Positions 1 to 58,334 of a stretch of 58,334 nt of DNA are shown here, in pieces. Position 1 is the first letter of the stretch. Each line of letters opens with the position of its first letter. The notes under the pieces are model-generated. The model saw only the letters and a list, made by a program, of their open reading frames with translations. It searched no databases and had not been told where the DNA came from. Both the position numbers and the translations under genes were made by a program. The stretch is from a bacterium (GTDB lineage: Bacteria; Campylobacterota; Campylobacteria; Campylobacterales; Sulfurimonadaceae): positions 1 through 58,334 of the forward strand of contig JAHJGM010000008.1 of assembly GCA_018824305.1 (NCBI GenBank). The letters run 5' to 3'.

Positions 1-44
1 ATAGTAATATAAAGTGATGAGATTATAGATAGGAATGGGATAAA

Positions 45-1496
45 ATGCATATTTGTACCGTCTGTGAGCAGGAGTTTAAAGAGGAATTAAGTTTTGACAC
101 TGAACAAAGTAAATGTATTTTGCATTGTGACAAAAGTGAAGATAACGGTTGGTTTCATATTGATAGTGATGGTAAGAAACAGTGGGATAATAGAAAAGTT
201 AATTTATTTTGGAAATATATTCAAAATGAACTAGATGGAATGTATGAGCATTCTTTTTGGGATACATTAGAAGAAGAGCTGGTGTATAGCGGTGTTATTT
301 TTCCAAGTTTTCAATTAGATATTCCATATGATTCTAATGTAGACAATGTAATGGATTTGGGGACAAATTTTTATTCTTTTAATGTTTTCGATCATCCTAG
401 GGATGGACGAATTGAAGGCTTGAATACTATATTTAATCAAATAGAAATTACATTTGATCAATGTAAATTTTTAGATGATGCAAATTTTTCACAATATTTA
501 CTTACAGAGCCTCTTCAGTTTAATCATTGTGAATTTGAAGGCTCATTGTTTTTACATTCTGAATATAAGAATAGAATCTCATTTCTCAATTGCCAAATTA
601 AAGATTTGCGAGCAGAAAATATAATTTTTTATGAAAAAGTAAAAATTAAAGAGTGCATGGTAGAAAATATCAATTTATATAACACAAGGTTTAAAGATCT
701 TTGCGATTTTTACAAAACAACATTTACAAATGTTAATTTTAATAAAACGAACTTTGAAGATATATCAGTTTTTACAGAAGTCAAATTTAACAATGACGTA
801 AATTTCCAATATACAACCTTTTCAGAACTTGTACTTTTCAGGAAAACGGAGTTTAAAAAAACAGTAGATTTTGAAGATTCTATATTTAAAAAAGAAGCAA
901 ATTTTTTAAATATGAAGGCTAAAATGGCTAATCGTGAGACTGCTAGAATTATAAAGCACACGTTTGAAAAACAGAATAATATAATCGAAGCAAACAGATT
1001 TTATGCGTTAGAAATGTTAAAAAGACAACAAGAGTTAGGTTGGAAGAATCCTTTTGAATGGTTTGTATTTACAATTCACAACTTATCTTCAGATCATTCG
1101 CAAAATTGGGTAATGGCATTAAGTTGGATTTTTGCTATTGGCTTTTTATATACAAGTGGATTAGATGCCGTCATATATATCTTTTATATTAGTATATTTG
1201 TAACTGTTAATGTCTTGATAGACAACTATTTAAGTCAATCTCCATTCATACATAAAATAGTTCAGAATACTATGATTTTATTAATGTTAACAACCTTATA
1301 TGCATATATAATATGGATTTTACCCTATGTGTTACCAGAGGATTTTTTCAATAGTCTTGCAAAGAATTTAAATCCATTTTCAACAAAACCAAGTGAAGGT
1401 GATGTGACTTTCAGTTTTATTATATATAAAGTGATAATTTCTTATTTGATATATCAATTTATTATTTCTATTAGGCAGAATACACGAAGAAAATAA
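45..1496 (+). CDS. Pentapeptide-repeat protein with C-terminal membrane segments
   Basis: This 483-residue protein has an N-terminal region with two CxxC-like cysteine groups. From about 130 to 300 runs a right-handed beta-helix of pentapeptide repeats with F or L every fifth residue, for example NVNFNKTNFEDISVF, NFQYTTF and VDFEDSIF. About residues 355-475 contain three or four hydrophobic helices (WVMALSWIFAIGFLY, ILLMLTTLYAYIIWIL, IIYKVIISYLIYQFII). The layout fits a membrane-anchored pentapeptide protein in which the helix is a binding scaffold. The biochemical function of such proteins is usually unknown. A GGAATGGG stretch 4-11 bases before the ATG can serve as ribosome binding site. 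It is AT-rich and lies inside the element at comM, so it is probably cargo. Confidence 0.75.
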   Translation: MHICTVCEQEFKEELSFDTEQSKCILHCDKSEDNGWFHIDSDGKKQWDNRKVNLFWKYIQNELDGMYEHSFWDTLEEELVYSGVIFPSFQLDIPYDSNVDNVMDLGTNFYSFNVFDHPRDGRIEGLNTIFNQIEITFDQCKFLDDANFSQYLLTEPLQFNHCEFEGSLFLHSEYKNRISFLNCQIKDLRAENIIFYEKVKIKECMVENINLYNTRFKDLCDFYKTTFTNVNFNKTNFEDISVFTEVKFNNDVNFQYTTFSELVLFRKTEFKKTVDFEDSIFKKEANFLNMKAKMANRETARIIKHTFEKQNNIIEANRFYALEMLKRQQELGWKNPFEWFVFTIHNLSSDHSQNWVMALSWIFAIGFLYTSGLDAVIYIFYISIFVTVNVLIDNYLSQSPFIHKIVQNTMILLMLTTLYAYIIWILPYVLPEDFFNSLAKNLNPFSTKPSEGDVTFSFIIYKVIISYLIYQFIISIRQNTRRK

Positions 1497-1531
1497 GTGA
1501 TTAATTATATTGGCATTATACGTTATATTTG

Positions 1532-1555
1532 AAAAGTTGTTCATGAGAAACTTTT
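1532..1555 (+). terminator. Weak hairpin after the pentapeptide gene
   Basis: AAAAGTT (1532-1538) pairs with AACTTTT (1549-1555), followed by more T. The stem is short and AT-only apart from one pair, so this is a weak intrinsic terminator candidate 35 bases after the stop codon. Confidence 0.35.
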
Positions 1556-1574
1556 TTAGTTCATACAAACAAGA

Positions 1575-1580
1575 TATAAT
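1575..1580 (+). promoter_or_regulatory. Sigma-70 type -10 element
   Basis: A perfect TATAAT lies 28 bases before the start codon of the 73-residue gene. No clear -35 box is seen, which is usual for Campylobacterota promoters, where the upstream part is AT-rich instead. Confidence 0.5.
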
Positions 1581-1608
1581 ATTTTGAAATTGATAAAAGG
1601 AGTGTTAT

Positions 1609-1830
1609 ATGTCTAATGCTTATGTTGAATATAGACCAAAGTCAGATGATCAAACTCATGGGGTTACACATCATGTAGTCATCGTTAATGGAATAGAGAT
1701 AAAGATGTTTGACAAGCAACGTGATGCAGAAGAATGGGCTTGTAAACAAGGTTATACTGTTCATGTTGCACGAGAGAGACATCTTCAAGATAAACCAAAT
1801 CCAGCACATTGGCGTAAAGCTGATTGCTAA
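1609..1830 (+). CDS. Small conserved accessory protein, function unknown
   Basis: The product has 73 residues and no signal peptide or membrane segment. It contains HHVVIVNGIEIKMFDKQRDAEEWACKQGYTVHVAR in pieces that look like a small alpha/beta fold of the DUF2188 kind (HVV, then a helix with AEEWA, then a short strand HVAR). It ends in the sequence PAHWRK. Similar small proteins with a C-terminal HWRK occur on mobile DNA of proteobacteria, but I know of no function. A strong AAAGGAG lies 8 bases before the ATG, so the start is secure. Its own promoter and position inside the element suggest cargo. Confidence 0.65.
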   Translation: MSNAYVEYRPKSDDQTHGVTHHVVIVNGIEIKMFDKQRDAEEWACKQGYTVHVARERHLQDKPNPAHWRKADC

Positions 1831-1844
1831 TATTTAAACTCTAT

Positions 1845-1878
1845 AATATAGAAGTTGCGACGTCGCAACTTCTATATT
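1845..1878. terminator. 34-bp perfect palindrome, likely bidirectional terminator
   Basis: Seventeen bases on each side are exactly complementary, centred between 1861 and 1862. The core reads GAAGTTGCGA/CGTCGCAACTTC, and the outer bases are AT. It starts 15 bases after the stop of the small gene. As RNA it would form a long hairpin with almost no loop on either strand. It could equally be a protein binding site such as a resolution or partition site. Confidence 0.5.
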
Positions 1879-2260
1879 TATTAATTACTTAAAATAGGTA
1901 GTTATTAAATGAGTAATTTAATAGTTAACACCTAGTAAAAGAGTTATTAATTCCATCAGGCAAAAGAAAATCTTTACCGTTCAAGTGGAATGACACTAAA
2001 AAGTCTATTATTAAAGTTTAATAATTAAACTTTAATAATGAATAACTAATATTCCAATAATACCTACTTTCTCCGGTCAATAAAGCGAATATGCTTATCG
2101 AACATTTTTAGCAAATGAACAACGTCATGTTATCTCCATATTAGATAGCATAACCAAAGAAGAAGCTGATAAAAGCTGGATTACAATTTACAAATAGAAT
2201 TGTCAGCTGGAATGTTTTTGAAAACTAAAAAATCTTCGATCGTTTGAATGATTTTTTTAG

Positions 2261-2383
2261 CTGTCTGAAGATGTTTATAATGGTCTGAATCTAAGAAACA
2301 ATATTCTACACGGTAACTATCCTGATGGAGCTTTTAAAGTACTATATCTATTAACTCAGGAGGTTCAGGAAATCAGTATATAA
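2261..2383 (+). pseudogene. C-terminal remnant with a HEPN-like RN..HG motif
   Basis: The open stretch has 40 codons and no start. It translates to LSEDVYNGLNLRNNILHG followed by about 22 more residues and a stop. GLNLRNNILHG resembles the RxxxxH motif found near the C-terminus of HEPN-type and DUF4209 proteins. A stop codon lies immediately upstream in frame, so it is at best a fragment. The match is by eye over a short stretch and could be chance. Confidence 0.25.
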
Positions 2384-2409
2384 TGTTTTAATCAAAATGG
2401 TATATTAAT

Positions 2410-4083
2410 CTATGAGTTATTTTTTAGAACTAAGAAGCTTTTGATTGTTTTAATAATCTTTTTAGCCATACCCTCAGCAGTTTTATGATGTCGCAATCGT
2501 TCGAACATTCTAGTGTGTTTTGGCAATTTATTATCCTTTAACCATAAATGATTACCATCAGTCACCTGCTTAAATGTCAAATCATCTACAATTTTTAAGT
2601 AGTCCTTGAAATCACAATCTGCAAATAACAAAAGCATGTGTTTTTGCTTTCCTTTTGGCGCAACATCTAGGCAAAAGAGATCTTCTGATACTCCACTAAG
2701 TTTAACCTGAAATAAGGTGTATTTTCTGCGTATTTTTTTCTTGACATCAATATATGCTTCCGCTTTTGTGCAGGGAACTGTATTGCCATCATCGTCTTTT
2801 TCAATTTCGTTGCAATCGGGTAGTTTGAAATATTGAGATTTAACACTAATAACGGAATAGCCTTGTTCGACAATGTCCTGAATAATTTCCTGAATATTAT
2901 TTTCCGTGGATAGAGAGATAGCTTTTTCATCTTTAGGAGCGTTTTCTTCGGTCTCTTGGACTGATGTGCCGTCTCCTTGTGAACTTTTCTCTGATGACGT
3001 GCTAAGAGTGGTCGACTTTGTCTTCACATAATTGACTCGTCCTCCTCGATCTTCTTGCTTACCGGCCGAGATATCTTCAACAGACAAACCTTCAATACCA
3101 TATAGATCATTGTACAAACTAATAGGACGATTTGTATTGAAATCTAAATTATTTGGATTGATAGGTTCTTTTGTAGAGACATTATTGTTAGTGTTGCCTG
3201 GAAGATTTTTCTGAATGTCTTTTTTTTTATCTCTTCGTTTATTTTCTGTTTTTGGATCATAATCATTCGGATGTTTGCAATTCAATTTTATTCTGTCAAA
3301 GTTCAGCAAGGTAGATCTATAGATTCTTAATATAAGAATACCATCTTGAGTACTTCTGTATCTTGCTTCAAAGTGTATTGATTTATCAGATGGTATAGGA
3401 GATTCAATGATACCTTTGTTATTCCATGCATACCAAACATTGTTAAACATATTTTTGAATTCATCTTTGTGCAGGAAGTATGCCAATTTAAATCTATCAT
3501 CTTTTTTTGTTAATGGATCCATAAGTAAATAATAGGCCTTTGTATATCCAATCGGGATTTCAATTTCTCTAAATATTCTATACATATTGCCTATATCCAT
3601 TGCATTAGGCATAAAGATGTTTTTGAGGAAGGTATTGTGATGAGAATCTACGTAGAAATGGCGTAACGTCTCCATTGCCGGGATATGAATTTTATAACCA
3701 TTATGGTCAATATATGTATATATCAGATCATCTTGAATTACTTCTATGTTATTAAACTTTTCATAAAGTCTATAATTTGTTTGAGAAAAAAACTCTTTCA
3801 TTGTGCGGACTTGATATTTTTTAGGATTCGGGATATGGATATTAGTTGTATGAATGATACCTTCGAATGCTTTCATATGATTTTCAAGTTCTATTTGGGA
3901 ACCGTCTTTAAGTACTTCTTGTCCAATATAAAACCAATGTATTGCTTGCCAGTCAGCGGTAATTTTTTTTACAGATATTAGCTTATTATCTTGTTTGCTT
4001 ATTTGATTGATATATAGTGGAAACTCCAGTAGGTTGTTTGCTGTAGTTCTATTATCTGATAATGGGGCACCGATATAGCTCAC
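2410..4083 (-). CDS. TnsE/TniE-like transposition protein
   Basis: The product has 557 residues, close to Tn7 TnsE (538). Three features recall TnsE. An N-terminal part contains YKIHIPAMETLRHFYVDSH, like the 'YHIPQLELARSLFLINS' stretch of Tn7 TnsE. A long charged, low-complexity linker runs from about 285 to 395. A C-terminal domain from about 400 carries KLPDCNEI, LFCLDVAPKGKQKHMLLLFA and ends with HKTAEGMAKKIIKTI. TnsE directs Tn7 transposition to replicating DNA through the sliding clamp. The start is GTG, 147 bases inside the element end, and no strong ribosome binding site is seen. The neighbouring comM junction supports the call. The assignment is by remembered similarity and not by a search. 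No TnsABC genes are in view. Confidence 0.55.
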   Translation of the reverse strand: MSYIGAPLSDNRTTANNLLEFPLYINQISKQDNKLISVKKITADWQAIHWFYIGQEVLKDGSQIELENHMKAFEGIIHTTNIHIPNPKKYQVRTMKEFFSQTNYRLYEKFNNIEVIQDDLIYTYIDHNGYKIHIPAMETLRHFYVDSHHNTFLKNIFMPNAMDIGNMYRIFREIEIPIGYTKAYYLLMDPLTKKDDRFKLAYFLHKDEFKNMFNNVWYAWNNKGIIESPIPSDKSIHFEARYRSTQDGILILRIYRSTLLNFDRIKLNCKHPNDYDPKTENKRRDKKKDIQKNLPGNTNNNVSTKEPINPNNLDFNTNRPISLYNDLYGIEGLSVEDISAGKQEDRGGRVNYVKTKSTTLSTSSEKSSQGDGTSVQETEENAPKDEKAISLSTENNIQEIIQDIVEQGYSVISVKSQYFKLPDCNEIEKDDDGNTVPCTKAEAYIDVKKKIRRKYTLFQVKLSGVSEDLFCLDVAPKGKQKHMLLLFADCDFKDYLKIVDDLTFKQVTDGNHLWLKDNKLPKHTRMFERLRHHKTAEGMAKKIIKTIKSFLVLKNNS

Positions 4084-4121
4084 ATAAAAATAGCTATTTT
4101 TAAATTCATCCTGAATAGAAA

Positions 4122-4220
4122 CGCTAAATTCTTTAAAGATTTTTAGTTCAGAAGAGCTCAGATTTACTCCTCATAAATGCTAAAGTATAATTATCTTTGA
4201 AAAAATCTAATCGTCTTTGA
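4122..4220 (-). repeat. Imperfect direct repeats at the element end (possible TnsB sites)
   Basis: Read on the minus strand, TCAAAGACGATTAGA (4206-4220) and TCAAAGATAATTATA (4186-4200) are 20 bases apart and agree at 12 of 15 positions. A weaker third copy, TTAAAGAATTTAGCG, lies at 4122-4136. Tn7-type ends carry several roughly 20-bp TnsB binding sites arranged in this way, so these are candidate transposase sites. Confidence 0.45.
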
Positions 4221-4366
4221 TTATTTACACGTTCTTTTGATTCATTGATGGAGGTTGAAGCGATACCGACAATACTAAATGAGGGCAAGCCTTTGGTAAG
4301 CGTGGATTCTACTTGAACGACTTTGGCTTCAATTCCCTCATATGTAGCACAGTTGACTTGTTTCAT
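4148..4366 (-). pseudogene. comM: comM 5' fragment truncated by the mobile element
   Basis: The first 46 codons (MKQVNCATYEGIEAKVVQVE through GLPSFSIVGIASTSINESKER) match the start of ComM/YifB, the Mg-chelatase-like AAA+ helicase that extends branches during natural transformation. The full protein is about 500 residues and would continue with KSAL and the NLSP segment. Instead the frame enters the element end (codon 47 straddles the junction at 4229/4230) and runs 25 codons to a stop. The rest of the gene would lie on the far side of the element, outside this window. Unless another copy exists, the strain should lack ComM. Confidence 0.85.
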
Positions 4367-4375
4367 CTTAGCTCC

Positions 4376-4385
4376 TTACATGTAA
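4376..4385. repeat. TTACATGTAA palindrome upstream of comM
   Basis: A perfect 10-bp palindrome lies 10 bases before the comM start codon, and its flanks extend it to CCTTACATGTAAGG. It overlaps the expected ribosome binding site position (AAGG). It is one of about 18 TACATGTA sites in the window. Confidence 0.6.
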
Positions 4386-4447
4386 GGATATCGTAATGAA
4401 ATAATGATACTGTTTTTATTGCAGATTGAAATATTTTTAGAGAAAAA

Positions 4448-4966
4448 CTATATATTTTTCTCTTTTAGGGCTTTTTTATACTCTTTTTCAAATTTTTTTC
4501 GTCTTGCATAAGAGAGTTTTTCAATGAAAAGGTTTCCTTTTAAATGATCCATCTCATGCTGGATCGCGATACTTAGAAGTCCAGTGGCATCCAGTGTTTT
4601 TGTATTTCCATACCTATCCTGATAATTGATCGTTACGGTCTCAAAACGCTCTACATCCTCATAAAACCCGGGTACACTGAGACACCCTTCTTGGTAAGTT
4701 GTCTGCCCCTCTTTTTTTATGACGACGGGATTGATGATCTCCATAAGATTATCAGGATGCTGCTCACCCTCACTGTCTGGAATATTTAAAATAAGTATAT
4801 TTAACGGATGATTTACTTGAATGGCTGCTAGTCCTATGCCGTTTGACTCAAGCATAGTCTTATTCATTGCGTCTAGAAGTTTGTGTATACTTTCATTAAA
4901 TACAGTAATATTTTTTGATACTTGTTTTAATCTTTTATCTGGATATGTAAGGATTGTAAGGTTCAT
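4448..4966 (-). CDS. def: Peptide deformylase
   Basis: This cytoplasmic Fe/Zn hydrolase removes the N-formyl group from new proteins. All three family motifs are present in the 172 residues: GIGLAAIQ (43-50), EGCLS (93-97, with metal ligand Cys95) and HEMDH (137-141, with two His ligands and the catalytic Glu138). The length is typical. It is the last gene of a minus-strand run tig-clpP-GGDEF-def and starts 15 bases after the GGDEF-like gene. Grouping with trigger factor and ClpP fits a role at the nascent-chain and quality-control stage. Confidence 0.97.
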   Translation of the reverse strand: MNLTILTYPDKRLKQVSKNITVFNESIHKLLDAMNKTMLESNGIGLAAIQVNHPLNILILNIPDSEGEQHPDNLMEIINPVVIKKEGQTTYQEGCLSVPGFYEDVERFETVTINYQDRYGNTKTLDATGLLSIAIQHEMDHLKGNLFIEKLSYARRKKFEKEYKKALKEKNI

Positions 4967-4981
4967 CTATGGTTTGGTCTC

Positions 4982-6085
4982 TCATTGTTTTGCTTGCGGT
5001 TGTTCTTGCGGCTGTACTTGCGGTTGTGGCTGTTTTTCTTCAACAACCAATGCGTAAGTGATAGATGGGTCTTTATACGCTTTTTCCATAGCTTTTAAGG
5101 CATTTGCTATGATCTCTTCGGTTGTAGACTCCGATACGACAGGAGTTATCCCGATAGAAACTTTGAGTTCAATCTCTTTATCTGCAAGGAAAAAATTACT
5201 GTTTTGAACGAGTTCGCTTAATCTTTGTGCAGCTTTGATAGCACTGTCGATGTCCGTATGTTTTAGAAGCATTGTAAAAACACCGCCACCGTAATGCGCG
5301 ACAGTATCGCTTCTTCTGGATGTTTTCATTAGCAGTCTTGCGATGGTTCTTGTCATAAGCATGATGGCTTTTTCACTCTCTACTTCATTTGTAAGCTCGT
5401 GTGACAGTTCTATCATTATGATACTGCTTTTGTGTTTGAACTCTTTTATAAGCTGTATCTCTTGTTCGACTTTATTAAGTAGATATCTTTTATTGTAGAT
5501 TCCATATTTGTTATCAAAAATAGTTTCATTTTCAACATTTTTTACTATAGTCGCCGTATTGTCATATAAAGTTTTTAGATTTGAAAGCTGTTTTTTTAAT
5601 ATTTCATCAAGTTTGCCAAGGTCTGTTTCTAATGAAGATATGACGCTAAGAACATTTTTAGAATCTTTGTTTTGTGAAATTTCGTCTTTTCTTTTACCAA
5701 GGATCTTTGTCATTAAAGACATATTTTTATAAAGTCCGGCAGAAACAGAAAGGATACTCTTAACTGAAACGAATCCCTGTTTTAGCGTTCGCTCCAATTC
5801 GATCGTGGCTTCATCATTATTCGATTCTTCTAGTTGGAGTATAGATATTATCTGTTTGCGAAGCACATCGCTTTTATTTTCTAAGAGTCTGTCAAAGTAA
5901 AGAGAAAAATTATTCGGAGTCGGTGGAAGATTGTCTTTTAAAAGAGAGTTTAAGACCTCTTTTGAATAGAGCTCGACGTCATTGCTAGGGTCATTAAAAC
6001 TAGAAGAGATGACACTGCTTTCATCTTCCATGCCTTCGATAGATACATTCATTATATCTCTACGTTTTCTTAATGCCTTAGCCAT
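4982..6085 (-). CDS. Degenerate GGDEF-domain protein
   Basis: The 367-residue protein is soluble. Residues 1-180 are helical, with a coiled-coil-like part. From about 195 (IYNKRYLLNKVEQEI) follows a GGDEF fold with the substrate-site region IIMIELSHELTNEVESEK. The signature loop reads HYGGGVFTML where an active cyclase has GG(D/E)EF, so the catalytic acidic residue is missing and c-di-GMP synthesis is unlikely. It may serve as a nucleotide sensor or protein-interaction module. The tail (about 350-367) is rich in Gln and Pro. It lies between clpP (8 bases upstream) and def, which is an unusual place for such a gene. AGGA precedes the ATG by 6 bases. Confidence 0.8.
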   Translation of the reverse strand: MAKALRKRRDIMNVSIEGMEDESSVISSSFNDPSNDVELYSKEVLNSLLKDNLPPTPNNFSLYFDRLLENKSDVLRKQIISILQLEESNNDEATIELERTLKQGFVSVKSILSVSAGLYKNMSLMTKILGKRKDEISQNKDSKNVLSVISSLETDLGKLDEILKKQLSNLKTLYDNTATIVKNVENETIFDNKYGIYNKRYLLNKVEQEIQLIKEFKHKSSIIMIELSHELTNEVESEKAIMLMTRTIARLLMKTSRRSDTVAHYGGGVFTMLLKHTDIDSAIKAAQRLSELVQNSNFFLADKEIELKVSIGITPVVSESTTEEIIANALKAMEKAYKDPSITYALVVEEKQPQPQVQPQEQPQAKQ

Positions 6086-6093
6086 GTTCTGTC

Positions 6094-6687
6094 CTACTCT
6101 TCTTTTTCTTTTTTCACTAAAACTTCATCGATTATACCATAGTTTTTAGCTTCTGCTGCACTCATGAAATGGTCTCTATCCGTGTCTTTTTCAAGCTTTT
6201 TGATATTTTGACCAGTGTTTTTTGCAAGTATAGAGTTAAGCTCAGCTTTCATTCTAAGTATTTCTTCTGCTTGTATCGCGATATCAGAAGCTTGACCTTG
6301 GGCACCGCCTAAAGGCTGGTGTATCATGATTCTAGCATGAGGCAGAGCATAACGCTTGCCCTTTGCACCAGAACTCAGTAAAAATGAACCCATTGACGCT
6401 GCTTGACCTATACAGATTGTCGCAACATCAGGACGGATGTAGTTCATCGTATCAAATATAGCCATTCAAGAGGTTACAACACAACCTGGAGAGTTGATGT
6501 AAAAATAGATATCTTTTTCAGGATCTTCCGCTTCTAAAAATAGAAACTGTGCAACAATTGTTGAAGCAACAGCATCATTAACCTCACCGCTAAGCATAAC
6601 GATACGGTCTTTTAAAAGACGTGAGTAGATATCGTACGAACGCTCACCGCGTCCAGACTTCTCTACTACATAAGGAATATAACTCAT
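6094..6687 (-). pseudogene. clpP: ATP-dependent Clp protease proteolytic subunit, interrupted by an in-frame stop
   Basis: Read across the stop, the frame gives a normal 197-codon ClpP. The catalytic triad is Ser97 ([11 protein letters not shown]), His123 (MIHQPLGG) and Asp172 (TDRDHF). Codon 74 is TGA (6466-6468), where ClpP has Gly in the 'SPGG-VTSGM' segment. Five codons earlier the second Gly of the oxyanion-hole pair is TGT, Cys (6481-6483). Both are single G-to-T changes from GGA and GGT. The 73-codon front piece lacks the triad. The back piece can start at the ATG directly after the stop (6465) and contains the triad but lacks the N-terminal loops. Without suppression ClpP is expected to be inactive. 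Sequencing or assembly error is the main alternative. Confidence 0.85.
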
Positions 6688-6688
6688 G

Positions 6689-7990
6689 TTATGCGTCTTT
6701 TATCTTTGAATTTAAAAGTTTACCAAGAACTTTATCTTCGACCATAGCCATTTGAATAGCCGGCAGATAACCTGAATTTTGATAGTGAGTGTATGCTTGT
6801 TGAGGGTCTTGTCCCATCTGCATAGCTTCAAAATAGATAGTCTGCATTACTTCTTGCTCTGTTACAGAGATGTTTTCAGCTTTTGCTAAAGCATCGATGA
6901 TAAATGTTGCTTTTACACTGTTTGTTGCATCTTCACGAAATGACTCACGAAGCTCTTTTACTTTATCGGCATTTTCTCTAAGTTCATTTAATTCATCTTC
7001 AGTCATTGTTTGAGCTTTTTTATTGATCGCCATATCCATCTCTTGATCTACGACGAATTCTGGTATAGCAAATTCGATTTTTGATACAAAAGTCTCTAAA
7101 AGTTTCGGTTTTAATTCAGAGTTATAAAGTTGTGAAAGTTTTTCATTTTCGATTTGGATTTTAACTTGCTCTTTTAGTTTGTCAAAAGTCACGTTTTCTT
7201 CACCAGGAAGCATTTTTTTAGCTAGTTCATCATCAAGTGCAACAGCCTCTTTTTCTTGGATCGCGTTTACTTTGATTTTAAATTCTGTTTCTTTACCGGC
7301 TAATTTATCGCTACCGTAGTTTTCAGGGAAAGTAACTGTAATAGTTTTTTCTTCGCCTTTTTTCATTCCGACAACTTGTTCTTCAAATCCTGGGATGAAT
7401 TGTTTTGAACCAAGAGTAAGAGAAAACCCTTCACCTTTTCCACCGTCAAATGCAACGCCGTCAATAAAGCCCTCAAAGTCAATGTTTGCAGTGTCACCCT
7501 CTTTTAATTTACGAGTACTTTTTACATCTACGAGCGGAGCTTGAGATTCTGCTAATTCTTTGATACGAGCAGTGATCTCTTCATCGGTTACTTCAGGTTT
7601 TTCGAAATCTACTACTAAAGATGTATATTCTCCAAGATCTATTTCAGGACGCATTGCAATTTTTACTTCAACTTCGATCTTATTGTCTTTTTTATCGAAC
7701 TTTGTGATTAGGGGCTCACCCATTAAACTCTCACGTCCAGCACCAATTTGTTCAAGACCAGCATCCAAAACATCGCGTAGCGCCTGAGTCTCAGCGTCTT
7801 CTATAAGCTTTGCACCATATTGTTTTTTAACGGCACTTACTGGTACTTTGCCTTTTCTAAAACCAGCCACATTTGCTGTCTTGCTAAGTTTTTTGGCGAA
7901 TGTTTCCACGTTTGCTTGAATCTCTTCGTTAGAGATTGTCGCTTCTATGCTGGCATTTGCCGCATCGATTTTTTTTGCTTTGATATCCAT
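6689..7990 (-). CDS. tig: Trigger factor (ribosome-bound chaperone, peptidyl-prolyl isomerase)
   Basis: The 433-residue protein has the family layout. The N-terminal ribosome-binding domain carries a GFRKGKVP signature near residue 46. The FKBP-like isomerase domain lies around 155-245 ([20 protein letters not shown]). A helical C-terminal chaperone domain follows. The ATG at 7990 is chosen over the upstream TTG because AAAGGA stands 5 bases before it. The stop is 1 base before the clpP start, so the two are probably co-transcribed and coupled. Confidence 0.96.
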
Positions 7991-8077
7991 CAATTTCCTT
8001 TATTTCCTACAATTTTAATGTAGGTGTTATATTGTGTAATTTTGAGCAATAATACCAAAAAAGTGCTTTAACACAAA

Positions 8078-8581
8078 TTATTTACACAATTGAGGTTTAA
8101 AGTTTAATAACAAAATCCATACTACAGCGAAGTCTATCATTACGTCCGCAAAATTAAAAATGGCAAAATTAAAGCCGCAATGCCAATAAACATAATCAAC
8201 GACACCGCCGTGAATAAATCTGTCATAGATATTGGAAAGACCTGCACCGATCAATATGCCAGAAGGTAATGCGTAACAGCTTTTTCTTAAGCTAATAATA
8301 TATAAAAATGCACCAAAAATAAGTACTAGCTGTAACCACTTTAGGTACTCCTCTAAAAAAGCAAACATAGAAAAAGCCACACCATAGTTAAACACAAGCC
8401 GCATATTTATACAATTTGTCTGATATATATCTAATGCACGTGTATAAAGGTAGTCTTGTGGTACACCGTAAATACCCATCGCCTTTAGCATGAAAAATTC
8501 TTTTATACCTTGATCGATGATAAAAATTCCTACAATTGATAGGATTAAAGGCAATAAAAGTTTATAAAATAGTTTAGGCAT
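8078..8581 (-). CDS. lspA: Lipoprotein signal peptidase (signal peptidase II)
   Basis: This inner-membrane aspartic protease cleaves prolipoproteins. It has 167 residues with four hydrophobic helices. The catalytic aspartates are Asp120 in [10 protein letters not shown] and Asp146 in [24 protein letters not shown] (59-73) is the conserved N-terminal motif region. Its start overlaps the end of glmM by 8 bases, so the genes are likely translationally coupled, as is common in Campylobacterota. Confidence 0.96.
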
Positions 8582-9914
8582 TGAGCTTTGAACTTAAAAA
8601 ATCTACTATATTTTTCATTGCGGCATCCATCTTTTTCTCATCTTTTGCTTCGAGCAGGATGCGTAGTTTGTTTTCTGTTCCCGAGTATCTTATCAGATGG
8701 CGTATATGCTCTTTTTCAATAGAAGCTAAGATATCACTGAGTCCCTCTATCTCTTCTAGCGGCTTTTTATGTTTGATATTGATATTTACAAGTTCTTGCG
8801 GATAAAGTGAAAATGGACGAAGAACAGCAGAAGCAGGGGCCTTTTTAGAGATGATCAAAGCTAAGACCTGTAATGCGCTGACTAATCCATCACCAGTTTT
8901 AGCGTAATCATGAATGATTATATGACCGCTTTGTTCACCGCCGAAATTAATAGAGTTTTTGTTCATGATGTCCAAGACATTTTTATCCCCCACATCGCTT
9001 CTGTAAAGTTTTAGTCCTTCGATGTTCAGTGCATCTTCGAGTGCTTGGTTGCTCATAACAGTTGCCACTATCCCATCGCCTTGGAGTCTGTTATGGTGAT
9101 GAAGATAAAGCCCTAATGCACCAAGCAACTGGTCTCCATCGACGACCTCACCGTTTTCATCGACTATTACAACTCTGTCAGCATCTCCATCAAGTGCGAT
9201 TCCAAGATCAGCTCTATATTTTTTAACGGCAGCACATAATTCTTTTGTATGTAAAGCTCCACAGTCTTCATTGATATTGAAACCGTCCGGTTTATCATGT
9301 AAGACGATCACCTCTGCACCAAGTTCTTCTAAAACAGTTGGACCGACCTTATATCCTGCACCGTTTGCAGCATCTAAGACAATTCTCATATCTTGAAGTG
9401 AGAGTTCTGTAGGAAAAGAGTTTTTTAGTTGTACGATATAGCGCCCGATTACGTCATCTATACGTTTTGCCTGACCTATGTTTTTGCCCATCACACAGGC
9501 TTCTTCAACCTTGGAATCATCAAAGTATATAGCTTCGATCTCTTTTTCGATCTCTTTGGAGAGTTTATTACCATGTTCATCAAAAAACTTTATTCCATTG
9601 TCATCATAAGGATTGTGTGATGCACTTATCATGATCCCTGCATCACATCTCATGTTTTCAGTTAAAAAGGCAATTGCCGGAGTAGGCATAGGCCCGATCT
9701 GAATGACATCATATCCGACAGAAGTAAGTCCGCTTACTATGGCGTTTTCTATCATATAGCCGCTTCTTCTAGTATCTTTACCTACTAGTATGCGTTTTGT
9801 TTTAGCATGTTTTTTAAAATAAACACCGGCAGCTTGGGCTAATCTCATAGCAAGAGAAGCAGTTAAAAAACTTCCAGCTTGTCCACGTACTCCGTCAGTT
9901 CCAAAAAGTTTCAT
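8574..9914 (-). CDS. glmM: Phosphoglucosamine mutase
   Basis: It converts glucosamine-6-phosphate to glucosamine-1-phosphate for UDP-GlcNAc, peptidoglycan and LPS synthesis. The 446 residues carry the phosphoserine loop ISASHNP (Ser99), the metal loop DGDADR near 240, the sugar loop GGEQSGH and the phosphate-binding RYSGTEN near the C-terminus. Length and motifs are full. It is the first gene of the glmM-lspA pair and is transcribed away from rpsT. Confidence 0.96.
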
Positions 9915-10049
9915 AAAAATATCCTATGTATCAAGTGGCAGTATTTTAGCATATTCAAATAAAAATAGTAGTTTCGTTTAGCTTTAACTTAAATTTAATT
10001 ATATTTAAGGTAGTATTCGACACTAAATTTTATGAGAAGGACTCATTGC

Positions 10050-10310
10050 ATGGCAAATCATAAGTCATCTTTGAAACGTATTCGTCAGACTCTCGTTCGT
10101 ACTGAGCGTAATCGTTTCTACCGTACACGTTTAAAAAACATCGTAAAAGATGTTCGTTCTGCTATTGACGCAGGAAACAAAACAGAAGCAGAAGCTGCTT
10201 TTAAAGTTGCAAATAAACAACTTCACACATTCGTAAGCAAAGGTATCTTGAAAAAAGAGACTGCTGCTAGAAAAGTAAGTCGTCTACATAGAGCTGTAAA
10301 CGCTATATAA
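10050..10310 (+). CDS. rpsT: 30S ribosomal protein S20
   Basis: The 86-residue basic protein begins [14 protein letters not shown] and ends [18 protein letters not shown], as the S20 family does. An upstream ATG at 10032 would add six residues but destroys the spacing. The AGAAGGA motif at 10034-10040 is placed 9 bases before the ATG at 10050, so that start is used. It is followed 12 bases later by prfA, the usual order in this phylum. Confidence 0.96.
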
Positions 10311-10322
10311 TTTAGGGTTTAA

Positions 10323-11390
10323 ATGCTATCAGATAAACTAAATCCGTTTATCAATCGTTATAATGAACTAGGCAGATTGCTTAGTTCACCTGATATAACC
10401 TCTGACATCAAAAGGATGACAGGCCTCTCCAAAGAACAATCTTCACTTTCAGATATCGTTGAAAAAGCAAATGAGTATAAAGAAGTAATTTCGCAGATAG
10501 AAGACGCGAAATCTATGCTTTATGATCCAGAAATGTCAGATATGGCAAAAGAGGAACTTAAAGAGCTTGAGCCTCGCATCGATGAGCTTGAAGAGGAGAT
10601 AAAACTTCTTCTTTTACCAAAAGATCCAAATGATGATAGAAATACCATTATTGAGCTACGTGCTGGTGCTGGTGGTGATGAAGCAGGTATTTTTGTCGGG
10701 GATCTTTTTGATGCATATCTTCGTTATGCCGAAAATAATGATTGGAAAGTAGAACTTTTGAGTTCATCTCCATCTGAATCCGGCGGATACAAAGAGGTTG
10801 TTGCCCTCATAAAGGGTGAAAAGGTCTATAGTAGATTGAAATTCGAAGGCGGTACCCACCGTGTTCAACGTGTTCCGGCAACAGAGTCTCAAGGGCGTGT
10901 TCACACATCTGCGATTACCGTTGCGGTTATGGCTGAGGTTGATGATGTTGAGGTTCAGATAAACGAGAATGATTTAAAAATCGATGTTATGCGCTCTAGT
11001 GGATGTGGCGGACAAAGTGTCAACACCACCGATTCAGCTGTCCGTATAACGCACTTACCAACAGGTATAGTCGTAACAAATCAGGATCAGAAATCTCAAC
11101 ACAAAAACAAAGAAAAAGCGATGAAAGTCCTTAAAGCACGTCTATATGATATGCAGATGCAGGAACTTCAAGCTAAAGACAGTGAAGCGCGTGCGATGCA
11201 GGTAGGAACAGGAGATAGAAGCGGACGTATCCGTACGTACAACTATCCTCAAAACCGTATGTCTGATCACCGTATAACTCTGACACTTTACAGATTAAAC
11301 GAGATTATGGATGGTGGGTTACTAGATGAGATCATAGAACCACTCATCGCCGATCATCAGGCAAAAATAGTAGAATCCGCAGGTTTATAA
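10323..11390 (+). CDS. prfA: Peptide chain release factor 1
   Basis: RF1 recognises UAA and UAG. The 355 residues contain the stop-codon reading motif PAT (185-187), which marks RF1 rather than RF2 (SPF), and the peptidyl-hydrolysis GGQ (229-231). Family length is complete. It forms an operon with rpsT and ends shortly before a double TACATGTA hairpin. Confidence 0.97.
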
Positions 11391-11395
11391 AACCT

Positions 11396-11423
11396 TTACA
11401 TGTAAGAGTTCTCTTACATGTAA
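11396..11423 (+). terminator. Hairpin made of two TTACATGTAA palindromes after prfA
   Basis: TTACATGTAAGAG (11396-11408) pairs perfectly with CTCTTACATGTAA (11411-11423) around a two-base TT gap. Each arm is itself palindromic. It lies 6 bases after the prfA stop. There is no long T run, so if it ends transcription it may do so inefficiently. Confidence 0.5.
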
Positions 11424-11481
11424 GCACTTCAAAACTTCCAAATTAGCAATATCTTCGCTACAATATTCTTAATTACAAATC

Positions 11482-12534
11482 ATGGATATAAAAATGAGAG
11501 AAAAAGTCGGACTCTCGCCGGGTGTGCCAATATATACCGGTGTTGTAGAAGTTAAAAATCCGGAGATCACTATTATCAAATATGATCAGGATGATGTAAC
11601 TGCGAAACATTGCGATGATTATACTTGTGCCCAAGAAATTTTCAGTTCGATCGATAAAAAGATACCTACATGGATACATGTAGAACCCATCAGTGATCAA
11701 GAGACCATAGCGGTACTGTGTGAGAGTTTTAATATCCATCCTTTAGTCATAGAAGATATCCTTTCTGTTTCTCATAGACCAAAAGCGGAGGAGTATGAAG
11801 AGTATATCTTTACGATACTAAAATATATCGAGTATGATGAAGATGAACTAAAATTTTCTCAGATATCATTGATCTTACACGATGACTACCTGCTTACTTT
11901 TGCCGATTATTCACCGGATAGATTTGAAGTTATCAAGAAGCGCATTGAGAAAAAAGATTCTCGAATGAGAAAAGAGGGAAATGAGTACCTTTATTTTGCA
12001 CTGATAGATTATCTGATCGACCAGTATTTTATCGTGCTAGAAAAGATAGGTGACAAGATCGAGGATATTGAAGATGAGATACTTAACAGCCCGACGAAGC
12101 AAAGTATTCAAAATATTCATGATCTTAAGAGAACACTTGTGGAACTTAAAAAATCGGTGTGGCCGATGCGCGAACTTATCAACACGATACTTCTCTCCGA
12201 CAGTATTGGGCAAAAACATCAGATATATTTTAAAGATACGCACGACCACGTTATAAATATCATTGATATTATTGAAGGCTACAGAGACAGTGTGTCCGGC
12301 TTTTTAGACATCTATCTCTCAACACTGAGCAATCGTATGAATGAGATCATGAAAACACTTTCCATTATCGCTACTATATTTATTCCATTATCGTTTTTAA
12401 CAGGCTATTTTGGAATGAACTTTAAATATGAGACGATCTTTGAATCTCAAAACGCATACTATTTTTCAAATATATTGATGATTATCGTCCCAATCGGGTT
12501 ACTAACATATTTTAAATTAAGAAGATGGTTTTAA
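11482..12534 (+). CDS. corA: CorA magnesium/cobalt transport protein
   Basis: The 350-residue protein has a large acidic cytoplasmic N-terminal domain, a long helix rich in charges, and two C-terminal membrane helices. The selectivity motif GMN is at 311-313 (GYFGMNF). The protein ends with the basic tail KLRRWF. CorA forms a pentameric channel for Mg2+ and Co2+. No strong ribosome binding site is visible before the ATG used, and a second ATG four codons on is possible. Its stop is directly adjacent to the stop of the convergent c-di-GMP gene. Confidence 0.93.
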   Translation: MDIKMREKVGLSPGVPIYTGVVEVKNPEITIIKYDQDDVTAKHCDDYTCAQEIFSSIDKKIPTWIHVEPISDQETIAVLCESFNIHPLVIEDILSVSHRPKAEEYEEYIFTILKYIEYDEDELKFSQISLILHDDYLLTFADYSPDRFEVIKKRIEKKDSRMRKEGNEYLYFALIDYLIDQYFIVLEKIGDKIEDIEDEILNSPTKQSIQNIHDLKRTLVELKKSVWPMRELINTILLSDSIGQKHQIYFKDTHDHVINIIDIIEGYRDSVSGFLDIYLSTLSNRMNEIMKTLSIIATIFIPLSFLTGYFGMNFKYETIFESQNAYYFSNILMIIVPIGLLTYFKLRRWF

Positions 12535-14538
12535 CTATTGGTTAAATTGTATATTGGTGTCTCGTGAGGGTGCTGCTATATAATAACCTTGGATCAGATC
12601 AACTCCAAGTGCTTTTACCACCTCAAATATCTCTTTGTCCGACACATATTCGGCAACACATTTCATTCCTAGTTGATGAGCAAAACCGACTATTGACTGA
12701 ACTATGACTTTTGAACTACGGTCATTGACAATATTTTTAATGAGAGAACCGTCTATTTTAAGTATGTCTATAGAGAGATTTGCCAAATAATAAAAATTTG
12801 AGTATCCGCTTCCAAAGTCATCTATGGCGATCTCTAGATTTGCATCTTTGAGTCTTTTAAAAACAGATTGTATTAATTCAAAATTCTCTATCCCCTCAGA
12901 CTCTAAGACTTCCACGATTATCATATTCTCCAGTTTGTAGTTTTTGATGTTATGAATCAAAAATGTGAGTGTTTCCTCATCTGTTAGATCTTCTATAGAC
13001 AAGTTAATGGAGAATTTCAAGCCTGTTTGTGATGATTTTTGGCACGCTTGGGTGATGACTATTTTCGTTAAATCTCTATAGTTGCTTGATAGTTTGGCGA
13101 CTTCTAAAAAGGAGTTTGGAGGGATGACTGTACCATCAGGCTCTATGAGTCGGATTAAAGACTCATATTTTGTGATACTCCCCAAATTGACATCATAAAT
13201 AGGCTGAAAAAATAGTTCTAGCCTATTTTCACTAATAGCACTTTTTATCTTTTGTGTCCATGTGAAATTGTATTTATATGTTTCATCATTGTTTGAAATA
13301 TCGTTATGAATTGTCAATGGGCGATGTCTCTTTTTGGCCTCACTCATGGCTTTTTGAAGATTTTCAATGGACGCCCAATGTGCTTCTTTGCAAGACATGA
13401 TGACCGATGTGAAATCTATCTCAAATGTTATGTCTTGAAATGTAAATGGATCTGTTTTGATACACTCTTTTAGGTTATGATAGTATTCAATAAGAGCATT
13501 GTTTTCTGTACCCTTATATAAAACGATAAACTCATCGGAAGCTATCCTAAAAAACTCAAACTCTTTACTATGCGGTGTTTTATGAAAAGTCTGGGCCATA
13601 TACATCAGGACGTTATCACCAAAATGGATTCCAAAGAGCATATTGATATCTTTAAACCTGTCTATATCTATGAGCATGATCTGTTTTGGCGAACTCGATC
13701 TTCTCAGTTTGCTTTGAAGATTCATCCTGTTTGGAAGATCGGTCAAGCGGTCTGTGATAATGTCTCTTTCTAATTGCAGTTTGTTGAGCACCATATCCGT
13801 GATGTCTTTTTTGATGGAGATAAACTCTTGGATCTCTCCGCTGGCATCTAAGATGGGGGCAATAGTCGTATCGACATAGTAACTTCTGCCATCTTTTTTT
13901 CTATTTTTTACGACTCCCTGCCATATCTTTTTACTTAAGATCGTCTGCCACATTTTCTTAAAAAAGTGTTTTCCCATATCGGGATGTCTTACGATGCTAT
14001 GTGGTTTGCCTATGATCTCTTCTTTGCTGTAGCCGGAGAGTTCGCAGAACCTGTCGTTGGCGTATGTTATGTTTCCCTCTTTATCGGTAATGGTGATGTA
14101 AGAACTGAGATCGACGATATGTTTGTACTGGTTTAGAAGAACGTTTTTTTCGTTCAACTCTTTATTGAGATTTATTTTTACGGCTATATTTTTTATATTT
14201 TCAAGCAGTTCATCGACATCAAAGGGTTTGACTATAAAATTATCGATTTTTAGTTTTATGGCGTCTACGAAAAAATCTGCTCCGTGAAACGAGGATGCTA
14301 CTATTATCGGTGTATCGCCAAAGGTTTTTCTGATGTTAGAAAGGGCTTCTATCCCGCTCATATTCGGCATTTTTATATCTGTTATAAGCAAGTCTGGCGT
14401 ATAGCTTTTGTAGTCATCGATCGCGGCTAAAGGGGTAGGGTAACTTTTGAGTTCTTTAAGCTCTTTAGAGAGTATGAGGGTAAGCTGTTCTCTTAAAATA
14501 TCATCATCTTCAATCAACATGACCATTAAATCTATCAT
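12535..14538 (-). CDS. Response regulator with PAS, GGDEF and EAL domains
   Basis: The 667-residue soluble signalling protein starts with a receiver domain (phospho-acceptor Asp54 in LLITDIKMPN, Lys104 in IVKPFD). A PAS domain follows (about 145-250, ITYANDRFCELSGY and an Aer-like HPDMGKHFFKKMW). The GGDEF domain (about 270-410) has the signature changed to IASDEF, so cyclase activity is doubtful. The C-terminal EAL domain (about 425-660) has YESLIRL and AIDDFGSGYSNF, which keep the key acidic residues of a phosphodiesterase. It probably degrades c-di-GMP under control of phosphorylation. No cognate histidine kinase is next to it. Confidence 0.9.
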   Translation of the reverse strand: MIDLMVMLIEDDDILREQLTLILSKELKELKSYPTPLAAIDDYKSYTPDLLITDIKMPNMSGIEALSNIRKTFGDTPIIVASSFHGADFFVDAIKLKIDNFIVKPFDVDELLENIKNIAVKINLNKELNEKNVLLNQYKHIVDLSSYITITDKEGNITYANDRFCELSGYSKEEIIGKPHSIVRHPDMGKHFFKKMWQTILSKKIWQGVVKNRKKDGRSYYVDTTIAPILDASGEIQEFISIKKDITDMVLNKLQLERDIITDRLTDLPNRMNLQSKLRRSSSPKQIMLIDIDRFKDINMLFGIHFGDNVLMYMAQTFHKTPHSKEFEFFRIASDEFIVLYKGTENNALIEYYHNLKECIKTDPFTFQDITFEIDFTSVIMSCKEAHWASIENLQKAMSEAKKRHRPLTIHNDISNNDETYKYNFTWTQKIKSAISENRLELFFQPIYDVNLGSITKYESLIRLIEPDGTVIPPNSFLEVAKLSSNYRDLTKIVITQACQKSSQTGLKFSINLSIEDLTDEETLTFLIHNIKNYKLENMIIVEVLESEGIENFELIQSVFKRLKDANLEIAIDDFGSGYSNFYYLANLSIDILKIDGSLIKNIVNDRSSKVIVQSIVGFAHQLGMKCVAEYVSDKEIFEVVKALGVDLIQGYYIAAPSRDTNIQFNQ

Positions 14539-14628
14539 GAAATCATTCCCTCATATAAATTCAGATAATAGTATCAATGTTTATTTTAGCATAATATCGT
14601 TACTTTTGTACAAAGACGATTGGCAGGA

Positions 14629-16548
14629 TTAATTGATAATGATCTTCATAGATACACTAAGTACCACATTTTTTTTAAAATGATCTTGAATCTTTGATTT
14701 GATGTGTTCAAGCTCTACATGTGATAATGATTTATTTGAGACGATCTCTAACTCTATAAAGATTTTATCCTCTTTCGTGTCAAGATTTTGTATGTTAAGA
14801 GTGATCTCTTTATCATCTATGTGCATCGTCGTCATAGTTTTTAATCTATTGAGATAATTGCTTGTCTCGACTATATGAGAAAATGAATATATAAGAGGGA
14901 TTGCTATCAATGTTAACATTACAAAAGTAAATAAAATCCCTTTTTGCGCTCTTTTTACCGGTGCATATCCCAAGATTATGAAAGTTATAGATGCACTAAG
15001 AGTTATACCGACTAAGTTAGTGATAAAGAGTAAAGATGACCCGTAAATCACATCAAAGTCTCCCAATCCTAACCCTATGCCCGCAACACTAAGGGGCGGT
15101 ACAAGCGCGACCGCTATGGCAACACCAGCGAGTGATTTGGCCACTTCCTCTTTGGCAGTCGCATACGCACCTGCAATGCCTGAAAATATGGCGACCATAA
15201 GATCAAGAAGGTTTGGATTTAACCGCAACTGCATCTCATGTGTTATTTGATTTAAAGGGATTAAAAATGTAAAGATAGATGAAAAGAGAAGAGCCATGAC
15301 GATACCAATTGCCAATGTCTTAGTACTCTGTTCTAAGAGGGATCTGTCTGAACGTATAATACCCATTGAGAGTGAGACTATCGGAGACATAAGCGGTGAG
15401 AGAATCATAGCTCCGATGACGACCGGAGTAGAGTTTGCAAAAAGTCCCGTTGTCGCAAGCAATGCGCTTAAAATCATAAGGGTCAGGTAGGTATATGAAA
15501 AACCTGCACTGCTTCTCAAGCTGACAAAAAGCTCTTTAAAATCCTCTTCATCGGCTTTTTTGAAAAGAGGAAGGTCATTTCCCTCGATCAATATATTTCT
15601 TACCTCTCCTTTAGGAAGAGAATTGATCTTGATAGTGTCTTTTTCCTCGATGACATTTGCATCGGCTTTGACTTTTTGTTCTAAAACTCTTCCCAGATAG
15701 ATATTCAGACCGTCTTGCTGTACTTCTACCACTATCTCTTTTGCACTAAGAAGGTCTCCATCGATTATATAATCCATAGGTTTTGAAGATTCGATAGTAA
15801 GTTTTGATGTTTTTAAAAAACCCAGACTCTTTGGAAGTGAGAGAAGTGATATACGTTGATAAAAAAAGATAGAAAGCAGGTACAGGACATAAGATAAAAG
15901 TGATGTCGGAGCCAATACAAAAGCATTGAGCTTTCCGTCATGTATGGAAAGGTCATCGCTAATTGCAGATTTTTCGTTTGCAATGGACTGTTCTACGATT
16001 GTTATACCTGAAGCTGCTGTCAGTATCTTCTGATCTTTTCCTGTGGTGAGGGTATAGCTTTTAAATTTGATCCTTCTGAAATGTTCAAAGAGTATTTTGA
16101 GTTTATTGAATCTTGAGTTATCTTCAAGGTCTAACTTGTAAAGTCCATGCATATCCCCTATGACGACACTGCTAAAAACCACTAGTTCATTACATAGCAG
16201 GATATCCATTTTACTTAAAAGCTTTTCATTGAATCCGTCGTCAATAGCATCTTGTATATTCTTGGAGATTCCGTAGTTTTTTATAGCATATTTACATCTG
16301 TCATTTGGGAGTATTGCGATGTTGATATTTTTTTGGATATGGTTTTTTAAAAATATTTTTATCTCATCATCGGTGAGATATAAAAGAAAAAGTGTTACAC
16401 CCGAATCTTGATCAAAGAGTTCTACAGGTTTGCCTATACTGGGCTCTTGCTGGTAATTGGTTTTTAGATGTTCTAAGATACTGCCAAGCTCTTTGGTATC
16501 AGACAGTTCATCGATGATGAGATGGACCTTATTCATCAGTAGACTCAT
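14629..16548 (-). CDS. DUF389 / TIGR00341 family membrane protein
   Basis: The 639-residue protein has a soluble N-terminal region (1-200) and a middle region of mixed strands. From about residue 330 a DUF389 domain contains about six membrane helices, with the family pattern GLFANSTPVVIGAMILSPLM and GAYATAKEEVAKSLAGVAIA. A short soluble C-terminal part follows. The biochemical role of DUF389 proteins is not established, and transport has been suggested. It overlaps the end of the mscS gene by 20 bases, so the two are probably one operon. An internal ATG four codons downstream is an alternative start. Confidence 0.85.
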   Translation of the reverse strand: MSLLMNKVHLIIDELSDTKELGSILEHLKTNYQQEPSIGKPVELFDQDSGVTLFLLYLTDDEIKIFLKNHIQKNINIAILPNDRCKYAIKNYGISKNIQDAIDDGFNEKLLSKMDILLCNELVVFSSVVIGDMHGLYKLDLEDNSRFNKLKILFEHFRRIKFKSYTLTTGKDQKILTAASGITIVEQSIANEKSAISDDLSIHDGKLNAFVLAPTSLLSYVLYLLSIFFYQRISLLSLPKSLGFLKTSKLTIESSKPMDYIIDGDLLSAKEIVVEVQQDGLNIYLGRVLEQKVKADANVIEEKDTIKINSLPKGEVRNILIEGNDLPLFKKADEEDFKELFVSLRSSAGFSYTYLTLMILSALLATTGLFANSTPVVIGAMILSPLMSPIVSLSMGIIRSDRSLLEQSTKTLAIGIVMALLFSSIFTFLIPLNQITHEMQLRLNPNLLDLMVAIFSGIAGAYATAKEEVAKSLAGVAIAVALVPPLSVAGIGLGLGDFDVIYGSSLLFITNLVGITLSASITFIILGYAPVKRAQKGILFTFVMLTLIAIPLIYSFSHIVETSNYLNRLKTMTTMHIDDKEITLNIQNLDTKEDKIFIELEIVSNKSLSHVELEHIKSKIQDHFKKNVVLSVSMKIIIN

Positions 16549-17503
16549 TTTTTATATGCAGATCCAATTGCGGAAACGGGATTGAAATTCCATTTTCATA
16601 AAGGGTGTCATATATCAGTATTAAAAATCTTGAGATAGTGGTTCTTGGATGCAATATATCATCACCGATAATCCATACCAAGAGTTCAAAGTTGACACTG
16701 CTGCTGTCCATCTTAGTCATTATTACCTTTGTCTTTTTATCATCTTTTTCGTAGACATCTTCAAAATGCATATCATCGACGGCTTTTAAAATCACATCTA
16801 TAACCAATGCCGGCTTTGTCCCGTAGGCAACACTAAAAGGGATCTCAAATCGCTTAATGCTGTCATTCATCGTCCAGTTGATGACATTGTTTTGGATGAA
16901 GTTTTGATTCGGGACTATGATGTTTATATTTTCATTTGTCCTCAGTACGGTTGAACGCATACGGATATCGGCGATATGACCTCTTAAAGAATCTGAAAGT
17001 TCGACAAAATCACCGACTCTTACACTTCGCTCAAACATTAAGATAAGTCCTGAGACAAAGTTTGACACTATGTTTTGCAGACCAAAACCTATCCCAACAG
17101 AGAGGGCCCCGGCTACTAAAGCAATGGAGGAGAGATTTATGCCTATGATGTTCAGTGCGATCAAAAATGAGATGATGAGGATGAGGTAATATCCCAAATT
17201 TGCCAGAATCGTTTTTGTAGATGAAGCGATCATAAATCTTTTTGATATGATCTTTTGTATATGGACTTTATAATAACCGCCGATCAAAAATCCGAGAGTA
17301 AAGATAAGCAGGGATATCAGGATTTTCAAGATGCTGACATCGATCTCGTTAATGGTGAAAATAGGTTTTGTAAGGATACCCGCAATACTGGCGATGATAT
17401 TTTTGATCTCCACGCTTATAACTGATTCATTATTGTCGTTTGCGAACAGAGATACAGATGTAAACAGTGACATAGCAATAAGTTTGATTATTTTGAATCT
17501 CAT
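16529..17503 (-). CDS. Small-conductance mechanosensitive channel (MscS family)
   Basis: The 324-residue protein carries a signal peptide (about 1-21, ending LFANDN), three membrane helices between 45 and 150, and the pore signature SVGIGFGLQNIVSNFVSG. The MscS beta domain follows with GDFVEL and RMSTVLRTNEN. Such channels release solutes on hypo-osmotic shock. GAAGGAAG lies just before the ATG. It precedes and overlaps the DUF389 gene. Confidence 0.93.
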   Translation of the reverse strand: MRFKIIKLIAMSLFTSVSLFANDNNESVISVEIKNIIASIAGILTKPIFTINEIDVSILKILISLLIFTLGFLIGGYYKVHIQKIISKRFMIASSTKTILANLGYYLILIISFLIALNIIGINLSSIALVAGALSVGIGFGLQNIVSNFVSGLILMFERSVRVGDFVELSDSLRGHIADIRMRSTVLRTNENINIIVPNQNFIQNNVINWTMNDSIKRFEIPFSVAYGTKPALVIDVILKAVDDMHFEDVYEKDDKKTKVIMTKMDSSSVNFELLVWIIGDDILHPRTTISRFLILIYDTLYENGISIPFPQLDLHIKNESTDE

Positions 17504-17616
17504 TCGCTTCCTTCAAACTTTAAAATGATAACCCTTTATAAATGTTATAATATCAAAATAGAATAACAGTTTTGATAGAACATTATATTTATTTAATTTT
17601 AAAAACGGAATCGTTG

Positions 17617-18984
17617 ATGGAAGTAAGTCAAGAAGAATTGGTTGCCCTTAAAAATGTAATCAATCTAGAAATAGAACAATATAAAGAAAACAACACTACT
17701 GTCCATCCATACGATATAGCTGAGCAATTATTAGAGCTTAGGGAAATGAGCGATGAAGAGTATCTGTCGATCATTAAAGTCATCCCCCATGAACTTTTCG
17801 CGGATATCTTATCTGAGTTTCCAGATTATGTCCAAGAAGAGGTTGCCGAACTTCTAAGCAGTAAAAAACTCGCAGACATCGCATCCAATATGGATACCGA
17901 TGATGCTGCGGCGTTTATTCAAAACATCCAAGAGGAGCATGAAGATACCGCACAGGAGATCTTGGAAAACTTCAATGATGAAGATCAGGAGCTGATACAG
18001 CAGCTGATCTCTTATGAAGAGGATGAAGCCGGTGCTTACATGCAGACCGAGCTTTTCAGCGCACATATAAACGAAAACATCGGTACGGCGATAAGAAGAC
18101 TGAAAAGACTAAAAGAGGAAAACGAGATAGACAACGTTTGGCAGGTATATCTCTTAGACAATCATAATAAGTACCTAGGTGCAGTAAGTCTGGAAGACCT
18201 TATAATCTTTGAACATGAACTCAAGTTTTCAGATATTTCAAAAGAGAAACATACGAATTTCAGCGTTAATCATAAGAGGGATATTCAGGATGTCGTCGAG
18301 ATGGTTACCAATTATAACTTAAATGCCATCGCAGTCGTCGATGATCATAATAAACTCATCGGAAGGATCACATCCGATGATATCTACGATATTATCGAAG
18401 AGAGCGCGACTGAGCAGATATTTAATCTTGCAGGGGTCAATGATGAGATCGAGCAGGATGAAGATATCTATGAGATCGGCAAGAGCCGCGCGGTATGGCT
18501 TGGGATAAATCTGGTGACTGCCATAGCTGCTTCACTTGTTATAGGACTTTTTGACCAGACGATACAGTCGATCGTCGCACTTGCTATATTGATGCCCATA
18601 GTCGCTTCCATGGGCGGCAATGCCGGAACGCAGACCCTCACAGTTACCGTCAGAAAGATGGCTTTGGGAGATATCGAGGGAACGGATGCAAGAAAGACGA
18701 TATACAAAGAGATCATCGTCTCGCTTGCAAACGGCTTTTTGTTTGCATTGGTTATAGGCGTCGTGGCATATTTCTGGTTTCATATACCGCTTCTTGGAGT
18801 GGTAATTGCACTTTCAATGATAATAAATCTTTTAAGTGCAGGTTTTTTCGGAAGCGTTATACCGTTGTTACTTAGAAAAGCGGATATCGATCCGGCTATA
18901 GGAAGTACGGTATTGTTGACGACAGTAACTGACGTAGTCGGTTTTTTCAGCTTTTTGGGGCTGGCTAGCATAATCTTATTATAG
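17617..18984 (+). CDS. mgtE: MgtE magnesium transporter
   Basis: The 455-residue protein has the MgtE layout. An N-terminal superhelical acidic domain contains IASNMDTDDAAAFIQNI. A pair of CBS domains (about 120-260, with NAIAVVDDHNKLIGRIT) follows. Five membrane helices occupy 290-455, with LAILMPIVASMGGNAGTQTL, the hallmark pore segment. The CBS and N domains close the pore at high Mg2+. An upstream TTG at 17572 keeps the frame open, but the ATG at 17617 with GGAA six bases before it agrees better with family starts. Confidence 0.94.
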   Translation: MEVSQEELVALKNVINLEIEQYKENNTTVHPYDIAEQLLELREMSDEEYLSIIKVIPHELFADILSEFPDYVQEEVAELLSSKKLADIASNMDTDDAAAFIQNIQEEHEDTAQEILENFNDEDQELIQQLISYEEDEAGAYMQTELFSAHINENIGTAIRRLKRLKEENEIDNVWQVYLLDNHNKYLGAVSLEDLIIFEHELKFSDISKEKHTNFSVNHKRDIQDVVEMVTNYNLNAIAVVDDHNKLIGRITSDDIYDIIEESATEQIFNLAGVNDEIEQDEDIYEIGKSRAVWLGINLVTAIAASLVIGLFDQTIQSIVALAILMPIVASMGGNAGTQTLTVTVRKMALGDIEGTDARKTIYKEIIVSLANGFLFALVIGVVAYFWFHIPLLGVVIALSMIINLLSAGFFGSVIPLLLRKADIDPAIGSTVLLTTVTDVVGFFSFLGLASIILL

Positions 18985-18992
18985 GAGAAGGG

Positions 18993-20165
18993 ATGGACTC
19001 ATCGAGTAGTAGCGAAGGCGACAGTAGGTTAAAGTATTTTGTAGATGATTATTGGGATATATTCGTAGGGGTATTATCCATTGCGATTTCATTTTATTTT
19101 CATCATCACGGATTTGAAGTCTTGGCAACGCTTTTTGCCGCTATCGGGATAGGGGCGCTTTCTCTAAGCGTTTCTGAGATAGCCGAGATACTTTCAGAGA
19201 GGTTTCAAGAGCCTTACGGAAGTTTTGTCTTGACTTTGAGTGCGGTTGTCGTTGAGATCATACTTTTGTATATAGTCCTGTTGCAAGCTTACAGTGACCC
19301 TGATGTCGTAAAAACCGTCAAAGGCGGTATCGTTTCAGCCGTTATAGTCGATATGAACGTTCTTTTAGGACTTGCCGTGTTTTTGGGCGGTCTGAAATTT
19401 ACCGAACAAAACCACAACAAAGAGACCTCCAGTGCATATACCACGATTTTATTTGTAGCTGGTATTGCATTGCTTGTACCGGGTTTACTCAATCACGTAA
19501 GCCACTCTGTCGCGACCATTGAGAATGCTTCAAAAGCCATAGCGATGCTGCTTTTCGTGTTTTATATGTTTATCTTGGTCTTTCAGACAAGGACACATTC
19601 ACATTTCTTTAAACAGACGGCAAAAAGCAGAATATTCAGGCTTAAGAGAAAGATGGCAAAAGAGAATAAAGAGAATGCCGAAGAGCAAGAGGATGATTAT
19701 ATCTTCGAAAAGTTCAATAATATTTCTCTGATAGGCTCTATCTTCTTTTTTATAGCCATCATAGCTTTAGGCGCAGAGGTGTTTGCAACAGAGGGTGTGA
19801 AGATCGCCAAAGAGTATGGTGTGTCATCGGGTATTGCCGGTCTTATCATAGCGATCGTCTCTGTTTCTCCTGAGATAGCTACAGCGATAAAAGCAGCTAA
19901 AAATGATGAGATACAGCGCGTCGTGAACATCGCTATGGGTGCATCTACAGTCTCTATTTTACTCACCGTACCTATTTTACTTTTCTTAGCATACCTGAGT
20001 GATATCAGATTGACTCTGGATTTTAATCCGCTTGAGATAGGCGCTTTGATCCTAACGATCATTTTAGCGTGGAAAACTACCGACGAGGGGCATACCAATT
20101 ATTTTGAGGGAATATCACATTTGATGTTTTTCTTTGCTTTTACTATAATAGCAATCTATTATTGA
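18993..20165 (+). CDS. CaCA-family cation/proton exchanger
   Basis: The 390-residue integral membrane protein has about eleven helices in two halves. Each half has an alpha-repeat with conserved acidic residues: SVSEIAEILSERF (about 55-67) and SVSPEIATAIKAAKNDEI (about 290-307). This is the pattern of Ca2+/H+ and Na+/Ca2+ antiporters. A charged loop between the halves (about 205-235, KRKMAKENKENAEEQEDD) is cytoplasmic. It follows mgtE by 8 bases with an AGGAG before the ATG, so the two are likely co-transcribed. Confidence 0.85.
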   Translation: MDSSSSSEGDSRLKYFVDDYWDIFVGVLSIAISFYFHHHGFEVLATLFAAIGIGALSLSVSEIAEILSERFQEPYGSFVLTLSAVVVEIILLYIVLLQAYSDPDVVKTVKGGIVSAVIVDMNVLLGLAVFLGGLKFTEQNHNKETSSAYTTILFVAGIALLVPGLLNHVSHSVATIENASKAIAMLLFVFYMFILVFQTRTHSHFFKQTAKSRIFRLKRKMAKENKENAEEQEDDYIFEKFNNISLIGSIFFFIAIIALGAEVFATEGVKIAKEYGVSSGIAGLIIAIVSVSPEIATAIKAAKNDEIQRVVNIAMGASTVSILLTVPILLFLAYLSDIRLTLDFNPLEIGALILTIILAWKTTDEGHTNYFEGISHLMFFFAFTIIAIYY

Positions 20166-20199
20166 TTTACAAGATTTATATTTAAAAAGGAGGGTTTAT

Positions 20200-20877
20200 A
20201 TGAAATATATTTATTTAATACTATTGCTAAGTGTTTCCGTTTTTGGAAGTGCTCAGACTCATAAGAAACCAAAGTATGTCGCCAGCGTAGTCCCGGCCAA
20301 TATGACGACGGAGCAGAAGAAAGAGAGATTCTTTTATCTTGTTGCACCTGCAGTCGAAAAAGTGCATAATATGCTTATGAAGAGATATACGACGATTGCA
20401 GAAGATATAAAAGAGGGCAAAGACCTAAAAGAGGTCAATAGATTGAAGGCTCTTTATAATATCAAAAGCGATGCAAAACTATTGCAAGCTTTAAAACCGC
20501 ATCCTCAGAGTATTGTTTTGGCTCAAGCTGCGATGGAGAGTTCGTGGGGGACATCAAGATTTTTTGTCGAAGCGAATAATATCTTTGGAGTGCATAGCAT
20601 CAATCCAAACGAGCCTAGAATCGCCGCAAGTGAAAAGCATGGAAAAAGAACCGTATGGCTTGTCAAGTTTAAAAGCATAGATGAATCGGTACGGGCATAT
20701 TACAGAACGATGGCAATATCCAAGGCATTTAAAAAGTTTAGAGCGACAAGAGTAGAGACGGATAATCCGCATGTATTGGTAAAATCTCTTGACAGATATT
20801 CTGAGATCGGAGATACGTATGCAAAGCAACTCTCTCAGGTCATTAATCATAATAACCTGACAGAATATGATGATTAG
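20200..20877 (+). CDS. Bax-like N-acetylglucosaminidase domain protein
   Basis: The 225-residue protein has a signal peptide of about 18 residues (MKYIYLILLLSVSVFGSAQ) and a glucosaminidase domain of the FlgJ/Bax type. The catalytic Glu is in AQAAMESSWGTSRF, followed by NNIFGVHS and a repeat of aromatic residues (VRAYYRTM). It should act on peptidoglycan in the periplasm. AAAGGAGG before the ATG is strong. Its stop overlaps that of the convergent dapF. Confidence 0.88.
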   Translation: MKYIYLILLLSVSVFGSAQTHKKPKYVASVVPANMTTEQKKERFFYLVAPAVEKVHNMLMKRYTTIAEDIKEGKDLKEVNRLKALYNIKSDAKLLQALKPHPQSIVLAQAAMESSWGTSRFFVEANNIFGVHSINPNEPRIAASEKHGKRTVWLVKFKSIDESVRAYYRTMAISKAFKKFRATRVETDNPHVLVKSLDRYSEIGDTYAKQLSQVINHNNLTEYDD

Positions 20878-21617
20878 GAGTTGTACTCAGTCGTAAAGAC
20901 TGCTTTGACCTCTCCGGCAAAAGTGATAGTCTCGCCTTTTGCTTCCAAGTAGAGCGTATCTCCGCTTTTTGGAAATACTTTTGTTTTATTTTTTACAAGA
21001 TCCTCTTGGTAGGCTCTGTAAAATGCAGATGCCATACCGGTTCCACAAGCAAGCGTCTCATCTTCTACACCGCGCTCATATGTCCTTACATGCAAGCCGT
21101 CTTCTTTTATGGCTGCTATGTTGACGTTTGCGTTGTATTTGTATCTCAGCTCTCTGGCTTCTCTGATATCGAAGTTGTTTATATCTGCATCAAAAGTGAT
21201 GAGATGCGGTACACCGGTATCTATTTTCCACCATAGTTTCCCGCCCTCATTTATCTCTTTGTCTAAGATCTTTGGAGGAGTGAGTTCGCTTTTTACAAGA
21301 TTGCCGTTGACCTCTGCTCCGATGACTCCCGCAAGTGTCAGAAAGTGCATATGTGCGGGTGCCAAAGAGTTCGTATGTGCATAATGAGCACATGCACGGC
21401 TTCCGTTTCCGCACATCTCCGCCGTACTTCCGTCTGAGTTGTAGAACTCCCACTCAAAATCATATTTGTTATGGGGAACTAAGACTATGAGTCCATCAGC
21501 ACCTACACCGCTTTGACGGTCGCATATCTCTTTTGCCAAAGCGGAACGGTCTTTTTTTAAAAAAGTGTGAAAAATAACAAAATCATTTCCGTTAGCACTG
21601 TATTTAGTCACATTCAT
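20874..21617 (-). CDS. dapF: Diaminopimelate epimerase
   Basis: It interconverts LL- and meso-diaminopimelate for lysine and peptidoglycan synthesis. The 247 residues contain both catalytic cysteines, Cys69 (AEMCGNGSRACA) and Cys191 (TLACGTGMAS). The protein is slightly shorter than the 270-residue norm but has both domain halves. Its start overlaps the end of coaE by 4 bases, so it is the downstream gene of a speE-like/coaE/dapF run. Confidence 0.96.
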   Translation of the reverse strand: MNVTKYSANGNDFVIFHTFLKKDRSALAKEICDRQSGVGADGLIVLVPHNKYDFEWEFYNSDGSTAEMCGNGSRACAHYAHTNSLAPAHMHFLTLAGVIGAEVNGNLVKSELTPPKILDKEINEGGKLWWKIDTGVPHLITFDADINNFDIREARELRYKYNANVNIAAIKEDGLHVRTYERGVEDETLACGTGMASAFYRAYQEDLVKNKTKVFPKSGDTLYLEAKGETITFAGEVKAVFTTEYNS

Positions 21618-22207
21618 AGGTATTTTTCCTTTATGGTATTTACGAACTTTTCCACTTCATCTTGAAGGTGTGGCAGGTCTTTAGAGTTGTCTATCACCCA
21701 GGTCGCACGTTTCTTCTTCTCATCAATAGGCAGCTGCGAAGCGATACGTTTTAAAGATTCCTCTTTGCTAAAACCGTTTCTTTTCATAAAACGCTCCAGT
21801 TGCAGTTCGGGCGGAGTATAAACTACGACGCTGTCTTTGATGTCGTATGCTTGACGCTCAAAAAACAGCGGAATATCTATGAGATAGGGGAATTTGAAAC
21901 TCTCCTGTTTATCTGCTCTGATCTCGATCTCTCTTTTTATAAGAGGATGTAAAAAGTTTTCGAGTTTCTTTTTGGCATCCGTATCAGAAAAGATCAGTTT
22001 GCCAAGTGCTGGTCTGTCGACTTTTCCGTTTTTAATAAACTCTTCCCCGAAGTTTTCTTTTATCCACTGGGAATTCGCCTCTAATATCTCATGACTTATG
22101 CTGTCTGCATCGATCACGCGCATACCGTTAAGTGCCATAAGAGAAGCGACGGTGCTTTTGCCTGTGGCGATTGAACCTGTAAGCGCGATAGCATAAGTGA
22201 AAGCCAT
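21614..22207 (-). CDS. coaE: Dephospho-CoA kinase
   Basis: It catalyses the last step of coenzyme A synthesis. The 197-residue P-loop kinase has GSIATGKST at 11-19, the DADSIS substrate motif at 34-39 and a lid region with Arg/Lys residues (RFMKRNGFSKEE). The length is typical. Its start shares a base with the stop of the spermidine-synthase-like gene, indicating translational coupling. Confidence 0.95.
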   Translation of the reverse strand: MAFTYAIALTGSIATGKSTVASLMALNGMRVIDADSISHEILEANSQWIKENFGEEFIKNGKVDRPALGKLIFSDTDAKKKLENFLHPLIKREIEIRADKQESFKFPYLIDIPLFFERQAYDIKDSVVVYTPPELQLERFMKRNGFSKEESLKRIASQLPIDEKKKRATWVIDNSKDLPHLQDEVEKFVNTIKEKYL

Positions 22208-22752
22208 TAGTTTTTAATGACTCCAAGATACTCTTTGCGGATATAATTGCCCATAGCAAAAGCTGCGGGATGAATATCGCAGTTGTAGTAACTTAGTCCG
22301 TCAAGCATATCTGCACGCTGCAGGATTACGTCTGCTGTTGGATGGTATGCTTTTGAAGCTAAAAGCAATGTTTGCCCGTTTTCTAAACGGTAAGGCATGA
22401 TGATCTTAAAATAGTTGGACATAACCTGCATGATGATCTTGTTTTCATCTGTATTCTCCAGTGCAGGATGTACTGTGACCAAAAGACCGTCATCGGTTAA
22501 TACTCTGCTCAGATGAGCGATCGATGCAGCGTCACAGGGAAGCTCTGAGAGTACGACTTCAAATGATGAATCGTTTGCACTTCTAAGAGCATCCAATGAT
22601 GCTTGAGCAGTTGTTGCACTCATGTTTTCATGGCGAGAAATCTCAAGTTGAAGCTTCATGGCGTCATTGCTTAATATTAATATGTTTTTTGGTTCTTTAT
22701 GCGTACAAAGCGGTACATGTACCATCATTTCCGGATATATAAAATCTTTCAA
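22207..22752 (-). CDS. Short spermidine synthase-like protein
   Basis: The 181 residues begin IYPEMMVHVPLCTHKEPKNI, like the segment before the nucleotide-binding loop in SpeE, and the rest resembles the Rossmann methyltransferase-like part. Compared with full SpeE (about 260-300 residues), the N-terminal beta domain is absent. The glycine-rich GxGDG loop is replaced by ILILSNDAMKL, and the catalytic YDVIxxD segment reads FEVVLSELP. Enzyme activity is therefore uncertain. It may be a reduced, Campylobacterota-specific form with another role. It heads the coaE-dapF run. Confidence 0.7.
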   Translation of the reverse strand: MKDFIYPEMMVHVPLCTHKEPKNILILSNDAMKLQLEISRHENMSATTAQASLDALRSANDSSFEVVLSELPCDAASIAHLSRVLTDDGLLVTVHPALENTDENKIIMQVMSNYFKIIMPYRLENGQTLLLASKAYHPTADVILQRADMLDGLSYYNCDIHPAAFAMGNYIRKEYLGVIKN

Positions 22753-22872
22753 AATTGTTCCTGTTTTTAAGTTTTCGCGATTGTATCAGATTAGATTTAA
22801 AAAATATTAAAAAGTTGTTCTTATAAAAAGCGATTAATTTTATCTCTAATTATAACTAAAAAAAATTATAGA

Positions 22873-22878
22873 TATAAT
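22873..22878 (+). promoter_or_regulatory. -10 element for the small membrane protein gene
   Basis: A perfect TATAAT lies 25 bases before the GTG start, within an AT-rich stretch typical of Campylobacterota sigma-70 promoters. Confidence 0.45.
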
Positions 22879-22902
22879 TTCGTTAAAAAAAAGGACTCAC
22901 TC

Positions 22903-23085
22903 GTGGACTTAAATAAAGTAAGAAAGTTTTGTAGAGTATTTCGTATTATTATCGGAGTTGTTTTAATCGGTATAGGTGCTTACACAGGAATCTATTGGTT
23001 TTATCTTGGTGTCATTCCTCTTGTTGCAGGGATCACAAATTTTTGTCCGCTTTGTATGATCACGAAAAAGTGCGATATCAACTAA
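22903..23085 (+). CDS. Small membrane protein, YgaP/DUF2892-like
   Basis: The 60-residue protein has two short hydrophobic helices (FRIIIGVVLIGIGAYTG and YLGVIPLVAGITNF). It then has a cysteine motif CPLC and a basic tail KKCDIN. This matches the inner-membrane DUF2892 domain found alone or attached to rhodanese in YgaP. The start is GTG with AAGGAC 7 bases upstream. A hairpin overlapping its stop codon separates it from the convergent gene. Confidence 0.8.
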   Translation: MDLNKVRKFCRVFRIIIGVVLIGIGAYTGIYWFYLGVIPLVAGITNFCPLCMITKKCDIN

Positions 23086-23097
23086 AAAGTTGATATC
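23074..23097. terminator. Bidirectional terminator
   Basis: GATATCAACT (23074-23083) pairs exactly with AGTTGATATC (23088-23097) around a four-A loop. It contains the stop of the small membrane protein and lies at the 3' end of the convergent exported-protein gene, so it can serve both. Confidence 0.6.
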
Positions 23098-25045
23098 ACG
23101 GGACAAGTTTCTCTTTTAGAAATTTTTCGAACATATCGGGGTATTTTTCTTTCAACTTGTTTATTTTTTCTATATTGTGTTCCTCTCCCAATTTTTCGAC
23201 ATATTTTTTAAATTTTTCATATTTTTCATCATCGATATTTTTCTTCTCTTCTACTTTTTCTTCTTTGACTATTTTTTTTACGGCTTGTTGAGTCGAAACA
23301 TTCTCATCGACTTTTTTTGTTTCATTGTTCTCTTGTGTCATCATCGGAGCTACGACTATCTTGTGCGTCGGAGTTATCTCTATGAGAACGACTCTAGGGG
23401 AGCTTGTTTCATCAGGAGTTTTGATCGTGTACTCAAAACTGTCATTGCCCGTATAGTTTTCTTTTGGTGTGTAGACGAAATGACCGCTTTTATCTAGGTC
23501 AAGAGAGCCATGATTCGGTGATGTTTCTACTTTAAACGTGAGCTTTTTGCTCTCTAAAGGAGTGAGTGATTCTGAAAACTTTTCATCCTGTTTTGTCGTA
23601 AATTTTTTTGTTTTTGCATCGTTATAGACGGCGACTTCCTGAGGAGTTAGAAAATTAAGTTCTATTACAGTGGAGCCGTCGGGCTCTAATGAGATCGTGT
23701 CTGTTTTACTTTGAGAACCGTACTTGGCAAGATAGATGACTTCCCCGTCACATTTTTTGATATCCACTTTTTTATTTACAGGAATGTTACTGCCATCGAC
23801 TATCACATTGACGCCGTCTTGGTCACTTACTACAAGAAACGTAGGATAATGCATAGAGTTAAAACTTTTGTCTATAACGATATCTTTAAAGGGTTCCATT
23901 GTAAAGTTCTCGGTGATCGGACATCTGTTTTGCGTAGTTATCGTGAACGCATGTTCTCCATCTTTAAGATAGATGTTCTCATTTTTTTCTATACTTTTTC
24001 CGTCAAGCGTTATCTCTATGGGTGTCTCACTTTGAATATGAAACAGGACATTTTGCGGGTATGTACTCTTTTTTAGTCCATTTAGATCTTTGATCTTGCT
24101 TTCAAGAGTGTTTTTGTCTATCGGCGAAAAATCATTCGGATAGAGTGAGATAAGCGATATTGTGACATTTAACATCTCTATTTTGTTCTCGATCTGTTTG
24201 TATCTTTTTGCCTGATCCTGCTGTTCTAAAAGAGATGGAGTGAATCTTAGAGCATCGGCATACATTTTTTTACTGAGGTCTAGAAGAGAAAGTTTGTTTA
24301 TGATCGCACACTCCTCTTTATCGGAGTTTGTATAAGTGATCTGAGGTTCTAGAAGGTTTATAAGAGGGTCTTTTTTCTTGGACGCGAAAGGATTTGTCGT
24401 TACAATGGATTTGATACTCTCAAAAAGCCCTTTTCTCTCATCCTCTTTGTTGAACAGTTTTTTGCTCAGTCCTTTTAATGCTTCTTCTCTGTCTTGCGCA
24501 CAAAACTTCCAGATCAGTGAATCCATTTGAAGGATCGTCTTTGAATATATATCTTTGAATGCTTTCTCTTTTTTTGTGATGGAGAGTCTGTCTTGTGCAG
24601 AAATAGTATCTAAAAATACAGGATACAAAAGTTCGATCTGTTTTAGGTCTTCAAGCCATATCTGTAGTGTTTGAACCTTGTCTGTTAAAGCGGCAGGAAG
24701 ATCCTTCTCATCGTAGAAAAGTGCTTTGTCAAGGAGGGCCTGCGTATGTTTTACTTGATCCTCTTTTTCAACAGAGGCACATATCGTACTGTTTTTATCT
24801 TCCCATTTGATGTTTACCAAGTCTAAATGGGTCGTAACTTTTGAATACTGTTGGATACTGCTTTTAACATCTTCATCTTCATTAGATCTGATGGAGTGTT
24901 GAGACCTATCGATCCCTGAGTCGATATTGACGTTTATATTTGAGCTAAGTTCGACAAGCGCGTTGCTTTTTGTATCTGCACATCCGGTGTATGTCTTAGC
25001 CAGCAAAATAGCAGGAATGCCAAGCGTTAAAATCAGTTTTTTCAA
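23096..25045 (-). CDS. Exported PEGA and Ig-like domain protein, function unknown
   Basis: The 649-residue protein has a signal peptide (KKLILTLGIPAILLA). A long helical part (about 50-320) follows. A PEGA-like module (about 325-380, PIEITLDGKSIEKNENIYLK and GEHAFTI) and a second similar one come next. An Ig/cadherin-type module lies around 515-560 (HGSLDLDKSGHFVYTPKENY, then DSFEYTI), and a Lys/Glu-rich coiled C-terminus ends the protein. It is probably periplasmic or envelope-bound. The start is taken as TTG at 25045 because AAGGA lies 8 bases before it and the signal peptide begins there. An ATG at 25069 has no such site. No close functional homologue is recognised. Confidence 0.65.
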   Translation of the reverse strand: MKKLILTLGIPAILLAKTYTGCADTKSNALVELSSNINVNIDSGIDRSQHSIRSNEDEDVKSSIQQYSKVTTHLDLVNIKWEDKNSTICASVEKEDQVKHTQALLDKALFYDEKDLPAALTDKVQTLQIWLEDLKQIELLYPVFLDTISAQDRLSITKKEKAFKDIYSKTILQMDSLIWKFCAQDREEALKGLSKKLFNKEDERKGLFESIKSIVTTNPFASKKKDPLINLLEPQITYTNSDKEECAIINKLSLLDLSKKMYADALRFTPSLLEQQDQAKRYKQIENKIEMLNVTISLISLYPNDFSPIDKNTLESKIKDLNGLKKSTYPQNVLFHIQSETPIEITLDGKSIEKNENIYLKDGEHAFTITTQNRCPITENFTMEPFKDIVIDKSFNSMHYPTFLVVSDQDGVNVIVDGSNIPVNKKVDIKKCDGEVIYLAKYGSQSKTDTISLEPDGSTVIELNFLTPQEVAVYNDAKTKKFTTKQDEKFSESLTPLESKKLTFKVETSPNHGSLDLDKSGHFVYTPKENYTGNDSFEYTIKTPDETSSPRVVLIEITPTHKIVVAPMMTQENNETKKVDENVSTQQAVKKIVKEEKVEEKKNIDDEKYEKFKKYVEKLGEEHNIEKINKLKEKYPDMFEKFLKEKLVP

Positions 25046-25194
25046 TATATATCCTTGGTAGTTGTTCATTAAGAGCGAAGATTATAATTCAATTAGTGTT
25101 ATATGATGCTTATTCTTGTTTAAAAATAAAGTTTGAGATATGAAAATAGGAGAAATAATTCTCTACTTTTACATGGAACTAAACTCTCTTTTGA

Positions 25195-25200
25195 TATAAT
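25195..25200 (+). promoter_or_regulatory. -10 element of purM
   Basis: A perfect TATAAT lies 27 bases before the purM start codon, preceded by an AT-rich stretch. No clear -35 box is seen. Confidence 0.5.
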
Positions 25201-25227
25201 TGCGGTACTTTTTATGTAGGAATATTT

Positions 25228-26226
25228 ATGAGTCAAATAAGCTATAAAGATGCCGGTGTTGATATTGATGCCGGAAACAGTTTTGTTGAAAATATAAAAC
25301 CGTTAGTAAAATCTACTAAGATACCGGGTGTTATAGGTGGAATCGGTTCATTTGCAGGCGCATTTGAGCTTCCAAAGGGTTACAAAGAACCTGTAATGCT
25401 TGCGGCTACTGACGGTGTCGGGACAAAACTAAAGCTTGCTATTGATTCAGGGATCCATAACACGGTAGGGATCGACCTTGTTGCGATGTGTGTAAATGAC
25501 CTGCTTTGTAACTTCGGTACTCCGTCGTTCTTTTTGGATTACTATGCAACGGGCAAACTTGAAGTCGAAGTCGCTACTGCTGTTGTGAGTGGAATTGCTG
25601 CTGGATGTATCGAAGCTGAGTGTGCGCTTATCGGCGGCGAGACTGCCGAGATGCCGGGAATGTACAGCAAAGATGATTATGATCTTGCAGGTTTTGCAGT
25701 GGGTGTCGCAGAAAAATCCGAGATGGACCGTGTGAGTATGGTGCAAGCGGGTGACCAGCTTATAGCACTTCCAAGTTCAGGTCTTCACTCAAACGGTTTT
25801 TCACTTGCTCGTAAAGTCCTTTTTGAGAAAATGAAACTTGATTTTAACGCTGACTTTAACGGTAAACCGCTTATCGAGACTCTTTTGACTCCTACTAACA
25901 TCTATGTCAAAACATTTAAAGCGTTAAAAGAGAAGATAGTAGCATTGGCTCACATCACAGGCGGAGGGATCGTCGAGAATCTTCCTCGTGTCTTACCTGA
26001 GAACCTTATGGCTGAGGTAAAAGAGAGCAGTATCAAGACTCTTCCGATCTTTGATCTTATCGGCGAGCATGTCGCGCGTGAAGAGATGTTCAGAGCGTTT
26101 AATATGGGAGTAGGGATGATACTGGTAGTTCGCCCTGAGAATGTCGATGCTGTTTTAGCAGGAGCTGAGGGAAGTTACCATATCGGCGAAATCAAAACAG
26201 GTGCAAGAAAAGCTGTACTTATTTGA
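25228..26226 (+). CDS. purM: Phosphoribosylformylglycinamidine cyclo-ligase (AIR synthetase)
   Basis: It closes the imidazole ring in purine synthesis, using ATP. The 332 residues contain the PurM signatures: [15 protein letters not shown], the [12 protein letters not shown] nucleotide motif, [31 protein letters not shown] and the C-terminal [13 protein letters not shown]. Length is typical. It is a stand-alone gene ending with TGA. Confidence 0.97.
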
Positions 26227-26310
26227 TCTAAAACGCGATTTGAGCAAAGCCCAGATCGCTACTATGGCGCTGAAGCCAGCCTCTTTGAGGCAGATTTACA
26301 AAGACTCTGC

Positions 26311-27582
26311 CTATATCTCACTTCCCCATCTCAAAGACCCCAGTCCATATTTTTCTCTTACTTTATGTGCCTGTTTTGTCAACTCTTTTTGTCTGTTGTC
26401 ATCATCTAGCTCCAAGAGCGAGAGCTCGCGTCTGCAGATATGGGTGAACTCCGAAGATGTTATGGACAGATGGGTTATATGTAAACGTTTTTGATTGTCG
26501 GCTTCGTTAAACATCGAGAGACAAAAATCTTTAAACTCTTTTTCGCTGAACTCTTTTCTTTTGGTTACGCTTATATGTGTCTTTTGATTGAACTCATACT
26601 TTATGGAGAGTGAAAATGTCGTCGGTATGACCTGCAGTTTTTGTATGGCAAAGATAAGATGACGGGAGAGAATGATGACTCTGCGGCGAAGTTCGGTTCT
26701 CTCATGTACGGGATCGAATGTTCTTGAAATGCCGATCGATTTTCTAGTCGTCTTTGAGTTTATGGGTGCATCGATCTCGCCGTTGACCTTTTTATAAAGC
26801 TCTTTTGCGTAGGGTCCCCATGACTCTATCGTTCCTCGTCTTTTTCTTAGCTCTCCGAGTGTGAGTATCTGTGCATCGGTGAGTTTTTGCATCATGGATT
26901 TGCCGATACCTGAAAACTTGCCTACATGTAAAGGATTTACAAAGGCATCAAAATCCCATCTGTATATGGTTTTGCATCCAAAGGGTTTGGCTTCGCCCGT
27001 GGCGAGCTTTGCTATGTATCTTGTATGTGCTGCGCCTATGGATACGGGAAGGTTTAAAACTTTTTTAATGTCGTGACGAAGAGAGTCTATGAATCGGGGC
27101 ACATCCTCATCATTCACCCATCCCGTGATGTCACCGTAAAATTCATCAATACTGGCTTGTTCCACCAAGGGGATTCTCTCTTGCAAAAAAAGATGCAGTT
27201 TGTGTGAAAGTTCCTGATAAAGAGACATATTAGGTGCTTTGATGATAAGGTGCGGGCAAAGCCCGAGTGCTTCGCTGATACTCATGGCGGTTTTTATGCC
27301 GTATTTTCTTGCTTCATAACTTGCAGTCGTCAGAATTCCGCGTATTCGGCCATCTTGATCCGTGAAATTTTTTAAATCGTCATCTCTTTGGTCATACTCC
27401 TGATAAAAGGTCGAAACGAATGAACCGGAGTTGGTCAGATTTACTTTTTGTTCCCGATTTTTATGTGAAAAAATCTGTGTGTCGCTTCTTCCGCCGACAG
27501 CAACGGGTTTATGCAAAAGTGAGCTGTCTATAGTGCGCTGGGCAGAGACAAAAAAACAATCTAAATCTATGTGTATCTTCAT
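26311..27582 (-). CDS. Y-family DNA polymerase (DinB/Pol IV type)
   Basis: The 423-residue protein begins MKIHIDLDCFFVSAQRT, with the first catalytic Asp pair, then HKPVAVGGRS and the steric-gate neighbourhood. The second catalytic site is QASIDEFYGDITGW. Thumb and little-finger regions follow (KLATGEAKPFGCKTIY, GKFSGIGKSMMQKL). It should perform error-prone translesion synthesis. The start at MKIHID (27582) fits the family, while an upstream ATG at 27630 would add a non-conserved extension. An insertion after GGRSDTQIF of about 40 residues, compared with short Pol IV proteins, suggests a Campylobacterota subtype. Confidence 0.88.
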   Translation of the reverse strand: MKIHIDLDCFFVSAQRTIDSSLLHKPVAVGGRSDTQIFSHKNREQKVNLTNSGSFVSTFYQEYDQRDDDLKNFTDQDGRIRGILTTASYEARKYGIKTAMSISEALGLCPHLIIKAPNMSLYQELSHKLHLFLQERIPLVEQASIDEFYGDITGWVNDEDVPRFIDSLRHDIKKVLNLPVSIGAAHTRYIAKLATGEAKPFGCKTIYRWDFDAFVNPLHVGKFSGIGKSMMQKLTDAQILTLGELRKRRGTIESWGPYAKELYKKVNGEIDAPINSKTTRKSIGISRTFDPVHERTELRRRVIILSRHLIFAIQKLQVIPTTFSLSIKYEFNQKTHISVTKRKEFSEKEFKDFCLSMFNEADNQKRLHITHLSITSSEFTHICRRELSLLELDDDNRQKELTKQAHKVREKYGLGSLRWGSEI

Positions 27583-27623
27583 AAATGGTACTTTACACAA
27601 TCTTGATAAAAAGTCACAGAAAT

Positions 27624-27653
27624 ATGACAAATTGTTTACAAATATGATATAAT
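27624..27653 (+). promoter_or_regulatory. Sigma-70 promoter for the GGDEF/EAL pair
   Basis: ATGACA (27624-27629) and TATAAT (27648-27653) are separated by 18 bases and lie upstream of the plus-strand PAS-GGDEF gene. The start point would fall around 27660, very near the first possible start codon. Confidence 0.45.
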
Positions 27654-27666
27654 CAATTCAAATGAA

Positions 27667-29043
27667 ATGAGGTATGCTTCTTTGTTGGAAAATCTATTAT
27701 TTTTCTTATTACTTGTTTTGTTCTTTATCTGTCTGGTATTTTTGTTCATTTTATATAAACGAAACAGTGCGCTTGCGGATCACAACGAGTATTTAAATTC
27801 AATCTTCCACGGTTCGGTAAGAGCGTGTTTTGTGATCGATGATATGGACAGGATCGTATATATAAATCTTTCTATGCTGCAAATACTCGGAGAAAAAGAG
27901 AAAAATGTCATCCAGAAAATTTGGTATGACACGATAGCACCGAGTGAAGATAAAGCGAAATTTAGAGGCTTAAGCAACAAACGAGATGAAAATAATCTTT
28001 TTATCACAATCTTAGAAGCAGATGAGAAAGAGAGACGCTACCAGTTAAACTATAAGCAGATCGGTACATATATGCTTTTTGAACTGCAGGATATCTCATG
28101 TTATGAAGAGCAAAAAATCCAATTTGAAAAACTCCAAAAAGAACTTATACATCTAAAAAAATCGTTACAAGAACAGGAAACAAATTTCAAAAAAACGTTT
28201 GATATGGCTATAAACGGTATCGCGATTCTAAGCGGAATCGGTGAAGCTACCTATACGAACAAAGCTCTTCAGACTATGCTGGACTATAATGAAAGTTATT
28301 TGCAGCATCTAGGTTTAAGACCGCTTTTTAATGACAGTGAATCATTCCCTACTCTTTTAAAGACCGTAAAAACGGAACAAAACATACAAAGACTTCCTCA
28401 TCGCTTTAAAAACAGATCAGGTGTAAGCATGGATGTATCGATCTCTATGAGTTATCTCGCTGAGCTGGATCAATATCTGGTCATCGTCCAAGATGTGACA
28501 AAAGAGCTGGAATACACGAAAAAACTGGAAAAACAGAAAGAGTCTTATGCAAGACGCGCGGATATGGACGTACTTACACCGTGTTTTTCAAGATCGTATC
28601 TGGATATCTTGCTAAACAATCTGTGCGAAGCAAAAAAAGAGTTTATATACATTATGTTCGATATAGACCATTTTAAAGCCGTAAACGACACTTACGGGCA
28701 CATGACCGGCGATGAGATTCTCATAAAAGTCGTAAAAATGGTAAAAACCGAACTCCGTACAGGGGATACTTTAGCTAGATACGGCGGAGAAGAGTTTGCT
28801 ATAGTGCTGGAAAAAACATCGATTGAAGATGCCATCAAAATAGCCGAAAAGATCCGTAAAAGGATAGAAGAGACAGATTTCTCTCCTCTAAAATCACTGA
28901 CATGCAGTTTTGGTATAAGTTGCGACAGTCTGGTCCTTACATGTAAGAAGATAATCGAGTGTGCAGATAAGGCACTCTACAGAGCAAAGACTAACGGAAG
29001 GAATAGAGTCGAGGTATATGAAAACGGTCTTACAGTGTTGTAA
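27667..29043 (+). CDS. Membrane-anchored PAS-GGDEF diguanylate cyclase
   Basis: The 458-residue protein has one N-terminal membrane helix (about 10-30, LLFFLLLVLFFICLVFLFIL). Two PAS-like segments (about 42-140 and 170-275) follow, joined by a coiled coil (about 140-170, FEKLQKELIHLKKSLQEQE). The GGDEF domain has an intact GGEEF in ARYGGEEFAIVL, and YIMFDIDHFKAVNDTYGH holds the metal-binding Asp. It should make c-di-GMP. The nearby RxxD position reads KTEL, so product inhibition may be weak. The start is uncertain: a TTG seven codons downstream is an alternative. Confidence 0.9.
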   Translation: MRYASLLENLLFFLLLVLFFICLVFLFILYKRNSALADHNEYLNSIFHGSVRACFVIDDMDRIVYINLSMLQILGEKEKNVIQKIWYDTIAPSEDKAKFRGLSNKRDENNLFITILEADEKERRYQLNYKQIGTYMLFELQDISCYEEQKIQFEKLQKELIHLKKSLQEQETNFKKTFDMAINGIAILSGIGEATYTNKALQTMLDYNESYLQHLGLRPLFNDSESFPTLLKTVKTEQNIQRLPHRFKNRSGVSMDVSISMSYLAELDQYLVIVQDVTKELEYTKKLEKQKESYARRADMDVLTPCFSRSYLDILLNNLCEAKKEFIYIMFDIDHFKAVNDTYGHMTGDEILIKVVKMVKTELRTGDTLARYGGEEFAIVLEKTSIEDAIKIAEKIRKRIEETDFSPLKSLTCSFGISCDSLVLTCKKIIECADKALYRAKTNGRNRVEVYENGLTVL

Positions 29044-29052
29044 AGTATCAAG

Positions 29053-31545
29053 ATGAAAACCATATATTCTACAATCCTTTCAAAATTCACAAGACAATCC
29101 TTAATCCCTATTTTAGTTATAGAAGTCTCTCTCGTCATAGCACTCTTTATGCTAAACGAGTATCAGGCAACACAGCATAAAGACGCCCTTGTCAAAATAA
29201 CAAAAGAGACATTTTCCGGTATCGCAAATTCGATGTCAAAGCTTATTACAAAGCAGTTTGCCAAAGAAAAAGAGATATTGGATATCCTTCAAAAATCATC
29301 GCAAGAGTATTTTTCGTATAAAGACCAGCTTATAACCTTCTCGAATGATAGACTTTTACAAGAGGGCGGTTTTTTTAGATATGTTTTAGACAAAAACAGT
29401 ACAAAAAGTGCAATATATACGACAAATGTCGATAAGGTGGATAAAAGTGTATTAAGTGCCTTGACGCATCTCTATCCGATATTGCAGTCTTCAGTCGATT
29501 CAAGAGATGATCTTATCTCTTCTGCATGGGTAAATATAGGTGCAGATTATACGCTGATATACCCTCCCATAGACCTTCTTAGCGAGGTCTCGTCCGATCT
29601 GAACGTCACACAGTATCCCTTTTACTATCTTGCAGATTATGAGCATAACCCTGAAAAAAAGAGTGTATTTATCCCTCTTTACAGTGAGTCTTGGGCTATG
29701 GAACTCGGCGAGATAGGCGCTTATGTAACGCCTATTTACGTCAAAGAGAAGATGATAGGTGTAGTCGGTCTGACTCTACATGTAGATGCTTTGTATGATT
29801 CTATAAAGATGATGAATCTGCCGACAAATACTGTGGCAGTCGTACTGGATGATAAAAATGAGATAGTCCTTTCAAGCGACGAAAAAAGAGCAGAAGAGAT
29901 ATTTCATGCAAGTTCGTTTTATAAAAACTATATGGACAAAAACAGTGCGAACCTCTTGGCTGTCGATTCGTTGAATATGCAGGATTTTATCTCGTATGAA
30001 TCAAATATATCTCAGACATCTCTTAAACTTTTGATACTAAGCAGTAAAAAAGATATTTTTGCAAATGTTTCAAAGATCCACTCCAATACCGTTTACGTGG
30101 GGATATCTTTTGTAGTGATGATCTTTATCTTTTACATGGCGCTGTTTTTTTATGCCAGAAAAAAGATCAAGACTCTCGCAGACAATATATCTGATCCATT
30201 AAAAAATATAGTTGAGTTTTCCGGTATGCTTGGCCAAAGTCAAGATGGAAAATTAGAGGGCAGTGACATAAAAGAGTTAAGTGAACTGCTAGACAATCTG
30301 AATCAGACGCATAATCATCTTTTAGATATGGTCATCTATGATGAGCAGACACATATATACAACCGCAGAAAACTCTTACAGGATATTGACAAGATCGAGA
30401 CTCTTTTGATCTTTTCGATACATAACTATAAATCTCTTCAGTATATCTACGGCGAAGAGGTCGCTACTCAACTTTTGCTCGGTGTATGTGAATCTATAAA
30501 AAACCAAGAGGGTATTACTCCATATAGACTTTATGAAGATGAGTTCGCACTGGCGCTAGAAGGTGATGATCTTGAGAGACTTCACACACTATGCAATGAA
30601 ATGAAGCAGAAAAATATGTGCATCGAGGGGATACGTTTTCATCCGACACTTTTTGGAGGAGTAGCTACGAGAAAAGATAGTGAGAATCTTTTTGATGCTT
30701 CACAGACGGCGCTGCTGTTCGCCAAAAAAAATCTCGTATCCAGTTTTGTCGAGTATAAAGACGCAGTAGGGATAGAGGATGAGTTCAGAAACAATATAAA
30801 ATGGTCTACCAAGATCAACGAAGCCCTTTTGCATAAAAAGCTGGAGCCCTATTTTCAAGCAGTGTATGACATTAAAAACAGAAGAATCGATAAGTTTGAA
30901 GCTCTTGTACGGATGCATGACGGTGACAAGGTCATCTCTCCGTTTTTCTTTTTGGATGCGGCAAAAAGCATAGGCAGATTGCATGACATATCGAAGTTTA
31001 TGGTGAGCAGCGTTATGAAAGTCGCTTCAAAATATCCTCAGATCTCATTTAACATCAATATCTCCTTTAAAGATTTTGACGATAAAAACTTTTTTGACTA
31101 TATTCTTGAAAAGTGCCAAATAAATGGAGTCAATCCCGAAAATATCACATTTGAGCTTTTAGAGACGGATGCTCTTGAAAATTCGGATATAGCGATCTCT
31201 TGCATCAATCAGCTCAAATCAAAAGGGTTTAAGATCGCTATAGATGATTTTGGAAGCGGTAACTCGAACTTCGCCCATCTGATGATGATGAGAGTGGACT
31301 ATATAAAAATAGACGGGCAGTTTATAAAAGATATCACTAAAAATCCGCATTCTGCCAACATCGCTAAGACAATAACGAAATTTTCCTCATTGGTCGGCGC
31401 GAAGTGTATAGCGGAGTTTGTATGCGATAAAAATGTTTTAAAAAGAGTGACACAGCTTGGGATCGACTATGCTCAAGGGTATGAGATAAGCGAGCCGGTA
31501 AAAGCTGAGATGATAGAAGAACTGATAAATAAAAAGTTTGACTAA
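29053..31545 (+). CDS. Cache-GGDEF-EAL protein, probable c-di-GMP phosphodiesterase
   Basis: The 830-residue protein has a membrane helix at about 15-35 and a periplasmic double-Cache-like sensor (about 40-340, containing YPFYYLADYEHNPEKKS and IYVKEKMIGVVGL). A second helix lies near 350-370. The GGDEF domain is degenerate, with RLYEDEFALAL in place of GGDEF. The EAL domain has FEALVRMHDG, IAIDDFGSGNSNF and VDYIKIDG, so it keeps the catalytic acids. It starts 9 bases after the diguanylate cyclase, so the two are co-transcribed. A synthesising and a degrading enzyme on one message suggests a matched sensory pair. Confidence 0.9.
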   Translation: MKTIYSTILSKFTRQSLIPILVIEVSLVIALFMLNEYQATQHKDALVKITKETFSGIANSMSKLITKQFAKEKEILDILQKSSQEYFSYKDQLITFSNDRLLQEGGFFRYVLDKNSTKSAIYTTNVDKVDKSVLSALTHLYPILQSSVDSRDDLISSAWVNIGADYTLIYPPIDLLSEVSSDLNVTQYPFYYLADYEHNPEKKSVFIPLYSESWAMELGEIGAYVTPIYVKEKMIGVVGLTLHVDALYDSIKMMNLPTNTVAVVLDDKNEIVLSSDEKRAEEIFHASSFYKNYMDKNSANLLAVDSLNMQDFISYESNISQTSLKLLILSSKKDIFANVSKIHSNTVYVGISFVVMIFIFYMALFFYARKKIKTLADNISDPLKNIVEFSGMLGQSQDGKLEGSDIKELSELLDNLNQTHNHLLDMVIYDEQTHIYNRRKLLQDIDKIETLLIFSIHNYKSLQYIYGEEVATQLLLGVCESIKNQEGITPYRLYEDEFALALEGDDLERLHTLCNEMKQKNMCIEGIRFHPTLFGGVATRKDSENLFDASQTALLFAKKNLVSSFVEYKDAVGIEDEFRNNIKWSTKINEALLHKKLEPYFQAVYDIKNRRIDKFEALVRMHDGDKVISPFFFLDAAKSIGRLHDISKFMVSSVMKVASKYPQISFNINISFKDFDDKNFFDYILEKCQINGVNPENITFELLETDALENSDIAISCINQLKSKGFKIAIDDFGSGNSNFAHLMMMRVDYIKIDGQFIKDITKNPHSANIAKTITKFSSLVGAKCIAEFVCDKNVLKRVTQLGIDYAQGYEISEPVKAEMIEELINKKFD

Positions 31546-31550
31546 AAGTG

Positions 31551-31577
31551 ATCTAAAAGAGAGTGACTCTTTTAGAT
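31551..31577. terminator. Bidirectional terminator between the EAL gene and nifU
   Basis: ATCTAAAAGAG (31551-31561) pairs perfectly with CTCTTTTAGAT (31567-31577) around AGTGA. Both genes converge here, and it overlaps the stop codon of nifU. The A/T-rich arms provide T residues for both strands. Confidence 0.6.
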
Positions 31578-32546
31578 AGGAAGAACACGGATCTTGCTTG
31601 AGAGTTTCTCTTTTAGGGTGCTCTCAATCGCGTAAAGTGTTCCCGTCGTAGAACTCGCACAGCCGTTACATGCACCGATATATCTGATATAGACATCGAT
31701 GTTGTCACCACTGTCTTTGATATCGATAACTTCCATATTCCCGCCATCCATGATCAAGAACTGGCGTACGTTCTCATCTATGACACTGTCTATCGCTTTG
31801 ATCTTTTGAACAAGAGTCATAGTCGCAAAATCACCGGTGATACCAGCTTCAGCAGCAGCTCTCATCTTCTCTTCATCCATCTCACGACGAGTATCTTTTA
31901 AGATATCGACAAGATAATATTCACGCTCTTCATGTCCGCCTGGTTTGATACAGCTTTTACAAAAACCGCCTGCTTTCGTATAGTCCGTGATCTGTTCTAT
32001 TGTTTTAAGATCGTTTAGTTTGATGACCTCTTTTAAAGTTTTAAGAGATACACGTGCACATTCACACACGATGATCTCCTCTTCAAAAGTCTCGGCATCG
32101 ACACCTAAGTAGAGTCCTGCTGCTTTTTTGATAACATCGTAAGCCATGACTGAACAGTGCATCTTTTGAGGCGGAACTGCCGGAACGTCGGGTGAGTCGC
32201 GAAGTGCGAACTCAACATCGATGTTTGTGATCTTGACAGCTTCTTGTACTGTTTTGCCTAGACACAGTTCGGTCATAACGTCACTGCTTGCGATTGCCGT
32301 TCCGCAGCCAAAGCTTTTAAACTTGGAGTTTACGATGATGTCCGTTTTTGGGTCTACTTCCCAGTAAAGACGTACGGCATCTCCACAGCTTTCCGCTCCA
32401 AAGTCTGCGACGATAAGCTTGTTACCGTGCTCAGATGCTTCCTCTTCCGTGATCTCACCTTGGTGTTTTGGGTTATTCATAAGGGTTGTGACTTTATTGG
32501 AGTAAGCATCCCATAAAGATTCGCCCATCAAATCATTTTTTGCCAT
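31572..32546 (-). CDS. nifU: NifU Fe-S cluster scaffold, three-domain form
   Basis: The 324 residues contain all three NifU domains. The IscU-like scaffold has Cys in AESCGDAV, FGCGTAI and MHCSVMA. The central [2Fe-2S] domain has CECARV and GGFCKSC. The C-terminal NifU domain has GACNGCASST. In Campylobacterota this is the housekeeping (NIF-type) cluster assembly scaffold, not only a nitrogenase protein. The ATG at 32546 is used because GGAAG precedes it by 10 bases. A longer frame to 32669 would read through the regulatory leader. NifS, its sulfur donor, lies upstream on the same strand. Confidence 0.96.
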   Translation of the reverse strand: MAKNDLMGESLWDAYSNKVTTLMNNPKHQGEITEEEASEHGNKLIVADFGAESCGDAVRLYWEVDPKTDIIVNSKFKSFGCGTAIASSDVMTELCLGKTVQEAVKITNIDVEFALRDSPDVPAVPPQKMHCSVMAYDVIKKAAGLYLGVDAETFEEEIIVCECARVSLKTLKEVIKLNDLKTIEQITDYTKAGGFCKSCIKPGGHEEREYYLVDILKDTRREMDEEKMRAAAEAGITGDFATMTLVQKIKAIDSVIDENVRQFLIMDGGNMEVIDIKDSGDNIDVYIRYIGACNGCASSTTGTLYAIESTLKEKLSSKIRVLPI

Positions 32547-32558
32547 AATATTTTTCTT

Positions 32559-32585
32559 CCTTAATTTTATTTCATAAAATGAAGG
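32559..32585 (-). promoter_or_regulatory. Hairpin that covers the nifU ribosome binding site
   Basis: On the minus strand CCTTCATTTTAT pairs with ATAAAATTAAGG around GAA, with one mismatch in 12 pairs. The second arm ends in AAGG, the core of the nifU ribosome binding site, which would be hidden when the hairpin forms. An almost identical hairpin stands before leuC (47821-47847). Confidence 0.55.
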
Positions 32586-32702
32586 GAAACCTTCACTTTT
32601 TAAAAACGCAAAAGTAGCAAAGCTACTTTTACTACAATAACTCTGCGTTCTCTTTGGCAGAGTGCCCACGCACTTTGGGTGCTTTTTTAAAACTCAATAT
32701 TT
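32586..32702 (-). other. nifS-nifU intergenic leader with further hairpins
   Basis: Between the nifS stop and the RBS hairpin is a structured region. AAAAGTAGC (32610-32618) pairs with GCTACTTTT (32622-32630) around AAA, with 9 base pairs. Further upstream in the transcript there are GC-rich inverted segments (GCACCC ... GGGC). The first hairpin may act as a terminator or attenuator between nifS and nifU, setting their ratio. Confidence 0.4.
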
Positions 32703-34001
<1,299 letters not shown>

Positions 34002-34048
34002 TCATTTAAATAAGCTTAAGTGATATTAAGGTTTGTCATAGTTTAAGG

Positions 34049-34054
34049 TATAAT
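34049..34054 (+). promoter_or_regulatory. -10 element of the unknown gene divergent from nifS
   Basis: TATAAT lies 21 bases before the start codon at 34075, with AAAAGG between them as ribosome binding site. Confidence 0.45.
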
Positions 34055-34074
34055 TTCAAAAAAAAGGCTTAACC

Positions 34075-34560
34075 ATGTGTAACTATGATTGTTTAACGCA
34101 GGCACAAAAAGATGAATTAAAACAACAGATACAAGATATCGTGGAGATGATGGGCGGGCTAAACTTTTTTCTCAAGATGATAGAAAAATTAAGAGCTTCA
34201 AAGCCTCATCCATTATCTGCTCGCAACTCGAAAGTGATGATAGATAAATGTGAGATATCTTGGGATAAGGTCATCTTTTTAGACAAAGTGACTCTCTTGG
34301 AAAAAGCGATCAAATCAAATAGAAATGAGAACAAGTATCTGATCACGTTCGATGCAGACGATAAAAAAAATAAAACGATCATCAATCTTATCAGAACACT
34401 TTCTCCGATAACTTTCAAATTAAAAATCGCTAATCACGTAAACGGTGTAGATTTTAAAGTCTTTAACGAGATAGGCAAATCATCGGCAGAACTAAATCCT
34501 CTTTTTGTGAGCATCTTCTTTTGTTACGTGAACTTTATAAAAACAGTTTTGAAAGATTAA
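34075..34560 (+). CDS. Hypothetical soluble protein
   Basis: I do not recognise the 161-residue product. It begins MCNYDCLTQAQKDELKQQIQ, with two cysteines in the first six residues. A helical stretch follows (to about 40), then basic and mixed alpha/beta sequence (LITFDADDKKNKTIINLIRT), ending in a hydrophobic but probably not membrane segment (FVSIFFCYVNFIKTVL). AAAAGG lies 7 bases before the ATG. Its stop overlaps that of the next, convergent gene in a TTAA. Confidence 0.6.
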   Translation: MCNYDCLTQAQKDELKQQIQDIVEMMGGLNFFLKMIEKLRASKPHPLSARNSKVMIDKCEISWDKVIFLDKVTLLEKAIKSNRNENKYLITFDADDKKNKTIINLIRTLSPITFKLKIANHVNGVDFKVFNEIGKSSAELNPLFVSIFFCYVNFIKTVLKD

Positions 34561-35024
34561 TTGTAAACGACTAAGCCGTAATCATCTTTGAGGTTGTAAA
34601 AAGTGGAGTTGCTAGTTATTTCCAGATCTTTTATGCGACCTAGATGAAGGAGAGAGTCTTTATCGATTCTGATCCCGTACTCTATAAAAAACTTTCTTAT
34701 GTTGACAAATTTTATGTCTTGGACATATTTGTATTCAAACTCTTTATATAGCCTCATCTTTTCATAATTAAAGACATGTTCATTGATGTGGAGCTGGTCA
34801 GAAGCGTATTTTATGGGTAGATAACCCGATAGATCCGTAAGGACAGGTTCGATGTACTCATATTTCTCAGGAAGAGAGTTTTTTTGTACAAACACGTACT
34901 TATTGTTTAGTTTGATGCTCGGAGTATCTTTCCAATATTTATATACCGGATTGGATACCTGAAGCTTTTCGCGGACTTCCCGCCATAACCAATAAGAGTT
35001 TAAAGTGTTTGGTATTTGTGACAT
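34557..35024 (-). CDS. Hypothetical protein rich in Tyr and Lys
   Basis: The 155-residue protein has no signal peptide or membrane helix, and I do not recognise it. It holds many aromatic residues (SYWLWREVREKLQ, YKYWKDTPSIKLNNKYVF, YEYIEPVLTDLSGYLPIKYA). The region 55-100 resembles DNA-binding or replication-type helix-turn segments only vaguely. The gene ends convergently with the preceding unknown gene and is transcribed away from tRNA-Val. Confidence 0.55.
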   Translation of the reverse strand: MSQIPNTLNSYWLWREVREKLQVSNPVYKYWKDTPSIKLNNKYVFVQKNSLPEKYEYIEPVLTDLSGYLPIKYASDQLHINEHVFNYEKMRLYKEFEYKYVQDIKFVNIRKFFIEYGIRIDKDSLLHLGRIKDLEITSNSTFYNLKDDYGLVVYN

Positions 35025-35105
35025 TTGAAAATTTTACATAAATTGCCGTTTGCTTTTGCTTAATTTAAGTAGGAATAGATTATTATTTCATTCTTCTTCA
35101 AGAGT

Positions 35106-35181
35106 GCTCGCATAACTCAGTTGGTAGAGTGTTACCTCGACAAGGTAAAAGTCACTGGTTCGAGTCCAGTTGTGAGCACCA
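35106..35181 (+). tRNA. tRNA-Val (anticodon GAC)
   Basis: The 76-nt cloverleaf is complete. The acceptor is GCTCGCA with TGTGAGC (one G-T pair), then discriminator A and an encoded CCA. The D arm is ACTC/GAGT. The anticodon stem is TTACC/GGTAA with loop TCGACAA, giving anticodon GAC. The T arm is ACTGG/CCAGT with loop TTCGAGT. It stands alone, with no integrase or att repeat nearby. Confidence 0.97.
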
Positions 35182-35446
35182 TTTAAACACCCTTATTTAT
35201 GTACTTTAAAGACTATTTGAAAAAAATTAAACTGTTTTAAAAAACCATTTTATACCACTTTCAAAATAACACTATTGCTTTATGACTGTAAACAAGGGAC
35301 ATACCACTCAAGGTTATTGTCTAAATTATTGGTGGCAGTATATTGTTATCAGCATAAAGTGTGGAAGATAAGATTATAAAAAGAGCAGTCAATATATAAG
35401 ATAAAGTTTTAATAGTGACTCCAAATGATTACGAGGAATCTTCAAT
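35182..35446. other. Intergenic stretch after tRNA-Val
   Basis: These 265 AT-rich bases lie between the tRNA and the DUF420 gene. I see no open frame with a ribosome binding site and no clear hairpin. The promoter of the downstream gene must lie near its 3' end. Confidence 0.4.
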
Positions 35447-35911
35447 ATGTTTAGTTCAGGTTTTTTAGGCACGCAAGCGCCTTTTTATTTAGATGTCATC
35501 ACTATCTATTTTGCATTACTGCCTTTTTTGATGTTTTTATCGATCTCTTTTGCCATAAAAAAACAATATGACAAGCACTTTTTATCACAACTTATTTTAT
35601 TTATAGTCACGTTGGTTGTAGTTGTGATCTTTGAGGTCGGTGTTAGAATATCGGGCGGAATTATGGAGTTTATGAAAACTGCAAATATCTCATTTGCTTT
35701 TATGATAACTTTTTTAATCATACATGTAAGTATAGCGATTGCGAGTGTCACACTTTGGTCGGCACTTTTATATGGAGCTGTGAAAAGTTATAGATTAGAA
35801 TCCAGTGGAGTATCTTCAGCACATGCAAGATTTGGGAGATATGTCTTTTTAGGCATGACGATAAGTTCTTTTATGGGAGTCGCTATCTATTATCTTCTGT
35901 TTATATATTAG
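35447..35911 (+). CDS. DUF420-like membrane protein
   Basis: The 154-residue protein has four membrane helices (about 10-35, 45-65, 80-105 and 130-152). The family is DUF420/YozB-like, often found near cytochrome c oxidase or copper genes. Conserved features seen are the HFLSQ segment, HVSIA within helix three and HARFGRYVFLGM before the last helix, where the histidines could bind haem or metal. The function is unknown. GAGGAA lies just upstream of the ATG. Confidence 0.65.
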   Translation: MFSSGFLGTQAPFYLDVITIYFALLPFLMFLSISFAIKKQYDKHFLSQLILFIVTLVVVVIFEVGVRISGGIMEFMKTANISFAFMITFLIIHVSIAIASVTLWSALLYGAVKSYRLESSGVSSAHARFGRYVFLGMTISSFMGVAIYYLLFIY

Positions 35912-35924
35912 ATATGAAGTTTTT

Positions 35925-35955
35925 CTTTACATGTAAGAATAACTTACATGTAAAG
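35925..35955. terminator. Bidirectional terminator of two TACATGTA palindromes
   Basis: CTTTACATGTAAG (35925-35937) pairs perfectly with CTTACATGTAAAG (35943-35955) around AATAA. It lies between the two convergent membrane protein genes. Its design matches the hairpin after prfA. Confidence 0.65.
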
Positions 35956-35968
35956 AGTTTAGAAATTA

Positions 35969-36700
35969 TTAATCTCCGAATTCTCTTTCCAGCTCTTTTT
36001 GGTATGCTTCATCTTTCTCTTTTTTCAGTTGAGCTTTTGTTAAAACTGCTTCATGGAGAAACTCACCGAAGAATGTTTTAGGCTCTATTTTGGCAAAGAA
36101 AAGGTATGTTCCTACAAAAAGCCCAATTATTGTTAAAGCAGTGATCACTTTTTGCACCGGATTGAAAGTTTGTATAGGCTCTTTTATGCGTATTTCACAC
36201 ACTCCTCCAGGACAATATTGTGCACTCTTTCTTGTGATAGCTTTATATATCATACACCCTACACATATGGAAAAAGCACTTTCTAAAAACATCAATGAAG
36301 CGCAAAGTACACAGATCAAGACTTTGTAAAAAGTTATATCCCAGTGCAGGACAAACCAGTAGACCATAGGCAAAGAGATAAACCAGCCTATTGTCCATGC
36401 AAAGCGCTTTTGCAGGGCACCTACATATTCGGGTTTTTGATTTTGTACAATAAATCTCCCTAAGAGTAAAGAAGGGACATAATTTGGATTTATCATTCTT
36501 AGCGTAAAATCGATCCATAAAAATGCCAAATAGACACGTGCTGCGATGATGTGGTTAAAGCCTATGCCTACAAAGATAATAATAGTTCCCAGCATTCCAA
36601 GTATCCCTGCTGCTGCTCTTGCCTCTCTTTCATTGACGACTCTGATGTCATATCCGGAGACTTTTTCCCCATATTCCCATAAAAAACTTTTTAAGTTCAA
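35969..36700 (-). CDS. DUF4395 membrane protein
   Basis: The 243-residue protein has five to six membrane helices. It contains the DUF4395 pattern VNEREARAAAGILGMLG near the start and an R-x-x-NPNYVPSLLLGRF segment. A cysteine pair CVGC lies in a membrane helix (about 153-156), and CPGGVC lies at about 170-175 in a loop. DUF4395 proteins are found near sulfur-related and thioredoxin genes, and the paired cysteines suggest redox or metal work, but no function is proven. Confidence 0.75.
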   Translation of the reverse strand: MNLKSFLWEYGEKVSGYDIRVVNEREARAAAGILGMLGTIIIFVGIGFNHIIAARVYLAFLWIDFTLRMINPNYVPSLLLGRFIVQNQKPEYVGALQKRFAWTIGWFISLPMVYWFVLHWDITFYKVLICVLCASLMFLESAFSICVGCMIYKAITRKSAQYCPGGVCEIRIKEPIQTFNPVQKVITALTIIGLFVGTYLFFAKIEPKTFFGEFLHEAVLTKAQLKKEKDEAYQKELEREFGD

Positions 36701-36782
36701 AAAGTATCCTTTAGAATTACACTTGATGTAAATTGAGTGATAGAGTTCACTTTAAAGCCTTTTTATTTGATATACGATCTGC

Positions 36783-37754
36783 TTATTCAGCAGAAAGTTC
36801 TTTTACTTTATTTTCAAGGAGCTTATGTGCTTCAAGCAGAGGCTTTAAAGATTCCTGATCTTTGATCTCTGTGGCACTGATCCAGTTTTGAACACCTGGA
36901 AATCCCATATAGACCTTAGGGTCGCCTTTTTTCTTGTACATGTAAAATGAACATGGAGCAAAAGCACCTACTTCCGGATGAGTTTTAGATATCGGGTAGA
37001 TGACATCGAGTTTACAGATGGAATAAATATCGAAGAAATCATAACCTTGAAATCCTTTTCCTTTTATCTCTTCATTAAACTCTATGAAACTTGGAAAAAG
37101 AAAACCTATTGGTTCCAATTCACCTTCAAACTCAGCTTGGAAATCTTCTTTGGCAGCTTGAATATCACCATCCTCTTCAACTTCCATATTCATAAAAAAT
37201 GTAGTTGCCAATTGATCATTAGGATTTGAGAGTTTATATTTTAAGAGATTGAATTGTCCGTTTGGAAGGGCTTTTGCTAAAGCATCGTTGAGTTGTTTAT
37301 GATAAGCGATCAGATCCGGATTGTCCATTGGGATCTGAGTGATTCTTGACATACCTCTTAATGATAAAGAGGAGATACTCATCGTGTGTTCTTTGTCATT
37401 TGAATAGATAGATGTACTAAGTGGAGTGATAAGACCGATACTTGGATATTTTACAGCTAATTTTGCCGCATAGTTGCTATGAATTCCAAATAGATGATAT
37501 GTCCCATACCAATGACCGCCGAATCTTTTGTCAAATACACTGTTCATATTATTGTTAAAATCGATGGTAAATCCGGCTGCTGCAAATGCTTCATCAATAG
37601 TTTTTGCCGTTATCTTGCCATCAACATTTGGAGCGGTATATATTTGGATATCCTGGTTTTTATTTGATTCTGAAACATCTGAAGCTGCATGAGCAGTTAA
37701 ACCAAGCATTATAAGTGCAGTGACTATAATTGCGTAGATTTTTTTCATGTTCAT
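36783..37754 (-). CDS. Exported DUF302-like protein
   Basis: The 323-residue protein has a signal peptide (MKKIYAIIVTALIMLGLTAHAAS). Two related halves follow, each with a strand-helix pattern such as IDEAFAAAGFTIDFNNNMN and FHLFGIHS-type segments, reminiscent of DUF302. It probably resides in the periplasm. It is last of the genes downstream of the sox cluster. The DUF302 assignment is by eye. No metal-binding cluster is obvious apart from a few His (GGHWYGTYHLFGIHS). Confidence 0.5.
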   Translation of the reverse strand: MNMKKIYAIIVTALIMLGLTAHAASDVSESNKNQDIQIYTAPNVDGKITAKTIDEAFAAAGFTIDFNNNMNSVFDKRFGGHWYGTYHLFGIHSNYAAKLAVKYPSIGLITPLSTSIYSNDKEHTMSISSLSLRGMSRITQIPMDNPDLIAYHKQLNDALAKALPNGQFNLLKYKLSNPNDQLATTFFMNMEVEEDGDIQAAKEDFQAEFEGELEPIGFLFPSFIEFNEEIKGKGFQGYDFFDIYSICKLDVIYPISKTHPEVGAFAPCSFYMYKKKGDPKVYMGFPGVQNWISATEIKDQESLKPLLEAHKLLENKVKELSAE

Positions 37755-37811
37755 CCTTTTTTTTAAATAAGATCAGAAAAGACTATATTTCATCTAGTGC
37801 TTTCTGATAAA

Positions 37812-38249
37812 TTAGATACTTATAATATCACCCATACGTATAGTCCCATTTGTGAGCGCTTTAGCAAATATCCCTCTATCATCTTTTAATAGTTTTGGCA
37901 ATTTTGAGTTGATCTTTGATAAACCGTTGCACAAAGTACAGTTTTGTGTGATCTCAAGTGTGACATCCCCTATGATAAACCTATCCCCAAGATTAAGACT
38001 CTTAATCGATCCATCTATAAGGATATTTTCTCCAAGTGAACCGTGTTCGATACTAATACCGCTCTCTTCTACCATTTTATATGAATCTAAAGAGGTTATT
38101 AAAATTAAACGATTCATATCTTTGGCATAAAATTTATCTCCGATTACGCCCTCATTTTCCAGTTGAAGCTCTTTTTTAACTTCTCTTGGAGCATCAGAAG
38201 ATACTGTAATATAGAGTTTTACCACTTTACCTAATATTTTTTTTGACAT
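37812..38249 (-). CDS. MOSC domain protein
   Basis: The 145-residue protein is a stand-alone MOSC domain. It has ENEGVIGDKFY, IEHGSLGENILIDG and LEITQNCTLCNGL. The MOSC Cys normally carries sulfur for the molybdenum cofactor, and this protein has a CTLC pair. It directly follows the thioredoxin-like gene without gap and belongs to the sox unit. It could service the Mo enzyme SoxC, but this is an inference from position. Confidence 0.85.
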   Translation of the reverse strand: MSKKILGKVVKLYITVSSDAPREVKKELQLENEGVIGDKFYAKDMNRLILITSLDSYKMVEESGISIEHGSLGENILIDGSIKSLNLGDRFIIGDVTLEITQNCTLCNGLSKINSKLPKLLKDDRGIFAKALTNGTIRMGDIISI

Positions 38250-38729
38250 TTAATCTTTCTCTTTCAGTCCCATTTTTTTTGCATAGTCATCATATTCTAT
38301 GGTTTTGTATGATCCGCTCTTTATATATTTGAGTATAACAGCAAATTCTTTTTCATCATATACACCAGGAAAAACTCCTGCAATTGTTTTGTTTTGATCA
38401 AAAAAAACAGATGTCGGATAACCGAATCCAATATATTTTACAAACTCTTTTGATGTTCCGTTAAAATCTTTGTATTTCACTGTATCTTTATATGCCGTAT
38501 TAATATGCTCATAAATAAAATCTTTTTTTATTTTTTTTTGAATGTTTTGAGTATCTAGAGTAAACATTATCATCTCTTGACAATATACACAATCAGTCCA
38601 ATGCAAAAAAATAAAAAGATGTTTGTTTTGTGTTGAGGCTTTATTTATGAGATTATCAATATTGATCTCTCTAGACAATAATAAAGTAGGCAGAAGAATG
38701 AGAAGAAAGAAAAAATTAACTATTTTCAT
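38250..38729 (-). CDS. Periplasmic thioredoxin-like protein (SoxS/SoxW type)
   Basis: The 159-residue protein has a signal peptide (IVNFFFLLILLPTLLLS). A thioredoxin fold carries the active site TDCVYCQEM and a cis-Pro loop GYPTSVFFD. It resembles the SoxW/SoxS group that keeps SoxY or other Sox proteins reduced. It follows soxZ in the same direction, after a hairpin at 38751-38783, and precedes the MOSC gene. Confidence 0.85.
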   Translation of the reverse strand: MKIVNFFFLLILLPTLLLSREINIDNLINKASTQNKHLFIFLHWTDCVYCQEMIMFTLDTQNIQKKIKKDFIYEHINTAYKDTVKYKDFNGTSKEFVKYIGFGYPTSVFFDQNKTIAGVFPGVYDEKEFAVILKYIKSGSYKTIEYDDYAKKMGLKEKD

Positions 38730-38750
38730 ATAATTAGCCCTTCTCTCGAC

Positions 38751-38783
38751 TCAAATGAGGGTTAGGATAAACCCTCTTATTTG
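38751..38783 (-). terminator. Hairpin between soxZ and the thioredoxin gene
   Basis: TCAAATGAGGGTT (38751-38763) pairs with AACCCTC and ATTTGA (38770-38783), with a two-base bulge. It lies just after the soxZ stop on the minus strand, and it may end most transcripts after soxZ and lower expression of the genes beyond. Confidence 0.55.
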
Positions 38784-38785
38784 AA

Positions 38786-39088
38786 TTACTTGATTGTCTC
38801 TTTATCAGTAACTGTATTACCTTTAAGGTCTACCCAAGTCATAGTCATTTCATCACCAGCTTTAGCACCTTTAAAAGCGAATTTAAAGATAGGATTTTTA
38901 GATAAGAATTGGCTTGTAGAAGCTTCAAATACAATTTTACCGCCTACAGTAGCACTGATATGAGTAATGAAGTTAGCATTATCTCTGCTTCCTGTTTTTT
39001 TCTCTGCTACGTCGTAAGTCATCATTTCATGTTTAGCCATAGCTTTAACATCAACAACATCACCTTTTAGTTTTGCTTTAATTTTCAT
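38786..39088 (-). CDS. soxZ: SoxZ, thiosulfate oxidation carrier complex subunit
   Basis: The 100-residue protein shows the SoxZ beta-sandwich pattern: KIKAKLKGDVVDVKAMAKHEM, NFITHISATVGGKIV, and FKGAKAGDEMTMTWVDLKG. SoxZ pairs with SoxY to form the carrier of the sulfur intermediate in the periplasm. It has no signal peptide and is expected to be exported together with SoxY by the Tat route. It follows soxY, with AAAGGA before the ATG. Confidence 0.95.
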   Translation of the reverse strand: MKIKAKLKGDVVDVKAMAKHEMMTYDVAEKKTGSRDNANFITHISATVGGKIVFEASTSQFLSKNPIFKFAFKGAKAGDEMTMTWVDLKGNTVTDKETIK

Positions 39089-39134
39089 AAATTTTCCTTT
39101 ATTTTATTTATTTTATAGATATCGTAAAAGCAAA

Positions 39135-39587
39135 TTAGCCTTCACAACCACCAAGAGCAACGTTTAATGCTTTGCTTGTTGAGTAAAGTTTTCCATCTTG
39201 ACCTTCAACAACAACTGTAATTGTTCCGCTTTTTTTCATTTTCATTTTGATTGAGTAATCAACTACGCTACCTGGATAAATAGTATATACGATTACAGCA
39301 CTTTCCGGATTAGCATCTTGGAATAATGCAACAGTTTTAGCAGCGATATCAGTTTTGATATCAACAGGGATTTGACCACCGTTACTTGCTACTTCTGGAG
39401 CAACTAGTGTGATTGCATCACTTTTGGTTGCAGTTTTACCGTACATTTTAGCAATAGCGTCATCAACAGTTTTAGCTGTCCACACATCCGGTTTAGACTT
39501 TCTGAAATCCTCAGCACCTAGAGTTGCCGGTACAGCAGCTGCAACAGCAGCTAAAGCACCTAAACTTAAAAATTTTCTTCTTTGCAT
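39135..39587 (-). CDS. soxY: SoxY, thiosulfate oxidation carrier protein with variant C-terminus
   Basis: The 150-residue protein has a Tat signal (MQRRKFLSLGALAAVAAAVP). The SoxY immunoglobulin-like fold follows, and the sulfur-carrying cysteine lies near the C-terminus. The terminal motif here is GGCEG, where SoxY usually has GGCGG. The codons read GGT GGT TGT GAA GGC. The start at 39587 is supported by AAAGGA 7 bases upstream and by the signal. An ATG far upstream (39674) lies in soxD and is not used. It precedes soxZ. Confidence 0.93.
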   Translation of the reverse strand: MQRRKFLSLGALAAVAAAVPATLGAEDFRKSKPDVWTAKTVDDAIAKMYGKTATKSDAITLVAPEVASNGGQIPVDIKTDIAAKTVALFQDANPESAVIVYTIYPGSVVDYSIKMKMKKSGTITVVVEGQDGKLYSTSKALNVALGGCEG

Positions 39588-39606
39588 TCTTTTTCCTTTG
39601 TTTGAT

Positions 39607-40782
39607 TTATTTACTTGCGCTGACCATATAGTCAACAACAGCTTTAAAGTCTTTATCAGACAAGTCCGTACCACCCTTTGGAGGCATACCGTTTATACCG
39701 TTTATACCGTTTTTATAAACAGCCTTGATACCTTTTGCTAAATATGGAGCCCATTGTTTTTTCTTACCCACAACAGGTGCACCCATTCCGTCTGCACCAT
39801 GACACATTTTACAAGAATCTTCATAATGTTTCATAGCGACTGCATTTGAATCAGCTTTACCCTCTTGTTTAGGTAAATCTCTTGCAACTGATATCGGCGG
39901 TAAGAAATCTTTCGTCTCTATTTTAATACGAGTTAGTTTATTTTCACCTTTAATACAATCTTTCATACAACGGTTAGCAACAGTTTGGGCTCCGATGTTT
40001 TTAGGATCGCTAAAGAAAGCACGTGCATTGTCAGGACCTTGTGGACCGTCGATTTTCGGTACGAAACCATCTTTGTTAGGCATTACGATTTTTAAGAATT
40101 TTTCTCTGTCTAAAACATAATCATCATCAACTAGTTGACCATCGATTTTCATTTCGTTTATATTTAATGTATAAGCAACAAGTGCATATACTTCATCATC
40201 AGTCAAGCTTTTTGGAGCCGGATGAGGCATACCCTCTTTGATATACCACCATAGTGTACTAGCTTGTGGCCAGTATGTTCCAAAAACACGGATAGGACCT
40301 TCATCACCAGTGATACCTCTTTGGTGAGTTAAAGTCTCTTTTTGACCTTTGTAAGCGTTCCCTTTAGCAAGTGCAGGGTATCCGCCTCCGCCTGAACCAA
40401 AGTCACCGTGACACATGACACATTTTGCATCATAGATATCACTACCGTCAGAAACTGAACCGCTTCCTTCCGGTGGCGGAGCATAAGGAGTAACTGATTT
40501 AGACCATGCATCTAACTCATTTTTTGTCGGTGTACGACCATATGTATAGCCACCTTTTTCAGTATCCGGATTTACAAAGTACACTGATGTTTTATTAGCG
40601 ACAACCGGATATGTGACACCACCGTCTATAACAGCTTTTCCATTAGCGTATGTATGTGATACGCTTCCGTTTGAAAAACTTACAGCACCAGGTGTAGCCT
40701 CTCCAAAACAAGCTGTTAATCCAACTGATACCGCAGCAATAAGTGAGATTGATACTAACGATTTACGATCTAACTTGAACAT
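39607..40782 (-). CDS. soxD: SoxD, diheme cytochrome c subunit of sulfane dehydrogenase
   Basis: The 391-residue protein has a signal peptide with a lipoprotein-like LTACFG. It has two haem c motifs, CVMCHG (about 117) and CKMCHG (about 325), with distal Met residues in loops such as EGMPHPAP and GMPPKGG. SoxCD removes electrons from the SoxY-bound sulfane sulfur. A perfect 9-base tandem repeat codes for GINGING just before GMPP. It starts within the end of soxC (20 bases overlap), so translation is coupled. Confidence 0.95.
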   Translation of the reverse strand: MFKLDRKSLVSISLIAAVSVGLTACFGEATPGAVSFSNGSVSHTYANGKAVIDGGVTYPVVANKTSVYFVNPDTEKGGYTYGRTPTKNELDAWSKSVTPYAPPPEGSGSVSDGSDIYDAKCVMCHGDFGSGGGGYPALAKGNAYKGQKETLTHQRGITGDEGPIRVFGTYWPQASTLWWYIKEGMPHPAPKSLTDDEVYALVAYTLNINEMKIDGQLVDDDYVLDREKFLKIVMPNKDGFVPKIDGPQGPDNARAFFSDPKNIGAQTVANRCMKDCIKGENKLTRIKIETKDFLPPISVARDLPKQEGKADSNAVAMKHYEDSCKMCHGADGMGAPVVGKKKQWAPYLAKGIKAVYKNGINGINGMPPKGGTDLSDKDFKAVVDYMVSASK

Positions 40783-42091
40783 TATTTACCTCCCCGTTTG
40801 CTGTTACTTCCCAAGTAGCGATACTATTTCTGTGATAAACTGACTCAACACCCATTACAGCTACTTCTTGAGCTATTGTTGGTTGCATACGACCAGCATC
40901 ATCCATTGCACGGCTTCCCAGAACGAGAGGTTTACCTTCATATTTATACATAAAACTAAATCTTGTCCAAGCTTTTGGAAGGATCAATCCTTTTAGATCT
41001 GCCTGAATCCAGTTTTTACAACCGTCAAATGTTATATCGACACCGGTAATAGTTCCGTTTCCGCTCCATGCCAAACCTTCGATCTCAACTAGATCACCGA
41101 CTTTAAGGTCAGTCCATGGTTTTTCCGGACAAGGAGAAGTGATTACCGAGTTTACTTCATTTGCATAGAAATGTTGAACAGCTTTGCCATCTGGTTTAAG
41201 GGCAGTATATTTTGCTGTTTCCTCTTTTGCGTAGAAAGGCTCATTAGAAAATTCCAAACGTTTTAACCATTTGACACACATATTTCCTTCCCAACCCGGA
41301 AGTAAAAGACGTACAGGATAACCTTGTTCAGGACGAAGTGCTTCGCCGTTTTGTCCCCAAACAAGCATTGCATCGTCAAGTACTTTATCTATAGGCACAG
41401 TTCTTCCCATCTCTGAGTTGTCTGAACCTTCAGCTAGCATCCATAATGCTTCAGGTTTAAGACCAAGGTCTTTTAGGATAGTTTTGATGTAAACACCGGT
41501 CCACTCAGCACAACTCATCATCCCTTTTGCAAATTGGATAGAGTTGAATTGAGGTCCTCTCCACTCCGGTCCGCCGTTTGCAGGACATTCGATGAAGTGA
41601 ATACGGCTAACGCTTGGGTAGCGTTTTAGTTGATCTAAAGTAAGAACTAAAGGTTTTTCAACAAGACCGTGAATCATCAAACGGAATTCATTTGGATTAA
41701 CGTGAGCAACACCACCGTGTGCTCTACTAAAAAATAGACCGTTAGGAGTTAGAATCCCTTCAGATTCGTGAATAGGACACATAGCGATCGATGCTTGCCA
41801 GTTACCTGAAGATAGTAACTTTGCATTTCTTCTTGTGTTGTTGTGTTCGTATTCAGATGGCATTCCATAACGGTTTTTTGTAACAGGATCACCAAGTTTT
41901 ATTCCCCATGGCACATCGTTCATGATGGCCGGATCATCAGCCATTGCTTGTGTGCCTGCAAAGATACTTGTTCCTGCAAGGGCAGTAGCAGATAATGCTG
42001 CTGATTTTCTAAAAAAATCTCTTCTGTCTAATTTATATTCCACATCATTAGACAAAGATTCTTGATTTTTTTGAGAATTCTTATCGTTCAT
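40763..42091 (-). CDS. soxC: SoxC, molybdopterin subunit of sulfane dehydrogenase
   Basis: The 442-residue protein belongs to the sulfite oxidase family. A twin-arginine signal (KLDRRDFFRKSAALSATALA) is at about 20-40. The Moco-binding domain has the Cys ligand in RIHFIECPANGGPEW, and the dimerisation domain follows (ITGVDITFDGCKNW). Tat export with cofactor bound is expected. It heads soxC-soxD-soxY-soxZ. AAAGGA precedes the ATG. Confidence 0.95.
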   Translation of the reverse strand: MNDKNSQKNQESLSNDVEYKLDRRDFFRKSAALSATALAGTSIFAGTQAMADDPAIMNDVPWGIKLGDPVTKNRYGMPSEYEHNNTRRNAKLLSSGNWQASIAMCPIHESEGILTPNGLFFSRAHGGVAHVNPNEFRLMIHGLVEKPLVLTLDQLKRYPSVSRIHFIECPANGGPEWRGPQFNSIQFAKGMMSCAEWTGVYIKTILKDLGLKPEALWMLAEGSDNSEMGRTVPIDKVLDDAMLVWGQNGEALRPEQGYPVRLLLPGWEGNMCVKWLKRLEFSNEPFYAKEETAKYTALKPDGKAVQHFYANEVNSVITSPCPEKPWTDLKVGDLVEIEGLAWSGNGTITGVDITFDGCKNWIQADLKGLILPKAWTRFSFMYKYEGKPLVLGSRAMDDAGRMQPTIAQEVAVMGVESVYHRNSIATWEVTANGEVNNVQVRS

Positions 42092-42352
42092 TTTTATTCC
42101 TTTATAAGCTTATAGATATAACCCATTTAGTCAAAAGTGATAACTAAAAATCAGTTAAGTTAACATCTGAATTGCATTATGATTGCATACTCATGTAACT
42201 TTTTTATCCGTATCACAATTATATCACATCAAAATGATACAATAAATTAAATGTTTATGTGATTATTTTAAGATAATTAGGAAAAGTTTTGTTACTAAAC
42301 AACACATTCGGAAAACTTATTATTCATCGATAGTAACAACACTCAATTTTTT
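42092..42352. other. soxC upstream region
   Basis: These 261 AT-rich bases lie between soxC and the toxin gene. The promoter of the sox unit should be here on the minus strand. I see several TATAAT-like strings but none clearly better than the others, and no inverted repeat that suggests a SoxR-type operator. Confidence 0.35.
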
Positions 42353-42637
42353 TTATGAATTATGATTTATATTACTTATAATACCGAGTATTACATAAGT
42401 ATTATTTATATCATCTATAAGAAAAGGTATCGTAAACCCTTGGTTTTCTATATCTTTTATATTTTCATCATCAAAGTAGACAGACTGTTTGTATTTTTTT
42501 ACTTTTGTCGGTATATTGATTATAATAGTATCCAGATAAAGCTTGAAATCTTTTGCCGCTTTCATATCATCACCGAAATAAGAACTTAAAATTGACTTCA
42601 ACTGTTCTTCATAGAGATCTGAATTTACTATATTCAT
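42353..42637 (-). CDS. RelE/ParE-family toxin
   Basis: The 94-residue protein begins MNIVNSDLYEEQLKSILSSY. It contains YKQSVYFDDENIKDIENQGF and TIPFLIDDINNTYVILGI, the characteristic pattern of a Campylobacterota ParE/RelE-like family (KQSIYFDDENIRDL, then a strand ending IL). The start at 42637 overlaps the stop of the small upstream gene (ATGA), typical for antitoxin-toxin pairs. A longer frame upstream would not fit the family. The target (ribosome or gyrase) cannot be told from sequence. Confidence 0.75.
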   Translation of the reverse strand: MNIVNSDLYEEQLKSILSSYFGDDMKAAKDFKLYLDTIIINIPTKVKKYKQSVYFDDENIKDIENQGFTIPFLIDDINNTYVILGIISNINHNS

Positions 42638-42780
42638 TTTTTTTCTCCGGAGTTTAACCAAAGGTTGATTTTTTTCATTGTTTCTAAATAGGATGTGAAT
42701 TTGGAAGGATCGTTTTTATAATCTTCTAATTGTTTTTGCAGCTGTTCTTTTACAGAGTTGTTTTTTTGTTTTGTATCCAT
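42634..42780 (-). CDS. Small putative antitoxin
   Basis: The frame is MDTKQKNNSVKEQLQKQLED, continuing to a total of 48 residues and ending LWLNSGEKK. It is highly charged and helical, with no membrane segment. It directly precedes the toxin gene, and its TGA overlaps the toxin ATG. It is too short to contain a full DNA-binding domain, so it may be only the toxin-wrapping part of an antitoxin. The call rests mainly on position and overlap. Confidence 0.6.
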   Translation of the reverse strand: MDTKQKNNSVKEQLQKQLEDYKNDPSKFTSYLETMKKINLWLNSGEKK

Positions 42781-42819
42781 TGATTGTTTTATCACTATTA
42801 CATGTAAGAATGATGAGGA

Positions 42820-43407
42820 TTAATCCTCATCACCATCTTTTTCAACTGTTTTTAGGTTTTGAATTTTTGCAGATGTTGTTTCAGAGATAGCCGTGATCTT
42901 TTTCTTGACCATATTTACAGCACCTTCTACGTCATCAGCCATTTCTAACTCGTCGCTATTAGTTAAATACTCTTTAAGTTGTTGCATCTCAAACGGTTGA
43001 CCATGCTCATATACGATCTCTCCGCCATGTTTGCCTTGTAAAAACGTAGTTGCTGTCGCAGCTACTAGTAAAATGATAGCAAGTGCCTCAATTCCAAACT
43101 TTTTGGTTTTGCATCCAAATACTCTCAATAAAGCGATAACACCCATAGCAATAGCTAAGTAGAGTCCCAATGCTTTATGTTCCAGTAGTTCATGTTTTCC
43201 TGCTTCGCTGAGATAACTATATATAAGTGGACCTGCTTGATATCCGGTATACCAGACTCCTATCATTGCAAGTGCAGCTATCACGGTAGCGCGGGTAGAG
43301 ATTTTTGCCATACTTTCGGTTTTAGTAAAAAGATAGATGACTCCAAATACTGAAGCGACAAGTGGTAAAACTATTGCAAAGTGAACTGTTGCCGGGTGTA
43401 ACATCAT
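42820..43407 (-). CDS. DUF2231 membrane protein
   Basis: The 195-residue protein has four membrane helices. The DUF2231 start is MMLHPATVHFAIVLPLVASVFG, with the family histidines His4 and His9, and a second motif is KALGLYLAIAMGVIALLRVFG. HGGEIVYEHG follows the last helix, with further His residues. A charged C-terminal tail is cytoplasmic or periplasmic. The family is found with haem or metal proteins, but its function is unknown. The 3' end contains a palindrome that may act as a terminator. Confidence 0.8.
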   Translation of the reverse strand: MMLHPATVHFAIVLPLVASVFGVIYLFTKTESMAKISTRATVIAALAMIGVWYTGYQAGPLIYSYLSEAGKHELLEHKALGLYLAIAMGVIALLRVFGCKTKKFGIEALAIILLVAATATTFLQGKHGGEIVYEHGQPFEMQQLKEYLTNSDELEMADDVEGAVNMVKKKITAISETTSAKIQNLKTVEKDGDED

Positions 43408-43486
43408 AGATGACTCCTATTTCGTGTTTATTTTAAGTTTCAGGGTATTATATGAAAAAAAGATATGAGATTACTTAATCTTATTT

Positions 43487-44551
43487 TTAATCTTTTTTAT
43501 CAATCGCACTTTTAGCTGTTTTGATAGCGTTTTCGAGTGCCGTTCTTGCAACTCCCCAGGCTTGGATACCCATTCGTTTGGCTTCTTGTGCTTTTTGTGA
43601 TTTTAAGACTTTTGATCCTCTTTGGATCGCATCTTTTTTGATGTTTTTTAGTTTATCCTTCATAACCTCCACGGTCTCTTTAGAGATATGGACAAGTTCT
43701 TCTAGGTCATATTTCATATTATTTGACATCTCTTCAAGTATTTTTCTTGTCTGAGCGGAGTTCGTCAGTGAAATATTGCTTATTACCTGAGTAAAGATGG
43801 TATCGGTATGAATAAGCTCATCGATGGCATTATCATAGTTGCTGGTTTGTATAGCTTTGAGTTCGTCGGGCATATATAATAGTTGTTGTTTAAATCTTGA
43901 TATTGATTTTATGAGACCTGTTCTGGCACCTTTGAGTGTAGATCTTAAGATGATATTTGCCTGATTCGGTGTTGCTTCTGCCACATCTACCGATGTTTGA
44001 ACAATACTTGAGAGTATTTTTCTGATTCTTATACTGTTGAGAGGTCCTTCGTTGATAGTCTCATACGTTATCTCTTTGATAACCTCTTCTATGGTCTCTT
44101 CTGTATCATTGTCATTTTTTTCCAATGCCGTAAGGATGGCAGATTCAATCATCTCATTTAACATATCAAAGAGATCTATCGATTGAAGTTTGATCTGATG
44201 CAGTTTTGAAATAGTTTGCTTCGGTGCATCGACAAGAGCCTCTTCTATACTGTTAAAGAGGTCATATTTCAAGTTTTGCAGTTCGTGAGACTTTTTATCA
44301 ATACGTCTTTGGATCTGCTCTTTTTTTGCAAGTAACTCTTCTACTTCGTCATGAAGGGCTATTGTCTCGGTATCGATAACCGTAGTTGCTAGGATCTTTA
44401 GTTCATGGAGGGTTAATTTTTTTGCATCAATATTCCATTCTTGTTCAACGTGTTCCAAAAGTTTTTTAAGGCGCTCCGTAAGAGATGCACTTTCAATACT
44501 TTTGTAACTATTTTTAATGTCTCTTTCAAACTCTTCGATATTCATACTCAC
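43487..44551 (-). CDS. Coiled-coil protein, function unknown
   Basis: The 354-residue protein is almost entirely helical and charged. Its heptads span 60-110 (VEELLAKKEQIQRRIDKKSHE) and 250-300. Amphipathic segments such as NIILRSTLKGARTGLIKSIS recall apolipoprotein or phasin-like proteins. It may belong to a Campylobacterota family recorded as DUF6781, but I am not sure. There is no signal peptide or membrane helix. It lies 12 bases after the YbeD-like gene and is probably co-transcribed with it. Confidence 0.6.
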   Translation of the reverse strand: MSMNIEEFERDIKNSYKSIESASLTERLKKLLEHVEQEWNIDAKKLTLHELKILATTVIDTETIALHDEVEELLAKKEQIQRRIDKKSHELQNLKYDLFNSIEEALVDAPKQTISKLHQIKLQSIDLFDMLNEMIESAILTALEKNDNDTEETIEEVIKEITYETINEGPLNSIRIRKILSSIVQTSVDVAEATPNQANIILRSTLKGARTGLIKSISRFKQQLLYMPDELKAIQTSNYDNAIDELIHTDTIFTQVISNISLTNSAQTRKILEEMSNNMKYDLEELVHISKETVEVMKDKLKNIKKDAIQRGSKVLKSQKAQEAKRMGIQAWGVARTALENAIKTAKSAIDKKD

Positions 44552-44563
44552 TCCTTTGGTGTT

Positions 44564-44833
44564 TTATAAAACCATCTTGATATTTTGATGATTTTTTAAT
44601 GCTTCGTATATAAAGGTTCTTTCATCTTCATTCATTATTATCAGGTCGAGGTTCATGCTTACATATTTTCCCGTTTTGCTCGCATTTGAAAGTTTAAGCG
44701 TATGAGGTTTTTCCAATATGATCTCTTTGACTGCCGTATGGATCTCATGTTCATGATGTCCTATGACTTTATAACACCAACTGCAAGGGTATTCTAGTAT
44801 AAGTTTCTCTTGACTATCGTTTATAATTTCCAC
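44564..44833 (-). CDS. YbeD/DUF493-family protein
   Basis: The 89-residue protein has the ferredoxin-like DUF493 pattern: [17 protein letters not shown], then [23 protein letters not shown]. YbeD-type proteins are thought to be small regulators of enzymes. The GTG at 44833 is chosen because GGGAGG stands 5 bases before it. The ATG at 44857 would enlarge the overlap with moaC to 44 bases and has no such site. Confidence 0.75.
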
Positions 44834-45284
44834 TTTTACCTCCCTTTTTTGATTCAAGTTGGACGTTTTTGATCACCATCCCCTTATCGATCGCTTTTAC
44901 CATATCGTAAATCGTCAAAAGACCGATGCTCACACCTGTCAGTGCTTCCATTTCAACGCCTGTTTGACCGGTCAGCTTAGCTGTAAGTTCAAGTTTAAAT
45001 CCCGGAAGTTCAGGAAGTTCCTCTACGTCACAGTTGATGCCGCTTAGATTTAAAGGGTGACACATAGGGATCAGTTCGCTTGTCTTTTTTGTTCCCATGA
45101 TGGCAGCGATCACGGCAGTCTGTAAAACAGGACCCTTTTTGGCTTTTTCATTTACGATCGCATCATAAGCATCTTGGCTCATCTGTATCATACCGCTTGC
45201 AACGGCCACTCTCGTAGTTTGATTTTTTTCTGATACATCGACCATCTTCGGTCTGTCTTTTTCATCTAAATGCGTTAAATTCAT
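44814..45284 (-). CDS. moaC: Cyclic pyranopterin monophosphate synthase
   Basis: It converts the MoaA product to cPMP, the first stable intermediate of molybdenum cofactor. The 156 residues carry [36 protein letters not shown] and [20 protein letters not shown], which form the conserved active site including His and the KKGGKSG C-terminal loop. With mobA nearby it serves Mo enzymes such as SoxC. Confidence 0.96.
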
Positions 45285-45357
45285 AATCGGATTCTCTTTT
45301 TTTCTTTGTTATAGAATATTACTTGGTCGATTATACCAAACTAAATATATTTTTTTG

Positions 45358-45951
45358 TTAACGGTTTGATTGTAGAAGCGCGGCTTTATATTCGTGCGGA
45401 TGATTGAGATTCAAAAATGGCTTTTCATCTTCAAAGTTGACATATAAAGTATTTGAGTCTTCTAGTAGCCTGCCGAGTCTATGTTCATTATTTTCTAGCA
45501 TCTTTTTAAACTCTGCATGTAGACTTCTGCTGTATAGGCCGCAAAGGGGATGCATTCCCTCGGGTGTTTTTGCTATGACGGCATCATAACCTTCATCTTT
45601 ATGTTTTAAGATCTCTTCTATCTCTTTTTCTTCGACAAACGGAGTATCGACGCTTAAAACAAATACCTGCTCTACATGTAAGGCTTCAAAGATAGAGATA
45701 AAGCCTACTGTTGGAGCATAGAGTTCATCAGTACAAGCATCCTCGATAAAGTTTACCTCTTCATTTTCTTTAAGAGAAGAGAAAGTTTTGGATGATTTAC
45801 AGGAGATATAGAGGTTTTTAAATATTTTTTTTAGGCGTTCATATTGAAATTCTGTAAGAGTTGAGCAGCTTCCAAAGGGTAAGAGTGACTTGTCTGCACC
45901 CATTCGGGAACTTTTTCCTCCGGCAAGGATGACACAGGGGATATCTGTCAT
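45358..45951 (-). CDS. mobA: Molybdenum cofactor guanylyltransferase
   Basis: It adds GMP to molybdopterin to give the MGD cofactor. The 197-residue nucleotidyltransferase has the GTP loop LAGGKSSRMGADKSLLPF and the DTPFVEE acid site. SoxC uses plain Mo-cofactor, so MGD would serve other Mo enzymes elsewhere in the genome. Its start overlaps the stop of the outer membrane protein gene (TAATG). Confidence 0.94.
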   Translation of the reverse strand: MTDIPCVILAGGKSSRMGADKSLLPFGSCSTLTEFQYERLKKIFKNLYISCKSSKTFSSLKENEEVNFIEDACTDELYAPTVGFISIFEALHVEQVFVLSVDTPFVEEKEIEEILKHKDEGYDAVIAKTPEGMHPLCGLYSRSLHAEFKKMLENNEHRLGRLLEDSNTLYVNFEDEKPFLNLNHPHEYKAALLQSNR

Positions 45952-46535
45952 TATTTTATGACTTCTATGCGTGTATCTGCGGAGTCTTGAGCCGAGAGTT
46001 GCTTGGCTCTCACATCGCCAAATGCGATGTTTACTCCTGCAGTAACTGCCAGATTGTTATCATATCTGTAACTGTTGTTCTTGAGCATGTAAATAGCTTC
46101 GAGTTTCAGTGAAAGATGATCTGTAATTTTGATCTTCGCCCCGACGCCAAGGTTAAGAAATGGAGAGTCTTCATTTCCCGTAGCGGCACCTTGGCGGTTG
46201 CTCATCGTTTCATAGCCAAGACCGACTTTTACCAAAGGAGTCAACAACGATACTTTTTCATATTCATAGACACCGCTTAAAGCGATGCGATAGATATTCG
46301 TGCTGCCGTAATTTGGAGTATAGTCTGTGTTTGAGTAAAGGATTGTGAGTTCAGAACTAACAGGCATACCCACATTGTTGATCTGAAACTCCGCGCCTAA
46401 AACAGGGTAGTTGTTAAGATTGAGATCTCCCTCAGCGATGTTATAACCGGCAAGTGGAGTTATCTCATAATCATACTCTCGTGCAAAAAGCACAGAGGTG
46501 ATCAAAAGTGCCGCTATAACAAACTGCTTTTTCAC
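45951..46535 (-). CDS. Outer membrane beta-barrel protein
   Basis: The 194-residue protein has a signal peptide (KKQFVIAALLITSVLFA). It then has eight amphipathic strands with aromatic girdles (YDYEITPLAGYNIAEGDL, IYRIALSGVYEYEKV, LSLKLEAIYMLKNNSYRY). It resembles the N-terminal barrel of OprF/OmpA, but the peptidoglycan-binding OmpA domain is absent. Passive porin or structural role is possible. It lies between leuC and mobA in one run, so co-transcription with both is likely although the functions are unrelated. Confidence 0.75.
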   Translation of the reverse strand: MKKQFVIAALLITSVLFAREYDYEITPLAGYNIAEGDLNLNNYPVLGAEFQINNVGMPVSSELTILYSNTDYTPNYGSTNIYRIALSGVYEYEKVSLLTPLVKVGLGYETMSNRQGAATGNEDSPFLNLGVGAKIKITDHLSLKLEAIYMLKNNSYRYDNNLAVTAGVNIAFGDVRAKQLSAQDSADTRIEVIK

Positions 46536-46544
46536 ATTTGGCTC

Positions 46545-47813
46545 TTAATCTATCTTATTTGGATCTGTAATATAGCCTGATATCGCCGATGCTGCAGCAA
46601 CTGCAGAGTTTGCTAAGTATACTTTTGAACTTCTGCTTCCCATACGGCCTACAAAGTTACGGTTTGTTGTAGAGACTGCCACTTCGTTGTCGCCAAGGAT
46701 TCCCATGTAACCGCCAAGACAAGCGCCACATGTAGGATTACTTACAACTCCGCCCGCATCTATCAAGATATCGATGTATCCGCGTTTTGTTGCTTCTCTT
46801 AAGATCTTTTGCGTGCCCGGAGTGATGATAAGACGAACATCTTGATGAACTCTTTTACCCTTTAATATCTCAGATGCTACTTTTAAATCGCTTAGTCTGC
46901 CGTTTGTACAGCTTCCGATGAAAGCTTGATCGATCTTGATATGATCTTCTACCGCTTTTGTCACACTGTGCCCATTCGAAGGCAGGAACGGATATGCGAT
47001 CACAGGTTCAAGTGCGGCAACGTCTATTTCTAAAACCTGAACATAGTTTGCGTCTTCGTCAGAGTAATATATTTTCGGTTCACGCGCCAAAGGTTTATCT
47101 GCCAAGAACTCTTTTGTCACATCGTCATACGCGACGATCCCGCTTTTTGCACCCGCTTCGATAGCCATGTTACACATAGAAAATCTGTCGTCCATCGTAA
47201 GATAAGGGATAGTACTTCCCGTAAACTCTAAAGTTCTGTATAAAGCACCGTCAACGCCGATCATTCGGATGATCTCCAAGATGATATCTTTTCCTGTCGT
47301 GTATTTGCCAGGTTTCCCGCTAAGAACGACTTTGATGGATTCGGGTACTTTAAACCAGTTGCCTCCCGTGACCATGGCAAATGCCAAGTCCGTAGAACCC
47401 ATCCCCGTTGAGAAAGCACCTAATGCACCGTGTGTACATGTGTGAGAATCTGCACCGATGATAACGTCACCCGGAACGACAAGACCTTTTTCAGGTAAAA
47501 GCGCGTGCTCGATCCCCATATCTTTTTCATCAAAAAAGTTTTTAAGATCGTATTTTTTTGCAAAATCACGGCTTATTCTTGCTTGGTTGGCACTTGCGAT
47601 ATCTTTTGCCGGGATAAAGTGGTCAAGTACGATAGAAAATCCGTCAGGATTTGCAAGTTTTGTTGCTCCCGCATCTTCAAAAGCTTTGATGGAGATAGGA
47701 GTGGTAATGTCATTTCCTATGACCATATCGATATGAGAGCGGATAATCTCACCTGCATATACAGGGTGTCCGACATGCCCTGAGAAAATCTTTTCAGTAA
47801 TGGTTTGTCCCAT
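46545..47813 (-). CDS. leuC: 3-Isopropylmalate dehydratase large subunit
   Basis: This [4Fe-4S] enzyme isomerises isopropylmalate in leucine synthesis. The 422 residues have the Cys ligands in IGSCTNGRL and TCGACLGGYMG, the sequence GADSHTCTHGALGAFSTGMG, and the aconitase signature. It is the shorter archaeal-type LeuC. leuD is not adjacent in the window. A long leader with a ribosome-site hairpin precedes it, closely like that of nifU. Confidence 0.95.
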   Translation of the reverse strand: MGQTITEKIFSGHVGHPVYAGEIIRSHIDMVIGNDITTPISIKAFEDAGATKLANPDGFSIVLDHFIPAKDIASANQARISRDFAKKYDLKNFFDEKDMGIEHALLPEKGLVVPGDVIIGADSHTCTHGALGAFSTGMGSTDLAFAMVTGGNWFKVPESIKVVLSGKPGKYTTGKDIILEIIRMIGVDGALYRTLEFTGSTIPYLTMDDRFSMCNMAIEAGAKSGIVAYDDVTKEFLADKPLAREPKIYYSDEDANYVQVLEIDVAALEPVIAYPFLPSNGHSVTKAVEDHIKIDQAFIGSCTNGRLSDLKVASEILKGKRVHQDVRLIITPGTQKILREATKRGYIDILIDAGGVVSNPTCGACLGGYMGILGDNEVAVSTTNRNFVGRMGSRSSKVYLANSAVAAASAISGYITDPNKID

Positions 47814-47820
47814 AATAATT

Positions 47821-47847
47821 CCTTAATTTTATTGCATAAAATGAAGG
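47821..47847 (-). promoter_or_regulatory. Hairpin that covers the leuC ribosome binding site
   Basis: On the minus strand CCTTCATTTTAT pairs with ATAAAATTAAGG around GCA, with one mismatch. The arms are identical to those of the nifU hairpin; only the loop differs. The second arm contains AAGG of the leuC ribosome binding site (AAGGAA). Flanking bases are also shared with nifU (AAAAAGTG before, TATTATGG at the start codon). Confidence 0.55.
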
Positions 47848-48096
47848 AAACCCACTTTTTATTTATTCGAGCAAGGAATAAAATCCCTTACTCTTCGCTC
47901 GAGCCGCTGTACTAAAGAAACATTTCACTTCGTAAAAGCGCTTCCCTTGTTTTGGCTACTAAAGCTTGATACTAAAAGTATCAGAAGAGGGTTTTCATTT
48001 TGTTGTGCGAATTATACCATTTAGAGTTGATGACATTTTGAAATATTTTTATAAAATCGTTTTTTTTGATGTTAATATTGGAAAAAAAGGATTATT
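47848..48096 (-). other. leuC leader / intergenic region with several hairpins
   Basis: Upstream of the ribosome-site hairpin the minus strand contains a stem GATACT/AGTATC with TTT loop. A longer structure is bounded by CGAGC and GCTCG with an inner AAGG/CCTT. I see no leader peptide with a run of leucine codons, so classical leu attenuation is not supported. The promoters for leuC and the divergent zinc-finger gene should be here. Confidence 0.4.
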
Positions 48097-48450
48097 TTGT
48101 CTAAATTATTGGGAAAATGTCCATATTGTGACGATGGAAAGATCGAGGTCAGGGCGATACAAGTGGAGGGCAAACCGATAAAACTCTACGCTTGTACAAA
48201 TGCAAAATGGCATTATGAGAGTGATTTCGCGGAACTGACACCGGACTCTACATGTAGTTTCAGGATTTTTCAAAACCAGTTAAGACGCTGGAATAAAAAG
48301 GCGATCGGCGAAAATGAAGTAAGGACACTTTTAAAAGAGCAACAGGTAAAAGTAAGACTTTACAGTGCAAATGCGAAAAAAGAGTATTTTAAATGGGTGA
48401 TCTTGGATAAAGAGTACGGGATAAGTGTTTTGTGGGATGAGGATGTATAG
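48097..48450 (+). CDS. Small zinc-finger protein, function unknown
   Basis: The 117-residue protein starts with TTG (AAGGA 7 bases upstream). It carries a zinc-ribbon-like module: CPYCDDGKIEVR then, about 30 residues on, YACTNAKW, as in topoisomerase-type fingers, although only three cysteines are close to the expected spacing (a fourth is in TCSF). The C-terminal half is a charged small domain. A nucleic-acid binding role is plausible only. A strong hairpin follows the gene. Confidence 0.6.
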   Translation: MSKLLGKCPYCDDGKIEVRAIQVEGKPIKLYACTNAKWHYESDFAELTPDSTCSFRIFQNQLRRWNKKAIGENEVRTLLKEQQVKVRLYSANAKKEYFKWVILDKEYGISVLWDEDV

Positions 48451-48466
48451 ACCGAAGTCTATACAT
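48443..48466. terminator. Bidirectional terminator
   Basis: ATGTATAGAC (48443-48452) pairs exactly with GTCTATACAT (48457-48466) around a CGAA tetraloop. It is located between the convergent zinc-finger and cold-shock genes and includes the stop codon of the former. Confidence 0.65.
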
Positions 48467-48471
48467 GAAAA

Positions 48472-48690
48472 TTACATTGGAGTAACGTTCTCTGCTTGAG
48501 GACCTTTTTGTCCTTCGCCTACTTCAAAAGTCACTGCTTGACCTTCAGCTAAAGAAACACGACCAGGACCTGTTCTGTTTACTTGACGGAAGTGAACAAA
48601 TAAATCGTTACCGCCGTTATTTTGTTGGATAAATCCATAACCTTTTTCTTCGTTGAACCATTTAACAGTTCCATGTAGCAATTCTGCCAT
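48472..48690 (-). CDS. Cold-shock domain protein
   Basis: The 72-residue protein is a single CSD with both RNA-binding motifs, KGYGFIQQ (RNP1) and LFVHFRQV (RNP2), and [12 protein letters not shown] near the start. It should be an RNA chaperone. The stretch between its start and the divergent MFS gene is about 200 bases, long enough for a structured 5' leader, as is known for cspA mRNAs. No leader of that type was identified with certainty. Confidence 0.96.
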
Positions 48691-48912
48691 AAAATACCTC
48701 TAGTAGGGAAAATACAATTCATAATAGTACTACCTAATATGAAACGGAGTCAAAGTCGAGGAAAGTTTATTCTTTTAGCAGATTATTCACGTAACACACT
48801 AAAGATGAATTCGAACCCCATCTTTCATCACAAACATTGTATCATTTTATTTTGAACAATGCAAACAATATTTTGTTATTTAATAGTATACTTGCATAAA
48901 AAGAGACTAAAA

Positions 48913-50061
48913 TTGCACACTATTAATAGATATACCAAGCTTACACTGCTTCTACTTTCGATGACGACTATGATGTCAAACGTTGCTATCGTGACTATGC
49001 TTCCACACCTGAAAAATCACTTTACAAATGTGGAGAATATAGAGTTTTTATCGCGTCTTATGATCACTTTACCTTCTTTGGCAATTGCTATTTTGGCACC
49101 GTTTATAGGGCATGTTGTGCATAAAGTCGGTAAATATATCTCTGCTATCATCGGGTTGCTTTTATTTGGTATCGCAGGAAGTGCGGGACTTTATTTACAG
49201 ACGATGGAAGAGCTTTTGTTCTCTAGGTTTTTACTCGGTATTGCCATAGGTGTTTTGATGATCGTCACAACTGCTTTGATAGGTGATTATTTTAAAGGCG
49301 AAACCAGACATAAATATATGGGAATACAGAGTCTTTTTATCTCATTCGGCGGAGTTTTTTTTGTTATCGGCGGCGGGTACCTTTCAGATATTGATTGGAG
49401 ATATCCCTTTGGTATCTATCTGATAGGGTTCTTACTGCTTCCGTTCGTGATGAAGTTTTTAGAAGAGAAAAGTGCCGATAAAAATGAGAATGAAGAGCCA
49501 GATCTCAACACAAATATTTTTAAAATATACCTTTTGGCATTTTTCTTGATGCTTATTTTTTACATACTACCGACACAGATGCCGTTTTTGATAATAAATC
49601 AGTTTGGAGCAAGCGGAGTCTTGACGGGTGCTATCATAGCGACAGCCTTTGTATCAAACGGTCTTGGTGCACTTAGTTTCTCAAAACTAAAACAACATTT
49701 TTCTTTTGCGACTATATATATTATCGGTATGCTTATCGTAAGTATAGGCTTTATTTTTATAGGACTTGTCCGTGATGTTCACCTGTTCTTCATCACATCT
49801 TCCATTATGGGTTTTGGAGGAGGGATACTTATGACTAGTGTTTCAGCATGGATGCTTAGTCTCGTACACCACACAAAACGCGTAAAGTCATCGGGGTATC
49901 TGACGAGTTCACTGTTTTTGGGACAGTTCTTTTCACCCATACTCTCTCATCCTATTGTGAGCTATTTTGGAGTACAGCACTTCTTTATAGTCATAGGCGT
50001 ATCGCTTGGCTCTGTTATCTCGCTTGTTGGGTTGTACAGTAACTTTAAAGGTAAAAATTGA
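48913..50061 (+). CDS. MFS transporter
   Basis: The 382-residue protein has twelve membrane helices. It has the MFS motif between helices two and three (IGHVVHKVGKYISAI) and a long cytoplasmic loop near 200 (EEKSADKNENEEPD). It is a member of the drug:H+ or metabolite transporter group; the substrate is unknown. Two starts are possible. I use TTG at 48913, preceded by AAGAGA; an ATG at 48859 would add an 18-residue tail. It overlaps ycaO by 4 bases. Confidence 0.85.
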   Translation: MHTINRYTKLTLLLLSMTTMMSNVAIVTMLPHLKNHFTNVENIEFLSRLMITLPSLAIAILAPFIGHVVHKVGKYISAIIGLLLFGIAGSAGLYLQTMEELLFSRFLLGIAIGVLMIVTTALIGDYFKGETRHKYMGIQSLFISFGGVFFVIGGGYLSDIDWRYPFGIYLIGFLLLPFVMKFLEEKSADKNENEEPDLNTNIFKIYLLAFFLMLIFYILPTQMPFLIINQFGASGVLTGAIIATAFVSNGLGALSFSKLKQHFSFATIYIIGMLIVSIGFIFIGLVRDVHLFFITSSIMGFGGGILMTSVSAWMLSLVHHTKRVKSSGYLTSSLFLGQFFSPILSHPIVSYFGVQHFFIVIGVSLGSVISLVGLYSNFKGKN

Positions 50062-51677
50062 ATCTATTATCAAAAACCGCTTCGCTGGAAGAGTCTATAA
50101 GGAAGATGAAGAGCGTCTTGGCAGATGTAGGATGCGAAGTGCTTTTTCAAGAGGAAAAACACCCTTTGCAAAACTGCTACTCGGTCAATCTCTCTTCAAA
50201 AGAGGCCCCTCGCCATATCTATTCCAACGGCAAGGGTATCGTCTCGGATGCCTCAGTTGCCAGTGCATTGGGTGAGTATATAGAGAGACTTCAGACAAAC
50301 AACTTTTTTATAGATTTTTATCTTCCAAATAGAAAGTATTATCCTGATGAGGTCGTGTTTGACTTTATGGATGAGTATCTGAGTGAAGAACTTTTAGAGA
50401 TTTATGATCCAAACGGCGAGCTTAGCGGCGAGGATCTGGTGGATTACAACAGCGACTATATGGATAAGATAGTCTCGCTTCCGTTTGTAAAGAACTCATC
50501 TAAAGAGATCGTCTATATACCGCAAAATATCCTTAGCAATCTTTATGTAAGCAATGGTCTTGCAACGGGCAATACACCAAAAGAGGCACAGGTGCAAGCA
50601 CTTAGCGAGATCTTTGAGCGTTATGTAAAGCTGGACATCATAAAAAACGGCTATGCACTTCCTAGTTTTCCGGATGAAGTAGTAAAGAGTTTTGAGAAAG
50701 TTTACAGCGATGTAGAAGCGCTCCGTGCACTCGGTTACATCGTTGAAGTCTTGGATGCGTCTATGGGCGGAGTGTTTCCCGTTACCGCTATCTCGCTTAT
50801 CAATCCTAAAAACTCATCATTATTCGTTTCTTTTGGAGCGCATCCGATACTTCAGGTCTCGTTAGAGAGGACGATGACAGAACTTATGCAGGGACGGGGT
50901 GTCGATAATCTGGAGAGTTTTGAAACTCCTACTTTTGATATGAGCATAGTATCAAACAGTTTCAATTTAGAATCTCATTTTGTAGATTCAAACGGCAAAC
51001 TCGGATTTGGATTTTTGAGTTCAAAGAAAAGTTTTATATACACGCCTTGGGCATACGGTGGAGAGGGAACTGTAGATGAGTATAACTATCTTTTAGATAT
51101 CTTGTTCGAGATGGACAAAGAACTTTATATCAGAGAGTATGACTATCTGGGATTTTATTCTTGTCAGATCATTGTGCCCGGTGTTTCAGAGGTTTACCCC
51201 ATAGATGATCTGATCTACAACAACAAAAACAGTGCGAAGTTCATCAGAGATATGATCTTAAATATGCAGGACTATGACGCAGAGGATATCCTTGATGCTA
51301 TAGAGTCGCTTGATGATTCACACAATGTCGAAAAATATATAGGCGTTATCTTTTTAAACCCTTTTACCATGGCGGAGTTAAAAGCACAGATGCATCTGCT
51401 TCTTGGAGACACTGAAGAGGCAGCAGAGATATTGCAATACAGTGAGCACAGGCTTTCAAAAATCATCATAGAACTTCTAAAAATGGGCGATGAAGGGTAT
51501 GCGTATGATGACTATGAACAATCGTTCATAGACCTGTTTGGTAAAGAGAACGTAGAAAAAGCCTTACATGTGATTAGTGGAACTGTGTCTTTTATAGATG
51601 TCACGCTTCACGATGAATATAACAATATGTTAGATATGTTCGATAGGTTGGAGATAAAGAAAAAAGCTATTCTTTAG
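50058..51677 (+). CDS. ycaO: YcaO-domain protein
   Basis: The 539-residue protein is of the E. coli YcaO type (586 residues), with the ATP-binding motifs SALGEYIERLQTNNF and QVQALSEIFERYVKLD and the core LEASMGGVFPVT-like segment. An extra C-terminal helical domain (about 400-539) is shared with E. coli YcaO. YcaO proteins activate backbone amides with ATP; E. coli YcaO is linked to S12 methylthiolation. The start is TTG, coupled to the MFS stop. No precursor peptide or partner gene of a peptide pathway is near. Confidence 0.88.
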   Translation: MNLLSKTASLEESIRKMKSVLADVGCEVLFQEEKHPLQNCYSVNLSSKEAPRHIYSNGKGIVSDASVASALGEYIERLQTNNFFIDFYLPNRKYYPDEVVFDFMDEYLSEELLEIYDPNGELSGEDLVDYNSDYMDKIVSLPFVKNSSKEIVYIPQNILSNLYVSNGLATGNTPKEAQVQALSEIFERYVKLDIIKNGYALPSFPDEVVKSFEKVYSDVEALRALGYIVEVLDASMGGVFPVTAISLINPKNSSLFVSFGAHPILQVSLERTMTELMQGRGVDNLESFETPTFDMSIVSNSFNLESHFVDSNGKLGFGFLSSKKSFIYTPWAYGGEGTVDEYNYLLDILFEMDKELYIREYDYLGFYSCQIIVPGVSEVYPIDDLIYNNKNSAKFIRDMILNMQDYDAEDILDAIESLDDSHNVEKYIGVIFLNPFTMAELKAQMHLLLGDTEEAAEILQYSEHRLSKIIIELLKMGDEGYAYDDYEQSFIDLFGKENVEKALHVISGTVSFIDVTLHDEYNNMLDMFDRLEIKKKAIL

Positions 51678-51712
51678 AGCCAAAGTTTTGTATTTTTTGT
51701 TATACTTATCAA

Positions 51713-52339
51713 ATGAATAAAACTACATTAGTAGCGATGCTGCTATTCTTAGTCCTCGGGATCACGACGTACATGAAAGAGAGCAAAAAAGATCTTTCTT
51801 ATGCTCCGCTGGCAAACGGTGCGGTCGTTCTGGCATTTGGCGACAGTCTTACATACGGCAAGGGTGCGCCCATCGACTACAGCTATCCGGCAATATTTGA
51901 AAAAAAGACAGGTCTGTATGTCATCAATGCAGGTATCCCCGGTGAAGACTCATCGACGGGTCTGAAGCGTCTGCCTGAATTGCTAAAACAAAAACCTGCT
52001 CTTGTCATCCTCTGTCACGGAGGCAACGATATCCTTCGCAGACAATCACTCATACAGCTAAAAAGTAATCTTACTCAAATGGTAAAGCTTATAAAACAAA
52101 GCGGAGCGCAGGTACTGCTTGTGGGCGTACCTGATTTTCATACACTCGGTTTTCATACACTCGGACTTTACAAAGAGGTGGCAAAAGAGAATAAAATTTT
52201 GTATGAGGGTAAAGTGCTCAGTCATATAGAAGTCAACAGAGCACTCAAAAGCGATTACGTCCATCCGAATGAAAAAGGGTATGAGATGATGGCCGATACT
52301 TTTATAGAGATCCTTCAAGATAATAAAATAATCCACTGA
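51713..52339 (+). CDS. SGNH-hydrolase, TesA-like arylesterase/lysophospholipase
   Basis: The 208-residue protein has a membrane/signal segment (TLVAMLLFLVLGITTYM). The SGNH blocks are FGDSLTYGKG (Ser), NAGIPGED (Gly), HGGNDILRR (Asn) and DYVHPNEKGY (Asp, His). It should be a periplasmic or membrane-facing esterase. An exact 15-base tandem repeat gives FHTLGFHTLG at about 141-150. The ATG lies 35 bases after ycaO. Confidence 0.9.
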   Translation: MNKTTLVAMLLFLVLGITTYMKESKKDLSYAPLANGAVVLAFGDSLTYGKGAPIDYSYPAIFEKKTGLYVINAGIPGEDSSTGLKRLPELLKQKPALVILCHGGNDILRRQSLIQLKSNLTQMVKLIKQSGAQVLLVGVPDFHTLGFHTLGLYKEVAKENKILYEGKVLSHIEVNRALKSDYVHPNEKGYEMMADTFIEILQDNKIIH

Positions 52340-52484
52340 ATATTTTTGATAAATAAAACAGATCATGTGAAAATTATGCTTTTTGTGATAGTTTTATGAT
52401 TTTTTTGCTATAGTTGACAAATTCGTAAATTGCTCACTCATTGGAAGTGTGCTATAAGAAAAATCTAATTCTAAGAGGTTAAGA

Positions 52485-53600
52485 GTGTTTTTTGGAAGCA
52501 AGCAGAAAGTGGAAGAGATAAAGCCGTTACATGACAAGATAGCAAAGTTAGAAAAAGAGATAGATTCACTAAAAAATGAAAATAGAGAGCTTCTTCAAAA
52601 AAACAGTGAATACAAAGAGAACACCGTTATGTTTGATCTTATAAAACATCTAACGGAAAATCTGACAAATGCATGTCAGTTCGATCTGTCACTTTTGCAG
52701 CAAGACCTTGCCAAAAATGTCAATGAATTAGAAGAGATAGAAAGTTTAAATAAAAGCAATCATGATAATGCGCTCCAGATCAATGACGAGATAAGTGAGA
52801 TCATCGATATTCAGCAAAGTTTAGTAAGCAATGTCACTGAGAATTATGGTTCGGTAAGTCATCTTAATGACGGTGTCTCATCTATTGAACAGGTCATCAG
52901 CCTCATTAAAGACATTTCGGATCAGACAAATCTTCTCGCGCTTAATGCTGCCATAGAAGCGGCGCGTGCGGGTGAACATGGACGCGGGTTTGCCGTTGTG
53001 GCAGATGAGGTCAGAAAACTTGCGGAACGAACGCAAAAAGCGACTACGGAAGTATCGATAAGCGTGCAGTCATTAAAACAAAACGCTACGGAGATACATG
53101 AACGTTCAAATATGATGGAGTCTATCTCCTCAACATCGACAGAAAAACTTGAGCAGTTTCGTATGACAATAAAAGACTTAGGCACGCGCACAAAATCGAT
53201 CGAGAGTGATTCTACAAACGTCCTTTATTCAGTCTTCATGGTTCTTGTGAAACTTGATCATCTCCTTTTTAAAGCCAAAGGGTATAAAAGTATCTTTAAT
53301 CTAAAAATAGAAGATGAATTCGCAGATCATCACAGCTGCCGTTTAGGCAAATGGAGCGATGGCGGTAAGGGTAAAGAGATATTTGGAAATACCCAAAGCT
53401 TCAAAAAATTGGAGACGCCGCATAAAACCGTGCACGATAACATCCTTGCTGCAATCAAGTGCGTGACTGCAGGTACATGTGCACAGGAAGCTAAAAACAT
53501 CATCACTTATTTTAAAGATGCAGAAAATGCAAGCAGAGATGTGATAAATACATTGGATGCAATGCTCAATGAAGAGAAACAAAAAAGAGTAGGCAGATAG
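52485..53600 (+). CDS. Soluble methyl-accepting chemotaxis protein with CZB domain
   Basis: The 371-residue protein lacks a membrane helix. A coiled coil occupies 10-60. The MCP signalling hairpin has the tip [20 protein letters not shown] followed by [18 protein letters not shown]. The C-terminal CZB zinc-binding domain (about 250-345) has [19 protein letters not shown] and HKTVHDNI, giving the three His and one Cys. CZB proteins sense zinc or hypochlorite at the cysteine. The start is GTG. Confidence 0.93.
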
Positions 53601-53605
53601 ATTAC

Positions 53606-54022
53606 TTAAATCCCGCTGGCAGTCATTACTATCGACCTACTGCCGGCGCTGCTTCTATGCTCATTCAGATAGATCCCCTGCCACGTACCAAGATTGAGAA
53701 TACCGTTTGTTATAGGGATGTTAAGAGACACTCCAAGCAGTGAAGATTTCGCATGAGCGGGCATATCGTCATCTCCCTCATAGGTATGTCTATAGTAGGG
53801 CTTGTCATCGCAAAGTTCGTTAAAAAGTGCTTCCATATCACTTCTCACTTCCCTTTCACAGTTTTCATTTATAGAAAGACTCGCACTCGTATGTTTTAAA
53901 AAGATGTTTAACATTCCCATTTTTATATCTGATAAGTCTATGGCGTCCGTTATCTCGTCTGTGATAATATGAAATCCTCTTTGTCTTGGCTTTAGTCTTA
54001 TCTCATTTTGTATGAATCGCAT
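53606..54022 (-). CDS. yjbQ: YjbQ/UPF0047 family protein
   Basis: The 138-residue protein has the UPF0047 pattern: HTSASLSINENCEREVRSDM, HTYEGDDDMPAHAKSSLLG and LGTWQGIYLNEHR. Some members show thiamin phosphate synthase activity, but the main role is unclear. The ATG at 54022 follows a TTG one codon before. It overlaps the end of sfsA by 20 bases, so it is coupled to it. Confidence 0.92.
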   Translation of the reverse strand: MRFIQNEIRLKPRQRGFHIITDEITDAIDLSDIKMGMLNIFLKHTSASLSINENCEREVRSDMEALFNELCDDKPYYRHTYEGDDDMPAHAKSSLLGVSLNIPITNGILNLGTWQGIYLNEHRSSAGSRSIVMTASGI

Positions 54023-54707
54023 CAAAGTCCACCTTTTTTTCTATCTCTATCTCTTTGAGGTCTATGCGTGATTGATAGACCAACACCTCTACGCCCTGTT
54101 TTACGACCTCACAAAAGGTCTCATAGTATTTTTTGTCTATCTCGTTTGCCAGTCGGAAAGGAAGCTTGTCCGTTCTTTGGATGACATAGAGCATGACTGC
54201 TCTGTGCCCCTCTTTTACCATCTGCTCCAGTTCTCTTAAGTGCTTCTCGCCTCTTGAGGTGACGGCATCGGGAAATGCCAGAAATTCATCTATCTTTAAC
54301 GTGACGCTTTTTACTTCTACGTAACATTTTTGGTTTTCATTTTCCAAAAGGATGTCGATGCGGCTGTTTATGCCGTACTTTTGCTCAGGTTTTAAACTAT
54401 CGTAACCCCGAAGCTCTTTTATGGCGTCGTTTTGTATCGCCTCTATGGCGACCTTATTGGCAAAGTTCGTGTTTGTGCAGATGAGGTTGTCATCTATCTT
54501 TGTGAGTTCGAGGGTGTATTTGAGTTTTCTTTTTGGAGTGTCGTGATGGCTCACCCAGACGTCGCAATCTTCTGCAATGGTCGAGGTCATAGCCCCGCTG
54601 TTTGGTACATGTACGGTAACGCTCTCACCGTTATCAAGTATGATGTCTGCCAAAAAACGTTTGTAACGTTTAATGAGTTTGCCGTGAAGTAAGCTGTCAA
54701 ATTGCAT
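54003..54707 (-). CDS. sfsA: SfsA nuclease family protein
   Basis: The 234-residue protein shows the SfsA layout: KRYKRFLADIILDNGESVTVHVPNSG at the start and CYVEVKSVTLK, FPDAVTSRGEKHLREL in the C-terminal PD-(D/E)XK-like domain. Originally described as a sugar fermentation stimulator, it is now considered a DNA/RNA nuclease. It overlaps ndh by 11 bases, forming an ndh-sfsA-yjbQ run. Confidence 0.92.
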   Translation of the reverse strand: MQFDSLLHGKLIKRYKRFLADIILDNGESVTVHVPNSGAMTSTIAEDCDVWVSHHDTPKRKLKYTLELTKIDDNLICTNTNFANKVAIEAIQNDAIKELRGYDSLKPEQKYGINSRIDILLENENQKCYVEVKSVTLKIDEFLAFPDAVTSRGEKHLRELEQMVKEGHRAVMLYVIQRTDKLPFRLANEIDKKYYETFCEVVKQGVEVLVYQSRIDLKEIEIEKKVDFDAIHTK

Positions 54708-55920
54708 GGTGTGATTGTGCCTGTTTTATCCTGTTTTTATATCCTGCATTGATGCGCAGATGAAGACCGAGGAAATAGGCGTGGGTGATCGCTTTTTTTA
54801 AGAGGTATGCCGTGTAGCCTTTGACTCTCACAAATCCGAACATCTCTCCCACTGCGTATTTCCCTCCAAGAGCTACAAATATCCCGCTGACATCGGCATG
54901 AAACGGCTTGCCGGCTTTGCCCTCTATCCTTTGGCTGATGGTGTTTGCCACATATTCCGCACTCTTTTCGGCTATCTGTGCCGTGGGCGGAAGCAGTTTA
55001 CCGCGGATATCTTTGATCTCGACACAGTCGCCTACGGCAAAGACGTTTTTCGTGCCGTGGATGTTGAGCTCTTGGTCTGGGATGAACTGGTTGATCCTGT
55101 TTTTTTCACTGCTGACGTTTGTGTTTAAGTCAGAAGCCTTGATACCGCCGGTGAAGATCATAAAATGGTAGTCGAGCTGTTCGCCGTTTTTAAAGTATAT
55201 GGCACTTTTGTCCAGCTTTTGTATGAATGCACTTGTGAGGATGTTGACGCCGAGTTTTTCGAGTCTTTTTTGCGTGTTTGTGATGATGAAAGGGCTCATC
55301 CCCGGCAGGATGGTGTCACTTGCGTCTATGAGATATATCTTGATCTTTTTTGCCCTCTCGCCCAGAGTCTTGGCGTAGTTTTCGATGACATGTGCCATCT
55401 CCGCAGCCACTTCCACACCGCTTAAGCCCGCTCCGCCTATGGCGAGGTTGATCTCATCAGTGTTGTTTATCTCTTCGTTTTGCAGTTTTTTGTAGATGAG
55501 GTTTTCAAACTCTTTTCTGAAGTTGTATGCGCGCATAAGGTTTTTGACCCCGTAGCTGTTTTCTCGAAGCCCCTCGATGAAAGAGAAGAAGTTGGTCTGC
55601 GCTCCCGTAGCGATGACGAGGTAGTTGTAAGAGACCTGCTGTTTTTCCGTCGTGACGGTTTGGCTGTCGTAGTCGATACAGGTCGCTTTTTCATAAAAAA
55701 AATCGACTCTGTTTTTAAACCCGCGGCACCACTTCTCAAGGTCTATGGCGATGTCATGGACATCAAAACGCCCCGCGATGTAGCCGTAAGCTTCTGTCTG
55801 GAGGTAATGGTAGGGATTTTTGTCGATGAGTGTGATACTCATGTCTTGATGTTTTGCCAAAAATTCGATGGCACGTAACCCGCCATAACCCCCGCCGATG
55901 ATCACTACTTTTGTATTCAA
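54697..55920 (-). CDS. Type II NADH dehydrogenase (NAD(P)/FAD-dependent oxidoreductase)
   Basis: The 407-residue flavoprotein has an FAD motif VIIGGGYGGLRAIEFL near the start and an NAD(P) motif LAIGGAGLSGVEVAAEMA around 165. The FAD-site GTKNVFAVGDC lies around 295. The C-terminal part is amphipathic, as in membrane-associated NDH-2. It should pass electrons from NADH to quinone without proton pumping. Sulfide:quinone reductase is an alternative in sulfur oxidisers, but the cysteine pattern expected for that enzyme is not seen. Confidence 0.88.
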   Translation of the reverse strand: MNTKVVIIGGGYGGLRAIEFLAKHQDMSITLIDKNPYHYLQTEAYGYIAGRFDVHDIAIDLEKWCRGFKNRVDFFYEKATCIDYDSQTVTTEKQQVSYNYLVIATGAQTNFFSFIEGLRENSYGVKNLMRAYNFRKEFENLIYKKLQNEEINNTDEINLAIGGAGLSGVEVAAEMAHVIENYAKTLGERAKKIKIYLIDASDTILPGMSPFIITNTQKRLEKLGVNILTSAFIQKLDKSAIYFKNGEQLDYHFMIFTGGIKASDLNTNVSSEKNRINQFIPDQELNIHGTKNVFAVGDCVEIKDIRGKLLPPTAQIAEKSAEYVANTISQRIEGKAGKPFHADVSGIFVALGGKYAVGEMFGFVRVKGYTAYLLKKAITHAYFLGLHLRINAGYKNRIKQAQSHHAI

Positions 55921-55940
55921 AGATAACCTTTAGTCATAAT

Positions 55941-57272
55941 TCAATTAGTTTTTGATACGAATCTTAACCAAAAGTAGCCAAAAAGTCCTGCAAACAATGA
56001 GGCTGACAAGATCCCGACCTTTGCCTGAAATATAAGCTCGTCATTGCCTAAAAATGCCAGATCCGCTACGAATATAGACATAGTAAAACCGATGCCTCCC
56101 AGAAATGCCACACCGAAGATCTGGCTCATGGTGCTTCCCTGCGGAAGTTTTGCTAGCTTTAGTTTTATGGCTAACCAGGAAACACCAAAGATTCCCAGCA
56201 CTTTTCCTAAGATGAGACCCGACACAATGCCAAGAGACACATTCTCCATGATGGTACTGCCGATGGAAGAAAAATCTACGGTTATGCCAGCGTTTGCAAG
56301 TGCAAAAAGAGGGATGATGATGAGAGCCACCGGAAGATGCAGGTTGCGTTCAAGTCTTGCAGCAGGCGTACCTACGGCGTCTATTCTGTCTTGCATATTG
56401 ATCAAAATCGCTTTTTGTTCCTCGTGCATCCTATGGTCTGTACTTACAGGATACTTGTCATACTGATTCAATAATTTTCTGGCATCTGCCGTGAAGTCTA
56501 ATGGAGTCTGTTTTGGTTTAGAGGGTATCGCCATAGCGGCAATCACACCTGCTATGGTTGCATGGACTCCCGACTCCAACATGAAAAACCACATCAACAG
56601 ACCGACAATAAAATAGGGCAGGATCATATGTATGCCAAAACGGTTAAATGAGATCAAGACCAAAAAAGAGATTCCGGCTAAAGCGAGTGGAAGAAAAACT
56701 ATTTGATCAGTATAAAATATGGCAATAACCAAAACAGCGCCGAGGTCATCAACGATGGCAAGAGCGACCAAAAAGGTCACCAGTGCTGTGGGTATTCTTT
56801 TTCCAAGCAGTACCAAAGCGCTGATGGCAAATGCGATATCTGTAGCCATCGGTATGCCCCATCCCGAAGCTCCAACTGTACTTGAGTTGATAGAAGAGTA
56901 AATGAGCGCAGGGAATGCCATACCGCCAATGGCCGCTAAAATAGGTAAAATAGCGACTTTGACATTTGAAAGTTCGCCCGCTAAGATCTCTCTTTTTATC
57001 TCAAGTCCGATGATAAAGAAAAATATGGCCATAAGCCCGTCGTTGATCCAGTGGTGGATAGTGTGCGAAAATTGCCAAGCACCGACGCTGATGTCTACTT
57101 TCGTATGGAAAAAATGGGTATATGTCTCTGCAAGCGGAGTGTTGGCAAGTATCAAGGCCAGTGCCGTCATAAACATCAAGATCATACCGGTAGTCGTCTG
57201 TGCATGTATAAAATGCTCAAATGGTGTTGCGATCTTATTGAAAGCTTTTTCCCAAGGGGCATATAATTTCAT
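55941..57272 (-). CDS. nhaA: Na+/H+ antiporter NhaA
   Basis: The 443-residue protein has twelve helices and the NhaA hallmark in PMATDIAFAISALVLLG and ALAIVDDLGAVLVIA (the two Asp of the ion site). It also has HATIAGVIAAMAIP and GGIGFTMSIFVADLAF. It is longer than E. coli NhaA by about 55 residues, due to a cytoplasmic loop at about 275-325. AAGGAT lies 6 bases before ATG 57272. The frame is open for 11 more codons upstream, without such a site. Confidence 0.95.
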   Translation of the reverse strand: MKLYAPWEKAFNKIATPFEHFIHAQTTTGMILMFMTALALILANTPLAETYTHFFHTKVDISVGAWQFSHTIHHWINDGLMAIFFFIIGLEIKREILAGELSNVKVAILPILAAIGGMAFPALIYSSINSSTVGASGWGIPMATDIAFAISALVLLGKRIPTALVTFLVALAIVDDLGAVLVIAIFYTDQIVFLPLALAGISFLVLISFNRFGIHMILPYFIVGLLMWFFMLESGVHATIAGVIAAMAIPSKPKQTPLDFTADARKLLNQYDKYPVSTDHRMHEEQKAILINMQDRIDAVGTPAARLERNLHLPVALIIIPLFALANAGITVDFSSIGSTIMENVSLGIVSGLILGKVLGIFGVSWLAIKLKLAKLPQGSTMSQIFGVAFLGGIGFTMSIFVADLAFLGNDELIFQAKVGILSASLFAGLFGYFWLRFVSKTN

Positions 57273-57431
57273 CTGTATCCTTAATCTATGAGAAGGTATC
57301 GTCAAAGATTATACAAAACTCTGGTTTAACAAATATTGAGTAAAAGCGGAGGTTCAATCATAAGGGTGTAGTTTTTAGAATTTTATAAAGTTCGATATAA
57401 TATAAAGAAAAAAAACTAAAAGTCATAAAAT

Positions 57432-58136
57432 ATGCCAATAGATGATTTATTGAAAAATGAAATAGAACACTTTAAACACGTTGCCACTATTGATGCAAAG
57501 TTTAATAGTTTAAATTTAATTATAGAACTTGAACGACGTAGTAAATATGAAGTACTATTATATACACATCTTAAGTTGTGGCTCAAATATTACATATTAT
57601 CAGTTACACGTAAAAAATTTTCTTATGATGAAATTATTTTTGAGAAAGTATGCTCAAAAATTTCGTATTTAACGAAAAAAAAAGAACAATTACAAATAGT
57701 AAAATTTTTTATTCGTATTCTTTCACAATATCAACTAACTAGTGAACTTGAACAGTTCAAAGGATATAAAAAACAGTTGGAACTTGAAGCACTCATAGAA
57801 GAAAAAAAATATTTTACTTTTTGCTTAAAAAGAAGTTTATATAGTTTTACGTCATTAATGGTTACCCTAATGATTTCAATTGTTATATTTAGCTCTTTTT
57901 TCTATATCCTACAAGAATATTTTGGGTGTTTATCTATTGAATTATCTAAGTATACTGATACGACCTTTTTGAACTATATATGGAATATGGTCGCATATAT
58001 TTTTAATATTGGTGAAAAACTTCAATTAGATTCATGGCACGAGTTACTCTTTATGAGTTTTTTAAAGATATATTTTTACTTATTGATTACATACTTTATT
58101 GTAAAAGAAATTACTCAAAAGGTTGAAAAGATTTGA
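57432..58136 (+). CDS. Hypothetical membrane protein
   Basis: The 234-residue protein is not recognised. Residues 1-130 are helical and charged (LELEALIEEKKYFTFCLKRS at the end). A hydrophobic helix follows at about 140-165 (SLMVTLMISIVIFSSFFYIL) and a second at about 207-225 (LLFMSFLKIYFYLLITYFIV). It is more AT-rich than the nearby genes. It overlaps the next partial gene by 3 bases, so the two form a unit that continues beyond the window. Confidence 0.5.
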   Translation: MPIDDLLKNEIEHFKHVATIDAKFNSLNLIIELERRSKYEVLLYTHLKLWLKYYILSVTRKKFSYDEIIFEKVCSKISYLTKKKEQLQIVKFFIRILSQYQLTSELEQFKGYKKQLELEALIEEKKYFTFCLKRSLYSFTSLMVTLMISIVIFSSFFYILQEYFGCLSIELSKYTDTTFLNYIWNMVAYIFNIGEKLQLDSWHELLFMSFLKIYFYLLITYFIVKEITQKVEKI

Positions 58137-58334
58137 TAGCTTTAAATACAAGTGAATTGATATCAAAAGTTCTGGCTTCATTGGTGTATCGAGTTGTATT
58201 AATTATTTATGCCGTTATGCTTATTTTATTACAACCTTCTATGTACACATGGTATGTATATCTAAGTATATTCATAGTTTATTTCGTATTATATTTATGG
58301 TTCTTGCAAAAAGAACAGCATGTTCTCAGAACAA
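58133..58334 (+). CDS. Partial membrane protein, cut by the window end
   Basis: An open frame begins with TTG, its second and third bases overlapping the TGA stop of the preceding gene, and runs without a stop to the window end (67 codons). It translates to MIALNTSELISKVLASLVY and on with two hydrophobic stretches (VVLIIYAVMLILL, YVYLSIFIVYFVLYLW). I do not recognise it. The overlap suggests coupled translation with the gene before. Confidence 0.5.
   Translation, partial: MIALNTSELISKVLASLVYRVVLIIYAVMLILLQPSMYTWYVYLSIFIVYFVLYLWFLQKEQHVLRT

Follow-up and report, generated by a model that had tools for sequence, protein, structure and literature searches.

A dispersed structured repeat with a putatively bistable ribosome-binding-site tail upstream of nifU and leuC in a member of the Sulfurimonadaceae

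The window, i.e. the whole stretch of 58,334 nucleotides analysed here (GCA_018824305.1, contig JAHJGM010000008.1, positions 1 to 58,334), carries near-identical hairpins upstream of nifU and leuC, both on the minus strand. The nifU hairpin reads CCTTCATTTTAT-gaa-ATAAAATTAAGG (32585-32559) and the leuC hairpin CCTTCATTTTAT-gca-ATAAAATTAAGG (47847-47821), and each stem consists of 11 pairs and one C.U mismatch. As described in the initial annotation, the AAGG of the Shine-Dalgarno (SD) sequence is located in the stem at both genes, which also have the flanks AAAAAGTG and TATTATGG in common; the AAGG belongs to the 3' arm. The identity of NifU is backed by the Pfam domains NifU_N, Fer2_BFD and NifU, and Pfam likewise places LeuC in the aconitase family. 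The following features were located:

26226-26316, minus strand: additional core copy (L101) lacking a tail, between convergent genes
31572-32546, minus strand: nifU coding sequence, ATG at 32546-32544
32559-32585, minus strand: nifU sequester hairpin (5' arm 32574-32585, loop 32571-32573, 3' arm 32559-32570 with the AAGG of the SD), present in seven exact copies in the genome
32590-32599, minus strand: nifU anti-sequester 5' arm AAAGTGAAGG, pairing with CCTTCATTTT at 32576-32585
32599-32686, minus strand: nifU upstream core (P0 32670-32682, P1 32650-32662, P2 32639-32649, P3 32608-32632), based on an R2 model match of 84 bits and on covariation
32703-33947, minus strand: gene of a NifS-type cysteine desulfurase (Aminotran_5, Pfam), the upstream neighbour, with the element between it and nifU
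46545-47813, minus strand: leuC coding sequence, ATG at 47813-47811
47821-47847, minus strand: leuC sequester hairpin, AAGG at 47821-47824
47851-47860, minus strand: weak leuC anti-sequester arm AAAAAGTGGG, SD predicted to be closed
47860-47924, minus strand: leuC upstream core of class B (P3 47869-47893; R2 model match 28 bits, R1 match 91.5 bits)
48011-48016, minus strand: TATAAT, likely -10 of the leuC promoter, 5' of the element, as read from the sequence

Since the likely -10 of leuC is located upstream of the element, the leader would be transcribed. Elsewhere in the window (35143-35275, minus strand) a match to Rfam HPnc0260 scored 62.6 bits against a threshold of 59 bits; it is overlapped by a tRNA gene on the other strand and may be spurious.

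The initial annotation overlooked that the hairpin is not confined to nifU and leuC. Its exact 27-nt form occurs in seven copies in the 2.4-Mb Sulfurimonas-type genome to which the window belongs, preceding nifU, leuC, thiG, bcp, hemE, fabI and fabG, and since the reversed control pattern yielded 0 matches, chance can be excluded for the hairpin. In the same genome a degenerate variant precedes hisA and an expanded one dnaK. Allowing for up to three mismatches, 37 sense matches were detected in 14 of 60 related genomes. All 37 directly precede a start codon (one of the ORFs leaves its contig after three codons), and the genes behind them include nifU, leuC, thiG, hemE, fabG, hisA, groEL, dnaK, tpx, tkt, mtnN, ribH, dapB, rplS, ilvD and nusB. 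An exact scan of public genomes revealed 90 unique hairpins, nearly all in records of Sulfurimonas or Sulfurimonadaceae. For 88 of them an ORF start was called in place, while one of the other two is truncated where its contig stops and one has an ATG in place; the spacing between hairpin and start is mostly 7-10 nt. The upstream gene is encoded on the same strand as the element in 68 of the 83 public copies for which it was callable, which indicates that the element usually resides between the genes of an operon, as in nifS-nifU, groES-groEL and grpE-dnaK (groES and grpE named by eye from the flanking sequence). In the thiG, leuC, groEL and dnaK leaders the element is kept in the orthologues of several species. 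Across the 60 related and the public genomes the hairpin tail was seen on the sense strand only and directly before start codons, so that a randomly placed repeat was rejected as its explanation.

It had likewise been missed that the hairpin represents the 3' tail of a structured element of approximately 130 nt in the Sulfurimonas group, and that its CCUUCAUUUU arm can also take part in a competing helix formed with sequence further upstream. From 5' to 3' the core of this element comprises P0 (of the type GCACC-AAA-GGUGC), GYGGGCUU, P1 (with the loop GCCGA), P2 (AAC-YYAGY-GUU), CGUAG, P3 (of the type GGACUUUGUUC) and CGUAUUAA. In an alignment of 28 sequences 97.4% of the cells are paired, both sides have changed in 15 of 18 pairs, and 114 cells with a double change were observed compared to 33 in shuffles. 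Conserved loop sequences sit inside these covarying stems, and the many G.U pairs in P3 indicate that the folding strand is the one carrying the SD. P0 is formed in 108 of 111 copies; as a four-pair hairpin also arises in 59% of shuffles, it is the variety of its arms alone that stands out. An outer P1 helix (GGG/CCC) was weakly supported and omitted from the core model. Class B denotes a shorter core in which P1 is replaced by a short linker. According to the model the core adjoins the hairpin upstream in 72 of 92 public copies, and in the remaining copies a core of class B or in a rearranged form is mostly recognisable by eye. The spacing of core and tail is fixed, with a gap of 10-22 nt, mostly 13-15, between the end of the core model and the hairpin. 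Covariance models of Rfam 15 gave no match on the element, neither at gathering scores in the window nor at lenient scores at 8 loci, and its identity with a known Rfam family was thus rejected. At the loci L120, L155, L158, L189, L238 and L297 extra hairpin modules, some of them recurrent (e.g. CAAGGAAACATCGC...CCCTTG), were found within the P1 or P3 loops, as if small palindromes were nesting in the element.

The suggestion that the hairpins might belong to a dispersed intergenic repeat holds for the upstream core but not for the tail. The core model matches 21 times in the window's own genome (E up to 1) and 19-58 times in each of seven other genomes, and a sample of 298 genomes from the phylum included 53 with matches, which belong to four family groups. 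With about 20-58 copies the core is abundant in several genomes of the Campylobacterales. Relative to their flanking genes the copies are distributed over all orientations (++ 33, -- 28, +- 21, -+ 10), and they also occur antisense to genes and away from start codons. Tandem (period approximately 92-94) and head-to-head arrangements were observed as well. Copy numbers and scores are highest in the genus group g37 of the family group f20 (G055, G246 and G271, with 58 matches in G055), i.e. outside the family of the window, where the core may therefore be older or more active. Arrays of three tandem cores, repeating every 92-94 bases or so, are present in genome G031 (L140 and L141; C1:86811-87081 and 2234248-2234526), and genome G003 contains four identical head-to-head core pairs (L115/L142; C1:762787-762940 and three identical sites) directly before the apparent 5' end of the 23S rRNA. 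Tandem whole leaders or cores before a single gene were also noticed, at L074 (G027, C113:1332-1566, before nifU) and L220.

The junction between nifS and nifU varies among relatives. It holds the element with its tail in G000, G003 and G007, an apparently reversed element in G001 and G002, a core lacking the tail in G013, an empty spacer of 22 nt in the close relative G006, and in G038, a member of another family, a core with an unrelated SD hairpin behind it (CCUUAUUA/UAAUAAGG). Judging from these sequences the core was gained or lost at this junction between close relatives; the filled and empty pairs are too diverged for fixing the ends of the element. Cores without a tail precede other start codons as well, which indicates that the tail is unnecessary for the persistence of the core.

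The tail can form two mutually exclusive helices, as its segment CCUUCAUUUU pairs either with the upstream arm AUGAAGG (AUGAAGG/CCUUCAU), leaving the SD free, or with AUAAAAUUAAGG, which hides the AAGG of the SD. At least 9 of the 10 anti-sequester pairs are retained in 76% of 101 tails (counted without the MAFFT alignment of diverged tails, which misaligned stems of different length) compared to 1.7% after shuffling, and almost all changes in the anti-sequester arm opposite a U are from A to G. In the diverged tails of other genera the SD pairing is retained by paired changes, for instance from A-U to G-C in CCTTCATTTTGT/ACAAAATTAAGG, and it is also kept in the diverged nifU tails of G003, G027, G033 and G038. 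The initial proposal of a cis-acting RNA element not described before is supported in so far as such a structure is present at the ribosome binding site and shows compensatory changes in relatives. The AUG or GUG of the anti-sequester arm starts a short ORF that often terminates in the hairpin, e.g. at 32571-32596 on the minus strand of the window. A leader peptide was considered and rejected: AUGAAGG starts short ORFs in many tails and their frame is not conserved (38/37/16, and 10 without a start).

Based on folding predictions at 37 °C the median probability of an open SD is 0.163 with the anti-sequester arm intact and 0.003 when this arm is shuffled, an approximately 50-fold difference which suggests that the upstream arm undoes the masking by the hairpin. 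For ordinary AAGG starts of Sulfurimonas the predicted value is 0.132; a similarity of this kind would be expected if the second helix only neutralised the first. Despite the same hairpin, predicted openness is about 0.9 for nifU and about 0.001 for leuC, and the two remain open and closed, respectively, at every temperature tested. The median is 0.015 at 10 °C and increases gradually until it reaches 0.306 at 45 °C.

The genes downstream of the public copies form 50 clusters, corresponding to about 50 families without a common function, among them GroEL, DnaK, HisA, IlvC, transketolase, LuxS, NusA, NusB, FabI, L9, L12, L19, EF-P, ClpX, HemE and FlgD. The initial annotation had proposed a common switch of nifU and leuC responding to Fe-S cluster, iron or sulfur status, and besides these two genes IlvD, a NifS-like protein, a SufT-like protein and a ferredoxin can be linked to Fe-S clusters. 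These represent approximately six of the 50 families, and about 44 have no such link. Taking furthermore into account that nifU of the close relative G006 is devoid of the element, and that opposite predicted default states of nifU and leuC behind one hairpin argue against a single shared sensor, this switch was rejected and appears extremely improbable. An RNA thermometer, in which the AU-rich SD hairpin melts on warming, would fit the predicted rise in openness and the heat-shock genes dnaK and groEL among the targets. However, the predicted opening is gradual, nifU and leuC do not change their predicted state with temperature, heat-shock genes form a minority of the targets and thermometers do not typically possess an anti-sequester arm, so that this explanation is considered very unlikely. 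The conserved loops inside covarying stems, the classic order of anti-sequester and sequester and the fixed distance between core and tail would be in accordance with a riboswitch or protein-controlled leader, in which a generally important metabolite or protein is bound by the core and this binding is relayed to the tail. Such a role seems unlikely nevertheless, given that the targets share no pathway, that the core also occurs without a tail and antisense to genes, and that no relation to a family of Rfam 15 was detected.

The main rival is a selfish or inert dispersed repeat (REP-, MITE- or BOX-like) without any regulation, the SD-ending sense version of which is tolerated before start codons and retains its anti-sequester arm only to keep the site accessible. 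This scenario is quite possible: it would account for the core standing in both orientations, for its gain, loss and reversal at nifS-nifU, for targets without a functional theme and for a predicted SD openness equal to the background. It does not require, however, a start-codon tail of one orientation with both helices kept across genera by paired changes, nor the persistence of the element in the orthologous thiG, leuC, groEL and dnaK leaders of several species. We therefore favour, at roughly even chances, a REP- or BOX-like structured repeat whose start-codon version may act as a bistable translational leader. According to this interpretation the composite leader of about 130 nt would consist of a dispersed structured intergenic repeat in its 5' part, best accounted for as mobile or at least dispersed, and of the bistable tail in its 3' part. 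Where it immediately precedes a start codon, in most cases inside an operon and between two of its genes, the leader would provide the ribosome binding site, and translation of the downstream gene would presumably be set by the equilibrium between the two helices; folding of the core, or a factor bound to it, could possibly tune this equilibrium. The bistable-leader interpretation is itself weakened by the lack of a common function among the targets, by the predicted SD openness of tail genes, which resembles that of ordinary starts, and by the persistence of the core before start codons without the tail. A further-reaching version appears rather unlikely, namely that the core responds to a general cellular signal or is bound by a global regulator, and that at least 10 unrelated genes per genome constitute one post-transcriptional regulon in Campylobacterota, growing by the copying of leaders.

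The element apparently represents an uncatalogued family of structured RNAs or repeats which is common in an environmentally important group of sulfur oxidisers. Core genes including groEL, dnaK, nifU, hisA and fabI would thereby have a potential switch of translation at their start codons. Provided that this switch is functional, it illustrates how regulatory RNA can be spread among genes by a dispersed intergenic repeat; otherwise the element would clearly exemplify a repeat whose evolution has made its insertion at start codons tolerable. In either case an Rfam family could be founded on the covariance model, and annotation would benefit.

In the literature on riboswitches and intergenic repeats of Sulfurimonas and Sulfurospirillum, most subscription papers excepted, no prior description of the element was found. 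With the REP/REPIN sequences and their RAYT proteins it shares a dispersed, extragenic and palindromic nature, both orientations, inverted pairs and tandem copies, as well as a GTAG-type motif at the foot of the palindrome, here CGUAG directly 5' of P3 in most of the 28 aligned copies (with the variants CGCAG and CGAAG). However, no Y1 transposase (PF01797) was detected in the carriers G000, G003, G013 and G017, which include the window's own genome and possess about 20-30 cores each, so that there is no support for the classic REP/RAYT route; the strongly diverged copies with covarying stems and the sense-only start-codon tail differ from this system as well. Translational riboswitches resemble the element in that a covarying structured domain precedes an anti-sequester and a sequester helix which, as computed here, exclude each other at the SD, but its targets comprise about 50 unrelated families instead of a single pathway, and its upstream domain, which has no known ligand, also occurs antisense and away from start codons. 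The TAACTGA repeats of Beggiatoaceae are concentrated just 5' of the start codons of functionally mixed genes, and a role in translation has been proposed for them (PMC4679880). The element has this position and the mixed targets in common with them, whereas the TAACTGA repeats are direct repeats of a heptamer without an SD and without the structure of the element. The BOX elements of the pneumococcus are modular, structured intergenic repeats which are often co-transcribed. In enterobacteria, ERIC RNA affects the neighbouring mRNA within operons (PMC2229807). Like these repeats the element is modular, structured and intergenic; it is unrelated to both in sequence and structure, and differs from them in that its start-codon version bears an SD with two alternative helices.
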